Virus record (IMG/VR): IMGVR_UViG_3300013132_000093 | Location: 1 to 42,185 of that record | Direction: 5' to 3' (one strand) | Source: a virus | DNA: 42,185 nt | Shown: positions 1 through 42,185 of the stretch, piece by piece | Layout: every line of letters starts with the position of its first letter | Numbering within the stretch: position 1 is the first letter of the stretch | Translations under genes and position numbers: made by a program | Notes under the pieces: generated by a model | Databases searched by the model: none | What the model was told of the DNA's origin: nothing | Seen by the model: the letters and a program-made list of their open reading frames with translations, nothing else

Positions 1-344
1 AGATTTTGGCAAGAACTACAAGGTTTAGAATTCCTTATTTCACCATTTCTGTCTATTCTTGTGGTGACTAAATTGACTTTCGAGAAATCTATATTAGTGA
101 GATTCTTGAATTTTATAAAGGCATTTAATTCGGAGCAAGTATATTTATCTTTTACTTTTTCTCCGTTGGTGCCTGTTTTGGGATTTTTAAGGTTGGTGGG
201 ATTACTTTTCCTAGAATTCTTGCCAATAGTAATTATTCTATTCTTGTGGAATACAAAAGAAAAATGCTGACATTTTAAATCGGAATCAATCTCGCGCAAA
301 GCCTTTGTAAGGTTAACGCACTTTTCAAGATTTGCCTTTTTCAC
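1..344 (-). CDS. Cytidine/deoxycytidylate deaminase-fold protein, partial (C-terminus off left edge)
   Basis: Reading leftward from a GTG at 344, the frame stays open to base 1 (about 114 codons). The translation contains HFSFVFHKNRIITIGKNS, then YTCSELNAFIKF, then TTRIDRNGEIRNSKPCSSCQ. The Cys-Ser-Glu triad followed by about 40 residues and PCSSC is the zinc-binding layout of the cytidine deaminase superfamily (C/H-x-E ... PCxxC), here of the Cys-x-Glu type. Family members deaminate cytosine in nucleosides, nucleotides or nucleic acids; which applies here cannot be told. The GTG overlaps the end of the upstream gene and has no strong ribosome-binding site, so the start is tentative. It differs clearly from the dCMP deaminase at 10212-10679, which uses His-Ala-Glu. 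Confidence 0.6.
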   Translation of the reverse strand, partial: MKKANLEKCVNLTKALREIDSDLKCQHFSFVFHKNRIITIGKNSRKSNPTNLKNPKTGTNGEKVKDKYTCSELNAFIKFKNLTNIDFSKVNLVTTRIDRNGEIRNSKPCSSCQN

Positions 345-519
345 AAGAGGTTTGTTCAGCTTTTCTTATCACTTCTTTTATGAAAGCAATGTAAAAAGCA
401 TCTTCTTTCTTAGATTCTTTTGCAATGTCAATTATGTCTTTTTTCCACTTCGGAAGATCTTTGTAAGTTTCGTCCCAAGCTTTAGAATACTCATTACTAA
501 CTTTTCTTGATTTTGCCAT
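325..519 (-). CDS. Small hypothetical protein (64 aa)
   Basis: A 64-residue, Lys/Glu-rich, probably helical protein beginning MAKSRKVSNEYSKAWDETYK. I do not recognise a family. It is kept because its ATG lies inside the end of the upstream 56-aa gene, its stop overlaps the start of the deaminase-like gene, and a purine-rich GAAGAAGAG sits just upstream of the start. This matches the tight packing of the rest of the arm. Probably cytoplasmic; no signal or membrane segment. Confidence 0.55.
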   Translation of the reverse strand: MAKSRKVSNEYSKAWDETYKDLPKWKKDIIDIAKESKKEDAFYIAFIKEVIRKAEQTSCEKGKS

Positions 520-667
520 ACTCTTCTTCCATGCACTGCTTGAGCAACTTTAAGTAATGAGTAAAAAATGATTCTCCGATCTTAGATGGGTCGGCTAACT
601 TATCTTGTCGATCTTTCTCATAACTAGCTTCTATAAGCTGCTGGATGAGTTTTAGGGACTGGTCCAT
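497..667 (-). CDS. Small hypothetical protein (56 aa)
   Basis: ATG at 665-667 opens a 56-codon frame beginning MDQSLKLIQQLIEASYEKDR and ending YGKIKKS, stop at 497-499. It is helical and charged with no recognised domain. Support comes from position: it fills the gap between the lipoprotein gene and the 64-aa gene and overlaps the latter by 23 bases. No clear ribosome-binding site is visible. Confidence 0.45.
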   Translation of the reverse strand: MDQSLKLIQQLIEASYEKDRQDKLADPSKIGESFFTHYLKLLKQCMEEEYGKIKKS

Positions 668-705
668 ATATTTGAGATATTATTGCAAGAAAATCAGTCT
701 GTCAA

Positions 706-1662
706 CTATTTTTTCCACTTTAGTTCTTTAAGAATTCCATTAATTAAATCTTTTTCATTGTCGTCCATGTCTTTTTCTAATTGAATAAGAATACTTTGCA
801 CATCAAAAGTCTTGTCTGGGTTTTCTCTTTGTTTGATTTTTATATCTTGTATTACATCTATAATTTTAATGAGAGGACTCTTATATTCGTCAAATTTTTG
901 TTTACTGACAAGGTTGCTCATTTCAAACGCTTTAGGAGTCAAACCTTTAAACAAAGAAATGACTAATGATCCTACCATATCAAAAATAGAAAATGCAGCG
1001 GCAGCAATTGGATTAAAAGTAGCAAGCAATCTTAGAATAATAAACACTACAGAAAAAATAATGATTGCAGTTAAAGCACTGAAAAAGAATTTCTTTAATC
1101 CCCAAAATACAGCATTCAAACCAAACATCCCGCTCATTGAATTAAGCGTGGCCTTTGCTGCATCAGCTTCTTCCGCCGCCTTTTTAGCCTTGTCTGTCAT
1201 TTGCCAAAGTTGATCGTCGTATTTTTCATTAAGTTCAACTTTTTCTTTTTGAAGTTTATTAATTATTTCATCTCTTTTAGCCAACATTTCTTGGCCTTTT
1301 TTACGCTCTTCTTCTATCGCTGAATTTAACAAATCAACTGTAGCTTTAATTCTGTTTATCTCGTCAATATGAGGAGAACCAACTATAGATACTACTCTTT
1401 CGTTCAAAGATTTTGCTGTATCGACTTGAATAGGAGGATTAGTTACTTGATTAAGAGAATATTGTATCCCTTGAGCAAGAGCAGAGGTTTGAATTTTTTT
1501 ACCTTTGTTATTTTTATCTATCTCCTCTAAAGTTTTATCTAACTTTTTTTCTTGGGCATCTATTATTTGCTGATTGACAGTAGGGGGCTTGGTTGGCGAA
1601 ACAGTAAAGCAGCCAGAAAGAAAAATAACACTAATTAAAACTAATATCTTTAAATATTTCAT
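706..1662 (-). CDS. Putative lipoprotein with coiled coil and transmembrane segment (spanin-like?)
   Basis: 318 residues. The N-terminus is a lipoprotein signal peptide: basic start, hydrophobic core, lipobox LSGC with Cys18, followed by a Pro/Thr-rich linker. Residues about 95-175 are strongly heptad-like (EEERKKGQEMLAKRDEIINK), predicting a coiled coil. One or two hydrophobic segments follow at about 190-240, then a charged C-terminal region of about 75 residues. A lipid anchor plus coiled coil plus membrane segment recalls unimolecular spanins, which link outer and inner membranes at lysis, but the protein is longer than known examples and carries a soluble tail. A virion or periplasmic role is equally possible. 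AGAGG six bases before the ATG supports the start. Confidence 0.65.
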   Translation of the reverse strand: MKYLKILVLISVIFLSGCFTVSPTKPPTVNQQIIDAQEKKLDKTLEEIDKNNKGKKIQTSALAQGIQYSLNQVTNPPIQVDTAKSLNERVVSIVGSPHIDEINRIKATVDLLNSAIEEERKKGQEMLAKRDEIINKLQKEKVELNEKYDDQLWQMTDKAKKAAEEADAAKATLNSMSGMFGLNAVFWGLKKFFFSALTAIIIFSVVFIILRLLATFNPIAAAAFSIFDMVGSLVISLFKGLTPKAFEMSNLVSKQKFDEYKSPLIKIIDVIQDIKIKQRENPDKTFDVQSILIQLEKDMDDNEKDLINGILKELKWKK

Positions 1663-1663
1663 A

Positions 1664-1783
1664 TTAAACCTCTCTAAAAGTTAATCCCGCATAAACAGTA
1701 GCATTTGTGATGCACCAATTCATTGATGTGTCATAAATATAACTTGACGATGCATGAAACAGTTCTGGTGTCGCGCTATACAT
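1664..1783 (-). CDS. Possible 39-aa small protein
   Basis: ATG at 1781-1783 opens 39 codons beginning MYSATPELFHASSSYIYDTS and ending NATVYAGLTFREV. Its TAA lies directly before the lipoprotein start, and the lipoprotein ribosome-binding site lies inside its last codons, so the two would be coupled. No Shine-Dalgarno is visible for it and no family is recognised. It may simply be leader sequence between the terminator at 1801-1824 and the lipoprotein gene. Confidence 0.3.
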   Translation of the reverse strand: MYSATPELFHASSSYIYDTSMNWCITNATVYAGLTFREV

Positions 1784-1800
1784 ACTATAAAAAATTACAC

Positions 1801-1824
1801 AAAAAAACCGCCTTTCGGCGGTGT
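1801..1824 (-). terminator. Intrinsic terminator, leftward
   Basis: On the minus strand ACCGCC and GGCGGT (1817-1822 and 1807-1812 of the plus strand) form a 6-bp GC-rich stem closed by a GAAA loop and run straight into a T7 tract. It sits just past the end of the gene at 1855-2361 and would end the transcript coming from the right. Confidence 0.85.
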
Positions 1825-1854
1825 GAGATTTATTATTCTTGTCTAGAAGGACGA

Positions 1855-2361
1855 TTACGCCAATTTAAAAACATCGCTAGGTTTTCCCTTAATATTTTTC
1901 TTTTGACCCACTTTCTTAAGGGTATTTCCTAATACCATTTCTTTAACTTTGAGATAAAGTTTGGGATAAGGTATTTTATTATAGCTTAATAAATCCTTAA
2001 GTGTAAACTCTCCCTTGGGAATCTTTAGTTCTATCTGAGCGTTCTCAGTTTGCTCTTGCTTATTTGCAAGGATTTCTCTATGCCTTTCAATAGCCACAGC
2101 AAGAGAAACGCAATCAAAGCCAATCCTGCCAAAAGCATTGTCATTGGGATAGACCCACTTAGCTTCAATAGTCTTACCATGAAAGACGAACTGATCTTGT
2201 CTTTTAGGTTTAACGAGTTCATACTTCTTTGTTTTATTGGACTCTTTTGATTTCTCATAAATCATCCACCCGCCTTCAAGTTTTTTAAGGAACTTGAATT
2301 GGTAGCCTTTATGAGCGAACTCTTTTGGAATCAAGAGATAATCGTCTTTATCTTTTTCCAT
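1855..2361 (-). CDS. Hypothetical phage protein (168 aa)
   Basis: 168 residues, basic and hydrophilic, with no signal or membrane segment. The middle (RQDQFVFHGKTIEAKWVYP) looks beta-rich. The last 55 residues (FTLKDLLSYNKIPYPKLYLK, then GKPSDVFKLA) resemble a small helix-turn-helix or winged-helix fold ending in a wing, so DNA or RNA binding is possible. That is inference from pattern only. It overlaps the upstream gene by 14 bases and is followed by a strong terminator, so it is the last gene of its transcript. Confidence 0.6.
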   Translation of the reverse strand: MEKDKDDYLLIPKEFAHKGYQFKFLKKLEGGWMIYEKSKESNKTKKYELVKPKRQDQFVFHGKTIEAKWVYPNDNAFGRIGFDCVSLAVAIERHREILANKQEQTENAQIELKIPKGEFTLKDLLSYNKIPYPKLYLKVKEMVLGNTLKKVGQKKNIKGKPSDVFKLA

Positions 2362-2584
2362 TTTTTCGGTATACTTTGTTGTACTTGTTGATCTGCTGTT
2401 TGAGAAGAATGCTATCTTTTGAGACTACTACATATTCATCGTCTAGCAAATGAATTAAGTCTCCTGAAAGAAAATTATCGCCTATTTTTGGGTGGTGATA
2501 CTTTTTTAGTTCTTTTTCTTTGAGTTTCATTGTGTTTACGGGTCTGTTCATATTTAACTGGTTGATTCCAGTTAATCTCATCAT
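2348..2584 (-). CDS. Small hypothetical protein (78 aa)
   Basis: A 78-codon frame whose N-terminus offers several starts (MMRL, MNRP, MKLK); the later ones give 67 or 60 residues. The conserved-looking part is KYHHPKIGDNFLSGDLIHLL followed by DDEYVVVSKDSILLK, which could be a small beta-barrel with KOW/Tudor-like spacing. No family is assigned. It overlaps the following gene by 14 bases. Confidence 0.5.
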   Translation of the reverse strand: MMRLTGINQLNMNRPVNTMKLKEKELKKYHHPKIGDNFLSGDLIHLLDDEYVVVSKDSILLKQQINKYNKVYRKNGKR

Positions 2585-2616
2585 AATTAGATTTGAACTG
2601 TTTACTAAAACAATTT

Positions 2617-2805
2617 CTAGGAGAACTTCCCTTTCCGTTCATCTTTAATAGGTGGCAAAGCCGCCATTATTTCTAATCTTGTTTTTTCAGAGTATTGGGG
2701 CCAATCAACAATTTGTCTCCATGACCTTCCGCAACCCACGCAATAACCATCTTCTAATTTACAAAGTCTGATGCAAGGAGTTGAGACCTTAGCAACAGTG
2801 TCCAT
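2617..2805 (-). CDS. DUF1289 family small Cys-rich protein
   Basis: 62 residues with STPCIRLCKLEDGYCVGCGR, then W near 35 and a closing SEKTRLEIMAALP helix. The C-x3-C-x(6-7)-C-x2-C pattern followed by the R-x-x-x-x-I-x-x-W motif and a short helix is the DUF1289 family. This is a small predicted metal- or Fe-S-binding protein common in proteobacteria, with no settled function. Length fits the family. It overlaps the upstream 61-aa gene by 17 bases. Confidence 0.8.
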   Translation of the reverse strand: MDTVAKVSTPCIRLCKLEDGYCVGCGRSWRQIVDWPQYSEKTRLEIMAALPPIKDERKGKFS

Positions 2806-2974
2806 TCTTTTGTTGAGTTAACTGTTTTCTACTATCGACCATATCATAAAATCTGACATAATAATCTTGAATGACTTTATCAATATTCTTGACTATGCGA
2901 TTGGGTTGCTCGCTGGCATCAATATTTCGGATATTTTTTGCCAGTTCATTTAAGAGTTGTTTGTTTTTTAACAC
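2789..2974 (-). CDS. Small hypothetical protein (61 aa)
   Basis: The longer frame to 3013 is open, but the better start is GTG at 2972-2974: it follows AAGGAG with about six bases of spacing and lies one base after the TAA of the cupin gene. The product begins VLKNKQLLNELAKNIRNIDA and is helical and charged, ending QKNGHCC. No family is recognised. The two terminal cysteines are conspicuous but unexplained. Confidence 0.6.
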   Translation of the reverse strand: MLKNKQLLNELAKNIRNIDASEQPNRIVKNIDKVIQDYYVRFYDMVDSRKQLTQQKNGHCC

Positions 2975-2975
2975 G

Positions 2976-3326
2976 TTAGTCTCCTTTTTCGATTCTGTAG
3001 CTGTCTTCATCAAAATGCTGAGTGCTTATTTCAATAATTTCACTGTCTTTTAACGCACAAAATTGATGAATCATTCCCACAGGAATATGAAAACTATCGC
3101 CTCGCCCTAGAGTAATCCATCTACTTCTAGCAGCTTCTTCGTCCATACCATAGTGGAGAGTTATCTTTCCGCTCTGAACATAAAATGTTTCATCTTTTAG
3201 TTTGTGATAATGAAGACTACACTTACGATCTTTTACAACGAAAAGAATTTTACCGCAATACTTATCATTGTTAACGATCCACTTCTCGTACCCCCAGCCT
3301 TTAGGAACAAAATGTAATTTCGACAT
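2976..3326 (-). CDS. Cupin-fold protein, sugar-phosphate isomerase-like
   Basis: 116 residues forming a single cupin barrel. Motif 1 is CSLHYHKLKDETFYVQSG (H-x-H-x3,4-E-x6-G) and motif 2 is GDSFHIPVGMIHQF (G-x5-P-x-G-x2-H). The N-terminal KGWGYEKWI is typical of the mannose-6-phosphate isomerase / lyxose isomerase type cupins. The His and Glu metal ligands are all present. Such stand-alone cupins occur in sugar-nucleotide loci and may isomerise sugar phosphates, which would fit the glycan locus elsewhere in the window, but the substrate is unknown. The gene is one base from its downstream neighbour and two from its upstream one. Confidence 0.8.
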   Translation of the reverse strand: MSKLHFVPKGWGYEKWIVNNDKYCGKILFVVKDRKCSLHYHKLKDETFYVQSGKITLHYGMDEEAARSRWITLGRGDSFHIPVGMIHQFCALKDSEIIEISTQHFDEDSYRIEKGD

Positions 3327-3327
3327 G

Positions 3328-3525
3328 TTATTTGTTTAGAGATTCTATTTTCTTTATGGAACCGAAATTATTATAAACGTAATCAAACAGCCATTCTTCA
3401 GCTTGTTCATTTACTTTTACCTTATCAAGTAGATCACTATACAATTCAGTTTGATGATCTTCTAAATTTTTTATTCTAGCTCGCGTATATCTAATAAACG
3501 CTACTTGGTCAGATGTAAATTTCAT
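3328..3525 (-). CDS. Small hypothetical protein (65 aa)
   Basis: Begins MKFTSDQVAFIRYTRARIKN. The longer frame to 3537 starts at a GTG, but ATG at 3523-3525 overlaps the TGA of the upstream gene as ATGA, the junction used throughout this genome, so the shorter start is chosen. Predicted helical, acidic, with an aromatic C-terminal patch (EEWLFDYVYNNF). No family is recognised. Confidence 0.6.
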   Translation of the reverse strand: MKFTSDQVAFIRYTRARIKNLEDHQTELYSDLLDKVKVNEQAEEWLFDYVYNNFGSIKKIESLNK

Positions 3526-4166
3526 ATCCAAAGACACTCAAAATATTTAGCAAAAAGCTCAAGCCCTTTATCTTTGCGCTCGTTAAGCTTTTGGGCTTTT
3601 TCCATGTACTCTTTCCAAGCTTGTTTTTCTTCAATGGTATGCTCTGTGCCAATTTCTCTATGGAAAAGAGCGTCTGGCATTTCGCAAAACTTATCACCAT
3701 CAATAATATACTCAAAAGCAAAAATCATTTCATCAAGAGAACGCTTCCATTCTTTTACCGCTTGCTCTTCGGCTTTATCAAAAGCATCGCCTTCAAGGGT
3801 ATGGAAATTTTCAGGAAGAAATGGAGCGGGGATGCCAGACTTGCCCTTGTCTCTAAAATACTTTAAGCGAGGAAGCGCAAAGATGGCAATATTATAATAC
3901 AAAGAAAAAACATCTTCATCAGAAACTCCATATTTAATCTTCTGATACTTGCATTTAGCCCACCACCTGATTTCGCTGGGCCAGCGCAAAGCCTTCCATC
4001 CCAATCGGAATGGAAAAAGATCAAGAAAAAAGTCTACATATTTATTATAGACATAATCATCAGGAGCTTCAGAAAACATTTCTTGAAAGGTTTTTTCGTT
4101 ATCTGCTTCAATTTGTTTTGCTTTTTCGATCTCTTCTGGAGATCGGAATTCAAATTCTTGTTGCAT
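3522..4166 (-). CDS. Conserved phage protein of unknown function (214 aa)
   Basis: The start is placed at the ATG at 4164-4166 (MQQEFEFRSPEEIEKAKQIE), which leaves only a 17-base overlap with the cREC gene; the longer frame to 4205 would overlap 56 bases. The protein is rich in Trp and Tyr. DEDVFSLYYNIAIFALPRLK and GLELFAKYFECLWI at the C-terminus resemble a family I recall from many large phages, where the core reads as D-x-W-S-x3-x-I-A-x-F-x-x-P-R-L and the tail as F-A-K-Y-F. Function unknown. No export signal. Confidence 0.65.
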   Translation of the reverse strand: MQQEFEFRSPEEIEKAKQIEADNEKTFQEMFSEAPDDYVYNKYVDFFLDLFPFRLGWKALRWPSEIRWWAKCKYQKIKYGVSDEDVFSLYYNIAIFALPRLKYFRDKGKSGIPAPFLPENFHTLEGDAFDKAEEQAVKEWKRSLDEMIFAFEYIIDGDKFCEMPDALFHREIGTEHTIEEKQAWKEYMEKAQKLNERKDKGLELFAKYFECLWI

Positions 4167-4533
4167 TGTAATTATTAATATACTTTTTAATGTTTTCTGC
4201 CCCAACTGGATTCATGGAGTGGATTTCGTAATCTGGATGAGGCAAGTCTTTATCTTGACAAACCTCAACCAAATACTTAGCGCAATCGTAGCCAGTCCTT
4301 TCTTTATATTTAGAGTAGTCAATTTTATTGGTTTCTAGAATTATTTTAAGATCACGGTAATGCTGTGCGCCAAGATCATGATCATAACAGACAAAAGAAG
4401 GAACTCCCTTTATCTTTATTATATCCTTAAACTGAAAAAAGTCACGGGCAATTGTCCATTCATAGTCAGGAATATCTACCCATGTAACATCGCTTGGATA
4501 ACGAATATCATCTAGAAACAAATAATACTTCAT
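4150..4533 (-). CDS. Cyclic-phosphate processing receiver domain protein (cREC)
   Basis: 127 residues with the marks of the cREC family: YYLFLDDIRYP at the N-terminus, CYDHDLG near 50-56, TGYDCAKYLVEVC near 80-92, and IHSMNPVGAENI near the C-terminus. The family is a receiver-like domain predicted from comparative genomics to process cyclic phosphates on RNA ends; activity here is inferred. The acidic DD pair and DHD motif are intact. It is ATGA-coupled to the metallophosphoesterase upstream, and a tRNA gene lies just beyond that, a setting that would suit RNA-end repair. Confidence 0.75.
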   Translation of the reverse strand: MKYYLFLDDIRYPSDVTWVDIPDYEWTIARDFFQFKDIIKIKGVPSFVCYDHDLGAQHYRDLKIILETNKIDYSKYKERTGYDCAKYLVEVCQDKDLPHPDYEIHSMNPVGAENIKKYINNYNATRI

Positions 4534-5276
4534 AAATCTTTATAGCTTTTAATTTCGATCTTTTGATTAGTTATAGTAAGCCATTGATTTAGAGAAGTAT
4601 CAATGCAGTAATTTTCTGTCTTGGCGTACTTTGCAATTTTAGAATCCTTGCGAGGAGTGTGACCAACTATTTGATTCAATCCTTGAACAGGCGCGAACTC
4701 ACGATCAAAGTCTAACCAAACTATTCCTCCTTTGGGATAGGGTCCGCCTCTTGCAAGACCAGCGGAATAAAACCAATGCTCATCGCCAGAGATTAATTTA
4801 ACATTAGCTCGCTCTCTTTCTTTAATTAAGAAAATATTAATATCAGAATTATCCTTTGCTGTAGGGTCAATGAAATTAGAATGAAGGCCAGAATGAGTAC
4901 ATAGATATCCATCTACCCAAGCAAACCAATCAAATTTTTTAGAAATGTTAAGGCGATTTTCTCCAAGGGTTTCAGATATAGCATTATATTTTCTATGCTC
5001 ATACCCACTGCACATTGCATGAGGATTATAAAACAAGTAGTGCAGATCGTGGTTGCCAAACAATGTATGATTATTGGGATGCGATAGATAGCGCATCAAA
5101 TAATCAGCAGTAATTTTATAATCTTCATCCCTATTATAATAATAACTATCAAACCAGTCGCCTAACACAATATTTATGTCGGCGGCTTCGTGCCTAATAA
5201 TCTTGCTTAGTTTTCCAACTTGATTATGGATGTCGGAAATGATTAAGATTTTATTACCTGCGCTTGAGACGTTCAT
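4530..5276 (-). CDS. Calcineurin-like metallophosphoesterase
   Basis: 248 residues with the full motif set: ISDIHN (D15-x-H17), VLGDWFDS (GDxxD, 39-43), FGNHDLHY (74-81), LCTHSGLH near 130 and IVGHTPR near 214. These supply the two-metal site of calcineurin-like phosphoesterases, which hydrolyse phosphomono- or diesters. The motif spacing resembles PrpE/ApaH or PNKP-type phosphatases, so RNA-end or dinucleotide phosphates are candidate substrates. It ends in an ATGA overlap with the cREC gene. The start (MNVSSAGNK) follows a weak AAGGT. Confidence 0.85.
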   Translation of the reverse strand: MNVSSAGNKILIISDIHNQVGKLSKIIRHEAADINIVLGDWFDSYYYNRDEDYKITADYLMRYLSHPNNHTLFGNHDLHYLFYNPHAMCSGYEHRKYNAISETLGENRLNISKKFDWFAWVDGYLCTHSGLHSNFIDPTAKDNSDINIFLIKERERANVKLISGDEHWFYSAGLARGGPYPKGGIVWLDFDREFAPVQGLNQIVGHTPRKDSKIAKYAKTENYCIDTSLNQWLTITNQKIEIKSYKDL

Positions 5277-5366
5277 TTAAAAACTTTTACCTTCTGAATA
5301 CCTTTGTTTTCTTAGATGCCTTCCGTTTCCTTTGTTTCTTCCTTTAAATGGAGCCTTGAGAAAGAG

Positions 5367-5440
5367 TGGAGCCGAGAGAAGGAATCGAACCTTCGTACTC
5401 AGTTTACAAAACTGAAGTTTTACCATTAAACTATCCCGGC
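5367..5440 (-). tRNA. tRNA-Thr, anticodon UGU, CCA encoded
   Basis: On the minus strand the sequence folds into a complete cloverleaf. The acceptor arms are GCCGGGA and TCTCGGC with one G-T wobble. The D arm is AGTT/AACT with GG in the loop. The anticodon arm is TCAGT-(TTTGTAA)-ACTGA with anticodon TGT. The T arm is GAAGG-(TTCGATT)-CCTTC. The discriminator base T is followed by CCA. UGU reads ACA, a codon favoured in AT-rich phage genes. The first 15 bases overlap the end of uvsE. Confidence 0.95.
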
Positions 5441-6331
5441 AATTTTCTGCAATTTAAAGATCGCTAAATCTTTACTCTTCAATTCTATGTCAAAGTCAAC
5501 ATCTTGTCCAAAGTTTTTTGGATGATTTAACGGCATATCTGCGTGTTTGCGAGTGCCATCTATACCTTCCGAATAATGGAACAAAGGTTTGGTGGGCCAA
5601 GTGCGATAAGCATCATTGAAGGCTTCTTCATCAGATTGATCGCCGTGCAGGATGCTTTGATGCAAAGAGTCGAACGTCACGGGTATGCCGTGCCGCTCAT
5701 AAAAGTATTTGATAAGGTTCTTGATTGACCAAGTGCCATTCTTGTTATCGTTTACTTCAAGAACCAGTCTATCTTTTACACTTGGCTTGAGGCGATTGTA
5801 AACTGAAACAAACTTTTGGGAAAGCTCTTCTGGATCTCCGTCTTGTCTAATATGAATGTTTAGAGGAGAACGGTAATCTTTGGGGCAGTCATAAAGGTCA
5901 AAGAGCATAGCGTGTTCATCTAGGTCTCTGATTGAGTTGTTAATAACTTCCTCCTTCTGGCTTGTGAAGCTAACAAACTCTGGAGGGTGAGCGGAGATTC
6001 TGATACCAGAATCTTTGATCTGTTTCTTAGTCTGATCAATGATGGCGAAGATTTCTTCCGCATCTTGCAAGTCAGTTAAGTCTATATCAAGTTCTGGATG
6101 GCTAATTAGAGGAGTGATCTCGCTGGAAAGCCTGTAAGAACCTATTCTGCTCTGATTACAGTGCTGAATGGTTTTGAGAGTGATGTTGAAATTATTTAAG
6201 ATCCTCTTGGAGAGAACTTTCATGCCTTCTTCCTCGCCAAGACTCTTGAACCTTGTGTAGGTCAAGGTCTGGAATTTCTCCCCTTTTTCGGACAAAACAA
6301 GGGAAATGCAACAAAGTCCGTAGTTCACCAT
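5426..6331 (-). CDS. uvsE: UV damage endonuclease UvsE/UvdE
   Basis: 301 residues, the usual length. The N-terminus NYGLCCISLVLSEKGEKFQT, the following SRIGSYRLSSEITPL, the middle ISAHPPEFVSFTS, the LVLEVNDNKNGTWSI segment and the PVTFDSLHQSI segment are family signatures. They place the His/Glu/Asp metal ligands of this TIM-barrel nuclease. UvsE nicks DNA 5' of UV photoproducts and other lesions, starting excision repair without UvrABC, here presumably protecting phage DNA. The last codons and stop lie inside the tRNA-Thr gene. No strong Shine-Dalgarno; the second codon is GTG, so the exact start could shift by one. Confidence 0.93.
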   Translation of the reverse strand: MVNYGLCCISLVLSEKGEKFQTLTYTRFKSLGEEEGMKVLSKRILNNFNITLKTIQHCNQSRIGSYRLSSEITPLISHPELDIDLTDLQDAEEIFAIIDQTKKQIKDSGIRISAHPPEFVSFTSQKEEVINNSIRDLDEHAMLFDLYDCPKDYRSPLNIHIRQDGDPEELSQKFVSVYNRLKPSVKDRLVLEVNDNKNGTWSIKNLIKYFYERHGIPVTFDSLHQSILHGDQSDEEAFNDAYRTWPTKPLFHYSEGIDGTRKHADMPLNHPKNFGQDVDFDIELKSKDLAIFKLQKIAGIV

Positions 6332-6367
6332 GCGTCAAGTGTAGGGAGTTGGAAGCAGAAAGCAAGG

Positions 6368-6595
6368 TCAAAATTCAAAATCTTCGTCTTCCATCCTGCG
6401 AATCAGACCATTGATCCGAGAGATCTCTGCCCCAGCTTTGTTTCTCAAATAAATTAAATTATTCAAATGCTGAAGTTTTTCTTCATCAGTTTGAGCTTCT
6501 TTGAGAAGTTTTGTGGTGCAAGCGATTTCTTTCTTGAGCCAATTGGAAGTCTTCTTAATCATAAGGCACTGATTTTGAGCTTCTTTTTCAGTCAT
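6368..6595 (-). CDS. Small coiled-coil hypothetical protein (75 aa), paralogue of the 85-aa protein at 8310-8567
   Basis: Nearly all helix: MTEKEAQNQCLMIKKTSNWL, then KLLKEAQTDEEKLQHLNNLI and ISRINGLIRRMEDEDFEF. The order of K-T-S-x-W, E-K-L-x-x-L-x-N-L and a final I-x-x-I-x-R-x-x matches the 85-aa protein at 8310-8567, so the two look like diverged copies. No function is assigned. Its ATG overlaps the upstream stop as ATGA. Confidence 0.6.
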   Translation of the reverse strand: MTEKEAQNQCLMIKKTSNWLKKEIACTTKLLKEAQTDEEKLQHLNNLIYLRNKAGAEISRINGLIRRMEDEDFEF

Positions 6596-7038
6596 TTTAT
6601 TTTGATTTCTTCAATGATCGCTAGTAGATCGTTGTCATATTTGCTTCGCCAACCAGTATTAAATCCAGCTTGATCTTTAGAAAGAGTCTTTTGCCATCCT
6701 TTTAAAGTCACTCCCACAGCCTCATTAAAGATCCCAGTCTCCTCACAAATAAAGGAACTTAAAGATTGAGCCGCATCAATATAACTTTGAATAGCATAAT
6801 CTTCTCCTCCTTTAAATTCAAAAGAAATAATACCCAGTTTTTCTTTCACTTCTGTTACGACGAAGTAAGTAGGTTTTTCTGGAAATTGATATTTTAATGC
6901 AGTGATTCTATCTTCAATTCTTTGAAATGTCCAATGAAGAATAAAAAACCACCCGTCAGAAAATTCAAACGAATGTTTCTTACCTTCAAAGAACGGAGCA
7001 AAACGACGGCAAAGGTAATTCTCTAGTTTTACGTTCAT
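6592..7038 (-). CDS. Conserved phage protein, DGW/KEK family, metal-ligand cysteines lost
   Basis: 148 residues. The N-terminal FEFSDGWFFILHWTFQRIED, central VTEVKEKLGIISFEFKG and later SYIDAAQSLSSFICEETG, GWQKTLSK follow a widespread phage family. From memory its usual form reads C-G-D-G-W ... K-E-K-F-G-x-L-R-F-Y ... C-E-x-C-G-x-x-G. Here the first Cys is Ser and the second pair is CEETG, so a zinc knuckle would be incomplete. Function of the family is unknown. ATGA overlaps on both sides place it in a tightly coupled set. Confidence 0.6.
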   Translation of the reverse strand: MNVKLENYLCRRFAPFFEGKKHSFEFSDGWFFILHWTFQRIEDRITALKYQFPEKPTYFVVTEVKEKLGIISFEFKGGEDYAIQSYIDAAQSLSSFICEETGIFNEAVGVTLKGWQKTLSKDQAGFNTGWRSKYDNDLLAIIEEIKIK

Positions 7039-7334
7039 TGTTTTTCAGATAAATCTTCGATTACTGCTTCTGATGTATTCCAACCAAGATACTTTCCTAA
7101 ATCCATTATATGAAACAACTCGTCTTTTGCCCAAAGAATTTCTTTGTGATTTCCTAGAGTAGATTCTCTATCACTTATTGAACCCATCACGGCGCAAGAA
7201 GAATGATTGTAAGCGAAATCAAGGGTGAAATATTCATTTTCAGTTTCGCCTTTCCAGATTTCTACTAGCAATTCTAAATCGGTATTAAAGAATTTCTCCA
7301 TTAGAGTCAAGCGTCCGACTTTCAAATTTCTCAT
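7035..7334 (-). CDS. Hypothetical protein (99 aa)
   Basis: The frame is open to 7421, but ATG at 7332-7334 overlaps the glycosyltransferase stop as ATGA and gives MRNLKVGRLTLMEKFFNTDL. That start is chosen because the longer one would overlap 91 bases. The product looks alpha/beta, with NTDLELLVEIWKGETENEYF and MGSISDRESTLGN. No family is recognised. It ends in an ATGA overlap with the next gene. Confidence 0.55.
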   Translation of the reverse strand: MRNLKVGRLTLMEKFFNTDLELLVEIWKGETENEYFTLDFAYNHSSCAVMGSISDRESTLGNHKEILWAKDELFHIMDLGKYLGWNTSEAVIEDLSEKQ

Positions 7335-7996
7335 ATATCTAGAAGGATTTTCTTTTCGTGCTTCACTATCACTTGTGGATTGATCCATACTTTGTAGCCT
7401 TTTTCTTTTGCCTTCAAGCAAAACCCAACGTCTTCCATACAGAAGTCATGAGCGTTGCCAATGTTAAAAAAGATTGGCTGAAACCAAGGATAATCCAAAC
7501 TCTCAAATACGCCTTTCTTAATTAAAATAAAACCAAACCCTGTGTAGTCTGCTGCAAAGGGTTTAACTTTACCCTCTATATCTTCTCTGTCTACGAACTT
7601 AAAGTAACCATTTTTTTCAAAAAATTTTTCATCCCAGTCTATGACAGTAGCAAATTGCTTTGGCTCTCTTGTGCCGTTTGTCATCAAATACAAACCAGAG
7701 GCAATATCAACCTCCATTTGCAAAAGTCTAATAAAATCTTGAGGCTTGAAAATAATGTCTGAATCAATCCAGAGTATATAATCATAATCAAAACTCCCAC
7801 CCCAAGGCTTTTGTTGCTTGCCAGTTTGAACATTGCCGCCAAGACACATATTCCTCACATAATAAATATTACATGACTCTTTCCTTGACAACAAGACATT
7901 AATCTTATTGTGGAGGCACCAATGGTAGAACTCCAAGAAAGAATCAAGAAAAGCCCCGGAAAAGTTGTTTCCGGGGATGCAGATAACTAACTTCAT
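7331..7996 (-). CDS. GT-A fold glycosyltransferase
   Basis: 221 residues. The N-terminus MKLVICIPGNNFSGAFLDSF, the YILWIDSDIIF segment containing a DSD (DxD) metal-nucleotide motif near 80, ASGLYLM, and AHDFCMEDVGFCLKAKEKGY with an acidic acceptor-side motif are typical of GT-A inverting glycosyltransferases. The VRNMCLGG region matches a nucleotide-sugar pocket. It would transfer a sugar from an NDP donor; the acceptor is unknown. It lies apart from the main glycan locus, in the leftward arm. ATGA overlap with the following gene. Confidence 0.8.
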   Translation of the reverse strand: MKLVICIPGNNFSGAFLDSFLEFYHWCLHNKINVLLSRKESCNIYYVRNMCLGGNVQTGKQQKPWGGSFDYDYILWIDSDIIFKPQDFIRLLQMEVDIASGLYLMTNGTREPKQFATVIDWDEKFFEKNGYFKFVDREDIEGKVKPFAADYTGFGFILIKKGVFESLDYPWFQPIFFNIGNAHDFCMEDVGFCLKAKEKGYKVWINPQVIVKHEKKILLDI

Positions 7997-8007
7997 AAAG
8001 ATAAAAA

Positions 8008-8154
8008 TTATTTCTTCGGCTTCTTCTTATTCTGATTGAGGCAAATTGCCACTCGCTGCTTCTGGTTTGGATACTCGTCCTTGGGGATATCGCTCATGCA
8101 ACGGCCCATGAACTTCTTGCTATCCTCACCCTTGCGTTTGTTTGGTATCGGCAT
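8008..8154 (-). CDS. Small basic protein with RCMSD...QRVAIC motif (48 aa)
   Basis: ATG at 8152-8154 opens 48 codons: MPIPNKRKGEDSKKFMGRCM, then PNQKQRVAICLNQNKKKPKK. R-C-M-S-D followed by Q-K-Q-R-x-A-I-C is a motif I recall from many tailed phages, either free-standing or attached to larger structural proteins. The two cysteines may bind metal. Function unknown. It lies one base after the upstream stop and is too short for most gene callers. Confidence 0.7.
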   Translation of the reverse strand: MPIPNKRKGEDSKKFMGRCMSDIPKDEYPNQKQRVAICLNQNKKKPKK

Positions 8155-8155
8155 G

Positions 8156-8317
8156 TTATTTTATTTTGATTTTTAACTTCAAATTTTTGTTAGACTTTTC
8201 TTGAATGTAATTTCTTGCTGCTTGCTTGCCTTCTTTTGTATAGGGAAATGCTCCATAAGTGTAATTATTTTTCTTTGAGACTACCATGTAATATTTTTCT
8301 CGTTTAAGTTTAGGCAT
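8156..8317 (-). CDS. Small basic hypothetical protein (53 aa)
   Basis: ATG at 8315-8317 opens 53 codons beginning MPKLKREKYYMVVSKKNNYT, then YGAFPYTKEGKQAARNYIQE and a Lys-rich tail. The YGAFPYTKEGKQAA segment looks like a short beta-hairpin plus helix and could bind nucleic acid (inference). It overlaps the upstream gene end by eight bases and abuts the 48-aa gene. Confidence 0.6.
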   Translation of the reverse strand: MPKLKREKYYMVVSKKNNYTYGAFPYTKEGKQAARNYIQEKSNKNLKLKIKIK

Positions 8318-8567
8318 TTTTATCCTTTATTTTATCAATCCTAGACAAAATTTCATCAATTTTGTTTTCTTCTAACTTTTTCTTTGCCAGAAAGACTCCG
8401 AGATTATTATAAAGTTGATTAAGCTTTTCTTGATTTTTTAGAGAATAATCCTGTTTTTCAAGGTCTTCTATTTCTTGAAGAATTTTAGAAGAATTAGTAA
8501 TCCACCAAGAAGTAGTCTTTTGGAGCAAAATAGCATCTTCAAAAATCTTATTCTCTTCAGCGGTCAT
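8310..8567 (-). CDS. Small coiled-coil hypothetical protein (85 aa), paralogue of 6368-6595
   Basis: MTAEENKIFEDAILLQKTTS, then KILQEIEDLEKQDYSLKNQ and KLEENKIDEILSRIDKIKDK, all predicted helix with heptads. It shares its opening MT, the K-T-(T)-S-x-W, the E-K-L-x-x-L-x-N-L stretch and the final I-x-x-I-x-R-I with the 75-aa protein at 6368-6595, so a duplication is likely. No function is recognised. Confidence 0.6.
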   Translation of the reverse strand: MTAEENKIFEDAILLQKTTSWWITNSSKILQEIEDLEKQDYSLKNQEKLNQLYNNLGVFLAKKKLEENKIDEILSRIDKIKDKNA

Positions 8568-8607
8568 CTTAGCTATATCTTATATCATACATTGTTTTTT
8601 ATCATGT

Positions 8608-9264
8608 TTATTTGGCTAAGTCTGGCTCATTCTTGAACTCATAATACATAAGTTCTTTATCGCCAGCGGTCCATTTGTAAGCAAGCCCTTCACAAGAAAA
8701 CTCATGCCCAAATGGTTTCCAGTTTTTTGCTTCTGGGGGAAGAGGAGAACCTATGAAAGCTCCAGAGTCTCTCCAAACTATTCTATTATTTGGTTGAGCA
8801 AACATTTGCCCACCTTCCCCAGCAAACACATGAGCGCACTTGTGCCCAGCAGATATTTCAGAATATCCAGAGAAATAATCTTCTCCATTGCACCAATCAA
8901 TTGTAAACAAGTATTTAGCTACATGTTTACTCTTGTCTTTAAGAAGAATATAAGCAGAAGCATTTTTTAAATAATCAAATCTTTGAACTGTAAAATAATA
9001 ACTAAAACTATCCCAAAGTTGCAACCAATGGAGTTCATAGTTAGTAGGATTAGTTTCAAATGACAAATAATGAATTGGCACTCTTGCGAATTGTGCGCCA
9101 AATTCACTCATTACATTAAACATTAAACATCTCTTTGGAATTGAAACCACAGAGAATATCTCTACTGGCAACCATTCGTTTACAGTTCTTGGCTTGTTAT
9201 TGTAAAGAAATGAGATGTCAAGATAAGCAATCTGAACTGGTATAGATGAACTTAAATAACTCAT
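8608..9264 (-). CDS. Hypothetical protein (218 aa)
   Basis: Beta-rich, aromatic-rich, no signal peptide. Segments such as NEWLPVEIFSVVSIPKRCLM, FTIDWCNGEDYFSGYSEIS and NNRIVWRDSGAFIGSPLPPE suggest a compact beta-sandwich or barrel. The clustered Trp, Gly and acidic residues in the last third resemble a binding or virion-accessory protein. I do not recognise a family. Start at 9264 (MSYLSSSIPVQIAYLD) is the first ATG after the terminator at 9271-9294. Confidence 0.6.
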   Translation of the reverse strand: MSYLSSSIPVQIAYLDISFLYNNKPRTVNEWLPVEIFSVVSIPKRCLMFNVMSEFGAQFARVPIHYLSFETNPTNYELHWLQLWDSFSYYFTVQRFDYLKNASAYILLKDKSKHVAKYLFTIDWCNGEDYFSGYSEISAGHKCAHVFAGEGGQMFAQPNNRIVWRDSGAFIGSPLPPEAKNWKPFGHEFSCEGLAYKWTAGDKELMYYEFKNEPDLAK

Positions 9265-9270
9265 AAAAAT

Positions 9271-9294
9271 AAAAACCCCGCCCGAAGGCGGGGT
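9271..9294 (-). terminator. Intrinsic terminator, leftward
   Basis: Minus strand: an 8-bp stem ACCCCGCC/GGCGGGGT (plus-strand arms 9275-9282 and 9287-9294) closed by an extra-stable TTCG tetraloop, then a T-rich tail. It follows the Hsp20 stop by only a few bases and isolates that gene from the 8608-9264 gene. Confidence 0.9.
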
Positions 9295-9301
9295 GGAAGT
9301 G

Positions 9302-9643
9302 TTAGCCGACTTTCAGTTTCTTCGGCTGAAAGTTATTTTTTAGCGGCACAGTAATTGTTAGTATTCCATTCGTAGCAGTCGCTTTGGCAAGAGAAGCGTC
9401 TGCTGCTGATGGAACCCATAGAGAGGTCTCTATTTTTCTCTTATCATTATTGCCTTTAATAGTAATAAGTTCTCCCAAGTCTTCAGTCTTCACGGAAACA
9501 TCCAAATCTTCTTTACTGAATCCGGGAACTTCAACTTCACAAATATACTCATTACTCAACTTATCAAGAGTAAATGAATTTGCGTGACTAGTTAAATTAA
9601 GTCTTTGAATTTTTCTATTATTGTTATAGATATAATATGTCAT
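9302..9643 (-). CDS. Hsp20 / alpha-crystallin small heat-shock protein
   Basis: 113 residues forming the alpha-crystallin domain with short flanks. CEVEVPGFSKEDLDVSVK (beta3-beta4), LITIKGNNDKRK, and the C-terminal ATNGILTITVPLKNNFQPKK (G-x-L motif) are diagnostic. The protein is an ATP-independent holdase; phage copies are thought to help fold virion or replication proteins. AGAAGG lies about eight bases before the ATG. The gene stands alone between a terminator and a sigma-54-like site, so it may be an independent unit. Confidence 0.92.
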   Translation of the reverse strand: MTYYIYNNNRKIQRLNLTSHANSFTLDKLSNEYICEVEVPGFSKEDLDVSVKTEDLGELITIKGNNDKRKIETSLWVPSAADASLAKATATNGILTITVPLKNNFQPKKLKVG

Positions 9644-9656
9644 AGCGATAACCTTC

Positions 9657-9674
9657 TAGCAAGAATTGTGCCAA
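9657..9674 (-). promoter_or_regulatory. Sigma-54-like -24/-12 promoter element upstream of hsp20
   Basis: Minus strand reads TTGGCACAATTCTTGCTA. GG and GC are separated by exactly ten bases, and all of TGGCAC-N5-TTGC matches the RpoN consensus. It lies 14 bases before the hsp20 ATG. Caveat: a start about 12 bases past GC would leave almost no leader and exclude the AGAAGG ribosome site, so the match could be chance. Confidence 0.4.
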
Positions 9675-9744
9675 GCTTAAAACCCGCCTTTTTACTGCTT
9701 ATTTGCGACATTCTGAGACAAAATTGTCTGTCACAGAGACACCA

Positions 9745-10230
9745 TTACACACCTGTGCTTCCAAAGCCGCCCTTTCGATCAGAAGAAGAAAGCTCTTCGA
9801 CCTCCTGCCATTCAACGGCGTGATATTTTTCAATGATTAATTGACCAATTCTGTCTCCAGCTTTGATTTTAAAATCAAAAGTTGAACCTGCTATGCTTGG
9901 AGTAAGGCCCATCATGCTTGCAAGATCGATGCTGAGATTCATCAGCACGACTTTAATTTCTCCACGGTAACTAGAGTCTACAACTCCAGCGAGAACATCA
10001 ATTCCATTCTTTACCGCAAGACCGCTACGAGGAGCAATTCTTGCGTAATAACCTTCTGGTATTTCAATCGAAAGCCCTGTGCTAACCAAGGCACGACTTA
10101 ATGGCTTAATCTTTAAGTCTTCAATTGAATATAAATCATAACCAGCATCTCCAGTCTTTTGCCGAGTAGGAACAATTGCTAGGTTATTGAGTTTCTTGAA
10201 CTTTACTTGTACTATTGATTCTGTATCCAT
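9745..10230 (-). CDS. dut: dUTP diphosphatase (dUTPase)
   Basis: 161 residues with all five trimeric dUTPase motifs in order: GDAGYDLYS, APRSGLAVKNGIDVLAGVVD (motifs 2-3), SYRGEIKVVLMN, GDRIGQLIIEKY and the C-terminal RKGGFGSTG arm. It hydrolyses dUTP to dUMP and pyrophosphate, keeping uracil out of phage DNA and feeding dTMP synthesis. About 15 extra residues are inserted before motif 4 (SMMGLTPSIAGSTFDFKIK). It overlaps the dCMP deaminase gene upstream by 19 bases, a natural pairing since both make dUMP. Confidence 0.97.
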   Translation of the reverse strand: MDTESIVQVKFKKLNNLAIVPTRQKTGDAGYDLYSIEDLKIKPLSRALVSTGLSIEIPEGYYARIAPRSGLAVKNGIDVLAGVVDSSYRGEIKVVLMNLSIDLASMMGLTPSIAGSTFDFKIKAGDRIGQLIIEKYHAVEWQEVEELSSSDRKGGFGSTGV

Positions 10231-10679
10231 AATTGTAAATGAGATTTAATTTTACCGATGCTATCTTCTTTTAATTCTTGATAATGAATTTTATAAAAAT
10301 CAAATATTTCTTTGAACTTGTCGCATTGATTGTACTCTTTGAGATAAAAAACTCTTTGAATCTCATGAGCGACGATATCTTTAGCACAAGCAAAGCAAGG
10401 AGATATGGTCAAGCAGATACTTTCTCCTTCTCCTTTCCTTATTAACGACAGAGCATTACTCTCTGCGTGAATCATTATTTCGCGTTTTTTCGGACGATTT
10501 TCCTCCTTTTTCATCCACTCTTTGACGGCAAAACCTTTCTTCAATCCGTTGTAACCTGTTGAAATTATCCTTCCCTCTTTATTTAGTATACAAGCCCCAA
10601 CCTTAGTGTGAGGGTCTTCGCTTCTGGAAGAAGCTGCTAAAGCCATCATGCATCCATACTCATGCCAAGAAAGTCTCAT
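10212..10679 (-). CDS. dCMP deaminase
   Basis: 155 residues. The N-terminal LAASSRSEDPHTKVGACIL and GYNGLKKGF, the zinc site HAESNAL (H71, E73) and SPCFACA (C95, C98) are the canonical ComEB/T4 Cd-type dCMP deaminase layout. It converts dCMP to dUMP for thymidylate synthesis. The allosteric extension of T4 Cd is not obvious, and the C-terminus is a short helical tail. It is the first gene of the leftward arm; its 5' end faces the rightward genes across a short divergent region. Confidence 0.95.
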   Translation of the reverse strand: MRLSWHEYGCMMALAASSRSEDPHTKVGACILNKEGRIISTGYNGLKKGFAVKEWMKKEENRPKKREIMIHAESNALSLIRKGEGESICLTISPCFACAKDIVAHEIQRVFYLKEYNQCDKFKEIFDFYKIHYQELKEDSIGKIKSHLQLWIQNQ

Positions 10680-10757
10680 CGAAGTATATTCTCTCTGGGA
10701 AAAATCGAAACGTCAAGTTTATTTGGACATTTTTCTGGCATTCTTATATCATTTAAT
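10680..10757. promoter_or_regulatory. Divergent intergenic control region
   Basis: All genes left of here run leftward and all right of here run rightward, so both arms need promoters in these 78 bases. Rightward, TTGGAC followed 16 bases later by TATATC is a plausible -35/-10 pair. Leftward, TTGACG is a good -35, but the nearest -10-like hexamers give spacings of 19 or more. If the longer frame of the rightward gene (ATG at 10662) is used, this region would be partly coding. Confidence 0.4.
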
Positions 10758-11174
10758 GTGACTATCTCAGAGGCATCAATAAAGTTATATCAGTGGTTTT
10801 TTGAAAATGACAGTTTCTGTGAAACTAATTTCATTAGATTATTAACCATCTCCGAATCTCCTGAAAGTGAAAGGGCCAGCGTTCTAGCTGCTCTTGAGGA
10901 ATTTGAGAAGAACGGAGTAGTAAAGAAAGTGCATTTCAAAGAAAACGATTATTGGATTCTTAATAAGAAGTTTGACGCTTATGAGCAGAACTTAACTCTC
11001 TCTCCTAAGACTGCGTTCATCATTTCTGAAATAATTAACTCTTATTGCGATCTAATAGAAAATCAATCTGAGAAATGTAATCCTGCTTCAATCAGCGAGA
11101 AAGACCTCAAGAACCTCCTGATCATCTTCAACGAGATGCGCGAAAAGATTTTTGACAAAACCAAAGGCTCGTAG
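10758..11174 (+). CDS. Predicted winged-helix regulator-like protein
   Basis: The frame opens at ATG 10662, which overlaps the divergent deaminase gene, but the protein-like part starts at GTG 10758 (VTISEASIKLYQWFFENDSF); that start is a judgement. RASVLAALEEFEKNGVVKKV followed by ENDYWILNKKF has the recognition-helix and beta-wing pattern of a winged-helix DNA-binding domain. The second half is helical and acidic. It is the first gene of the rightward arm, just before a structured leader, so a role in transcriptional control is plausible. No family is named. Confidence 0.5.
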   Translation: MTISEASIKLYQWFFENDSFCETNFIRLLTISESPESERASVLAALEEFEKNGVVKKVHFKENDYWILNKKFDAYEQNLTLSPKTAFIISEIINSYCDLIENQSEKCNPASISEKDLKNLLIIFNEMREKIFDKTKGS

Positions 11175-11500
11175 CTAGTATGAGGCAGTTCTTTGTCTGG
11201 GTGACCAGCCTGTTGGGGACATCCCAACTTGAACCGTAAGAGACATCAGGCCCGTAAAAAGACCCTAGTCAACTGGACCTAACAAGTCCAACGCCATTTC
11301 GGGAAAAGGCGACGTTCCGCAAGGAGAAGACTTTGAAAAAGCTGAAACCTCATTTTTCTCAAAAGAAAAAGCTGGCAGTTCGTCCTAAAGAAATCCCACC
11401 CACAAAGACAAAGAACTCATACAAAGAGTTAGTCATCAGCTAGGCTCCCACAGGGGGCTGAAAATCTGGAAACAGACTGCGAAGGATTAAAGTGGGTAAC
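11175..11500 (+). ncRNA. Candidate structured RNA / long leader, family not recognised
   Basis: This is the core of the only gene-poor stretch over 300 bases (11175-11626). It is visibly richer in G and C than its flanks and closed by stops in all frames at its 5' half. Clear local hairpins are CTGG/CCAG with a GTGA tetraloop (11197-11208), GTTGGG/CCCAAC (11212-11228), TGGAC/GTCCA (11274-11290), CGCC/GGCG (11292-11311), a GGCTCCC/GGGGGCT stem with wobbles (11443-11459) and TCTG/CAGA with a GAAA tetraloop (11465-11476). I looked for tmRNA, RNase P and SRP hallmarks and found none. It could be a trans-acting RNA or the leader of the dNMP kinase-sigma operon. Confidence 0.5.
11333..11443 (+). 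CDS. Possible 36-aa basic peptide inside the structured region
   Basis: AAGGAG at 11321-11326, six bases before a TTG at 11333-11335, is one of the best ribosome-binding sites in the window. The frame gives 36 residues starting (M)KKLKPHFSQKKKLAVRPKEI and ending YKELVIS. It is strongly basic and has no recognised family. It sits between the two groups of hairpins, so it could be a real small protein or a regulatory ORF whose translation remodels the RNA. The TTG start and short length keep confidence modest. Confidence 0.4.
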   Translation: MKKLKPHFSQKKKLAVRPKEIPPTKTKNSYKELVIS

Positions 11501-11502
11501 TC

Positions 11503-11531
11503 TTGATTATTTTTGTTTCTCTAATTATCTT
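11503..11531 (+). promoter_or_regulatory. Possible sigma-70-type promoter
   Basis: TTGATT at 11503-11508 and TATCTT at 11526-11531 are spaced by 17 bases, each matching four of six consensus positions. It would drive the dNMP kinase and sigma-factor genes with a leader of about 90 bases. In AT-rich DNA such matches are common. Confidence 0.3.
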
Positions 11532-11575
11532 TAGAGATGACAGCTATTTCCTATTTTAACTCAAAGAAAAATCAT

Positions 11576-11610
11576 AAGCTGGCAGTTCTTTTTACAGTCC
11601 AGCTTTTTCT
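11576..11610 (+). terminator. Terminator-like / attenuator hairpin before dNMP kinase
   Basis: AAGCTGG (11576-11582) pairs perfectly with CCAGCTT (11599-11605) around a 16-base loop and is followed by TTTCT. It lies 17 bases before the chosen ATG at 11627, so it could attenuate transcription or limit translation. The 12-mer AGCTGGCAGTTC in its 5' arm and loop (11578-11589) is an exact repeat of 11370-11381 in the upstream structured region. Confidence 0.35.
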
Positions 11611-11626
11611 AAATAATATAGTTACT

Positions 11627-12238
11627 ATGTTAAATACGTTTTTTGGCATTGCAGGTGCCGCTACTGTAGGTAAGGATACTTACTATAAGTTACTAAAAGA
11701 AATTTGTTTAGAAGATTTTGGCCGAAAGGTGATTAGATTTGCTCTAGCTGATATACTAAAACAAAGTCTTCAGGGTTTTCTTTTAGATAAATATAGAATT
11801 GATATCTTAAATTGTTCTGCTGAAGAGAAAAATAAAGTGAGATTTGAACTTGTTGATTATGCTAGAATAATGAGACAAGGCACAAATGGAAGGTATTGGA
11901 TTTCTAAACTTTCTTCTGAGATTGAAGAATATAAGAAAAGCGAAAACTTTAACCCTTCCGATATTTTTTGTGTAACTGATATTAGACACTTCGAATATCC
12001 TAACGACGAAGTAGTCTGGTTAAAGGCAGAAAACAAAGGGGTTTTAATTTATGTTGAAAAATTTTTTCAGGACGGCTCAATTTGTGATCCTGCAAATGAT
12101 GATGAGAGAAGAAATGATCCTCTTCTTAGAAAATCTTCTGATTATACTGTTACTTGGATGCATGGTTCTCAAGAACAAAATCTGAAAAAAATAGTTAAGA
12201 AATCCATTGACTTCTGCATAAAAGAAGGTAAATTTTAA
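11627..12238 (+). CDS. Deoxynucleoside monophosphate kinase (P-loop)
   Basis: The frame is open from 11537, but MLNTFFGIAGAATVGKDTYY at 11627 starts right at the first beta strand and avoids the upstream hairpin. GAATVGKDT is the Walker A loop (G-x4-GKDT, as in T4 gp1-type dNMP kinases). DIFCVTDIRHFEYPNDEVVW matches the D-x-R base-binding strand and VLIYVEK the next one. Enzymes of this type phosphorylate dNMPs to dNDPs, complementing the dUTPase, dCMP deaminase and ribonucleotide reductase in this window. 203 residues, close to the family size. It is five bases from the sigma-factor gene. Confidence 0.8.
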   Translation: MLNTFFGIAGAATVGKDTYYKLLKEICLEDFGRKVIRFALADILKQSLQGFLLDKYRIDILNCSAEEKNKVRFELVDYARIMRQGTNGRYWISKLSSEIEEYKKSENFNPSDIFCVTDIRHFEYPNDEVVWLKAENKGVLIYVEKFFQDGSICDPANDDERRNDPLLRKSSDYTVTWMHGSQEQNLKKIVKKSIDFCIKEGKF

Positions 12239-12242
12239 AGAT

Positions 12243-12830
12243 ATGATAGAAACAACTGACAACGAACTTGTAACGAAGGTAAAACTTCATCAATGTAACC
12301 AATCCTTAAAAACTTTGATAGACAGGCATTCGCCTCTATGCTTTGATATCTTTAAGAAATATAACAAAGTTCTCCAAGAACGAGGCATAAGCCCAGAAGA
12401 ACTTATAAATGAAAAAGATTACATCATTTACAAATGTACTCTTAACTTCGATGAAACTCAAAATAGCAAGTTCTCTACTTGGCTTGCTAACCATGTTAAA
12501 TACAAATGTTTAACAAATATTACTAAACACAAGTGGTCAGTTTCTCTTGATGATGAAAATCAAAAGAACTTAACGGCAAACCTAAGTCAAGAATTAAACG
12601 ACTTTGAAGAAAAGAAAGAATTTATTTTTAATCTATTATCTCAGATGAAAGACAAGAGGTTAGAAAGAATAATTATGATGAGATATTATGGTGATAAAGC
12701 CTCTCGAAAATGGAAAAATATCTCCAAAGAACTTGGAGTAACTTATCAGACAGCGATTGCTCTTCACAAAAAAGCTCTTGAGTTTTTAAAGACAAAAATC
12801 GAGAGCAAAGAAATGCAAGATTTTATATAA
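12243..12830 (+). CDS. Phage RNA polymerase sigma-70-family factor
   Basis: 195 residues. An N-terminal helical part with LIDRHSPLCFDIFKKYNKVL, followed by FDETQNSKFSTWLANHVKYK (sigma region 2.2-2.4 style, F-x-T-W), and a C-terminal region 4: MMRYYGDKASRKWKNISKEL then GVTYQTAIALHKKALEFLK, a helix-turn-helix for -35 recognition. The small size, lack of region 3 and position resemble late-transcription sigma factors of large phages. It probably redirects host RNA polymerase to phage promoters. The recognised promoter is not evident from the window. Confidence 0.8.
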   Translation: MIETTDNELVTKVKLHQCNQSLKTLIDRHSPLCFDIFKKYNKVLQERGISPEELINEKDYIIYKCTLNFDETQNSKFSTWLANHVKYKCLTNITKHKWSVSLDDENQKNLTANLSQELNDFEEKKEFIFNLLSQMKDKRLERIIMMRYYGDKASRKWKNISKELGVTYQTAIALHKKALEFLKTKIESKEMQDFI

Positions 12831-12879
12831 ATAGACTTTACTTTTTAGGTTGCTTGGACTAGTATTTATTGAACATATT

Positions 12880-13230
12880 ATGCCTACTCCTAATACTAAC
12901 GACAATCAAAACAATACAATTCGACGCGAACTTGGCGCACTTTGGAACCGCAAGGGTTCCAGTGGTTCTGAGTATCTAACTGGTAAGTTCAGACTTAAGG
13001 ACATCAAGGATAACTTTGATGAAGTTAAGATCATTGTGTTCCCAAACAACAAGAAGAAGAGTGATGGTTCTCCTGACTTTCAGATCTTCATGGAGAAGTC
13101 TCAGTACGAGACTTTGACTGGAGCTTCTTCTAGCCCCGCTCCTGCAACCAAGGCTACTGCTCGGCCAGCAGTCGAGGGTTTTTCAAAGCCAGCGACCAAG
13201 GAAGTTAGTGGAGATGACGGTTTGATTTGA
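12880..13230 (+). CDS. DUF736-like small protein
   Basis: The start is placed at ATG 12880 (MPTPNTNDNQNNTIRRELGA) rather than 12850, because the extra ten residues look unrelated. LGALWNRKGSSGSEYLTGKF, then EVKIIVFPNNKKKSDGSPDF and QIFMEK, follow the alternation seen in DUF736-type proteins (W-x-R-x-x-x-G-x-x-Y-L-x-G-K ... P-D-F-x-I). These are small all-beta proteins of unknown role common in mobile elements and phages. A low-complexity Ala/Pro/Thr tail follows. It ends one base before the glycosyltransferase start. Confidence 0.55.
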   Translation: MPTPNTNDNQNNTIRRELGALWNRKGSSGSEYLTGKFRLKDIKDNFDEVKIIVFPNNKKKSDGSPDFQIFMEKSQYETLTGASSSPAPATKATARPAVEGFSKPATKEVSGDDGLI

Positions 13231-13231
13231 T

Positions 13232-14311
13232 ATGAAATTTGCCCTGCATCTTCCGATTAATTCGACCAGCTTTGGTCAGGTTTCAATTCAGCTTCTCAAA
13301 GAGATTTATTCTTTGAAGCTTGAGCCATCATTATTTATGATTGGCAACCCTGACTTTGGTTCAGAAGAAGTGTCGGAAGATTTTAAGAACTGGTTTAATT
13401 CTTGCTTGAAAAAGGGTCTCCGTTATCATTCAAGGAAAGACCCAGTTTTTAAATTGTGGCATATTAATGGCTCTCTTGAGTCTTATAGTGATCGGCAGTT
13501 TCTACTCACTTTCCATGAACTTGATGCCCTCACTCAGACTGAGATTAATATCTTAAAAAATAATGACAAGGTATTAGTTTCTTCTCCTTATTCCGTGAAG
13601 GTATTCAACGAGCATGGGGTAGGTAATGTTTCTTATTTACCCCTGTTCTTTGATTCAAAGAATTTTAAAGCTACAAATAAAACGTATTTCAATGATGGAA
13701 GAATCACGTTTAATCTTTGTGGCAAGTTTGAGAAGCGCAAGCACCATGTAAAAGCAATTCGCGCATGGATCAAGAAGTATGCTAATAACGCTGCGTACTC
13801 ATTGCAATGCGCCCTTTACAATAACTTTTTATCTCAAGAAGATAATACCAAACTAATTAACATGGCAGTTGAAGGGAATAAGTTCTTCAATGTCAGTTTC
13901 TTTGGTCACATGGCTCAGACTAATCTTTATAATGAGTTTCTAAATTCAGCAGATATTATTCTTGGAGCTTCTGGCGGTGAAGGCTGGGCTTTGCCAGAGT
14001 TTCAATCTGTTGCAATTGGAAAACATTCTGTTATTGTAAATGCTCATGCTTATACCTCATGGGCAAATGATAAGAATTCTGTTCTCATAAATCCAACAAG
14101 CAAGACTCCTGCTTATGATGGAATCTTTTTTCATGAAGGACAAGAATTCAATCAAGGAAATATTTTTGATTGGTCAGAGGATAACTTCATTGAAGGTTGC
14201 GAAAAAGCAATCGCCAGAGTCAAGCAGAGCAAAATAAATCAAGAAGGTTTGAAGCTCCAGCAGCAGTTCACCGTCCAAAAGACCGCGCAACATATCCTTT
14301 CTCTTTTCTAA
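13232..14311 (+). CDS. GT-B glycosyltransferase (GT4-like)
   Basis: 359 residues. The N-terminal half has VSIQLLKEIYSL and FLLTFHELDALTQTEINILK, then VLVSSPYSVKVFNEHGV. The C-terminal half has ITFNLCGKFEKRKHHVKAIR (donor-domain G-K-F-x-x-R-K) and ILGASGGEGWALPEFQSVAI, the E-G-x7-E motif that binds the nucleotide-sugar in retaining GT4 enzymes. The donor is probably a UDP- or GDP-sugar. It lies between two small genes and away from the main glycan locus. Confidence 0.85.
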   Translation: MKFALHLPINSTSFGQVSIQLLKEIYSLKLEPSLFMIGNPDFGSEEVSEDFKNWFNSCLKKGLRYHSRKDPVFKLWHINGSLESYSDRQFLLTFHELDALTQTEINILKNNDKVLVSSPYSVKVFNEHGVGNVSYLPLFFDSKNFKATNKTYFNDGRITFNLCGKFEKRKHHVKAIRAWIKKYANNAAYSLQCALYNNFLSQEDNTKLINMAVEGNKFFNVSFFGHMAQTNLYNEFLNSADIILGASGGEGWALPEFQSVAIGKHSVIVNAHAYTSWANDKNSVLINPTSKTPAYDGIFFHEGQEFNQGNIFDWSEDNFIEGCEKAIARVKQSKINQEGLKLQQQFTVQKTAQHILSLF

Positions 14312-14312
14312 T

Positions 14313-14657
14313 ATGCCAGTCTACATTTTTCAAAACCCTAAGACGAAAGAATACAAGGAAGTTTTTCTTGCTCTCGACGCTGAAAAGGTGTATTCTGAGG
14401 GCGGTGTAAAATGGCAAAGGATTTTCCTCGCTCCGAATGTAAGTGTAGATACTCAGATAGATGCGAACTCTGAGCGAGATTTTGTTGAAAAAACTAAGAG
14501 AAAGAATTATAATCTTGGTGAAATGTGGGATTCTTCTAAAGAGCTTTCTGAAAAAAGAGAGAAAGAAAAAGGAGTAGACCCTGTGAAAGATAAAGCTCTA
14601 AAAGATTACTCTAAAAAACGTCGTGGCGCAAAGCATACGAACAGAGTAAGCCTTTAA
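14313..14657 (+). CDS. FmdB-like phage protein lacking the zinc cysteines
   Basis: 114 residues beginning MPVYIFQNPKTKEYKEVFLA, then GGVKWQRIFLAPNVSVDTQI. The MPxYxF opening and later R-I-x-x-A-P-x-V line up with the FmdB/regulator family, which normally carries C-x-x-C near residue 10. Here no cysteine is present, as in several T4-like phage members. The C-terminal 50 residues are charged helix (KELSEKREKEKGVDPVKDKA) ending KKRRGAKHTNR. Role unknown; nucleic-acid binding is possible. Confidence 0.6.
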   Translation: MPVYIFQNPKTKEYKEVFLALDAEKVYSEGGVKWQRIFLAPNVSVDTQIDANSERDFVEKTKRKNYNLGEMWDSSKELSEKREKEKGVDPVKDKALKDYSKKRRGAKHTNRVSL

Positions 14658-14707
14658 TTTTTTGTTTCCCAAACCCGTTTTCTGTCGGTGTAATCTATTA
14701 TCCCAAT

Positions 14708-17605
14708 ATGAGCAAGGCTATTAACTTCCTAGACGAGATGGCGAACTTTACGTTCGTAACCAAATACGCAAAATATGACGAAAAGAAAAAGCGAAGAGAG
14801 ACATGGGACGAGACTGTTACAAGAGTCGAGACCATGCACTTGAAGAAGTTTAAACATCTTTCAAAGGAAGACAAGTATGAAATATCAAAGGCTTTTGACT
14901 TGGTTAGAGAAAAGAAGGTCACGCCTTCAATGCGTAGTATGCAATTTGGCGGAAAAGCGGTTGAAGCCCATAATGGCAGGATTTTTAACTGTCTATCAAA
15001 AGACACTTCATTTATTACCTCTAATGGGGTAAAGAAATTTTCAGATTTTGCTGATGGCGATAAAACTGTCGTTTTAACTCATAAAGGCAATTGGAAAAAT
15101 GCAACTGTAAAATACTTCGGTAATGATCTTTTATATCCAGTAACTATTTCTAGATGTAAAAATAAACAAACAGTTTTTGCGACCAAAGATCATCGTTGGA
15201 TACTTAAAGATGGCACTTTTGTTAATTCTATTGAAGAAGGTGTCTCCCTGAGAGGGGCAGAAGACATATTCTCTTCTTTTGAATATAATGATGCTCCTCC
15301 ATTAGAAAAACTATATTGGTGTTATGGGTATGTTTTTGGAGACGGATCAATAGTCAACAGCAAGAACAACTCTTACTCAATGGTTCGTCTTTGTAAAAAA
15401 GACCAAAAATATCATGCTCGCTTTGAAGAAGTCGGGTTTAAAACATCTTCTCCCCTGTCATGTAATGGAGATTTTTTTGCTTATACTGGCTCTTATTTAA
15501 AAACCATTCCAAATCCAGAGATTGATTCTCCAGAGATGATTAGAGCGTTTGTTGCTGGTTATTGTGATGCGGATGCCGCAAAGAACGCTAATTCTAATAG
15601 GAACTACAATACTGACAATCGATATTCAAGCATTCAAGCCAGTGGAGAAGATTATATTAATTTTATTAGATTGTGCTTCCCAATCGCGGGAATTTATATT
15701 GTTTCTGAAGAGGATTTAAGTGGAGAAAAGACTAATTTAGGAACTAGAGCCAATCCAACAATTAGATTTAGAATTTTTAATGCACCAAATAATAAAGAAA
15801 ACAGCAACACTCCTTTCGTCGTCTCTTTTATCGGACAACCTATTTTCGGCGAAACATGGTGCTTAATTGTTGAAGATGACGAATCGTTTGTTTTTCCAAG
15901 TGGTTTGGTTACTGGTAATTGCGCTGTTCGCCATATTGATTCTATTCGCTCTTTTGCTGAGTCTTTCTATACTTTACTTTGCGGCACTGGTGTTGGCTTT
16001 GGGATTACAGATAAGTTCCTTAATAGGTTGCCTGACCTCGTTAACGCTAAAGATAAGACGGGGACGGTAATAACCTATATTGTTAACGACAGTATTGAAG
16101 GTTGGGGTGATTCAATTGAGGCTTTGTTGAATTGTTATTTCAAGAATACTGCTTATTCTGGAAGAAAGATTGTTTTTGATTACAGCAAAATTCGCCCAAA
16201 GGGCGCAAAGCTCAAGACTGGCGGCGGTAAAGCTCCCGGTTATAAAGGTCTTAAGAACTGTCACTTTAAAGTTAAATTGCTTCTTGATGCTATAATTGAG
16301 GACGATAATCAGACTCGTCTTAAGACTGTTAATGCTTATGATATCTTGATGCATTGTGCTGACGCTGTGCTTTCTGGAGGTATTCGTCGCTCTGCTTGTA
16401 GCGTTATATTTGACGCTAACGATAAAGATATGATGAATGCAAAGACTGGTAACTGGTGCCTTGATAATCCTCAGAGAGCAAGATCAAACAATTCAGCCAT
16501 TATCATTCGCGGCAAGACTTCTTATGAAGAATTCCAAACTCTAATTAATAAGACTAAAGAATTTGGTGAACCGGGATTCCTTTATGTAGTTGATGAAGAT
16601 CAGCTTTTGAATCCTTGTTTTGAGATTTCGTTTATTCCAATCACTAAGGATGGGCGTTGCGGCTTCCAATTCTGTAATCTCACTTCCATCAATGGAGCTA
16701 AAACTAAGTCCCTTGAGGAATTTAAGCAAGCAGCTTGGGCAGCTTCATTGATTGGCACCCTGCAAGCTTCGTATACCACCTTCCCTTATCTTGGTCACAC
16801 TTCAGAAGAACTTACTGAGCAAGAAGCTCTTCTTGGCGTTTCTATTACTGGAATGATGGATAATCCTGATATTCTCTTTAATTCAGAGTATCAGAAGCAA
16901 GCTGCTGAAGTCGCTGTTCAAACCAACATTGAATGGGCTAAGAAGATTGGCATTAATCAGGCTGCTCGCGTTACCTGCATCAAGCCAGAAGGCACTAATT
17001 CAATTGTCCTTTCTGCTGCTTCTGGAATTCATCCTCACCATGCTCGTAAATACTTCCGCCGAATTCAGGTCAATAAGGAAGATAACGTATATAAGTTCTT
17101 TAAGATGTTCAATGACCATGCTTGCGAAGAAAGCGTTTGGAGTGCAAATAAGGTAGACGACATTATTACATTCCCTATTGAAGTAGATGAGAATGTTAAG
17201 ATCAAATCAGAACTAAATGCTATCCAGCATCTAGAACTTATTCTTTTAACTCAGACTAATTGGGTTAATTGTGGTACTACTGCCGCTAATAGCAAGCCAC
17301 TAAATCACTCTGTTAGTTGCACAGTTATTGTTAAAGATGACGAATGGGATGCCGTTACAGAGTATCTTTACAAGAATCAGAAGTATTTCACCGCTGTTTC
17401 TTTGCTACCTTATTCTGGAGATAAGATTTACCAACAAGCCCCAATGGAGGCTGTTGTAACGCCAGAAGATGAAGTTAAATTCAATAAGCTCCAAGAAGAG
17501 TGGTCTCGCGTCGATTTCACCAAGTTAATTGAGGAAGAAGACGAGACGAGCCATACTCAAGAAGCTGCTTGCGCTGGCGGTAAATGCGAACCAGCAAATT
17601 TATAA
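14708..17605 (+). CDS. nrdJ: Adenosylcobalamin-dependent (class II) ribonucleotide reductase with intein
   Basis: 965-residue precursor. Residues 1-94 and 405-965 are the reductase: PSMRSMQFGGKAVE, then after splicing FNCAVRHID and FYTLLCGTGVGFGI, SGGIRRSACSV, the radical-site motif NPCFE (C637 of the precursor), FCNLTSIN (C656) and PEGTNS. The C-terminal CAGGKC (C955, C960) is the thiol-relay pair that regenerates the active site. This is the monomeric RTPR-like type, which reduces ribonucleotides using coenzyme B12. Residues 95-404 are an intein with a LAGLIDADG domain. The enzyme needs cobalamin from the host. No clear promoter is seen in the 50 bases upstream. Confidence 0.95.
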   Translation: MSKAINFLDEMANFTFVTKYAKYDEKKKRRETWDETVTRVETMHLKKFKHLSKEDKYEISKAFDLVREKKVTPSMRSMQFGGKAVEAHNGRIFNCLSKDTSFITSNGVKKFSDFADGDKTVVLTHKGNWKNATVKYFGNDLLYPVTISRCKNKQTVFATKDHRWILKDGTFVNSIEEGVSLRGAEDIFSSFEYNDAPPLEKLYWCYGYVFGDGSIVNSKNNSYSMVRLCKKDQKYHARFEEVGFKTSSPLSCNGDFFAYTGSYLKTIPNPEIDSPEMIRAFVAGYCDADAAKNANSNRNYNTDNRYSSIQASGEDYINFIRLCFPIAGIYIVSEEDLSGEKTNLGTRANPTIRFRIFNAPNNKENSNTPFVVSFIGQPIFGETWCLIVEDDESFVFPSGLVTGNCAVRHIDSIRSFAESFYTLLCGTGVGFGITDKFLNRLPDLVNAKDKTGTVITYIVNDSIEGWGDSIEALLNCYFKNTAYSGRKIVFDYSKIRPKGAKLKTGGGKAPGYKGLKNCHFKVKLLLDAIIEDDNQTRLKTVNAYDILMHCADAVLSGGIRRSACSVIFDANDKDMMNAKTGNWCLDNPQRARSNNSAIIIRGKTSYEEFQTLINKTKEFGEPGFLYVVDEDQLLNPCFEISFIPITKDGRCGFQFCNLTSINGAKTKSLEEFKQAAWAASLIGTLQASYTTFPYLGHTSEELTEQEALLGVSITGMMDNPDILFNSEYQKQAAEVAVQTNIEWAKKIGINQAARVTCIKPEGTNSIVLSAASGIHPHHARKYFRRIQVNKEDNVYKFFKMFNDHACEESVWSANKVDDIITFPIEVDENVKIKSELNAIQHLELILLTQTNWVNCGTTAANSKPLNHSVSCTVIVKDDEWDAVTEYLYKNQKYFTAVSLLPYSGDKIYQQAPMEAVVTPEDEVKFNKLQEEWSRVDFTKLIEEEDETSHTQEAACAGGKCEPANL
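14990..15919 (+). mobile_element. Intein with LAGLIDADG homing endonuclease inside NrdJ
   Basis: 310 residues (precursor 95-404). It starts with Cys (CLSKDTSFITSNGVKKFSDF, block A) and has block B TKDHRWIL. LYWCYGYVFGDGSI (about 203-216) and RAFVAGYCDADAAK (about 278-291) are the two LAGLIDADG helices. It ends TWCLIVEDDESFVFPSGLVTGN (blocks F-G; quoted in part from 384 on), and the next residue is Cys (CAVRHID). The penultimate residue is Gly rather than the usual His, seen in some active inteins. The insertion point is the conserved N|C of the reductase, whose Cys is the redox-active one. Confidence 0.9.
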
Positions 17606-17620
17606 AATTTTTGGTAAATT

Positions 17621-17647
17621 ACAGTATTCTAAAGTGTAGAATATTGT
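17621..17647 (+). promoter_or_regulatory. 27-base hairpin / operator directly before the start codon at 17648
   Basis: Arms 17621-17631 and 17637-17647 are 11 bases long and pair with only one G-T wobble around the loop AAGTG. The last base of the right arm touches the ATG of the next gene. It has no T tract, so it is not a normal terminator. It could be a protein-binding operator or an RNA hairpin that hides the ribosome-binding region. Confidence 0.5.
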
Positions 17648-17824
17648 ATGCATCTTGAGATAGAATTTTCTAAAGAAATAGAAACAGCACAAAAGCAATA
17701 CGGCGGCAAAAAGCGCAGCGAGCTAAAAGAGAGCGATTTTCTGTTCCCAGAGAGTCGCTCTTTTCCTATTGTAACACCTCAAGATGTTAAAGATGCGTAT
17801 AAATTTAGATATATATTATTATAA
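17648..17824 (+). CDS. Small protein with DUF6582-like motif (58 aa)
   Basis: MHLEIEFSKEIETAQKQYGG, then KKRSELKESDFLFPESRSFP and IVTPQDVKDAYKFRYILL. The R-x-x-L-x-x-x-D-F-x-x-P-x-x-R-x-F-P-I-x-x-x-x-D-V-x-x-A pattern is a short motif frequent in phage genomes, often at the end of head or DNA-packaging proteins (DUF6582-like). Here it is free-standing. The gene was found by eye; its start touches the hairpin at 17621-17647. Confidence 0.65.
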   Translation: MHLEIEFSKEIETAQKQYGGKKRSELKESDFLFPESRSFPIVTPQDVKDAYKFRYILL

Positions 17825-17863
17825 TAAGTTTTGTACAAAAACTAGGAATTAAAAAGTAATTTT

Positions 17864-18151
17864 ATGAACACTCCTCAAGCCGCTGCGACAATGGATTTAC
17901 AAGTGATATTTAATATTGGTTTTTTAATTTTAGGGTTTTTGGCTTCTTGGGTATTTAAAAGAGCGTTCAGTATGATAGACAAGCAAGACGAACGAACTAC
18001 TACTCTTGAGGCTAAAATACATGCTATAGAAGTTTCTCTACCAAAAGAATACGTTAATAAAGAAGACCTCAATAAATTCTCAGAGCATATTAACTCTAGA
18101 TTTGATAAACTGGAAGCTAAACTTGATAATATCATTGAAAGAAGTAAATAA
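17864..18151 (+). CDS. Membrane-anchored coiled-coil protein (95 aa)
   Basis: One N-terminal transmembrane helix at about 12-32 (LQVIFNIGFLILGFLASWVF), then a charged heptad region through residue 95 (EDLNKFSEHINSRFDKLEAK). The layout of a short outside tail, one membrane helix and a cytoplasmic or periplasmic coiled coil is seen in XhlA-like and other phage membrane accessories, including some i-spanin-like proteins. No family is firmly recognised. The stop overlaps the next start by one base (TAATG). Confidence 0.6.
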   Translation: MNTPQAAATMDLQVIFNIGFLILGFLASWVFKRAFSMIDKQDERTTTLEAKIHAIEVSLPKEYVNKEDLNKFSEHINSRFDKLEAKLDNIIERSK

Positions 18152-18951
18152 TGGTTTCCTTTTTAGTTTTAAATTATAATAGACCAAAAGAAACAGAACT
18201 ATGTTTAAAGTCTATTAAGAACTTTACAAAGTTTGAACACGAAATAGTTCTATTGAATAATGGCGGCGAAGATCACGCTGCCATTTTTTCTTTTTTTGAA
18301 CAAGGTTTAATTGACAAATTAGTACTAAGGAAAAAAAATTCTGGATGCGGGTTAGGCACAAGAGAGCTTTTTAATGACTTTAATCTTGACAATGATTATG
18401 TAATTTATGTACAATGCGATCAGTTCATGATTAGAGACTTCACATTAGAAGAGTTTAACCATTATAAAGAGTCTTTAAGTAATAACAAACAAGCTGCTCA
18501 TGTAGACTTATCTGGCAACCAAGGCAATGGTAGATATTCTGAAAGAGCGCATTTAACTAGTAAAAAGTTTTATAACTCTATCCCAAATTCAAAAGGTGGC
18601 CCCGGACCTTACGCAAATAAATTATGGACGGAAGAAGCAGTTCAAAACTTTTATAAGCAAAACGGCTTAAAATTCTTTGTCGCAAATCTTTTATTTGCTG
18701 ACAATGGTAAAGTTTCAATTCGTGAATATCCTTGTGGCGGCAGACTAACTCAATACACAGATACTAAGCAAGTATTTATAGACATCCCCATTAAGAACAG
18801 AATAGATTTTCCTAATGTAAAACTGACTGACCAAGAGTGGGAATCCATATTAAATGGTAACTGGGTAAATGGCACCGTTCCAGAAGGTCATAAAAATAAT
18901 TCTTTTTTATGTTGGAAAGATTCTTTAGGGATAGATATAATGAGTAAATGA
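18151..18951 (+). CDS. Family 2-like glycosyltransferase (GT-A)
   Basis: 266 residues. VSFLVLNYNRPKETELCLKS, EIVLLNNGGEDH and VIYVQCDQFMIRDF give the GT-A nucleotide-binding core, the last segment standing in for the DxD. CGLGTRELFNDF fits the donor loop. It transfers a sugar from an NDP donor. First gene of a run of ten coupled glycan genes; its stop overlaps the next gene as ATGA. Confidence 0.8.
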   Translation: MVSFLVLNYNRPKETELCLKSIKNFTKFEHEIVLLNNGGEDHAAIFSFFEQGLIDKLVLRKKNSGCGLGTRELFNDFNLDNDYVIYVQCDQFMIRDFTLEEFNHYKESLSNNKQAAHVDLSGNQGNGRYSERAHLTSKKFYNSIPNSKGGPGPYANKLWTEEAVQNFYKQNGLKFFVANLLFADNGKVSIREYPCGGRLTQYTDTKQVFIDIPIKNRIDFPNVKLTDQEWESILNGNWVNGTVPEGHKNNSFLCWKDSLGIDIMSK

Positions 18952-19790
18952 AGGTCTATCTTTGCGGCATTACGCAAAACCAAAAAAAGAACATAGACGA
19001 TTTAACAAGAGACTGTTATAAAGTTTTCGATGGTTTAATTTACGTCGATGGAGGTTCTACGGACGGAACTAAAGAACTTTTGGAAGAAAGAAAAGGTTGC
19101 GGTCAGGTAATTTATAGAAAATGGACAAACGACCACGACTTTCAAATGAACGAGTTCTTGCGTCAAGGACCGTTAAAAATTGGAGATTGGTTCGTTCTCA
19201 GAGACTCTAGAGAGAGATTTAATCCTGAATGGATTTCAGGAATTAAAGAATTGATTCAAAAGGCTAAACAGTCAGGAATCAAATCTCTTTATAATTATGG
19301 CAAAGGTTTTGCTTTTGAATATTATGATGACATGTATTTTCACGGTTCTCCACATTGGGGATTGATGGGAGCTAGACCGCAAGCAGTAGACCTAGCTCAA
19401 TTCTTTGATGAGAATAAAAAAGAACACACTTGGAGACTAAGAGATGGAGAAGATGATCCAGAAAGAGATGAGTCATATTACATTGATCACTTCTTTAAGT
19501 ATTATTATATATACGGAAGAAGCAATCATCTCTTGCTAGGGAGAGAAAATGACAGAGAAGGATTTCTAAAAGCAGAAGAAAACAGACACAAATTTAGATC
19601 CTACTGTCATTCAATAGGTTTAGAATTTACCGCTGATTCTTTTATTAATTATGCCAATGCAGTTGGTAAAATAGACCAAAAGTTTAAAGACTTTATTAAT
19701 TCAGAAAATATCTTAAAAGATTTCTATAGAAAAAAAATTCTTAAAGAGCCTTTAGATAGCATCAAACAGCAAGCTTTTACACTGGCATGA
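18948..19790 (+). CDS. Family 2-like glycosyltransferase
   Basis: 280 residues. GLIYVDGGSTDGTKELLEER is the classic GT2 D-G-x-S-x-D-G-T motif near residue 32-45. FVLRDSRERFNPEWISGI (RDSRE) occupies the DxD position, and EDDPERDESYYIDHFF may supply the catalytic acid. The acceptor is unknown. ATGA overlaps join it to both neighbours. Confidence 0.8.
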   Translation: MKVYLCGITQNQKKNIDDLTRDCYKVFDGLIYVDGGSTDGTKELLEERKGCGQVIYRKWTNDHDFQMNEFLRQGPLKIGDWFVLRDSRERFNPEWISGIKELIQKAKQSGIKSLYNYGKGFAFEYYDDMYFHGSPHWGLMGARPQAVDLAQFFDENKKEHTWRLRDGEDDPERDESYYIDHFFKYYYIYGRSNHLLLGRENDREGFLKAEENRHKFRSYCHSIGLEFTADSFINYANAVGKIDQKFKDFINSENILKDFYRKKILKEPLDSIKQQAFTLA

Positions 19791-20548
19791 AATTTTCTTC
19801 TTATACTTCGGCATTTAACCTCATAAAGATGGGGTTCGACTGGCAAGGTTCTATTTTGAACTACTCCCAGTTTATGGATGAAGCAGTAATAGCAATCAAT
19901 AAGTCAGAAGACAATACCTTTGAAATCGTCACAGATTTTTTAACAGAGAAAGGCATTTCTAATGTTACTCTCTGTCAATGCGCTTTTGATTATAATGACC
20001 TAGCATTCGATGGTAAAATCAAGAATTTCGCTCTTCAACATACGTCAGGAGACATCAAAATTTCTTGTGATATTGATGAAAGATTTCCATTATATCAAAA
20101 AGAATTATGGCGCAGGGCTGGAAGTTATTTATTATCTCAAGATAAAGCTTCGGCATTTTTAATTCCAAGCATTAACTTATGCGGCGATATTTACCATTAT
20201 AAAGATATAGGTTATAAATGGTATATGCATAAAGATGGATTATACCGTGGAATAGTAAATTTTGCGAAGAAACAAGACGGCAAGATAGATACAGACAAGA
20301 GCGATACTTGTGAATTAATAGATGCTAATGGAAATCTTGTTCAGACATTAATGTTTAATAATTCAATTGAAAGCCTTAGAGAAGGCCAAACTCCTTATGT
20401 ATTTCATTATTGGGCAGTAGACAAAGAGCAAAGAATTAAGCAAAATGAATTCTGGCAACCAGTTTGGTCTAATCGTGCAGGTAAAACCATAGATAATAAA
20501 ACAGATTTTTCAAAAATAGAAGTTAAAGAACATCAATTAGCTTTATGA
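19787..20548 (+). CDS. Glycosyltransferase-like protein with DID motif
   Basis: 253 residues beginning MKFSSYTSAFNLIKMGFDWQ, with MDEAVIAINKSEDNTFEIV and ISCDIDERFPLY (DxD) near 100. The fold is GT-A, of the type that starts with S-x-T-S-x-F-N in phage and polysaccharide clusters. The C-terminal half contains PYVFHYWAVDKEQR, probably the acceptor side. ATGA-coupled on both sides. Confidence 0.7.
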   Translation: MKFSSYTSAFNLIKMGFDWQGSILNYSQFMDEAVIAINKSEDNTFEIVTDFLTEKGISNVTLCQCAFDYNDLAFDGKIKNFALQHTSGDIKISCDIDERFPLYQKELWRRAGSYLLSQDKASAFLIPSINLCGDIYHYKDIGYKWYMHKDGLYRGIVNFAKKQDGKIDTDKSDTCELIDANGNLVQTLMFNNSIESLREGQTPYVFHYWAVDKEQRIKQNEFWQPVWSNRAGKTIDNKTDFSKIEVKEHQLAL

Positions 20549-21219
20549 CAAATCAAGAACAGAAATGCATTAGTAATATGCATTTGCCATTTTATGGCTG
20601 TTTCATGCAGCAGCACCCAAACGCACCAAGAGCAATCAATCAACTCTTACTAGGCTACAATTTTTCTACAATTATTGAGCTAGGAACACATGATGGAGGG
20701 CTGTCTACATTATTAGCTTTATACTGTTATCTAAGCAAGATGCCAGCTTCTTGCCAAAATACAAACAAACCTGTTTTATACAAGAACAATACGCACCACA
20801 AAACTGCAAAAGAATTTTTTACATTTGACAATACCGTCAGAGATCAAACTTCTATTAATTTAATCGAAGCTCTTGGTGGTAAATTTTTTCAATACGATAT
20901 ATTAACAAACGAAAAATGCATCTCTGAAGTTGCGAGCTTGATTCAAAAGCAAGGCAGAACTCTGTTACTTTGTGATAATGGAGACAAGGTAAAGGAATTT
21001 AATATCTATTCAAAATTTTTAAAGAGAGGAGATATTATTATGTCTCATGATTTCTTTGAAAATGAACAAGAGTTTGAACAGGCAAAATCAGAAAGAAGAT
21101 GGTTTTCTTGGGAAACTAAGTTGGATGATATAAAGCAATCCTGTATAGACAACAATATTGCTCAAGTTCATAAAGATATTTTTAATGACTGCGTATGGTT
21201 CTGTGGAATGAAAATGTAA
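20545..21219 (+). CDS. SAM-dependent methyltransferase (class I, sugar-modifying type)
   Basis: 224 residues. TIIELGTHDGGLSTLLA is motif I (E-x-G-x-x-x-G) of class I methyltransferases. RTLLLCDNGDKVKEFNIYSK and GDIIMSHDFFE follow as motifs II-III, an order typical of the cephalosporin hydroxylase / CmcI-like group found in glycan clusters. It probably O-methylates a sugar of the glycan assembled by its neighbours. ATGA overlap upstream. Confidence 0.75.
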   Translation: MTNQEQKCISNMHLPFYGCFMQQHPNAPRAINQLLLGYNFSTIIELGTHDGGLSTLLALYCYLSKMPASCQNTNKPVLYKNNTHHKTAKEFFTFDNTVRDQTSINLIEALGGKFFQYDILTNEKCISEVASLIQKQGRTLLLCDNGDKVKEFNIYSKFLKRGDIIMSHDFFENEQEFEQAKSERRWFSWETKLDDIKQSCIDNNIAQVHKDIFNDCVWFCGMKM

Positions 21220-21223
21220 ATTT

Positions 21224-21946
21224 ATGTTTAGCATCGTATTCCTAACAAGCACAAGACAACATTATAATTTAAATGATGTTGATATAGTATCTTTAAAAGA
21301 TTTATTTAAGAAATCTCAACTCGCACAAAAAGTTGACAAACTTGCTCATATAAAGATAATCCCCGGAGATGAAAGTATAGCTGACGAAAAGATTAATTTT
21401 TTTAAATCTTTAGGATTTCATGTCATTTCTACCACAGAAGATTGGAAAAACGATCATGAAAGTCATGCTCATGGTCTTATTAAAGACATGGCAAAGTGTT
21501 ATAACCATGACTTAGTTAAAAGCCATTCATTTACTTTTCATTTAGAAAATGACTGGGTATTCCATACTAATCAATTAGATTATCTTTTTGACAATTCGGT
21601 CAAAATATTACAAGAAAATTCTAATTTAATATATCATAGATACTCAAGAGTAGACCAACCAGATATTGTTCAAAGATTATCTGGAGAAATAAAAAATGGA
21701 TTCTATTTAGCCAGAAAAGAATGGAGTTTTAATCCTGCCATGTTGAGATCTAGAGACATGATTTATATTTCTAATTTTGTACTTAAAAATTTCCAAAGAA
21801 TTCACCCTCATGTAGAAATGGCGTATGAAATAGCTGCAAAATATTTACTTAATCAAGAAGATATCTTTGGCTTTACTCATAATAGCATTGTTGAACATAT
21901 TGGCTGGGAAAAGCAATATAATAATTTTATACAAAATAATGAATAA
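21224..21946 (+). CDS. Glycosyltransferase-like protein (GT-A-like)
   Basis: 240 residues. MFSIVFLTSTRQHYNLNDVD opens a Rossmann-like strand. SFTFHLENDWVFH carries an E-x-D in the DxD position, and SFNPAMLRSRD plus PHVEMAYEIAAK resemble the acceptor end of GT-A enzymes. No family number is assigned with confidence. It overlaps the next gene by eight bases. Confidence 0.6.
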   Translation: MFSIVFLTSTRQHYNLNDVDIVSLKDLFKKSQLAQKVDKLAHIKIIPGDESIADEKINFFKSLGFHVISTTEDWKNDHESHAHGLIKDMAKCYNHDLVKSHSFTFHLENDWVFHTNQLDYLFDNSVKILQENSNLIYHRYSRVDQPDIVQRLSGEIKNGFYLARKEWSFNPAMLRSRDMIYISNFVLKNFQRIHPHVEMAYEIAAKYLLNQEDIFGFTHNSIVEHIGWEKQYNNFIQNNE

Positions 21947-22811
21947 AAAAATCTTCGCTGGAAGAGGTTCTTTAATTGGAGATACGGTCATGTTTCTCCC
22001 TGCTTTAACAATTTTAGAGAAGTTGTTCCCTAATTCTTATAAGATATTTCCAATTTCTCAAAAGACATCTTATTCTTCTGTATTTTTTTTAAATCACCCT
22101 CTTATCGATAAAATTCATATCGTAGAACAACATGAAGGGTTGGGTCCAAACGATATTAAACTTATCGAAGAATGTAATGTATTTATTGACCCTTTCCCTC
22201 AACACCCTCCTTGCCCCGGACTAACTGTAGGTATTGATAATTTCTGGTATAATCATTATACTTGCGTACAAGAGACAATGAGAATGGCTTCTTTAAAGGA
22301 GGTTTTATTTGAGACTCTTTCAAAAGAAGAAAAAAAACCAAAACTTTATAAATGGTTCCCAACTGAACGACATCAAAAATCAATAGCTATCCATGCAAGG
22401 GCTGGATATAATGACGCTCCAATAAGAAACCCATCTACTAAATATTGGAAAAATCTAACTAAAAAAATACAATCCAAAGGCTATAAAATTTACCATTGTG
22501 GAGTCGAAAAAGAAGAAGACATTGGTGACAGCATAACAAGAATCACTCATCTTTCTCTATTTGAACAAATTAAAATATGCTTAGGGTGCGACTTAGTTAT
22601 AGGCACAGATAGTGGATTTAATTGGTTAATTGGAGCATACGGCCATCCAATGATTAATTTGCTTTGCGTCATAGCTCCAAATCATACGCAGAATTTATTA
22701 GCATTTGCTCCAGATAATTATCTTAACAATAATATAAATTTATTAACTCATGGAGTTTGCGACAACATTAATCAAGAAGAAATTCTTGATTCTATTGATA
22801 AATTAACATAA
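21939..22811 (+). CDS. GT9-like glycosyltransferase (heptosyltransferase fold)
   Basis: The start is taken at ATG 21939 (MNKKIFAGRGSLIGDTVMFL), which overlaps the upstream stop by eight bases; the longer frame from 21867 reads into the previous gene. G-x-L-I-G-D-x-V at the N-terminus, SIAIHARAGYNDAP in the middle and DLVIGTDSGFNWLIGAYGHP near the C-terminus are marks of GT9 enzymes, GT-B fold, which add heptose or related sugars. 290 residues. Confidence 0.8.
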   Translation: MNKKIFAGRGSLIGDTVMFLPALTILEKLFPNSYKIFPISQKTSYSSVFFLNHPLIDKIHIVEQHEGLGPNDIKLIEECNVFIDPFPQHPPCPGLTVGIDNFWYNHYTCVQETMRMASLKEVLFETLSKEEKKPKLYKWFPTERHQKSIAIHARAGYNDAPIRNPSTKYWKNLTKKIQSKGYKIYHCGVEKEEDIGDSITRITHLSLFEQIKICLGCDLVIGTDSGFNWLIGAYGHPMINLLCVIAPNHTQNLLAFAPDNYLNNNINLLTHGVCDNINQEEILDSIDKLT

Positions 22812-22823
22812 AATTAAATAAAA

Positions 22824-23993
22824 ATGAGATACCCTCTACAAACAGATAATTTTACTTTCTTAGATAGACTAAAGGTAGCAAAGTTTATTCTTAACAAGAA
22901 TAATAGACTGACGACTGGGCCTAAAGTAGTCGAGCTAGAAAGAAAATGGGAACAAATTTCAGGCCCAAATACAAAATGTGTAGCAGTTTCTTCTGGATCG
23001 ACCGCTAATCATCTTTTAGTAGAGACATTTCTACAAAGCTTAGATCTTGATCCTAAAGACGTTACGGTATTTGTCCCTTCTACTACATGGGCATCTTCTG
23101 TTAGTCCTTGGATCATGAGAGGGTGTAAAATCGTTTTTGTTGATATTAATCTTGAAGATTTTAGTTTCGACTATCAACAGTTAGAAAAGAAACTTGAAGC
23201 AAATAAAAATTCTAAAAAAGTTAAAGTGATTTGGCCCACTGCTTTAATTGGCTTCATCCCTGATATTAAAAAATTGAATGAATTAAAAGAAAAGTATAAC
23301 GCATACCTATTTGCAGATCTTTGCGAAACAACTATGGGGGAATATCTCGGCAAAAATATTCTCGGTTGTTTCGACATGGCTACAACTTCATTTTTCTGGG
23401 CGCATCAAATTTGCGGTATTGAGATGGGAATGCTCTTCATGAAAGAAGAGTTTATTAAAAATAGCGAGATTTATATTAATGCTCAAATGATTAGAAGTCA
23501 TGGGTTAACTAGAGTACTTCCTAAAGGCAATACACTTAGAGACGAAATAGAAAAGGATAATCCAGATGTTGATCCTGAATTTTTATTTTATAAGATAGGC
23601 ACAAACTATAGGACTACTGATCTAAATGCATTTTTTGCACTGCTAGATACAGAAAGATATTATGACTATGTTAATCAAAGAAAAGAAATTTGGCAATATT
23701 TCCTTCATAAGTTACCTCCTCAATATAAACTTCTCAATCCTAATATCGTTCCATTTTGTCTGCCGCTAATAACAGAAACTCGACCAGTTAGCCATTTAAA
23801 GAAGGTTTTAAATTTAAACGGATGGGAAACTCGACCAGTTATATGTTATCTTCCAATCAATCCAGCTTTTAAAGATTTTGCCAAAGGAGAAAGTTTTCCT
23901 AACAGTGAAATTTTGAATAGGAATGGATTTTATGTTGGATTAAATAAAGATATAACTAAAGAAAGTGTTGACGAATTACTTTCATTACTATGA
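22824..23993 (+). CDS. PLP/PMP-dependent sugar 3-dehydratase, ColD/E1 type (DegT family)
   Basis: 389 residues of the DegT/DnrJ/EryC1/StrS fold: VAVSSGSTANHLL (56-62 core), FADLCETTMG (D165 for the cofactor nitrogen), RSHGLTRVLP and the C-terminal ETRPVICYLP and NRNGFYVGLNK. The residue that is Lys in aminotransferases is His194 in TTSFFWAHQICGIEMG, as in GDP-4-keto-6-deoxymannose 3-dehydratase (ColD) and E1. Those enzymes remove the 3-hydroxyl rather than transaminate. The E1 iron-sulphur cysteines are not seen, which favours ColD. With GMD downstream, the likely substrate is GDP-4-keto-6-deoxymannose. Confidence 0.82.
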   Translation: MRYPLQTDNFTFLDRLKVAKFILNKNNRLTTGPKVVELERKWEQISGPNTKCVAVSSGSTANHLLVETFLQSLDLDPKDVTVFVPSTTWASSVSPWIMRGCKIVFVDINLEDFSFDYQQLEKKLEANKNSKKVKVIWPTALIGFIPDIKKLNELKEKYNAYLFADLCETTMGEYLGKNILGCFDMATTSFFWAHQICGIEMGMLFMKEEFIKNSEIYINAQMIRSHGLTRVLPKGNTLRDEIEKDNPDVDPEFLFYKIGTNYRTTDLNAFFALLDTERYYDYVNQRKEIWQYFLHKLPPQYKLLNPNIVPFCLPLITETRPVSHLKKVLNLNGWETRPVICYLPINPAFKDFAKGESFPNSEILNRNGFYVGLNKDITKESVDELLSLL

Positions 23994-24910
23994 AAATAGC
24001 ATCATTCGGAGCCAGATTTTTTGGTGGTCAAATATCAAGAATAGAAGAAGGTTTTATTAGTTTAGGTCATGAGATCAATCTTGAATCTCCTGATCTTATA
24101 TTTAGCAATGATCCGGGATTTTATGAAGAAGCATATAAACTGAAGCAAAGAAATCCAAACGCTAAACTAATCTTTAATGTATTAGATTTGCCTCCTCATT
24201 ACATGGATCATAATAAATATGATCTTTCTAGGTATGCTTACATTTATAATCCTAATAGAGATTTTAATCCAGAAAAAATAACTAACTGGCTAAAGAAAGC
24301 AGATATCGTTACTTGTATTTGTGCTGAAGTTCAATGGCAGATTAAAAACTGGTGCGGACTTGATAGTGTTGTTATTTTAAATCCTATCAAAGATGTATCT
24401 TTTTTAGGTTTACCAAATGAACATAAAATAAAAAATAAGAGAGGAATCCCATATAAATACTTGTATGTCGGAAGAGCTAGAGACATGAATAAGAGATTTA
24501 ATCTTGTTTATCAAGCCATAAATCAACTTGGAGACACTTCTGATTCTCTTGCAATTGTAGGATCAGAAAACCCCGGATGGGGAGATTACTATGGTATACA
24601 AGAAGATGATATTTTAAATCATTTCTATAATTCTGTAGAATATTTAATGTTTCCTTCTGCGTTTAAATCAATCGGCCTTCCTGCTTTGGAAGCTGTAGTT
24701 TGCCAGACAATACCAATTGTAACAAATGATGACCCTGTGACAAAAGAGTTCTGGGAAGAAATAGGTGTAGATGCAGATAAAATTTCTCAATCTATTGCAA
24801 ACCTAGAATGGAACTTTAAAGCTAAAAAATTCGTAAAAGAGAATAGTTTATTGTTTAAACAAAAATTTGATAAAGTCTCTATAGCTAATAATATACTAAA
24901 TCTAATATGA
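23990..24910 (+). CDS. GT4-like glycosyltransferase (GT-B)
   Basis: 306 residues. MKIASFGARFFGGQISRIEE, then ADIVTCICAEVQWQIKNWCG, a donor-domain strand YKYLYVGRARDMNKRFNLVY and VEYLMFPSAFKSIGLPALEA (E at the GT4 E-x7-E position). GLPALEAVVCQTIPIVTND is typical of GT-B donor binding. ATGA overlaps at both ends. The N-terminal domain is short for the family. Confidence 0.78.
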   Translation: MKIASFGARFFGGQISRIEEGFISLGHEINLESPDLIFSNDPGFYEEAYKLKQRNPNAKLIFNVLDLPPHYMDHNKYDLSRYAYIYNPNRDFNPEKITNWLKKADIVTCICAEVQWQIKNWCGLDSVVILNPIKDVSFLGLPNEHKIKNKRGIPYKYLYVGRARDMNKRFNLVYQAINQLGDTSDSLAIVGSENPGWGDYYGIQEDDILNHFYNSVEYLMFPSAFKSIGLPALEAVVCQTIPIVTNDDPVTKEFWEEIGVDADKISQSIANLEWNFKAKKFVKENSLLFKQKFDKVSIANNILNLI

Positions 24911-25674
24911 AAATAGGAATTTTAGGATGTGGATATGATTGCGTTAATGATCTAGATAATAGACTCGCCTCTTGGTTTGAAGCAGCAAAAGAGTTTGATA
25001 TTGTCTTTTCATTTGTGTCCTGCATGTTTAAAGAATATAAAGATTTAAATATCAATATTGATAATAGTAAAACTATTAATTATTTTAATACTTTAAAATC
25101 TAATAATCTAATCCAGCACTTCAATTCTTCCGAGCAGCCACTGCTAGAATCTGATGCTAGAAATTTAGCTTTATTTCCATTACTTTCTGACAATGTTGAT
25201 TGCGTGTGGTTATTAGATCTTAGTGATGAGTATTATACAGTAGAAGAGATTAGATCAATTATCTCTTATATCTCCAATGATAAATTCAATCAGTGGTATT
25301 CTATTAATTTTAAGAATTATATTTTAGATGGGAAACAGTGGATTGACGACTTCTGCCCACCAAGAATTTTCTTTAATTCAAGAGGACTTAAATTAGTTAA
25401 GTTTTACTGGGATAATGATATTATTTATAGTAACGGTAAAGACGATCTTAACTATAAGTACTTAGTAAACCAAAAAATACCAAAGCACTATGCTCATGTT
25501 AGACACATGACTTGGCTCCATTCAAATGGAAAATTAAAAGTAGAATATCAAAACAAACATTTCGGGCATTGTTCGTACAAATGGAATTACGAAAAGAACG
25601 AATTAGAAATCGATAAAAGCTTTTTTGTTAAAAATCAAATTCCCCAACCTATAATACATAAAGACAATGATTAA
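24907..25674 (+). CDS. Glycosyltransferase-like protein
   Basis: 255 residues. MKIGILGCGYDCVNDLDNRL and CVWLLDLSDEYYTVEEIRSI, with DLSDE in the DxD position and LLESDARNLALFPLLSDNVD just before it, follow the GT-A plan of glycan-locus enzymes. The C-terminal half (YAHVRHMTWLHSNGKLKVEY) is family-specific. The function is predicted from fold and context only. Confidence 0.6.
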   Translation: MKIGILGCGYDCVNDLDNRLASWFEAAKEFDIVFSFVSCMFKEYKDLNINIDNSKTINYFNTLKSNNLIQHFNSSEQPLLESDARNLALFPLLSDNVDCVWLLDLSDEYYTVEEIRSIISYISNDKFNQWYSINFKNYILDGKQWIDDFCPPRIFFNSRGLKLVKFYWDNDIIYSNGKDDLNYKYLVNQKIPKHYAHVRHMTWLHSNGKLKVEYQNKHFGHCSYKWNYEKNELEIDKSFFVKNQIPQPIIHKDND

Positions 25675-26005
25675 TATTTGCGTAGATGAAGCTTATGCTT
25701 TTGATTTTTTAAGTATTCTTGAAATTAAAAAAAATAAGTCGCAACAATCGATGACAAGTTGGAGTAATTGTTTTAATTACATAAAAGCTCAATTACCAAA
25801 TGATTTATTTATATTAATTATTAATTCTCAGGAATATAGGCAAATAGTGACAGCAAATCAAAAAACTTTTAATGCAGTCGAAATGGCTAAACATGACAAA
25901 ATTAGTGCCAAAGAAGTAGACGATGCAAATATGGAGCGTCATTACGCAAAAATAGCTTTACAAAATAAATTTTTCACTAATAAAATAACAGAATATAAAA
26001 CATGA
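25667..26005 (+). CDS. Hypothetical glycan-locus protein (112 aa)
   Basis: MINICVDEAYAFDFLSILEI, then NAVEMAKHDKISAKEVDDAN and MERHYAKIALQNKFF. It looks like a compact alpha/beta protein. I recall similar small proteins beside sugar-nucleotide genes in marine phages but cannot name a family. Its TGA overlaps the ATG of the decayed GMD copy at 26002, the same ATGA junction used by intact gene pairs here. Confidence 0.55.
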   Translation: MINICVDEAYAFDFLSILEIKKNKSQQSMTSWSNCFNYIKAQLPNDLFILIINSQEYRQIVTANQKTFNAVEMAKHDKISAKEVDDANMERHYAKIALQNKFFTNKITEYKT

Positions 26006-26080
26006 AAAACGTAATTATTACAGGTATTTCTGTACAAGATGACGCAAATGACTGAACATCTGTTAAAAAATGCTTTTTAA
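26002..26080 (+). pseudogene. 5' stub of a decayed GDP-mannose 4,6-dehydratase gene
   Basis: ATG at 26002 gives MKNVIITGISVQDDAN and then a stop; a shift of one base continues as MTEHLLKNAF. This aligns with the start of the intact GMD downstream (VLITGISGQDGANLVEYLLK) residue by residue. Both nucleotide-binding glycines are lost (GISVQDD for GISGQDG). The start still overlaps the upstream stop as ATGA, so this is the original gene's start, not a random duplicate. It pairs with the 3' stub at 27738-27800. Confidence 0.75.
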
Positions 26081-26120
26081 AAATATTTTCTATCTACAAA
26101 AACAAAGTGTATTTATTTAT

Positions 26121-26672
26121 ATGGGTAGAAAAAGTACAATAAATTCTTATATCGGCAAAAAAGTTGGAGGCGTAAAAATATTAAAATCTTTAGACGTAAG
26201 AAATGGAAGATTATTTATAGAGTGTCAATGTTTTAATTGCGGTAGAATATTTGAAGCTAAATTTCACAATGTCTATAAAGGAAATTATAAAAGCTGTGGA
26301 TGCCAACAATTTCAAAAAACATTTAATAATCCTAGATGGAAAGGTATTGGTGAAATAAGCGGGAGCTATTTTTATTCTCTAAAAAGAGGAGCTAAATCAA
26401 GAAATTTACAATTTGAAATAACCATCGATGAAATATGGAGCTTATTTCAAAAACAAAATTATAAATGCGCTTTATCAGGAATAGATCTTAAATTTAATTC
26501 AAATAGAAAAACTCATGATGGAAACGCATCATTAGATAGAATCGATCCATCTTTAGGGTATGTTATTAACAATGTCCAATGGGTAGATAAAAATATAAAT
26601 TACGCTAAACAAGAAATGACAAATGAACAATTCATTGAAATGTGTAGGAAAATAATAAAAAAAAATAAATAA
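26121..26672 (+). CDS. Free-standing HNH homing endonuclease
   Basis: 183 residues from ATG 26121 (MGRKSTINSYIGKKVGGVKI); the longer frame from 26070 reads through the stub. An N-terminal zinc-ribbon region ECQCFNCGRIFEAKF with KSCGC, a spacer helix AKSRNLQFEITIDEIWSLF, then NYKCALSGIDLKF, NASLDRIDPSLGYVINNVQW and VDKNINYAK. This is the common phage HNH arrangement, where LDRID and NVQWV are landmarks of the nuclease core. It probably nicks a target near the GMD gene and promotes co-conversion of its flanks. It ends three bases before the GMD ATG. Confidence 0.88.
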   Translation: MGRKSTINSYIGKKVGGVKILKSLDVRNGRLFIECQCFNCGRIFEAKFHNVYKGNYKSCGCQQFQKTFNNPRWKGIGEISGSYFYSLKRGAKSRNLQFEITIDEIWSLFQKQNYKCALSGIDLKFNSNRKTHDGNASLDRIDPSLGYVINNVQWVDKNINYAKQEMTNEQFIEMCRKIIKKNK

Positions 26673-26675
26673 TAT

Positions 26676-27737
26676 ATGGAAAAAAAAGTTTTAATAACTG
26701 GCATAAGCGGACAAGATGGAGCAAATCTTGTAGAATATCTATTAAAAAACACGACGGTAAAAATTTTTGGAATGATCCGCCGCACTTCTAATCCAAATTT
26801 TGTTAATTGTCAATCGTTTATTAAAAATGAAAGATTTAAATTAGTTTATGGTGATCTATCTGACAGTATAAGCATAGATGGTCTTGTGCGAGACATTCAA
26901 CCCGATTATTTTATTAATTTTGCAGCTCAATCGTTTGTCGGTTGCAGTTGGGATATTCCGCTTCAAACTTTTGATGTTAACGCTACTGGAGTTGCTAGAT
27001 GCCTAGAAGCTGTTCGCCGTTTTCAACCAAAATGCCGATTTTATTCTGCTGGATCTAGCGAAGAATTTGGAGATGTTCAATATAGCCCACAAGACGTTCT
27101 CCATCCAGTAAGACCAAGAAGCCCATATGGAGCGAGCAAAGCTTCCGCTCGCCATCTAGTAAAAATTTATCGTGAGTCTTATCATTTGTACGCTGTTCAC
27201 GGCATTCTTTTTAATCATGAAGGGATTAAACGCGGAGAAGAATTTGTAACTAGAAAAATTAGTAAAGGCGTTGCTCGCATTTATCATGCTATTAAAAATA
27301 ATCAACCATTTGCTCCAATTGAACTTGGAAATTTAGATGCCAAAAGAGATTGGTCTGATTCTGAAGATTTTGTGGAAGGGATTTGGATGATTATGAATCA
27401 AAACAAACCTAAAGATTACGTTCTTTCAAGCAACGAGACTCACACAATTAAAGAATTTATAAATAAGTCTTTTTATCATGCTGGTATTGAGGCAGTGTGG
27501 CATGGGCTCGGACAAGAAGAACAAATGAGCGTTTCTACTGAATATGCAATTAAAAACGAAGTTCAATCATCTGTTTTGATTAAAATTAATCCTAAATTTT
27601 ACAGACCTGCTGAAGTCGATCTTCTTTTGGGAGACTCAACTCCAGCTAGAGAAGAATTAGGTTGGAAACCAAAAATTTCTTTTGACAACCTTGTAGAGCG
27701 CATGGTAAAGTACGACATAAATAATTTTAAAATCTAA
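26676..27737 (+). CDS. gmd: GDP-mannose 4,6-dehydratase (intact copy)
   Basis: 353 residues. GISGQDG (9-15) is the NADP-binding loop, SAGSSEEFGD holds the catalytic Ser/Glu (127-132) and YGASKASARH gives Tyr151 and Lys155. FNHEGIKRGEEFVTRKI and LGNLDAKRDWSDSEDFVEGI are GMD-specific. It converts GDP-mannose to GDP-4-keto-6-deoxymannose, the substrate of the ColD-like enzyme upstream and of fucose, colitose and perosamine routes. Arginine codons here are often CGC/CGT, while the surrounding glycan genes use almost only AGA, a sign that this copy arrived separately. It sits between two stubs of another GMD gene. Confidence 0.93.
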   Translation: MEKKVLITGISGQDGANLVEYLLKNTTVKIFGMIRRTSNPNFVNCQSFIKNERFKLVYGDLSDSISIDGLVRDIQPDYFINFAAQSFVGCSWDIPLQTFDVNATGVARCLEAVRRFQPKCRFYSAGSSEEFGDVQYSPQDVLHPVRPRSPYGASKASARHLVKIYRESYHLYAVHGILFNHEGIKRGEEFVTRKISKGVARIYHAIKNNQPFAPIELGNLDAKRDWSDSEDFVEGIWMIMNQNKPKDYVLSSNETHTIKEFINKSFYHAGIEAVWHGLGQEEQMSVSTEYAIKNEVQSSVLIKINPKFYRPAEVDLLLGDSTPAREELGWKPKISFDNLVERMVKYDINNFKI

Positions 27738-27800
27738 CGCGCAATGCCATTTCGTCAATTAGTAAAAAACATGGCAGCGTCTGACCTCAATCAAATTTAA
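27738..27800 (+). pseudogene. 3' stub of a decayed GDP-mannose 4,6-dehydratase gene
   Basis: Directly after the intact GMD stop, and in the same frame, the DNA encodes RAMPFRQLVKNMAASDLNQI (19 codons from ATG 27744 plus stop). This matches the end of GMD proteins (compare ISFDNLVERMVKYDINN in the intact copy): F-x-x-L-V-x-x-M-x-x-x-D-x-N. Its TAA overlaps the ATG of the next gene, as a resident gene end would. With the 5' stub at 26002 it brackets the inserted HNH-GMD block. Confidence 0.65.
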
Positions 27801-28189
27801 TGTCTATTCAACAAACAATTGTAGAAAAATTTGTAAGAAAAGAAGAACAAAACTGGCCTAGAGACATGCGAGCTGCCGCTAGGCTTTTAAAAAAATTTCC
27901 TGAACATGGATTTTGGGAATGGGTAGAGCCATATCCGCTTGTTTCTAATCTTGGTTATTTAACAAGTCAGAAAAATATCAAATCTTTAAAACAAAGATAT
28001 TCACTTTTCCTTCAGCAAAAAGACCTAAAAGAGTCCCAAGAAAAGCTCAAAGAAAGCTTTGACTTAAAGACTTCAACGGTCTATAATGAAGAGAGCAACA
28101 AGGTGGGCGAAGATTTAAACGTTGTTAAAAAACCTAAAACTCTGAAAGAATTTCTTAATTATGGCAAGACCTCCGAAACAGCAAGCTGA
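27800..28189 (+). CDS. Hypothetical replication-block protein (129 aa)
   Basis: MSIQQTIVEKFVRKEEQNWP, RDMRAAARLLKKFPEHGFWE and NIKSLKQRYSLFLQQKDLKE. Helical with a Trp-rich middle and a coiled-coil C-terminal part. No family is recognised. Its end overlaps the RecA start by 29 bases, and its ATG overlaps the end of the GMD stub, so it is coupled to both sides. Confidence 0.6.
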   Translation: MSIQQTIVEKFVRKEEQNWPRDMRAAARLLKKFPEHGFWEWVEPYPLVSNLGYLTSQKNIKSLKQRYSLFLQQKDLKESQEKLKESFDLKTSTVYNEESNKVGEDLNVVKKPKTLKEFLNYGKTSETAS

Positions 28190-29309
28190 AGAAAAAGTCT
28201 CAACAACCAGTGCTTCAAGCAGACTACACGCAATCCTAAATACTAAAGAAAATAAAGAAGATCACTTTAATTTCCAAGAAGCTGTAACTTGGAAGATCTC
28301 TACTGGTAGTCTTCTCTTAGATGCCGCAGTTGGCGGCGGGATCACTCCTTCCCTAATCCGTCTTTGCGGACCCAATAACGAAGGCAAGACTCCTCAAGCT
28401 CTAGAAATTTGCCGAAACTTTCTAACTGAAATTCCAAAGAGCAGAGTCGTTTGGATTCTAGCAGAGGGTCGCCTCTCTAAAGAAAATAAAGAGAGGTGCG
28501 GCATGAAGTTCGTCACGAACGCAGAAGAGTGGACAGACGGTTCAGTTTTTATATTAGAATCTAATGTTTATGATCTTATTATCAATGTAATTAAAGATCT
28601 AGTTCTTAATAATGAAGAAGATATTAGGTATTGTTTTGTAATTGATTCAATGGATGGTCTTATCTTGAAGAGAGATAAAGATAATAATCCTGTAGATGCA
28701 AGCAAGGTAGCAGGAACTCAAGTAATTAGTAAAAAACTTTTGCAATCTCTCAGTATTGGAATGTTCAAGCATGGGCATTTGATGATCGCAATTAGCCAGA
28801 TTACTTCTGAAATCAAAATCGATCAATACGCAAAAACTGCTCCAAGAGGAGGAATGTTTAGCGGTGGTAACGCTCTTCTCCATTGGGCTGATTTTATCCT
28901 TGAGTACAATACCTCAAATTTGAGCGACTATATTCTTGATAATCCAAGTGGCAAAATGAATGATGGCAAGAGTAAACCAATTGGCAAATACTCTAAAGTC
29001 ATGATTCAAAAGTCAACGACCGAAGCCACAAGAAAAACTTTGATTCAATATCCGATTAAGTTTGGGAAGAAGCCTTCTGGTATCTGGGTTGAGTACGAGA
29101 TTCTTGACTCTCTTCTAATGTGGGATCTTGTTGTGGCTAAAGGAGCTTGGATTACTGTCGATGATTCTCTAATTGAAGAATTAAAGAATAATAACATCGA
29201 AATGCCAAAGCAGCATCAGGGTAGAGAGAATTTCAGAAAGTGGCTTGAGGAAAATGAAGATGCTACCAAGTATCTCTTTAGTAAGCTCAAAGCTGTACAA
29301 TCAAAATGA
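28161..29309 (+). CDS. recA: RecA/UvsX-type recombinase
   Basis: 382 residues. STGSLLLDAAVGGGITPSLI leads to Walker A GPNNEGKT (70-77), Walker B is YCFVIDSMDGL (D162), and MFKHGHLMIAISQITSEIKI is the conserved strand ending at the sensor Gln. TAPRGGMFSGGNALLHWADF corresponds to RecA loop L2. The protein forms filaments on single-stranded DNA for strand exchange, repair and recombination-driven replication. The GPNNEGKT loop replaces the bacterial GPESSGKT, usual for phage members. Its stop overlaps the nuclease gene as ATGA. Confidence 0.93.
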   Translation: MARPPKQQAEEKVSTTSASSRLHAILNTKENKEDHFNFQEAVTWKISTGSLLLDAAVGGGITPSLIRLCGPNNEGKTPQALEICRNFLTEIPKSRVVWILAEGRLSKENKERCGMKFVTNAEEWTDGSVFILESNVYDLIINVIKDLVLNNEEDIRYCFVIDSMDGLILKRDKDNNPVDASKVAGTQVISKKLLQSLSIGMFKHGHLMIAISQITSEIKIDQYAKTAPRGGMFSGGNALLHWADFILEYNTSNLSDYILDNPSGKMNDGKSKPIGKYSKVMIQKSTTEATRKTLIQYPIKFGKKPSGIWVEYEILDSLLMWDLVVAKGAWITVDDSLIEELKNNNIEMPKQHQGRENFRKWLEENEDATKYLFSKLKAVQSK

Positions 29310-29725
29310 GGTTGTATACTGTTACTGGTAGAATAATTAACAAAAATGTTTCGCAATTTTTAATAGATTGGGATAAAACATCTCGCTCCAAGATTCAGTT
29401 CCAAGTTAAGCAATTCTTGAAACCATTTTGGAAGCACCATGTTTGTTACGAAGAGTTTCCCGTTTTCGGCAGCAGGATGAAAGTTGATTTTATAAACTTC
29501 ACAAAGCAAATAGCTATTGAAGTAAATGGCGATCAACATTCTTCCTTTAATAAATTTTTTCATAACAATTCTAGATTAAATTACTTAAATTCAATCAAAA
29601 GAGATGTTAAGAAATCTCAATGGCTTGAAAAAAATGGTATTACACTAATTGAATTAGAGACCAGAGACTTAGATAAATTAACTTATGATTATATAAATCA
29701 GACATTTAATATATCGATAGTGTAA
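29306..29725 (+). CDS. PD-(D/E)xK / Vsr-like endonuclease
   Basis: 139 residues. MKVDFINFTKQIAIEVNGDQ with the following H gives D-x(n)-E-x-N-G-x-Q-H, the layout of DUF559/Vsr-like nucleases. SIKRDVKKSQWLEKNGITLI continues the core (K-x-x-W-L-x-x-x-G). Catalysis would use the Asp, Glu and His. Placed between recombinase and helicase genes, it may be a recombination or DNA-end nuclease; a homing nuclease is the alternative. ATGA overlap with recA supports the start. Confidence 0.72.
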   Translation: MRLYTVTGRIINKNVSQFLIDWDKTSRSKIQFQVKQFLKPFWKHHVCYEEFPVFGSRMKVDFINFTKQIAIEVNGDQHSSFNKFFHNNSRLNYLNSIKRDVKKSQWLEKNGITLIELETRDLDKLTYDYINQTFNISIV

Positions 29726-29733
29726 TATAAACT

Positions 29734-30021
29734 GTGGCAAAAAATAAAGAATTCCATTTTCCAGAAAGTATTCTATCACAAATAGATGAATGCTCGCAAG
29801 GTGGATTTTTGCTGTTTACTTTTGACAAGAACGGTATGCCAGAGGTAAGGTCGAAATTTGATAATGCACAGAACGCAATGGCTATGCATTATTATATTAT
29901 AAATTGGTTAAATGCCGTAGAGCAAATCAATTTAGAAAATACAATTCAGAATATCAAGATGGTTTCTGAAGATGAAGAAGATGACGATGATGATGGAGAT
30001 GATGGACCAACTCGCAAATAA
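29734..30021 (+). CDS. Small acidic-tailed protein (95 aa)
   Basis: Starts at GTG 29734: MAKNKEFHFPESILSQIDEC, then GGFLLFTFDKNGMPEVRSKF and a helix, ending in a run of Asp/Glu (EDEEDDDDDGDDGPTRK). An acidic tail beside DnaB and RecA recalls recombination mediators and single-strand-binding tails that recruit partners. No family is recognised. Confidence 0.6.
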   Translation: MAKNKEFHFPESILSQIDECSQGGFLLFTFDKNGMPEVRSKFDNAQNAMAMHYYIINWLNAVEQINLENTIQNIKMVSEDEEDDDDDGDDGPTRK

Positions 30022-30035
30022 CTCTTTTAATTTAA

Positions 30036-31520
30036 ATGAAGCTTTCGTCAATTAAGGTAGAACAAAGTCTACTGGGTTCACTTATTAAAAACCCAGAAGC
30101 GTTTTATGATTTAGATCATTTTATATCAGAAATAGATTTCACTAATGATGTTAATGGAACTATTTACTCAGTCATAAGGCAATTATGTAATTCAAAAGAG
30201 AAAATTGATAAAGTCGTCCTCGCTCAAAAGATACAGAATCTTGGTATTTCATTTCAAGAGGATCTTGATATTTATGAATACATTGATTGCCTTTCCTTGC
30301 CTTCTTCTAATAGAGAAGTTGCTCTTAAATACGCTAAAGAATTAAAATACCTATCTGTTCGCCGCGACATAAAAGGAATGGCGCAAAGGATAATAGAAAC
30401 AGTTTCTGGCAATTCAGATAAAAATATCAATGAATTAATAGCTGAAGTAGACTCTATATATGGTGAAAAGATTAATTCTTTTGATGCTACTGACGAGATA
30501 AGAAACATATTTGATGACATAGAAAGCTTCATCGAAGAAAAAGGTAATAATATTCAAGATGAAGTTGGTATTCAATTACATTATCCAGAGTTTTCGAAAC
30601 TCTATGGCGGGTTAAGGAATGGTAATGTTTACGCAATAGTCAGCCGCCCCGGTCAAGGCAAAAGCTCCTTTTTGGTTGAGATGTCTCTTGGAGCTTACTT
30701 AAAGAACAAAAACGTTAACGTTCTTTATCTTGATACAGAAATGTTCTCAGACGATGTTAAACTTCGTATTGCGGCAGCGAGAACAGGGGTTCCTTTCTGG
30801 TATATAGATAGCGGCAACTGGCGCAAGAACATAGAAATGGTCACAAAAGTAAGATCGTTTCTAAAAGAGTTCAGTAAATATAAATATACCCATCATTGCG
30901 TTGGTAATAAAAGCATAGATGAAATTATTTCATTTATCCGCAGATGGTATTATAGTAAAGTCGGCAGAGGCAATCCTGCAATTATTTGCTATGATTACGT
31001 TAAACTTACTGGCGAAAAAGTAGGACAAAACTGGGCAGAATACCAAGCTATCGGTGAAAAGATCGATAAATTAAAAAAGATCTCAGAAGAAATAAATGCC
31101 CCCCTATTCACGGCAATGCAAATGAATAGAGCAGGTGAAAACTTTAATCGTAATGCTGGAGGTGTAACTGATGATAGCTCCGCAATTGCCCTATCAGATC
31201 GCTTACAATGGTTCTCAAGCTTTGTTGGAATTTTCCGAAGAAAAACTCTTGACGAGATAGAGCGCGATACGCCAGACTTTGGCACCCATAAACTCATTAC
31301 ATTAAAAAGCAGATTCCAAGGAAAAAATGCTGCTGGTCATCAAGATTTACTCAGAAGAAGAAATGAGCATGGGGATGAGCGTTATGTTCAGAATTTTATT
31401 AACTTTGAGATTAATAATTTCAGCGTTCAAGAAAGAGGCTCTCTTGCAGACATCATAGAAAGAGAGCGTCAGACATTTTCGCTGAACGACCCTAATCCTA
31501 ACGATGGCACTTTGTTATAA
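30036..31520 (+). CDS. dnaB: Replicative DNA helicase, DnaB family
   Basis: 494 residues. The N-terminal domain begins KVEQSLLGSLIKNPEAFYDL, the linker helix is ELKYLSVRRDIKGMAQRIIE, Walker A is VSRPGQGKSS (about 202-211), LDTEMFSDDVKLRIAAARTG is motif 2, AIICYDYVKL is Walker B, and APLFTAMQMNRAGENF is the DnaB-type Q motif. The enzyme is a hexameric 5'-3' helicase that opens the fork for the Pol III core encoded downstream. Its stop shares a base with the primase start. Confidence 0.93.
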   Translation: MKLSSIKVEQSLLGSLIKNPEAFYDLDHFISEIDFTNDVNGTIYSVIRQLCNSKEKIDKVVLAQKIQNLGISFQEDLDIYEYIDCLSLPSSNREVALKYAKELKYLSVRRDIKGMAQRIIETVSGNSDKNINELIAEVDSIYGEKINSFDATDEIRNIFDDIESFIEEKGNNIQDEVGIQLHYPEFSKLYGGLRNGNVYAIVSRPGQGKSSFLVEMSLGAYLKNKNVNVLYLDTEMFSDDVKLRIAAARTGVPFWYIDSGNWRKNIEMVTKVRSFLKEFSKYKYTHHCVGNKSIDEIISFIRRWYYSKVGRGNPAIICYDYVKLTGEKVGQNWAEYQAIGEKIDKLKKISEEINAPLFTAMQMNRAGENFNRNAGGVTDDSSAIALSDRLQWFSSFVGIFRRKTLDEIERDTPDFGTHKLITLKSRFQGKNAAGHQDLLRRRNEHGDERYVQNFINFEINNFSVQERGSLADIIERERQTFSLNDPNPNDGTLL

Positions 31521-32431
31521 TGGACATTAAAGAAATACTTCATAATATCGGTTATCATAATCTTAAAGATTTCGGCGGATGGTACAGAACTAGACCAATC
31601 TATCGAAATTCTGATAACGATACAGTGCTTGCAATAAATAAAAATACTGGGTATTGGTATGATTATAAGTTATGCAAAGGAGGTAATTTAAGTGAATTAG
31701 TTCAAGTCACACTTAATCTAACTGATCTAAATCATGCAAATGAAGTCCTGAATCAAAGATTTGGGTTTGTCCCAATGGCGGTTCAAGAGAAGACTTGTAT
31801 CAAACAGGTAAAATTCTATGACGAATCCATGCTGCAAAGCCTCGTTAAGAGTCATGAGTATTGGGTCAAAAGAGGAGTCAAAGAAGAAATAGTTTCTGCT
31901 TTTAAGGGTGGTATTGCCAACAAGGGGAACATGATTAATAGATATGTTTTTCCTATTTACAATCCATCTGGCAAAATCGTAGGGTTTAGCGGTAGATCTT
32001 TAATCAATTCTAATAATAAAGATTTTATCAAATGGAAACATCTTGGTGCAAAAAAAGAATGGGTTTACCCAGTATTTTTTAACAAGAAAGCTATAATTGA
32101 AAGCAAAAGAGTATTTCTTGTAGAAAGTATTGGAGATATGCTTGCTCTTTGGCAGTCTGGCTACCAGAACATAATTATTACTTTTGGACTTTCGATCTCT
32201 CCTAAAATCATAAAATACTTATTAGAAAACTCTGTAGAAGAGGTTATTGTGTCATTTAATAATGACATGATGAAAAATTCTGCCGGGAATGAAGCCGCAA
32301 AAGCAGCTAGATATAAGTTATTATCATTCTTCGACGAGTCACAGGTGAAAATAAAACTGCCTCCCAAAAAAGATTTTGGAGTAATGTATAAAAATGAGAT
32401 AGACTTATATATGAAGGAATTCAATGGATAA
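31520..32431 (+). CDS. DnaG-type primase with Toprim domain; zinc-binding cysteines lost
   Basis: 303 residues. GYWYDYKLCKGGNLSELVQV matches the end of the DnaG zinc-binding domain (W-x-x-x-x-x-C-x-K-G-G), but the other Cys/His ligands are replaced (YRNSDND). IVGFSGRSLI and VFLVESIGDMLALWQSGYQN give the Toprim Glu and its helix, and VIVSFNNDMMKNSAG the acidic second motif. It makes RNA primers for the fork. The C-terminal helicase-binding domain of bacterial DnaG is absent, so the protein is short (about half length). Confidence 0.82.
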   Translation: MDIKEILHNIGYHNLKDFGGWYRTRPIYRNSDNDTVLAINKNTGYWYDYKLCKGGNLSELVQVTLNLTDLNHANEVLNQRFGFVPMAVQEKTCIKQVKFYDESMLQSLVKSHEYWVKRGVKEEIVSAFKGGIANKGNMINRYVFPIYNPSGKIVGFSGRSLINSNNKDFIKWKHLGAKKEWVYPVFFNKKAIIESKRVFLVESIGDMLALWQSGYQNIIITFGLSISPKIIKYLLENSVEEVIVSFNNDMMKNSAGNEAAKAARYKLLSFFDESQVKIKLPPKKDFGVMYKNEIDLYMKEFNG

Positions 32432-33350
32432 GAAAGAAATCTATCTCTCTGCTTCCAGAATAAAAGCTCTTGAAACTTGTTCTTGGTCTTATTACTGTAA
32501 GTATCATTTAAATATTCCAGAGAAGTCTAACTCTGGCGCAAAACGTGGAACTATCTGCCATTTAATATTTGAGCTACTCCTCAATCCTAGACACAAGAAG
32601 AGATTTAAGGAGATTATTTCTTCAGGCGATCCAATGTCTTGTGAGCCAATTTCTAGACTTGTCCTTAAACACGCCAGACGAGAACAGATTGAAAATCCAG
32701 AGGATCTTGCTTTAATCAATAAAATGATTCTTGTCGGGTTGAAGAGCGACTTCTTCCCAGAGGGCGGCACCATTCAAAATCCAGAGTTTGAATTTAAAAT
32801 AGAAAGAGATGGATACAAAGCAAGAGGCTTTATTGACCTTCCAATCCTTTATAAGAAGAAAAAGAAGTCAAAGATTAGAGATTATAAGTCTAGCAAAACT
32901 AAATTCAAAGGCGAAGAGCTAACTGCTAATGTACAGGCGATGCTTTACTCCATTGCCTCTAAAATTCATTGGCCTGAATATGATCCAGAAGTAGAGTTTG
33001 TTTTTCTAAGATTTCCAAAAGAACCCATTCAGCCAGTTAAATTTACTGATGATGAACTAGCTGGATTTGAAGTTTATCTGAAGCACCTTTACGAAAAGGT
33101 CAGCAATTTTTCCGAAAATGATGCTTGCCAAAACTTTGCGGCAGACGATGTTAAGAGCAAGTGGCTTTGTCAGGCAGGAGCAACTTGGGTTTGTCCATTC
33201 AAGAATCCAATGTGGTATTATTCCATCTATGATAAAGATGGAAACTTTGTGAAGAGCTTTTTTACCGCAGAAGAAGCCAAAGCTGCCAAGAAAGATGAAA
33301 CGCAAGTCATTAAAAAATTTAAGTATGAAGGTTGCCCAAGATGGAGATAA
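32424..33350 (+). CDS. PD-(D/E)xK nuclease, Cas4/RecB-like
   Basis: 308 residues. RGTICHLIFELLL (RecB-nuclease helix), ARGFIDLPILYKKKKKSKIR with DYKSSK (D-x(n)-D-Y-K catalytic motif III) and NVQAMLYSIASKIH (Q-Y motif) match the Cas4/RecB nuclease family. Cysteines at ETCSWSYYC near the N-terminus and WLCQAGATWVCPF plus EGCPRW at the C-terminus could hold a Fe-S cluster as in Cas4/AddB. It probably resects DNA ends for the recombinase. No CRISPR array is present in the window. Confidence 0.82.
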   Translation: MDKKEIYLSASRIKALETCSWSYYCKYHLNIPEKSNSGAKRGTICHLIFELLLNPRHKKRFKEIISSGDPMSCEPISRLVLKHARREQIENPEDLALINKMILVGLKSDFFPEGGTIQNPEFEFKIERDGYKARGFIDLPILYKKKKKSKIRDYKSSKTKFKGEELTANVQAMLYSIASKIHWPEYDPEVEFVFLRFPKEPIQPVKFTDDELAGFEVYLKHLYEKVSNFSENDACQNFAADDVKSKWLCQAGATWVCPFKNPMWYYSIYDKDGNFVKSFFTAEEAKAAKKDETQVIKKFKYEGCPRWR

Positions 33351-33359
33351 CTCTTATTT

Positions 33360-34121
33360 ATGAAAATATTACCTCTTTTTAAAAGTCATTACAGCATAGG
33401 CAAGTCAATTCTAACTCTAGATAAAGCAGGTTCTTCTTCAAAAGAAGGGTCTTCCTCAATCATAGATATTACCAAAGAAAACAAATTAGAACAAGCATTT
33501 TTAGTAGAAGAAAATATGTCTTCTTTTCTTGATGCTTTTAAGAACTTTAGCTCAATTAAGATACCATTTTTTTATGGACTTAGGCTAGACCTTTGCCCAG
33601 ATATAGATGATAAGAGTGAAGAATCTTTAAAGAAGTCAAGCAAGATTATTATCTTTGCCAAAAATGGCAGCGGATACAAGAAGCTAATTAAGATATTTAG
33701 TATTGCCGCCACAAATGGTTTTTATTATACACCAAGGATAGATGAAAAGACCTTGACGGAAGAGTGGGATGAAACTAGCCTAAAATTATGCGTTCCATTC
33801 TATGACTCGTTTTTATTTAATAATACGATGTCTTATTCCTTGTGCTGCCCAGAATTAAAGTTCACAAAGCCGACATTCTTTATTGAGGACAATGATCTAC
33901 CATTCGATGGCATCATAAAAAATAAAGTATTCAAATTCTGTTCAGATCAATACGAGACAGTAAACGCTAAAAGTATTTATTACAATACCAGAGAAGACTT
34001 TAAATCGTATCTAACTTTTAGATGCATTAATAATAGAACAACTCTTAATAAACCAAATCTTGAACATATGTGTAGCGCAGAGTTTAGTTTTGAAAGCTGG
34101 AAGGAGGCGGATTCTCTATGA
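33360..34121 (+). CDS. DNA polymerase III alpha, PHP-like N-terminal domain (separate protein)
   Basis: 253 residues. MKILPLFKSHYSIGKSILTL is the PHP opening (H10), IPFFYGLRLDLCPD is the G-x-x-x-x strand, and SGYKKLIKIFSIAATNGFYY with TPRIDEKTL matches the DnaE spacing G-Y-x-x-L ... F-Y-x-x-P-R-I. CSAEFSFESWKEAD ends near where DnaE continues into the palm. Most metal ligands of active PHP domains are not obvious, so it may be structural. It is ATGA-coupled to the exonuclease gene, and the polymerase core follows, so the three probably form one complex. Confidence 0.75.
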   Translation: MKILPLFKSHYSIGKSILTLDKAGSSSKEGSSSIIDITKENKLEQAFLVEENMSSFLDAFKNFSSIKIPFFYGLRLDLCPDIDDKSEESLKKSSKIIIFAKNGSGYKKLIKIFSIAATNGFYYTPRIDEKTLTEEWDETSLKLCVPFYDSFLFNNTMSYSLCCPELKFTKPTFFIEDNDLPFDGIIKNKVFKFCSDQYETVNAKSIYYNTREDFKSYLTFRCINNRTTLNKPNLEHMCSAEFSFESWKEADSL

Positions 34122-34756
34122 TGGAAAATCTTCTTCGTTACGATAAAGATAAAGTCTATACTTTTATTGACTTAGAAACAGAGAACTTGTGTCTTAGTTT
34201 CATCAATAATCGACCTTGGCAGTGCGGCATGATTAGAGTCAAAGGTGATGAGATACTAGAGACTTCTGATATTTATATCAAATGGGATAAATCAATTAAC
34301 GTCAGTAAAGAAGCTGCACAGATTACCCGATTTGACCAATATAAGTATAATAAAATAGCAGTCCATTCCAGCCAAGCTATTAATACTATTTGTGACTGGC
34401 TAGAGAAATGCGATTATATTGTTGGGCATAACGTCCTGAATTTTGATATTTATCTTATTAAGGATTATTACAAAATGTATAGCAAAGAATGGAAGCATTT
34501 AGTAAATAAGATTATAGATACTAATTGCCTTGCTAAAGGAGTTAAATATGAGATTCCTTATTCCCAAGAAATGGATTTAACTGAATATCAGTACCGAGTA
34601 CTAAATGAAAGAAGAAAAGGTGTAAAAACCAATCTTACAAGTCTTGGGAAAGACCATAACATAGATCACGATTACGAAACCCTGCACGACGCACTTAACG
34701 ACCTTCACTTAAATATTAAAGTATGGAACAAACTCAAATTCCAAGTAGCAATATGA
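34118..34756 (+). CDS. DnaQ-type 3'-5' proofreading exonuclease
   Basis: 212 residues. VYTFIDLETENLC holds Exo I (D18, E20), DYIVGHNVLNFDIYL Exo II and DYETLHDALNDLH Exo III (H-D-A-x-x-D). These are the DEDDh residues for two-metal removal of mismatched nucleotides. Its ATG overlaps the PHP gene stop and its TGA overlaps the polymerase ATG, both as ATGA. PolC carries an exonuclease inside its PHP domain; here the same three units are separate genes in the order PHP, exonuclease, core. Confidence 0.9.
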   Translation: MMENLLRYDKDKVYTFIDLETENLCLSFINNRPWQCGMIRVKGDEILETSDIYIKWDKSINVSKEAAQITRFDQYKYNKIAVHSSQAINTICDWLEKCDYIVGHNVLNFDIYLIKDYYKMYSKEWKHLVNKIIDTNCLAKGVKYEIPYSQEMDLTEYQYRVLNERRKGVKTNLTSLGKDHNIDHDYETLHDALNDLHLNIKVWNKLKFQVAI

Positions 34757-37071
34757 ATTTTGTAAAAGACTTCCAAAAGTATGATCTCGGTCTTCATGGC
34801 TTAAGGATGCCGGTCTTTGAAATTGATCAAAGGCATAAAGCAAAGCTAAACCTCGTCTCTTCTACCTCTAATTATGATTTCTTGAGGGCTTTAGCAAGAG
34901 AAGGTTTCCGTAAGCTTAATCTTGAAAAAGGAAATGACTTATATAATAAATATATTGAGCGCATCAATTATGAGTTACAAATCTTGCAAGAGTTGGAGTT
35001 TATTGATTACATTATTCTAATCTGGGATGTAATTAATTATTGCAGAGAAAACAATATCCCAACTGGCCCCGGAAGAGGATCTTGCGCTGGTTCTCTTCTC
35101 TTATTTCTCATTGACGTAACCAAAATTGACCCCATTAAATACGAATTATTCTTTGAGCGTTTTATTTCCAAAGCGCGAGCAAAGAAGACGGTCATTGATG
35201 GAATAACCTATTTTGATGGCTCGCTATTTCCTGATGTTGATCTTGATATCTGTTATTATAATCGGCACAAGGTAATAGCTTATCTTGAAGAAAAATTTAA
35301 AGGTAAGACTTCTAAAATCCTTACTCTTAACACTCTAAGCTCCAAACTTTGCATAAAAGAATCTGGCAAAGTTGTTGCAGAGAAGCAAGAGAGCGAGATG
35401 AATGATGTTTCCTCTTATATTCCCAAGCTTTTCGGACAAGTTAAAAGTCTTGAAGAAGCAATAGAAGAGAGCGAAAAGTTTACTGAATGGGTTGGCGATA
35501 ATGATGAAGTTTATAAAATCGCCCTTAAACTTCAAAACTTAAATAAGAATAAAGGCGTTCACCCCTCTGGACTTCTCCTAGCTCACTCTCCTCTTGAAGA
35601 ATCTTGTCCAGTAGAACTATCTTCAGATAAGCAGATCGTTTCTAGTTACGACATGAATAATGTCACTGCTTATAATATCAAGCTTGATCTACTTGGTTTA
35701 CGAGGCGTTTCTGTCGTTGATGACGTTTGTAAATCACTTGGTATTAGATATGAGGATATTGATGTAAATGATGTTTTTATTTACCAGCAATTGCAGGATT
35801 TTAAATTACCTCATGGTCTTTTCCAAATTGAAGCAGAAACTAACTTTAAAGTCTGCCAAAAAGTAAAGCCTAAAAATCTAGAACAGTTAAGTGCTGTCTT
35901 AGCATTGGGCAGACCTTCTAGTCTTTCTTTCGTTGAATCTTACTCCAAGTATACAAATCATAATCAAATTGAATTGCCAGATATTGAATCTCAAGAATTA
36001 AAAGATATTCTATCTAAAACTGGCGGCAGTATTCTATTCCAAGAAACTGCCATGCAAATAGCTCACGTTGTATTTAAATTATCTTTGGACGAAGCTGAAT
36101 TAATTAGACGCGCATGCGCGAAAAAGAAACGCGAAGAGATGGCTCAATTTGAGAAGATTATTCTTGATCAAGGAGCTAAATTAAACATCCCAAAATCTGC
36201 CGAATTTTATTGGAAAATTCTTGTGGCTAGTGCGGACTATGGCTTCAATAAGTGTCTTCATGGAGAGACTCCGGTTGTTACAAAAAGTGGGATTAAAAAC
36301 ATAAAAGATGTTGAAATTGGTGAATTTGTTAAAGCCTATGATGTTAATAATAATAGTAATCATTTTGTCCGAGTGAATGATGTCATTGTAGGATCAAAAG
36401 AGCTATTCGAAATAGAAATGGAAGATGGAAGAAAAATCAAATGTTCTTTAGATCATAAATTCCTATGCAGTAATGGCAAGATGCTTTCTATTAAAGAAAT
36501 TATCGGAAACGATAACAAAATAGTCTTTGACGAAAAAGAAGAATATTTTCTTGATGTTCCGGGATATGAAGGGTTATATCAAGTATCTAATAATGGGAAT
36601 ATAAAAAGCTTAAGCAGAAAATTTAAAAATAGGACTTACGGTGGAGAAATCATGAAAGGATCAATTGACCGTGATGGGTATAAAAAAGTGCTACTTATAA
36701 AGGACAAAAATAAAAAGAAATATTTTGTTCATCGATTAGTGGGGTTAGCTTTCATTGAAAATGACCTATCACATCCAGTAATAAACCATAAAAATGGAAA
36801 TAAGTTAGATAACAACGCTGATAATCTTGAATGGGTTACTATATCTCAAAACAATATTCACGCATTACGAAATGGATTAAAAAAACCCAGTTTTAAACAC
36901 CTACTAGCCTATGTTGGAAAGGGAGAAAATCATAATGTAGCAAAAATTAACGAAGTACAAGTAAAAGAAATTAGAAAACTCAGAAAAGAAGGGCTCTCTT
37001 TAAAGAATCTTTCTCAGCAATATAATTTACATCAAACAACTATTTCTAAAATTTGTACCGGCAAATCTTGA
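34753..37071 (+). CDS. dnaE: Pol III alpha core, N-terminal part, fused to split-intein N-half and HNH endonuclease
   Basis: 772 residues from ATG 34753, an ATGA overlap (a 10-codon longer frame is open but less likely). Residues 1-500 are the polymerase: IPTGPGRGSCAGSLLLFLID, the palm acidic motif PDVDLDI (D161, D163), GVHPSGLLLAH and YDMNNVTAYNIKLDLLGLRG, ending ADYGFNK. Residue 501 (Cys) starts the N-intein (CLHGETPVVTKSG; block B CSLDHKFL), about 93 residues. Then comes a NUMOD4-HNH endonuclease: VPGYEGLYQVSNNGNIKSLS, HRLVGLAFIEN, VINHKNGNKLDNN and NLEWVT, ending in an HTH-like repeat. The stop separates it from the C-half. Splicing in trans would rebuild the polymerase. Confidence 0.88.
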   Translation: MNFVKDFQKYDLGLHGLRMPVFEIDQRHKAKLNLVSSTSNYDFLRALAREGFRKLNLEKGNDLYNKYIERINYELQILQELEFIDYIILIWDVINYCRENNIPTGPGRGSCAGSLLLFLIDVTKIDPIKYELFFERFISKARAKKTVIDGITYFDGSLFPDVDLDICYYNRHKVIAYLEEKFKGKTSKILTLNTLSSKLCIKESGKVVAEKQESEMNDVSSYIPKLFGQVKSLEEAIEESEKFTEWVGDNDEVYKIALKLQNLNKNKGVHPSGLLLAHSPLEESCPVELSSDKQIVSSYDMNNVTAYNIKLDLLGLRGVSVVDDVCKSLGIRYEDIDVNDVFIYQQLQDFKLPHGLFQIEAETNFKVCQKVKPKNLEQLSAVLALGRPSSLSFVESYSKYTNHNQIELPDIESQELKDILSKTGGSILFQETAMQIAHVVFKLSLDEAELIRRACAKKKREEMAQFEKIILDQGAKLNIPKSAEFYWKILVASADYGFNKCLHGETPVVTKSGIKNIKDVEIGEFVKAYDVNNNSNHFVRVNDVIVGSKELFEIEMEDGRKIKCSLDHKFLCSNGKMLSIKEIIGNDNKIVFDEKEEYFLDVPGYEGLYQVSNNGNIKSLSRKFKNRTYGGEIMKGSIDRDGYKKVLLIKDKNKKKYFVHRLVGLAFIENDLSHPVINHKNGNKLDNNADNLEWVTISQNNIHALRNGLKKPSFKHLLAYVGKGENHNVAKINEVQVKEIRKLRKEGLSLKNLSQQYNLHQTTISKICTGKS
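36253..37071 (+). mobile_element. Split-intein N-half with fused NUMOD4-HNH endonuclease
   Basis: The intein part covers about 36253-36531 (Cys1, block A CLHGETPVVTKSG, block B CSLDHKFLCSNGK). The endonuclease covers about 36532-37071 and contains NUMOD4 (GYEGLYQVSNNG), HNH (HKNGNKLDNN, NLEWVTISQNN) and a terminal helix-turn-helix (LSQQYNLHQTTISKI). It interrupts the conserved polymerase motif FNK/SHA. If the TGA at 37069 were TGG, the endonuclease would run four residues more (WAHVK) to a TGA overlapping the C-half ATG. Confidence 0.8.
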
Positions 37072-37082
37072 GCTCATGTAAA

Positions 37083-37196
37083 ATGAAATTATTATCTATT
37101 AAAAATATTAAATCAATTGGAGTACAAAAAACATATGATCTTGAAGTTAATCATAGTGATCATAATTTTTATGCTAATGGATTAGTCACTAGCAAT
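37083..37196 (+). mobile_element. Split-intein C-half (38 aa)
   Basis: 38 codons ending ...LVTSN with Asn last, then TCT (Ser+1) at 37197. The length and the block F sequence (KTYDLEVNHSDHNFYANGLV) are typical of natural C-inteins of gp41/NrdJ-type split inteins. The penultimate residue is Ser where His is usual. Confidence 0.82.
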
Positions 37197-38264
37197 TCTC
37201 ACGCAGTAAGTTATGGAGCGTTGGCTGCTATTACTGTCTATCTCAAATTCAAATACCCCCAGCAGTTCTTCTTGTCTCTTCTTAAAATGAGCAAGCATGA
37301 ACCAGACCCAATTGGAGAAATTTCTAAAATAGAGAAGGAGCTAGTTTATTTTGGTATTAAACTTTTGCCGCCACATTTGTTAAAATCAAAAGACGAGTTC
37401 TGTATTGAAGACGATAATATACGATTCGGCTTGCTGTCTGTAAAAGGTATTAGTGAAAAAACCATTCAAGCTGTCAATCAATTTAGAGGAGAGTTTAAGA
37501 ATAAGTTTGATATTTTTGAAGCTGCTTCTCAAGCAAATTTAAATATAGGAGTCCTTTGTGCCTTGATCCAAGCAGGGGCACTTGACGGCAATTTCAAGCA
37601 ATCAAGAAGCAAGATAGTATATGAAGCACAGCTTTGGAACATATTAACTAATAAGGAAAAAGTTAATGCAAAACTGTTTGCAGAGAATTTCGAGTACGAC
37701 TTAGTTAAAATCCTTCTACATATGAAGGATAGCAAAGACATTCAAAGTAAACCTTACATCAAAGAATCAAGATTACAAACTCTCAGGACTAAAGCAGAGC
37801 CTTATAAAAAGATTTACGAGATCAATAGTAAATCAGAAAGCTTTGCAAATTGGTTCTATGAGAATTCTATTATTGGGTATAGTGTTAGAAATAAATTAAG
37901 AGAAGTCTTCATCTCAAAGAAAGATGATCTTGTTTATATTAAAGACATTGCAGACTTCGGAGAGAAAGACGAAGTATCATTTATAGGCACCATTCAAGAA
38001 TGCAAGTCTGGAGTCTCTAGAGAAAAGAAGACTAGGTACTTCAAGATGCAAATCTCTGATGAAACTGCTACAATAAATACAATGATCTTTGCTGATAAGA
38101 TTGATGAAATGCAAAGTCTCAATAATAAAATGCCCAAAGAAGAGGATATCGTTATCGTTGTAGGGCAAAAGTTTGGAGACTCTGTTTTTGCTAGAACCGT
38201 AGCTATTCAAACTCACACTGTTTACACAAAACTTTCGCAATTAAAAGCCGAAAAAAATAATTGA
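37083..38264 (+). CDS. dnaE: Split-intein C-half fused to Pol III alpha C-terminal part
   Basis: 393 residues from ATG 37083 (the longer frame from 37053 adds MYRQILSSCK). Residues 1-38 are the C-intein: MKLLSIKNIKSIGVQKTYDL then NFYANGLVTSN (blocks F-G), with Ser+1 starting the polymerase. The rest is Pol III alpha: SHAVSYGALAAITVYLKFKY, LLPPHLLKSKDEFC, RFGLLSVKGISEKTI (HhH-like), and an OB-fold VSFIGTIQECKSGVSREKKT with YFKMQISDETATINTMIF. No beta-clamp motif is obvious. The frame differs from that of the N-half, so the gene is truly split. Confidence 0.85.
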   Translation: MKLLSIKNIKSIGVQKTYDLEVNHSDHNFYANGLVTSNSHAVSYGALAAITVYLKFKYPQQFFLSLLKMSKHEPDPIGEISKIEKELVYFGIKLLPPHLLKSKDEFCIEDDNIRFGLLSVKGISEKTIQAVNQFRGEFKNKFDIFEAASQANLNIGVLCALIQAGALDGNFKQSRSKIVYEAQLWNILTNKEKVNAKLFAENFEYDLVKILLHMKDSKDIQSKPYIKESRLQTLRTKAEPYKKIYEINSKSESFANWFYENSIIGYSVRNKLREVFISKKDDLVYIKDIADFGEKDEVSFIGTIQECKSGVSREKKTRYFKMQISDETATINTMIFADKIDEMQSLNNKMPKEEDIVIVVGQKFGDSVFARTVAIQTHTVYTKLSQLKAEKNN

Positions 38265-38298
38265 TATTTTGGCATTTTTCAGGCAAAATAATGTCTGA

Positions 38299-38892
38299 AT
38301 GAACCTACAATTTTATAAAGGTAATGCAAAAGTAACTGGAACCGCTTGTTCTTTTCAGACAAAGGGAACTTCTTTGTTTGTCAACTTCATCAAGCAGCAT
38401 TCTTGGAATGAAGCCAAGAAGCTCGGCTCTTTTCGTGAGAACGCAAAGAACCCAGAAAAGACCACTGTAATAAAGTTTAATGCAGTAGAGGCAGCAGGGA
38501 TGGTAGACGCGATTGATCGCAATTCAGAATATAAGTTCTATCACACTGCTCCTAATTCAAATGCAATGGGCAAACTCTGTCCTTATCTCAGAGATAATAA
38601 TCAGATTGGATATTCCTTCAATGCTGCAAAGGAGCAAAAGGGAGATTCAGTTAACAAGGTCAGCTTCTTGATTGGTTTTACTTATGCAGAAGCCGTTATG
38701 GTTAAGGCTTTCTTGCTAGAGTTCATTAAGAGCACCTTCCATCCTCAAAACAGTGAGGACTCTGCACCAGCGGAAGAATCTGCTCCAAGAGAGCAAGCTC
38801 CAGCCAAGAAGCCGGTGTATAACAAGATTCAGTTGTCTCAAGTAGCTACCCAGACAGAGGCAGAGGATCAAGCTGAAGAACTAATCTTCTAA
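38299..38892 (+). CDS. Putative single-stranded-DNA-binding-like protein
   Basis: 197 residues. The N-terminal 150 are beta-rich (MNLQFYKGNAKVTGTACSFQ, SLFVNFIKQHSWNEAKKLGS, KVSFLIGFTYAEAVMVKAFL) and repeat the strand-helix pattern of PC4-like single-strand binders. Then come a Glu/Ala/Pro linker (SAPAEESAPREQAPAKK) and an acidic tip DQAEELIF, like the tail of SSB proteins that recruits replication partners. The position after the polymerase fits. No family name is assigned. Confidence 0.6.
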   Translation: MNLQFYKGNAKVTGTACSFQTKGTSLFVNFIKQHSWNEAKKLGSFRENAKNPEKTTVIKFNAVEAAGMVDAIDRNSEYKFYHTAPNSNAMGKLCPYLRDNNQIGYSFNAAKEQKGDSVNKVSFLIGFTYAEAVMVKAFLLEFIKSTFHPQNSEDSAPAEESAPREQAPAKKPVYNKIQLSQVATQTEAEDQAEELIF

Positions 38893-40799
38893 TGCGAAAG
38901 AAAAAAATAGTAATCCAAACCGATTGGTGTTTAGCCAAGACTGGGTTTGGTAGAGCAGCTAAGGAATTAGTATCATATTTATATAATACTGGTAAGTATG
39001 ATATTGTCCATTATTGTGCTGGAACACAAGCTGGCGCAAGCATATTAGCTAAAACTCCTTGGAAGAGTATTGGAAGCGTTCCTACTGATCCTAATGACAT
39101 CAATAGGATTAATGCTGATCAAACTCTCGCAAGAGATGTCTCTTATGGCTCGTACTATATTGATCAAGTAATTAAGGAAGAGAAACCTGATCTTTGGATC
39201 GGGGCACAAGACCCTTGGGCATTCACTCAATACTATAATAAACATTGGTATAAGAATATCACTTCTTTGCTTTGGGTTACTCTTGATTCTTTGCCCATTT
39301 ATGATGAAGCAATTAATCAGGCGAAAAAGACTTCACAGTATTGGATCTGGAGTGAATTTGCTACAAAAGAAATGCATAAAATTGGTATCAATAATGCCAG
39401 AACAGTGCATGGACCAGTAAATCATTCAAAGTTTGGTTATTTAGGAGCAGAGAAGAGGAGAGAGCTAAGAGGCAAGTTTGGCCTTCTTGATGGGTTTATT
39501 GTTGGTTTCGTTTTTAGAAATCAACTTCGTAAATCTGTCCCTAATCTTCTTGAAGGATTCAGAGATTTTGTTAAAAATAATCCTGATGTCAAAAATGCTA
39601 AACTACTACTCCACACTCATTGGAGCGAAGGTTGGGATATTCATAAACTTGCTGATGAATATAAGATAGACAAGAAAGACATTCTTACTACTTATGTCTG
39701 CAATAAATGTAAAAATTACTTTGTAACCCCATTTCAAGGGCAAGAATTAAATTGTCCAACTTGTAAATCAGAGAAAAGTTGCTCCACAACGAGTACTGGA
39801 TTTGGAGTTTCAGAAGAACAGTTATGCGAGATTTATAATTTGATGGATGTTTACTGCCATCCGTTTACCTCTGGTGGGCAAGAAATTCCTATCCAAGAAG
39901 CAAAATATTGTGAACTCTTAACTCTCGTTACAAATTATAGCTGTGGAGAGGACATGTGCCACCCTGAAGCTGCTTCTGTTCCTCTTGAATGGTCAGAGTA
40001 TAGAGAGCATGGTACACAGTTTAGAAAAGCTTCTACCTATCCATATTCCATTGCTAAGGAACTATACAGGGCATATAAGATGCCTGAAGCGGAGCGTAGA
40101 AAGATTGGTCAAAAGGCTAGGCAATGGGCTATCCAAAACTATTCTACTCCAGTAATTGGTAAAATATTTGAATCTTATATAGACTCTATTCCTTTTACTA
40201 ATTATGATTTTTCTTTAAAGGAAGAAGAAAAAAATCCAAACGCTATTATTCCAACTATACCAGATAATGCTGAGTGGATTTTATTCATGTATCACAATAT
40301 CCTTAAGATGCCTCAAGTCAATGAAAATGACGACGGCTTTAAGCACTGGATGAAGAGATTGTCTGAAGGAGAGACTAGACAAAATGTTGAGAACTATTTT
40401 AGACAAGTAGCGTCACAAGAAAATCAAAAGAATCGAAAGATTGATTTTGAAGAAATTTTAGATCCTAACGATAAAGGGAAACGCATTTTATTTGTAATGC
40501 CTGAAAGTATTGGAGATATTTATTTATGTACTTCTTTACTTGAGTCAATAAAAGAAACTTACCCTGAGTATAATTTATATTTTGCTACAAAGAAAGAATA
40601 TTTTTCTATATTAGAAGCTAATCCTTATATCCATAGAGTTTTAGAATATATTCCTCAAATGGATAGTTTGCTATGGTTAGAAGGACATGGAAATCATAAT
40701 GGATATTTTGAGATAGCCTTTTTGCCTCATATAGGAACACAAAAGATGTTAAATTATCTTCATAACGGTAAAGATAAGATCACATTCGATATTAAATAA
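38892..40799 (+). CDS. Multi-domain glycosyltransferase: GT4 with zinc-ribbon insert, DUF4214, GT9 N-half
   Basis: 635 residues. Residues 1-430 are a GT4 enzyme: IQTDWCLAKTGFGRAAKELV, IVGFVFRNQLRKSVPNLLEG and PFTSGGQEIPIQEAKYC (E at the E-x7-E position). A zinc ribbon is inserted at about 265-300 (YVCNKCKNYF ... LNCPTCKSEKSC; C270/C273 and C288/C291). Residues 464-510 resemble DUF4214 (MYHNILKMP...DGFKHWMKRLSEGETR). Residues 530-635 are the N-terminal half of a GT9 enzyme (KRILFVMPESIGDIYLCTSL). The next gene carries the other GT9 half. Acceptor unknown. Confidence 0.75.
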   Translation: MRKKKIVIQTDWCLAKTGFGRAAKELVSYLYNTGKYDIVHYCAGTQAGASILAKTPWKSIGSVPTDPNDINRINADQTLARDVSYGSYYIDQVIKEEKPDLWIGAQDPWAFTQYYNKHWYKNITSLLWVTLDSLPIYDEAINQAKKTSQYWIWSEFATKEMHKIGINNARTVHGPVNHSKFGYLGAEKRRELRGKFGLLDGFIVGFVFRNQLRKSVPNLLEGFRDFVKNNPDVKNAKLLLHTHWSEGWDIHKLADEYKIDKKDILTTYVCNKCKNYFVTPFQGQELNCPTCKSEKSCSTTSTGFGVSEEQLCEIYNLMDVYCHPFTSGGQEIPIQEAKYCELLTLVTNYSCGEDMCHPEAASVPLEWSEYREHGTQFRKASTYPYSIAKELYRAYKMPEAERRKIGQKARQWAIQNYSTPVIGKIFESYIDSIPFTNYDFSLKEEEKNPNAIIPTIPDNAEWILFMYHNILKMPQVNENDDGFKHWMKRLSEGETRQNVENYFRQVASQENQKNRKIDFEEILDPNDKGKRILFVMPESIGDIYLCTSLLESIKETYPEYNLYFATKKEYFSILEANPYIHRVLEYIPQMDSLLWLEGHGNHNGYFEIAFLPHIGTQKMLNYLHNGKDKITFDIK

Positions 40800-40800
40800 T

Positions 40801-41973
40801 ATGCACATTTTAGAGCAATATTCTTTGACCTCTGGTGTCAAAATTAAAAAACCTTATATTTACGAAAAGTTTTTCCCAATAACTGCTGACAAATATATAA
40901 CATTTCATCCAAGTTCAAAACCTTCAAAGACTTATGATTACTGGCAAGAAGTAATTAATCTTATTTCTCCAGTCTTAGATCAAAAAGGCATCAAGATCAT
41001 TCAATTAGGTCAAGATAAAGAAAAAGTTTACAGCGGCGTTTTAAGCCTACTCGGTCTTACTAATCTTAATCAAACGGCTTTTGTATTGAGAGACTCCATG
41101 CTCCATTTTGGAGCCGACAGCTTCCCAACTCATATTGCTTCTGGATATGGGAAAAAAATACTCGCTCTTTATTCAAACAATCACATAAACTGTGTAAAAC
41201 CATTTTTTGGTGACCCTAAAGATCATGTTCTCCTTGAACCAAAAAGGAATACTAAGCCTAATTTTTCTTTTGATGAAAACCCAAAGACGATCAATAAAAT
41301 AAATCCAGAAACAATTGCTAATAATATCTTAAATCTTCTTGAGATACCTCATAATAATTCTATTAAAACTTTATTCTTTGGCTCAGAATACAACAACATG
41401 AGGCTAGAGATGGTTCCTAATCAGCTAGTTGACCCAAAACAATTTAATTCTAATAATATTATCGTTAGAATGGATTTAGAACATAATGAAAAGTTTCTTA
41501 ACGAGCAACTCCAAATTTGCCAATGTTTCATTATAACAGATAAGGCTATCTCTCCAAGCGCACTTCTTGGTAACAAAAAGAATATTGGAAGAATTTTTTA
41601 TGAAATTAAAGAAGATAACGATATTGAATTTGCTAACTTCTTATCTCATAACAATATTTCTTATCAACTATTTACTTATTTAACCGGTAAAGCTTTAGAA
41701 AATATAAAACTTAAGTATCTTGACCAAGAACATATTACCGAAATGCCGACTAATCTTAAACAAAAGACTGGGATTGAATACACTTCTAATACTTTCTATA
41801 AGTCTAATAAACGATTAATTAGTAACAAAAAAATCTATTTGAGCGAATGTTCTTTAAAGAATGGACAAGAAGCCAAGCAACTTGCGGAACCAGTTATTGA
41901 TTGCCCAGAGTTTTGGAAAGAAGTAGAAAATTTTTGGATTTTTAGAGTTGATAAGTCTACCTTTGCCGCATAG
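40801..41973 (+). CDS. GT9 C-terminal half plus unknown domain
   Basis: 390 residues. Residues about 30-130 (KYITFHPSSKPSKTYDYWQE, IKIIQLGQDKEKVYSGVLSL, LHFGADSFPTHIASGYGKKI) are the donor-binding half of GT9 heptosyltransferases, whose acceptor half ends the previous gene. The final 200 residues are a separate domain (LFFGSEYNNMRLEMVPNQLV, VRMDLEHNEKFLNEQLQICQ) that I do not recognise. Only one base separates it from the preceding gene, so a split or once-fused enzyme is likely. Confidence 0.7.
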   Translation: MHILEQYSLTSGVKIKKPYIYEKFFPITADKYITFHPSSKPSKTYDYWQEVINLISPVLDQKGIKIIQLGQDKEKVYSGVLSLLGLTNLNQTAFVLRDSMLHFGADSFPTHIASGYGKKILALYSNNHINCVKPFFGDPKDHVLLEPKRNTKPNFSFDENPKTINKINPETIANNILNLLEIPHNNSIKTLFFGSEYNNMRLEMVPNQLVDPKQFNSNNIIVRMDLEHNEKFLNEQLQICQCFIITDKAISPSALLGNKKNIGRIFYEIKEDNDIEFANFLSHNNISYQLFTYLTGKALENIKLKYLDQEHITEMPTNLKQKTGIEYTSNTFYKSNKRLISNKKIYLSECSLKNGQEAKQLAEPVIDCPEFWKEVENFWIFRVDKSTFAA

Positions 41974-41982
41974 TATACCTAT

Positions 41983-42185
41983 GTGAATACTGTTAAAAAA
42001 CTTGTCCGAAACTCTGATGGTCTCATTGATGGCGTTGAATACCATTTTAATGATGACGGTTCCATTAACTGGCGCAAAATGATCAAGACTGAGTTCTTGG
42101 TCCCAAATCGTGACAGAACAAATATAACTGATGTAACTAAACTTGAAGATAAAGATCTACTTATTCTTCTTGGCGGCATTAAATA
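41983..42185 (+). CDS. Conserved phage protein, N-terminal part (cut by right edge)
   Basis: GTG at 41983 opens a frame to the window end (67 complete codons): (M)NTVKKLVRNSDGLIDGVEY, HFNDDGSINWRKMIKTEFLV, then LEDKDLLILLGGIK. The D-G-x-x-N-W-R-x-M-I ... D-L-L-I-L-L-G-G-I-K pattern is one I recall from phage replication regions, but I cannot name a function. The incomplete end prevents more. Confidence 0.6.
   Translation, partial: MNTVKKLVRNSDGLIDGVEYHFNDDGSINWRKMIKTEFLVPNRDRTNITDVTKLEDKDLLILLGGIK

What the first reader, a model, noticed from the sequence alone, without database searches (positions are those of the whole stretch)
34753..38264. Pol III alpha broken by a split intein with HNH endonuclease fused to the N-half
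The polymerase motif FNK/SHA is divided: after FNK an N-intein begins at Cys, followed in frame by a NUMOD4-HNH endonuclease and a stop. The C-intein (38 aa, ending LVTSN) starts in another frame at ATG 37083 and continues as SHAVSYG. Established knowledge: fractured genes with natural split inteins and nearby endonucleases are known (gp41, NrdJ, IMPDH types). The variation here is that the endonuclease is attached to the N-half and translationally linked to the C-half.
Basis: partly seen in the sequence, partly recalled or inferred. Interest (0 to 1): 0.85.

Follow-up and report, generated by a model that had tools for sequence, protein, structure and literature searches.

The report
Split intein carrying its own endonuclease
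A virus has its DNA-copying enzyme encoded in two pieces that should be stitched together by a split protein-splicing element, and one piece also carries the DNA-cutting enzyme that appears to have recently spread this element into the virus from a distant relative.

Summary
A DnaE-type polymerase gene is broken at FNK/SHA. ORF 34753-37071 encodes polymerase, a 94-aa N-intein starting at Cys, then an in-frame NUMOD4-HNH-HTH endonuclease and a stop. A second ORF in another frame (ATG 37083) encodes a 38-aa C-intein ending SN, then SHA... polymerase. A frameshift error is very unlikely: two in-frame stops and a frame change separate the halves, and two other IMG/VR contigs (L167, L228; about 45% identical) have the same IntN-NUMOD4-HNH ORF followed by a separate IntC ORF. 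Over a dozen other lineages carry inteins at this exact site: contiguous, split without endonuclease, or split with a free-standing endonuclease gene. So this is a new variant of the known 'fractured gene' split inteins, with the endonuclease fused to IntN instead of standing free. Splicing and cleavage remain inferred.

The parts
33360..34121 (+). Separate gene for the PHP-like N-terminal part of the polymerase alpha subunit
   Evidence: Pfam PHP 2.6e-11; NCBIfam polC/DnaE N-terminal region; a separate gene in the relatives too
34118..34756 (+). DnaQ-like 3'-5' exonuclease gene
   Evidence: Pfam RNase_T 1.8e-11
34753..37071 (+). N-half precursor: polymerase N-extein, IntN, NUMOD4-HNH-HTH in one ORF (the ORF is open from ATG 34723)
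34753..36252 (+). Polymerase N-extein, ending ...GFNK
   Evidence: NCBIfam polc 5.8e-98 to residue 511; PDB DnaE 2hpi/3e0d
35892..36252 (+). Replaced (co-converted) tract: about 55% nt identity to L001 against 97% outside
36253..36534 (+). IntN, about 94 aa: Cys1, block B CSLDHKF
   Evidence: TIGR01445; model matches Npu DnaE IntN 4qfq
36541..36690 (+). NUMOD4 DNA-binding motif
   Evidence: Pfam 2.4e-13
36724..36855 (+). HNH_3 nuclease (VHRLV, NHKNGNK, NLEW)
   Evidence: Pfam 6.5e-8; I-HmuI 1u3e 1.1e-15
36964..37068 (+). C-terminal helix-turn-helix
   Evidence: Pfam HTH_3 1e-3; confident helices in the model
37069..37086 (+). Junction: TGA stop at 37069; next in-frame TGA at 37084 overlaps C-half ATG 37083 (ATGA)
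   Evidence: sequence
37083..38264 (+). C-half precursor: IntC plus polymerase C-extein
37083..37196 (+). IntC, 38 aa, ending ...LVTSN, followed by Ser+1
   Evidence: TIGR01443 1.3e-5; 71% to the L167 IntC
37197..38261 (+). Polymerase C-extein (HHH and OB parts)
   Evidence: Pfam HHH_6 1.3e-16
37197..37250 (+). Downstream flank enriched in mismatches to L001 (17/54 against 37/1011 beyond), probable end of the conversion tract

Best explanation
This is a mobile, naturally split class-1 intein in a phage DnaE-type replicative polymerase, inserted at FNK/SH. Two proteins are made from adjacent ORFs: polymerase(N)-IntN-[NUMOD4-HNH-HTH] and IntC-polymerase(C). IntN and IntC associate and splice in trans (Cys1 and Ser+1 nucleophiles, terminal Asn), giving a continuous polymerase and releasing an IntN-HNH:IntC complex. 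The HNH part, translated only as an extension of IntN, acts as the homing endonuclease: it cuts intein-less alleles of the polymerase gene in co-infecting phages, and repair from the intein-bearing genome copies the whole cassette (IntN, HNH, IntC) with flanking sequence. The window appears to be a recent recipient of such an event from an L167-like lineage. Shown by sequence: anatomy, split, fusion, recurrence in three lineages, flank replacement. Inferred: splicing, cleavage, translational coupling.
For: Domains and catalytic motifs on both halves. The same fused IntN-NUMOD4-HNH ORF plus separate IntC ORF in L167 (IntN 45%, HNH 47%, IntC 71%) and L228; the three fused HNHs form one clade with 93% SH-aLRT. 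No ATG, GTG or TTG codon from the end of IntN into NUMOD4, so no separate start for the HNH. The model of IntN-HNH matches Npu DnaE IntN (4qfq, TM 0.79 by target) and I-HmuI (1u3e), with confident IntN, HNH and HTH parts. L001 and L002 are 97% identical, intein-less and contiguous. Upstream tract: window+L167 99/97, AU p=0.00045 against the L001 clade, while the preceding 390 aa are 98% identical to L001.
Against: No splicing or cleavage data. The window HNH has probably lost its last five residues to a TGA and may be weakened. The penultimate intein residue is Ser, not His (shared by this clade; also so in Npu DnaE, from memory). The exact donor is not in hand (57-58% aa at best). The short downstream tract is not closer to L167 than to L001. 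No reads were available.
Confidence: 0.85

Rival explanations
1. A contiguous HNH-containing intein in one ORF, made to look split by sequencing or assembly errors.
For: One extra A before ATG 37083 plus TGG instead of TGA at 37069 would give one frame.
Against: Needs two independent errors within about 15 nt. L167 and L228 show the same separate ORFs, with about 600 nt in between in L167, and other lineages at this site are also split.
Confidence: 0.03
2. A real split gene, but a dead end: the halves work as two subunits without splicing, or the endonuclease is inactive and the element is decaying.
For: The HNH probably lost its last five residues; a phage gene can be split by an endonuclease and still work as two peptides (cited in PMC10448857).
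Against: Both intein halves keep their catalytic blocks and are conserved across lineages. Flank replacement argues that homing worked recently.
Confidence: 0.08
3. The diverged flank is an assembly chimera of two phages in one sample, not a conversion tract.
For: No reads; single contig; IMG/VR peptide scans of tract and IntN found no near-identical second copy.
Against: Both switch points bracket the intein site and the tract keeps the gene in frame. The intein and endonuclease themselves do not depend on it.
Confidence: 0.06
4. Readthrough of TGA plus a -1 frameshift makes some single-chain precursor.
For: AAAATGA lies at the junction.
Against: Two recoding events would be needed; the junctions of L167, L228, L036 and L110 differ; TGA ends 16 of 44 genes here.
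Confidence: 0.02

Closest known systems
Fractured genes with natural split inteins (Dassa et al. 2009, cited in PMC7090010; AceL NrdHF, PMC7891396)
   Same: Phage gene split at an intein at the usual endonuclease position, about 94 + 38 aa halves, endonuclease between the halves
   Different: There the endonuclease is an intervening separate gene (GIY-YIG in AceL NrdHF); here it is a C-terminal fusion to IntN and of the NUMOD4-HNH family
Cyanobacterial DnaE split inteins (Npu/Ssp DnaE)
   Same: Same host protein; IntN fold and sequence nearest among solved structures (7qil, 4lx3, 4qfq)
   Different: Insertion three residues downstream (FNK/S instead of Y/CFNK, the latter from memory), Ser+1, carries an endonuclease, in phages
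I-HmuI-type HNH homing endonucleases
   Same: NUMOD4-HNH, 1u3e match 1.1e-15
   Different: I-HmuI is intron-encoded; here fused to IntN
Contiguous inteins at the same site (Rhodococcus phage Peregrin; L111, L114, L117, L153)
   Same: Same FNK/SH site
   Different: One ORF, no endonuclease

Membership tests
Naturally split class-1 intein | IntN with Cys1 and block B; IntC with blocks F/G ending Asn, then Cys/Ser/Thr | tested here: met
   TIGR01445, TIGR01443; C1, CSLDH...TSN/S; penultimate Ser instead of His
Naturally split class-1 intein | Halves encoded by two ORFs at the usual endonuclease position (IntN about 100, IntC 35-40 aa; PMC12707363) | tested here: met
   94 and 38 aa, different frames, two stops between
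Naturally split class-1 intein | Trans-splicing activity | not testable with these tools
   needs protein work
Fractured gene arrangement | Host gene split at the intein with an endonuclease lying between the halves | tested here: met
   HNH lies between IntN and IntC coding sequence
Fractured gene arrangement | Endonuclease is a free-standing ORF | tested here: not met
   In frame with IntN, no start codon near NUMOD4; met in L058, L138, L116
NUMOD4-HNH homing endonuclease | NUMOD4, HNH motif, helix-turn-helix | tested here: met
   last five residues probably missing
NUMOD4-HNH homing endonuclease | Cleaves the intein-less allele | not testable with these tools
   indirect support from flank replacement
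Cyanobacterial DnaE split intein allele | Insertion before CFN with Cys+1 | tested here: not met
   Insertion after FNK with Ser+1 (sequence); the Npu/Ssp site is from established knowledge

The most novel reading that the evidence does not exclude
A split intein that is itself a complete mobile element: the endonuclease is part of the N-intein chain, so trans-splicing releases a two-chain homing endonuclease (IntN-HNH:IntC), and the element moves between distant phage lineages as one cassette, caught here soon after a transfer with co-conversion.
Probability: 0.7. Interest if true: 0.68.

Novelty: new variant of a known kind. Interest (0 to 1): 0.6.

Why it matters
How contiguous, endonuclease-bearing inteins turn into split ones is usually argued from scattered end states. 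This one insertion site in one phage polymerase family holds nearly every state: empty, contiguous mini, split bare, split with a free LAGLIDADG or EDxHD-like gene, and split with endonuclease fused to IntN. It also offers an intein-less relative 97% identical to a newly invaded genome. The order of events, the homing target and the conversion tract become directly testable, and the IntN/IntC pairs are new candidates for protein-ligation tools.

Tried and rejected
A peptide-pattern scan for the converted tract in IMG/VR found nothing; an alignment-based scan then found L167. A genome-contig scan with IntN gave only four weak loci, not followed up. The crAssphage cr115_1 terminase+HNH hit (93% coverage) is a spurious joined match with no IntN. 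Bacillus phage G, Moorella phage MTATph1 and Streptomyces phage Birchlyn hits that start inside IntC are uninterrupted polymerases; of the four looked at, only Rhodococcus phage Peregrin has an intein at the site. The final scan with the IntN-HNH alignment gave no fourth fused member among the hits inspected. The nine literature searches turned up no description, in the passages read, of an endonuclease fused to the N-half of a natural split intein; Dassa 2009 itself is not held, so novelty is judged without its full text.

Full report
What is there. The window is a whole 42,185-base IMG/VR virus record with phage-type replication genes (DnaB-like helicase, primase, UvsX-like recombinase, PDDEXK nuclease). 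The polymerase alpha subunit is encoded in pieces: a PHP-like gene (33360-34121), a DnaQ-like exonuclease (34118-34756), and the polymerase core, which is further broken at FNK/SHA. The N-half ORF runs to TGA 37069-37071 and contains polymerase to FNK, a 94-aa IntN from Cys at 36253, then NUMOD4, HNH_3 and a helix-turn-helix. The C-half starts at ATG 37083 in another frame with a 38-aa IntC ending TSN, followed by SHAVSYG.

Split or artefact. In the N frame the codons after the stop read A H V K, then TGA at 37084, overlapping the C-half ATG (ATGA). Several related endonucleases end in (K/T)(S/T)WxHV/I, so the ancestral ORF probably ended there and TGG became TGA. A single-ORF intein would need both the stop and the frame changed. 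Two other contigs carry the same layout: L167 (IMGVR_UViG_3300037205_000062), with IntN 45%, HNH 47% and IntC 71% identical to the window and its IntC ORF about 600 nt downstream, and L228 (IMGVR_UViG_3300049919_000418), whose N ORF ends KSWKHI and whose stop overlaps the IntC start (TGATG). The three fused HNHs form one clade (SH-aLRT 93, not starred), so the fusion most likely arose once. There is no ATG, GTG or TTG from the IntN end into NUMOD4: the endonuclease seems to be made only as an IntN extension.

The site. A scan with the C-half gave 52 loci, of which 49 have an uninterrupted FNK-SH junction. Intein searches then showed contiguous mini-inteins (L111, L114/L115, L117, L153; Rhodococcus phage Peregrin), split inteins without endonuclease (L036, L110, L112), split with a free LAGLIDADG gene (L058-L061, again ATGA-coupled to IntC), split with another kind of free nuclease gene (L116, L138-L140, L149, L238), and one where such a nuclease is fused to IntN (L150). 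I call that nuclease EDxHD/Vsr-like by its look only: Pfam gives just weak NUMOD3, MTES_1575 or DUF559 matches, and none for L116.

Recent movement. L001 and L002 are 97% identical to the window at the DNA level on both sides but intein-less. Identity collapses between 35892 and the insertion site (about 55% nt) and is lowered for about 54 nt after it (17/54 mismatches against 37/1011 beyond; Fisher p 9e-11), then returns to normal. The upstream 390 aa are 98% identical to L001; the tract is 46% to L001 but 58% to L167, and clades with L167 at 99/97, with the L001 clade rejected (AU p 0.00045). The same stretch is 92-100% conserved among L001 and its intein-less neighbours, so fast evolution in place is a poor explanation. 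Co-conversion of flanks is an established sign of endonuclease-driven homing (PMC3943268). The donor itself was not found.

Structure. AlphaFold2 of IntN-HNH (18-row alignment) gave confident IntN, HNH and HTH parts and a poor NUMOD4 region; Foldseek matches Npu DnaE IntN and I-HmuI. The IntN/IntC tree is poorly resolved; it joins the window with L167 at 82/83.

Assessment. It works like a homing, trans-splicing intein, and by sequence it is a split class-1 intein with a NUMOD4-HNH endonuclease. It departs from described fractured genes in having the endonuclease fused to IntN. Splicing, cutting and translational coupling are inferred. The library searched yielded no description of this layout, but the original fractured-gene paper could not be read.

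Noticed in passing
L116 and L117, around 5283 and 6176: Related contigs (76-82% nt) with nearly the same intein: contiguous in L117, split by a stop-endonuclease-ATG cassette in L116, joined exactly at GAA/CAA. A before/after pair for intein splitting or rejoining.
   Followed up: partly
L150, 3952-4974: A different (DUF559/Vsr-like) nuclease fused in frame to IntN at the same polymerase site, with IntC in a separate ORF: apparently a second, independent IntN-nuclease fusion.
   Followed up: partly
L167, 5160-5790 and 2026-2847: An MT-A70-like methyltransferase ORF with one in-frame stop lies between N-half and C-half; a free LAGLIDADG gene sits just upstream of the polymerase.
   Followed up: no
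L062-L065 and L128: Split intein in a UvsW-like helicase (VDE/C...N/CHK) with an intervening putative endonuclease gene.
   Followed up: no
L118 and L119: Polymerase A-type genes with split inteins; a small DUF559-like nuclease lies between the halves in L118.
   Followed up: no
window 33360-34756 and relatives: The PHP domain of the alpha subunit is a separate gene across the polymerase family, with the exonuclease gene between it and the core; in many relatives further DNA is inserted between these genes.
   Followed up: no
window, gene starts: Only 5 of 44 gene starts have a Shine-Dalgarno-like motif, so translation may rely on coupling or on a host that does not use it.
   Followed up: no
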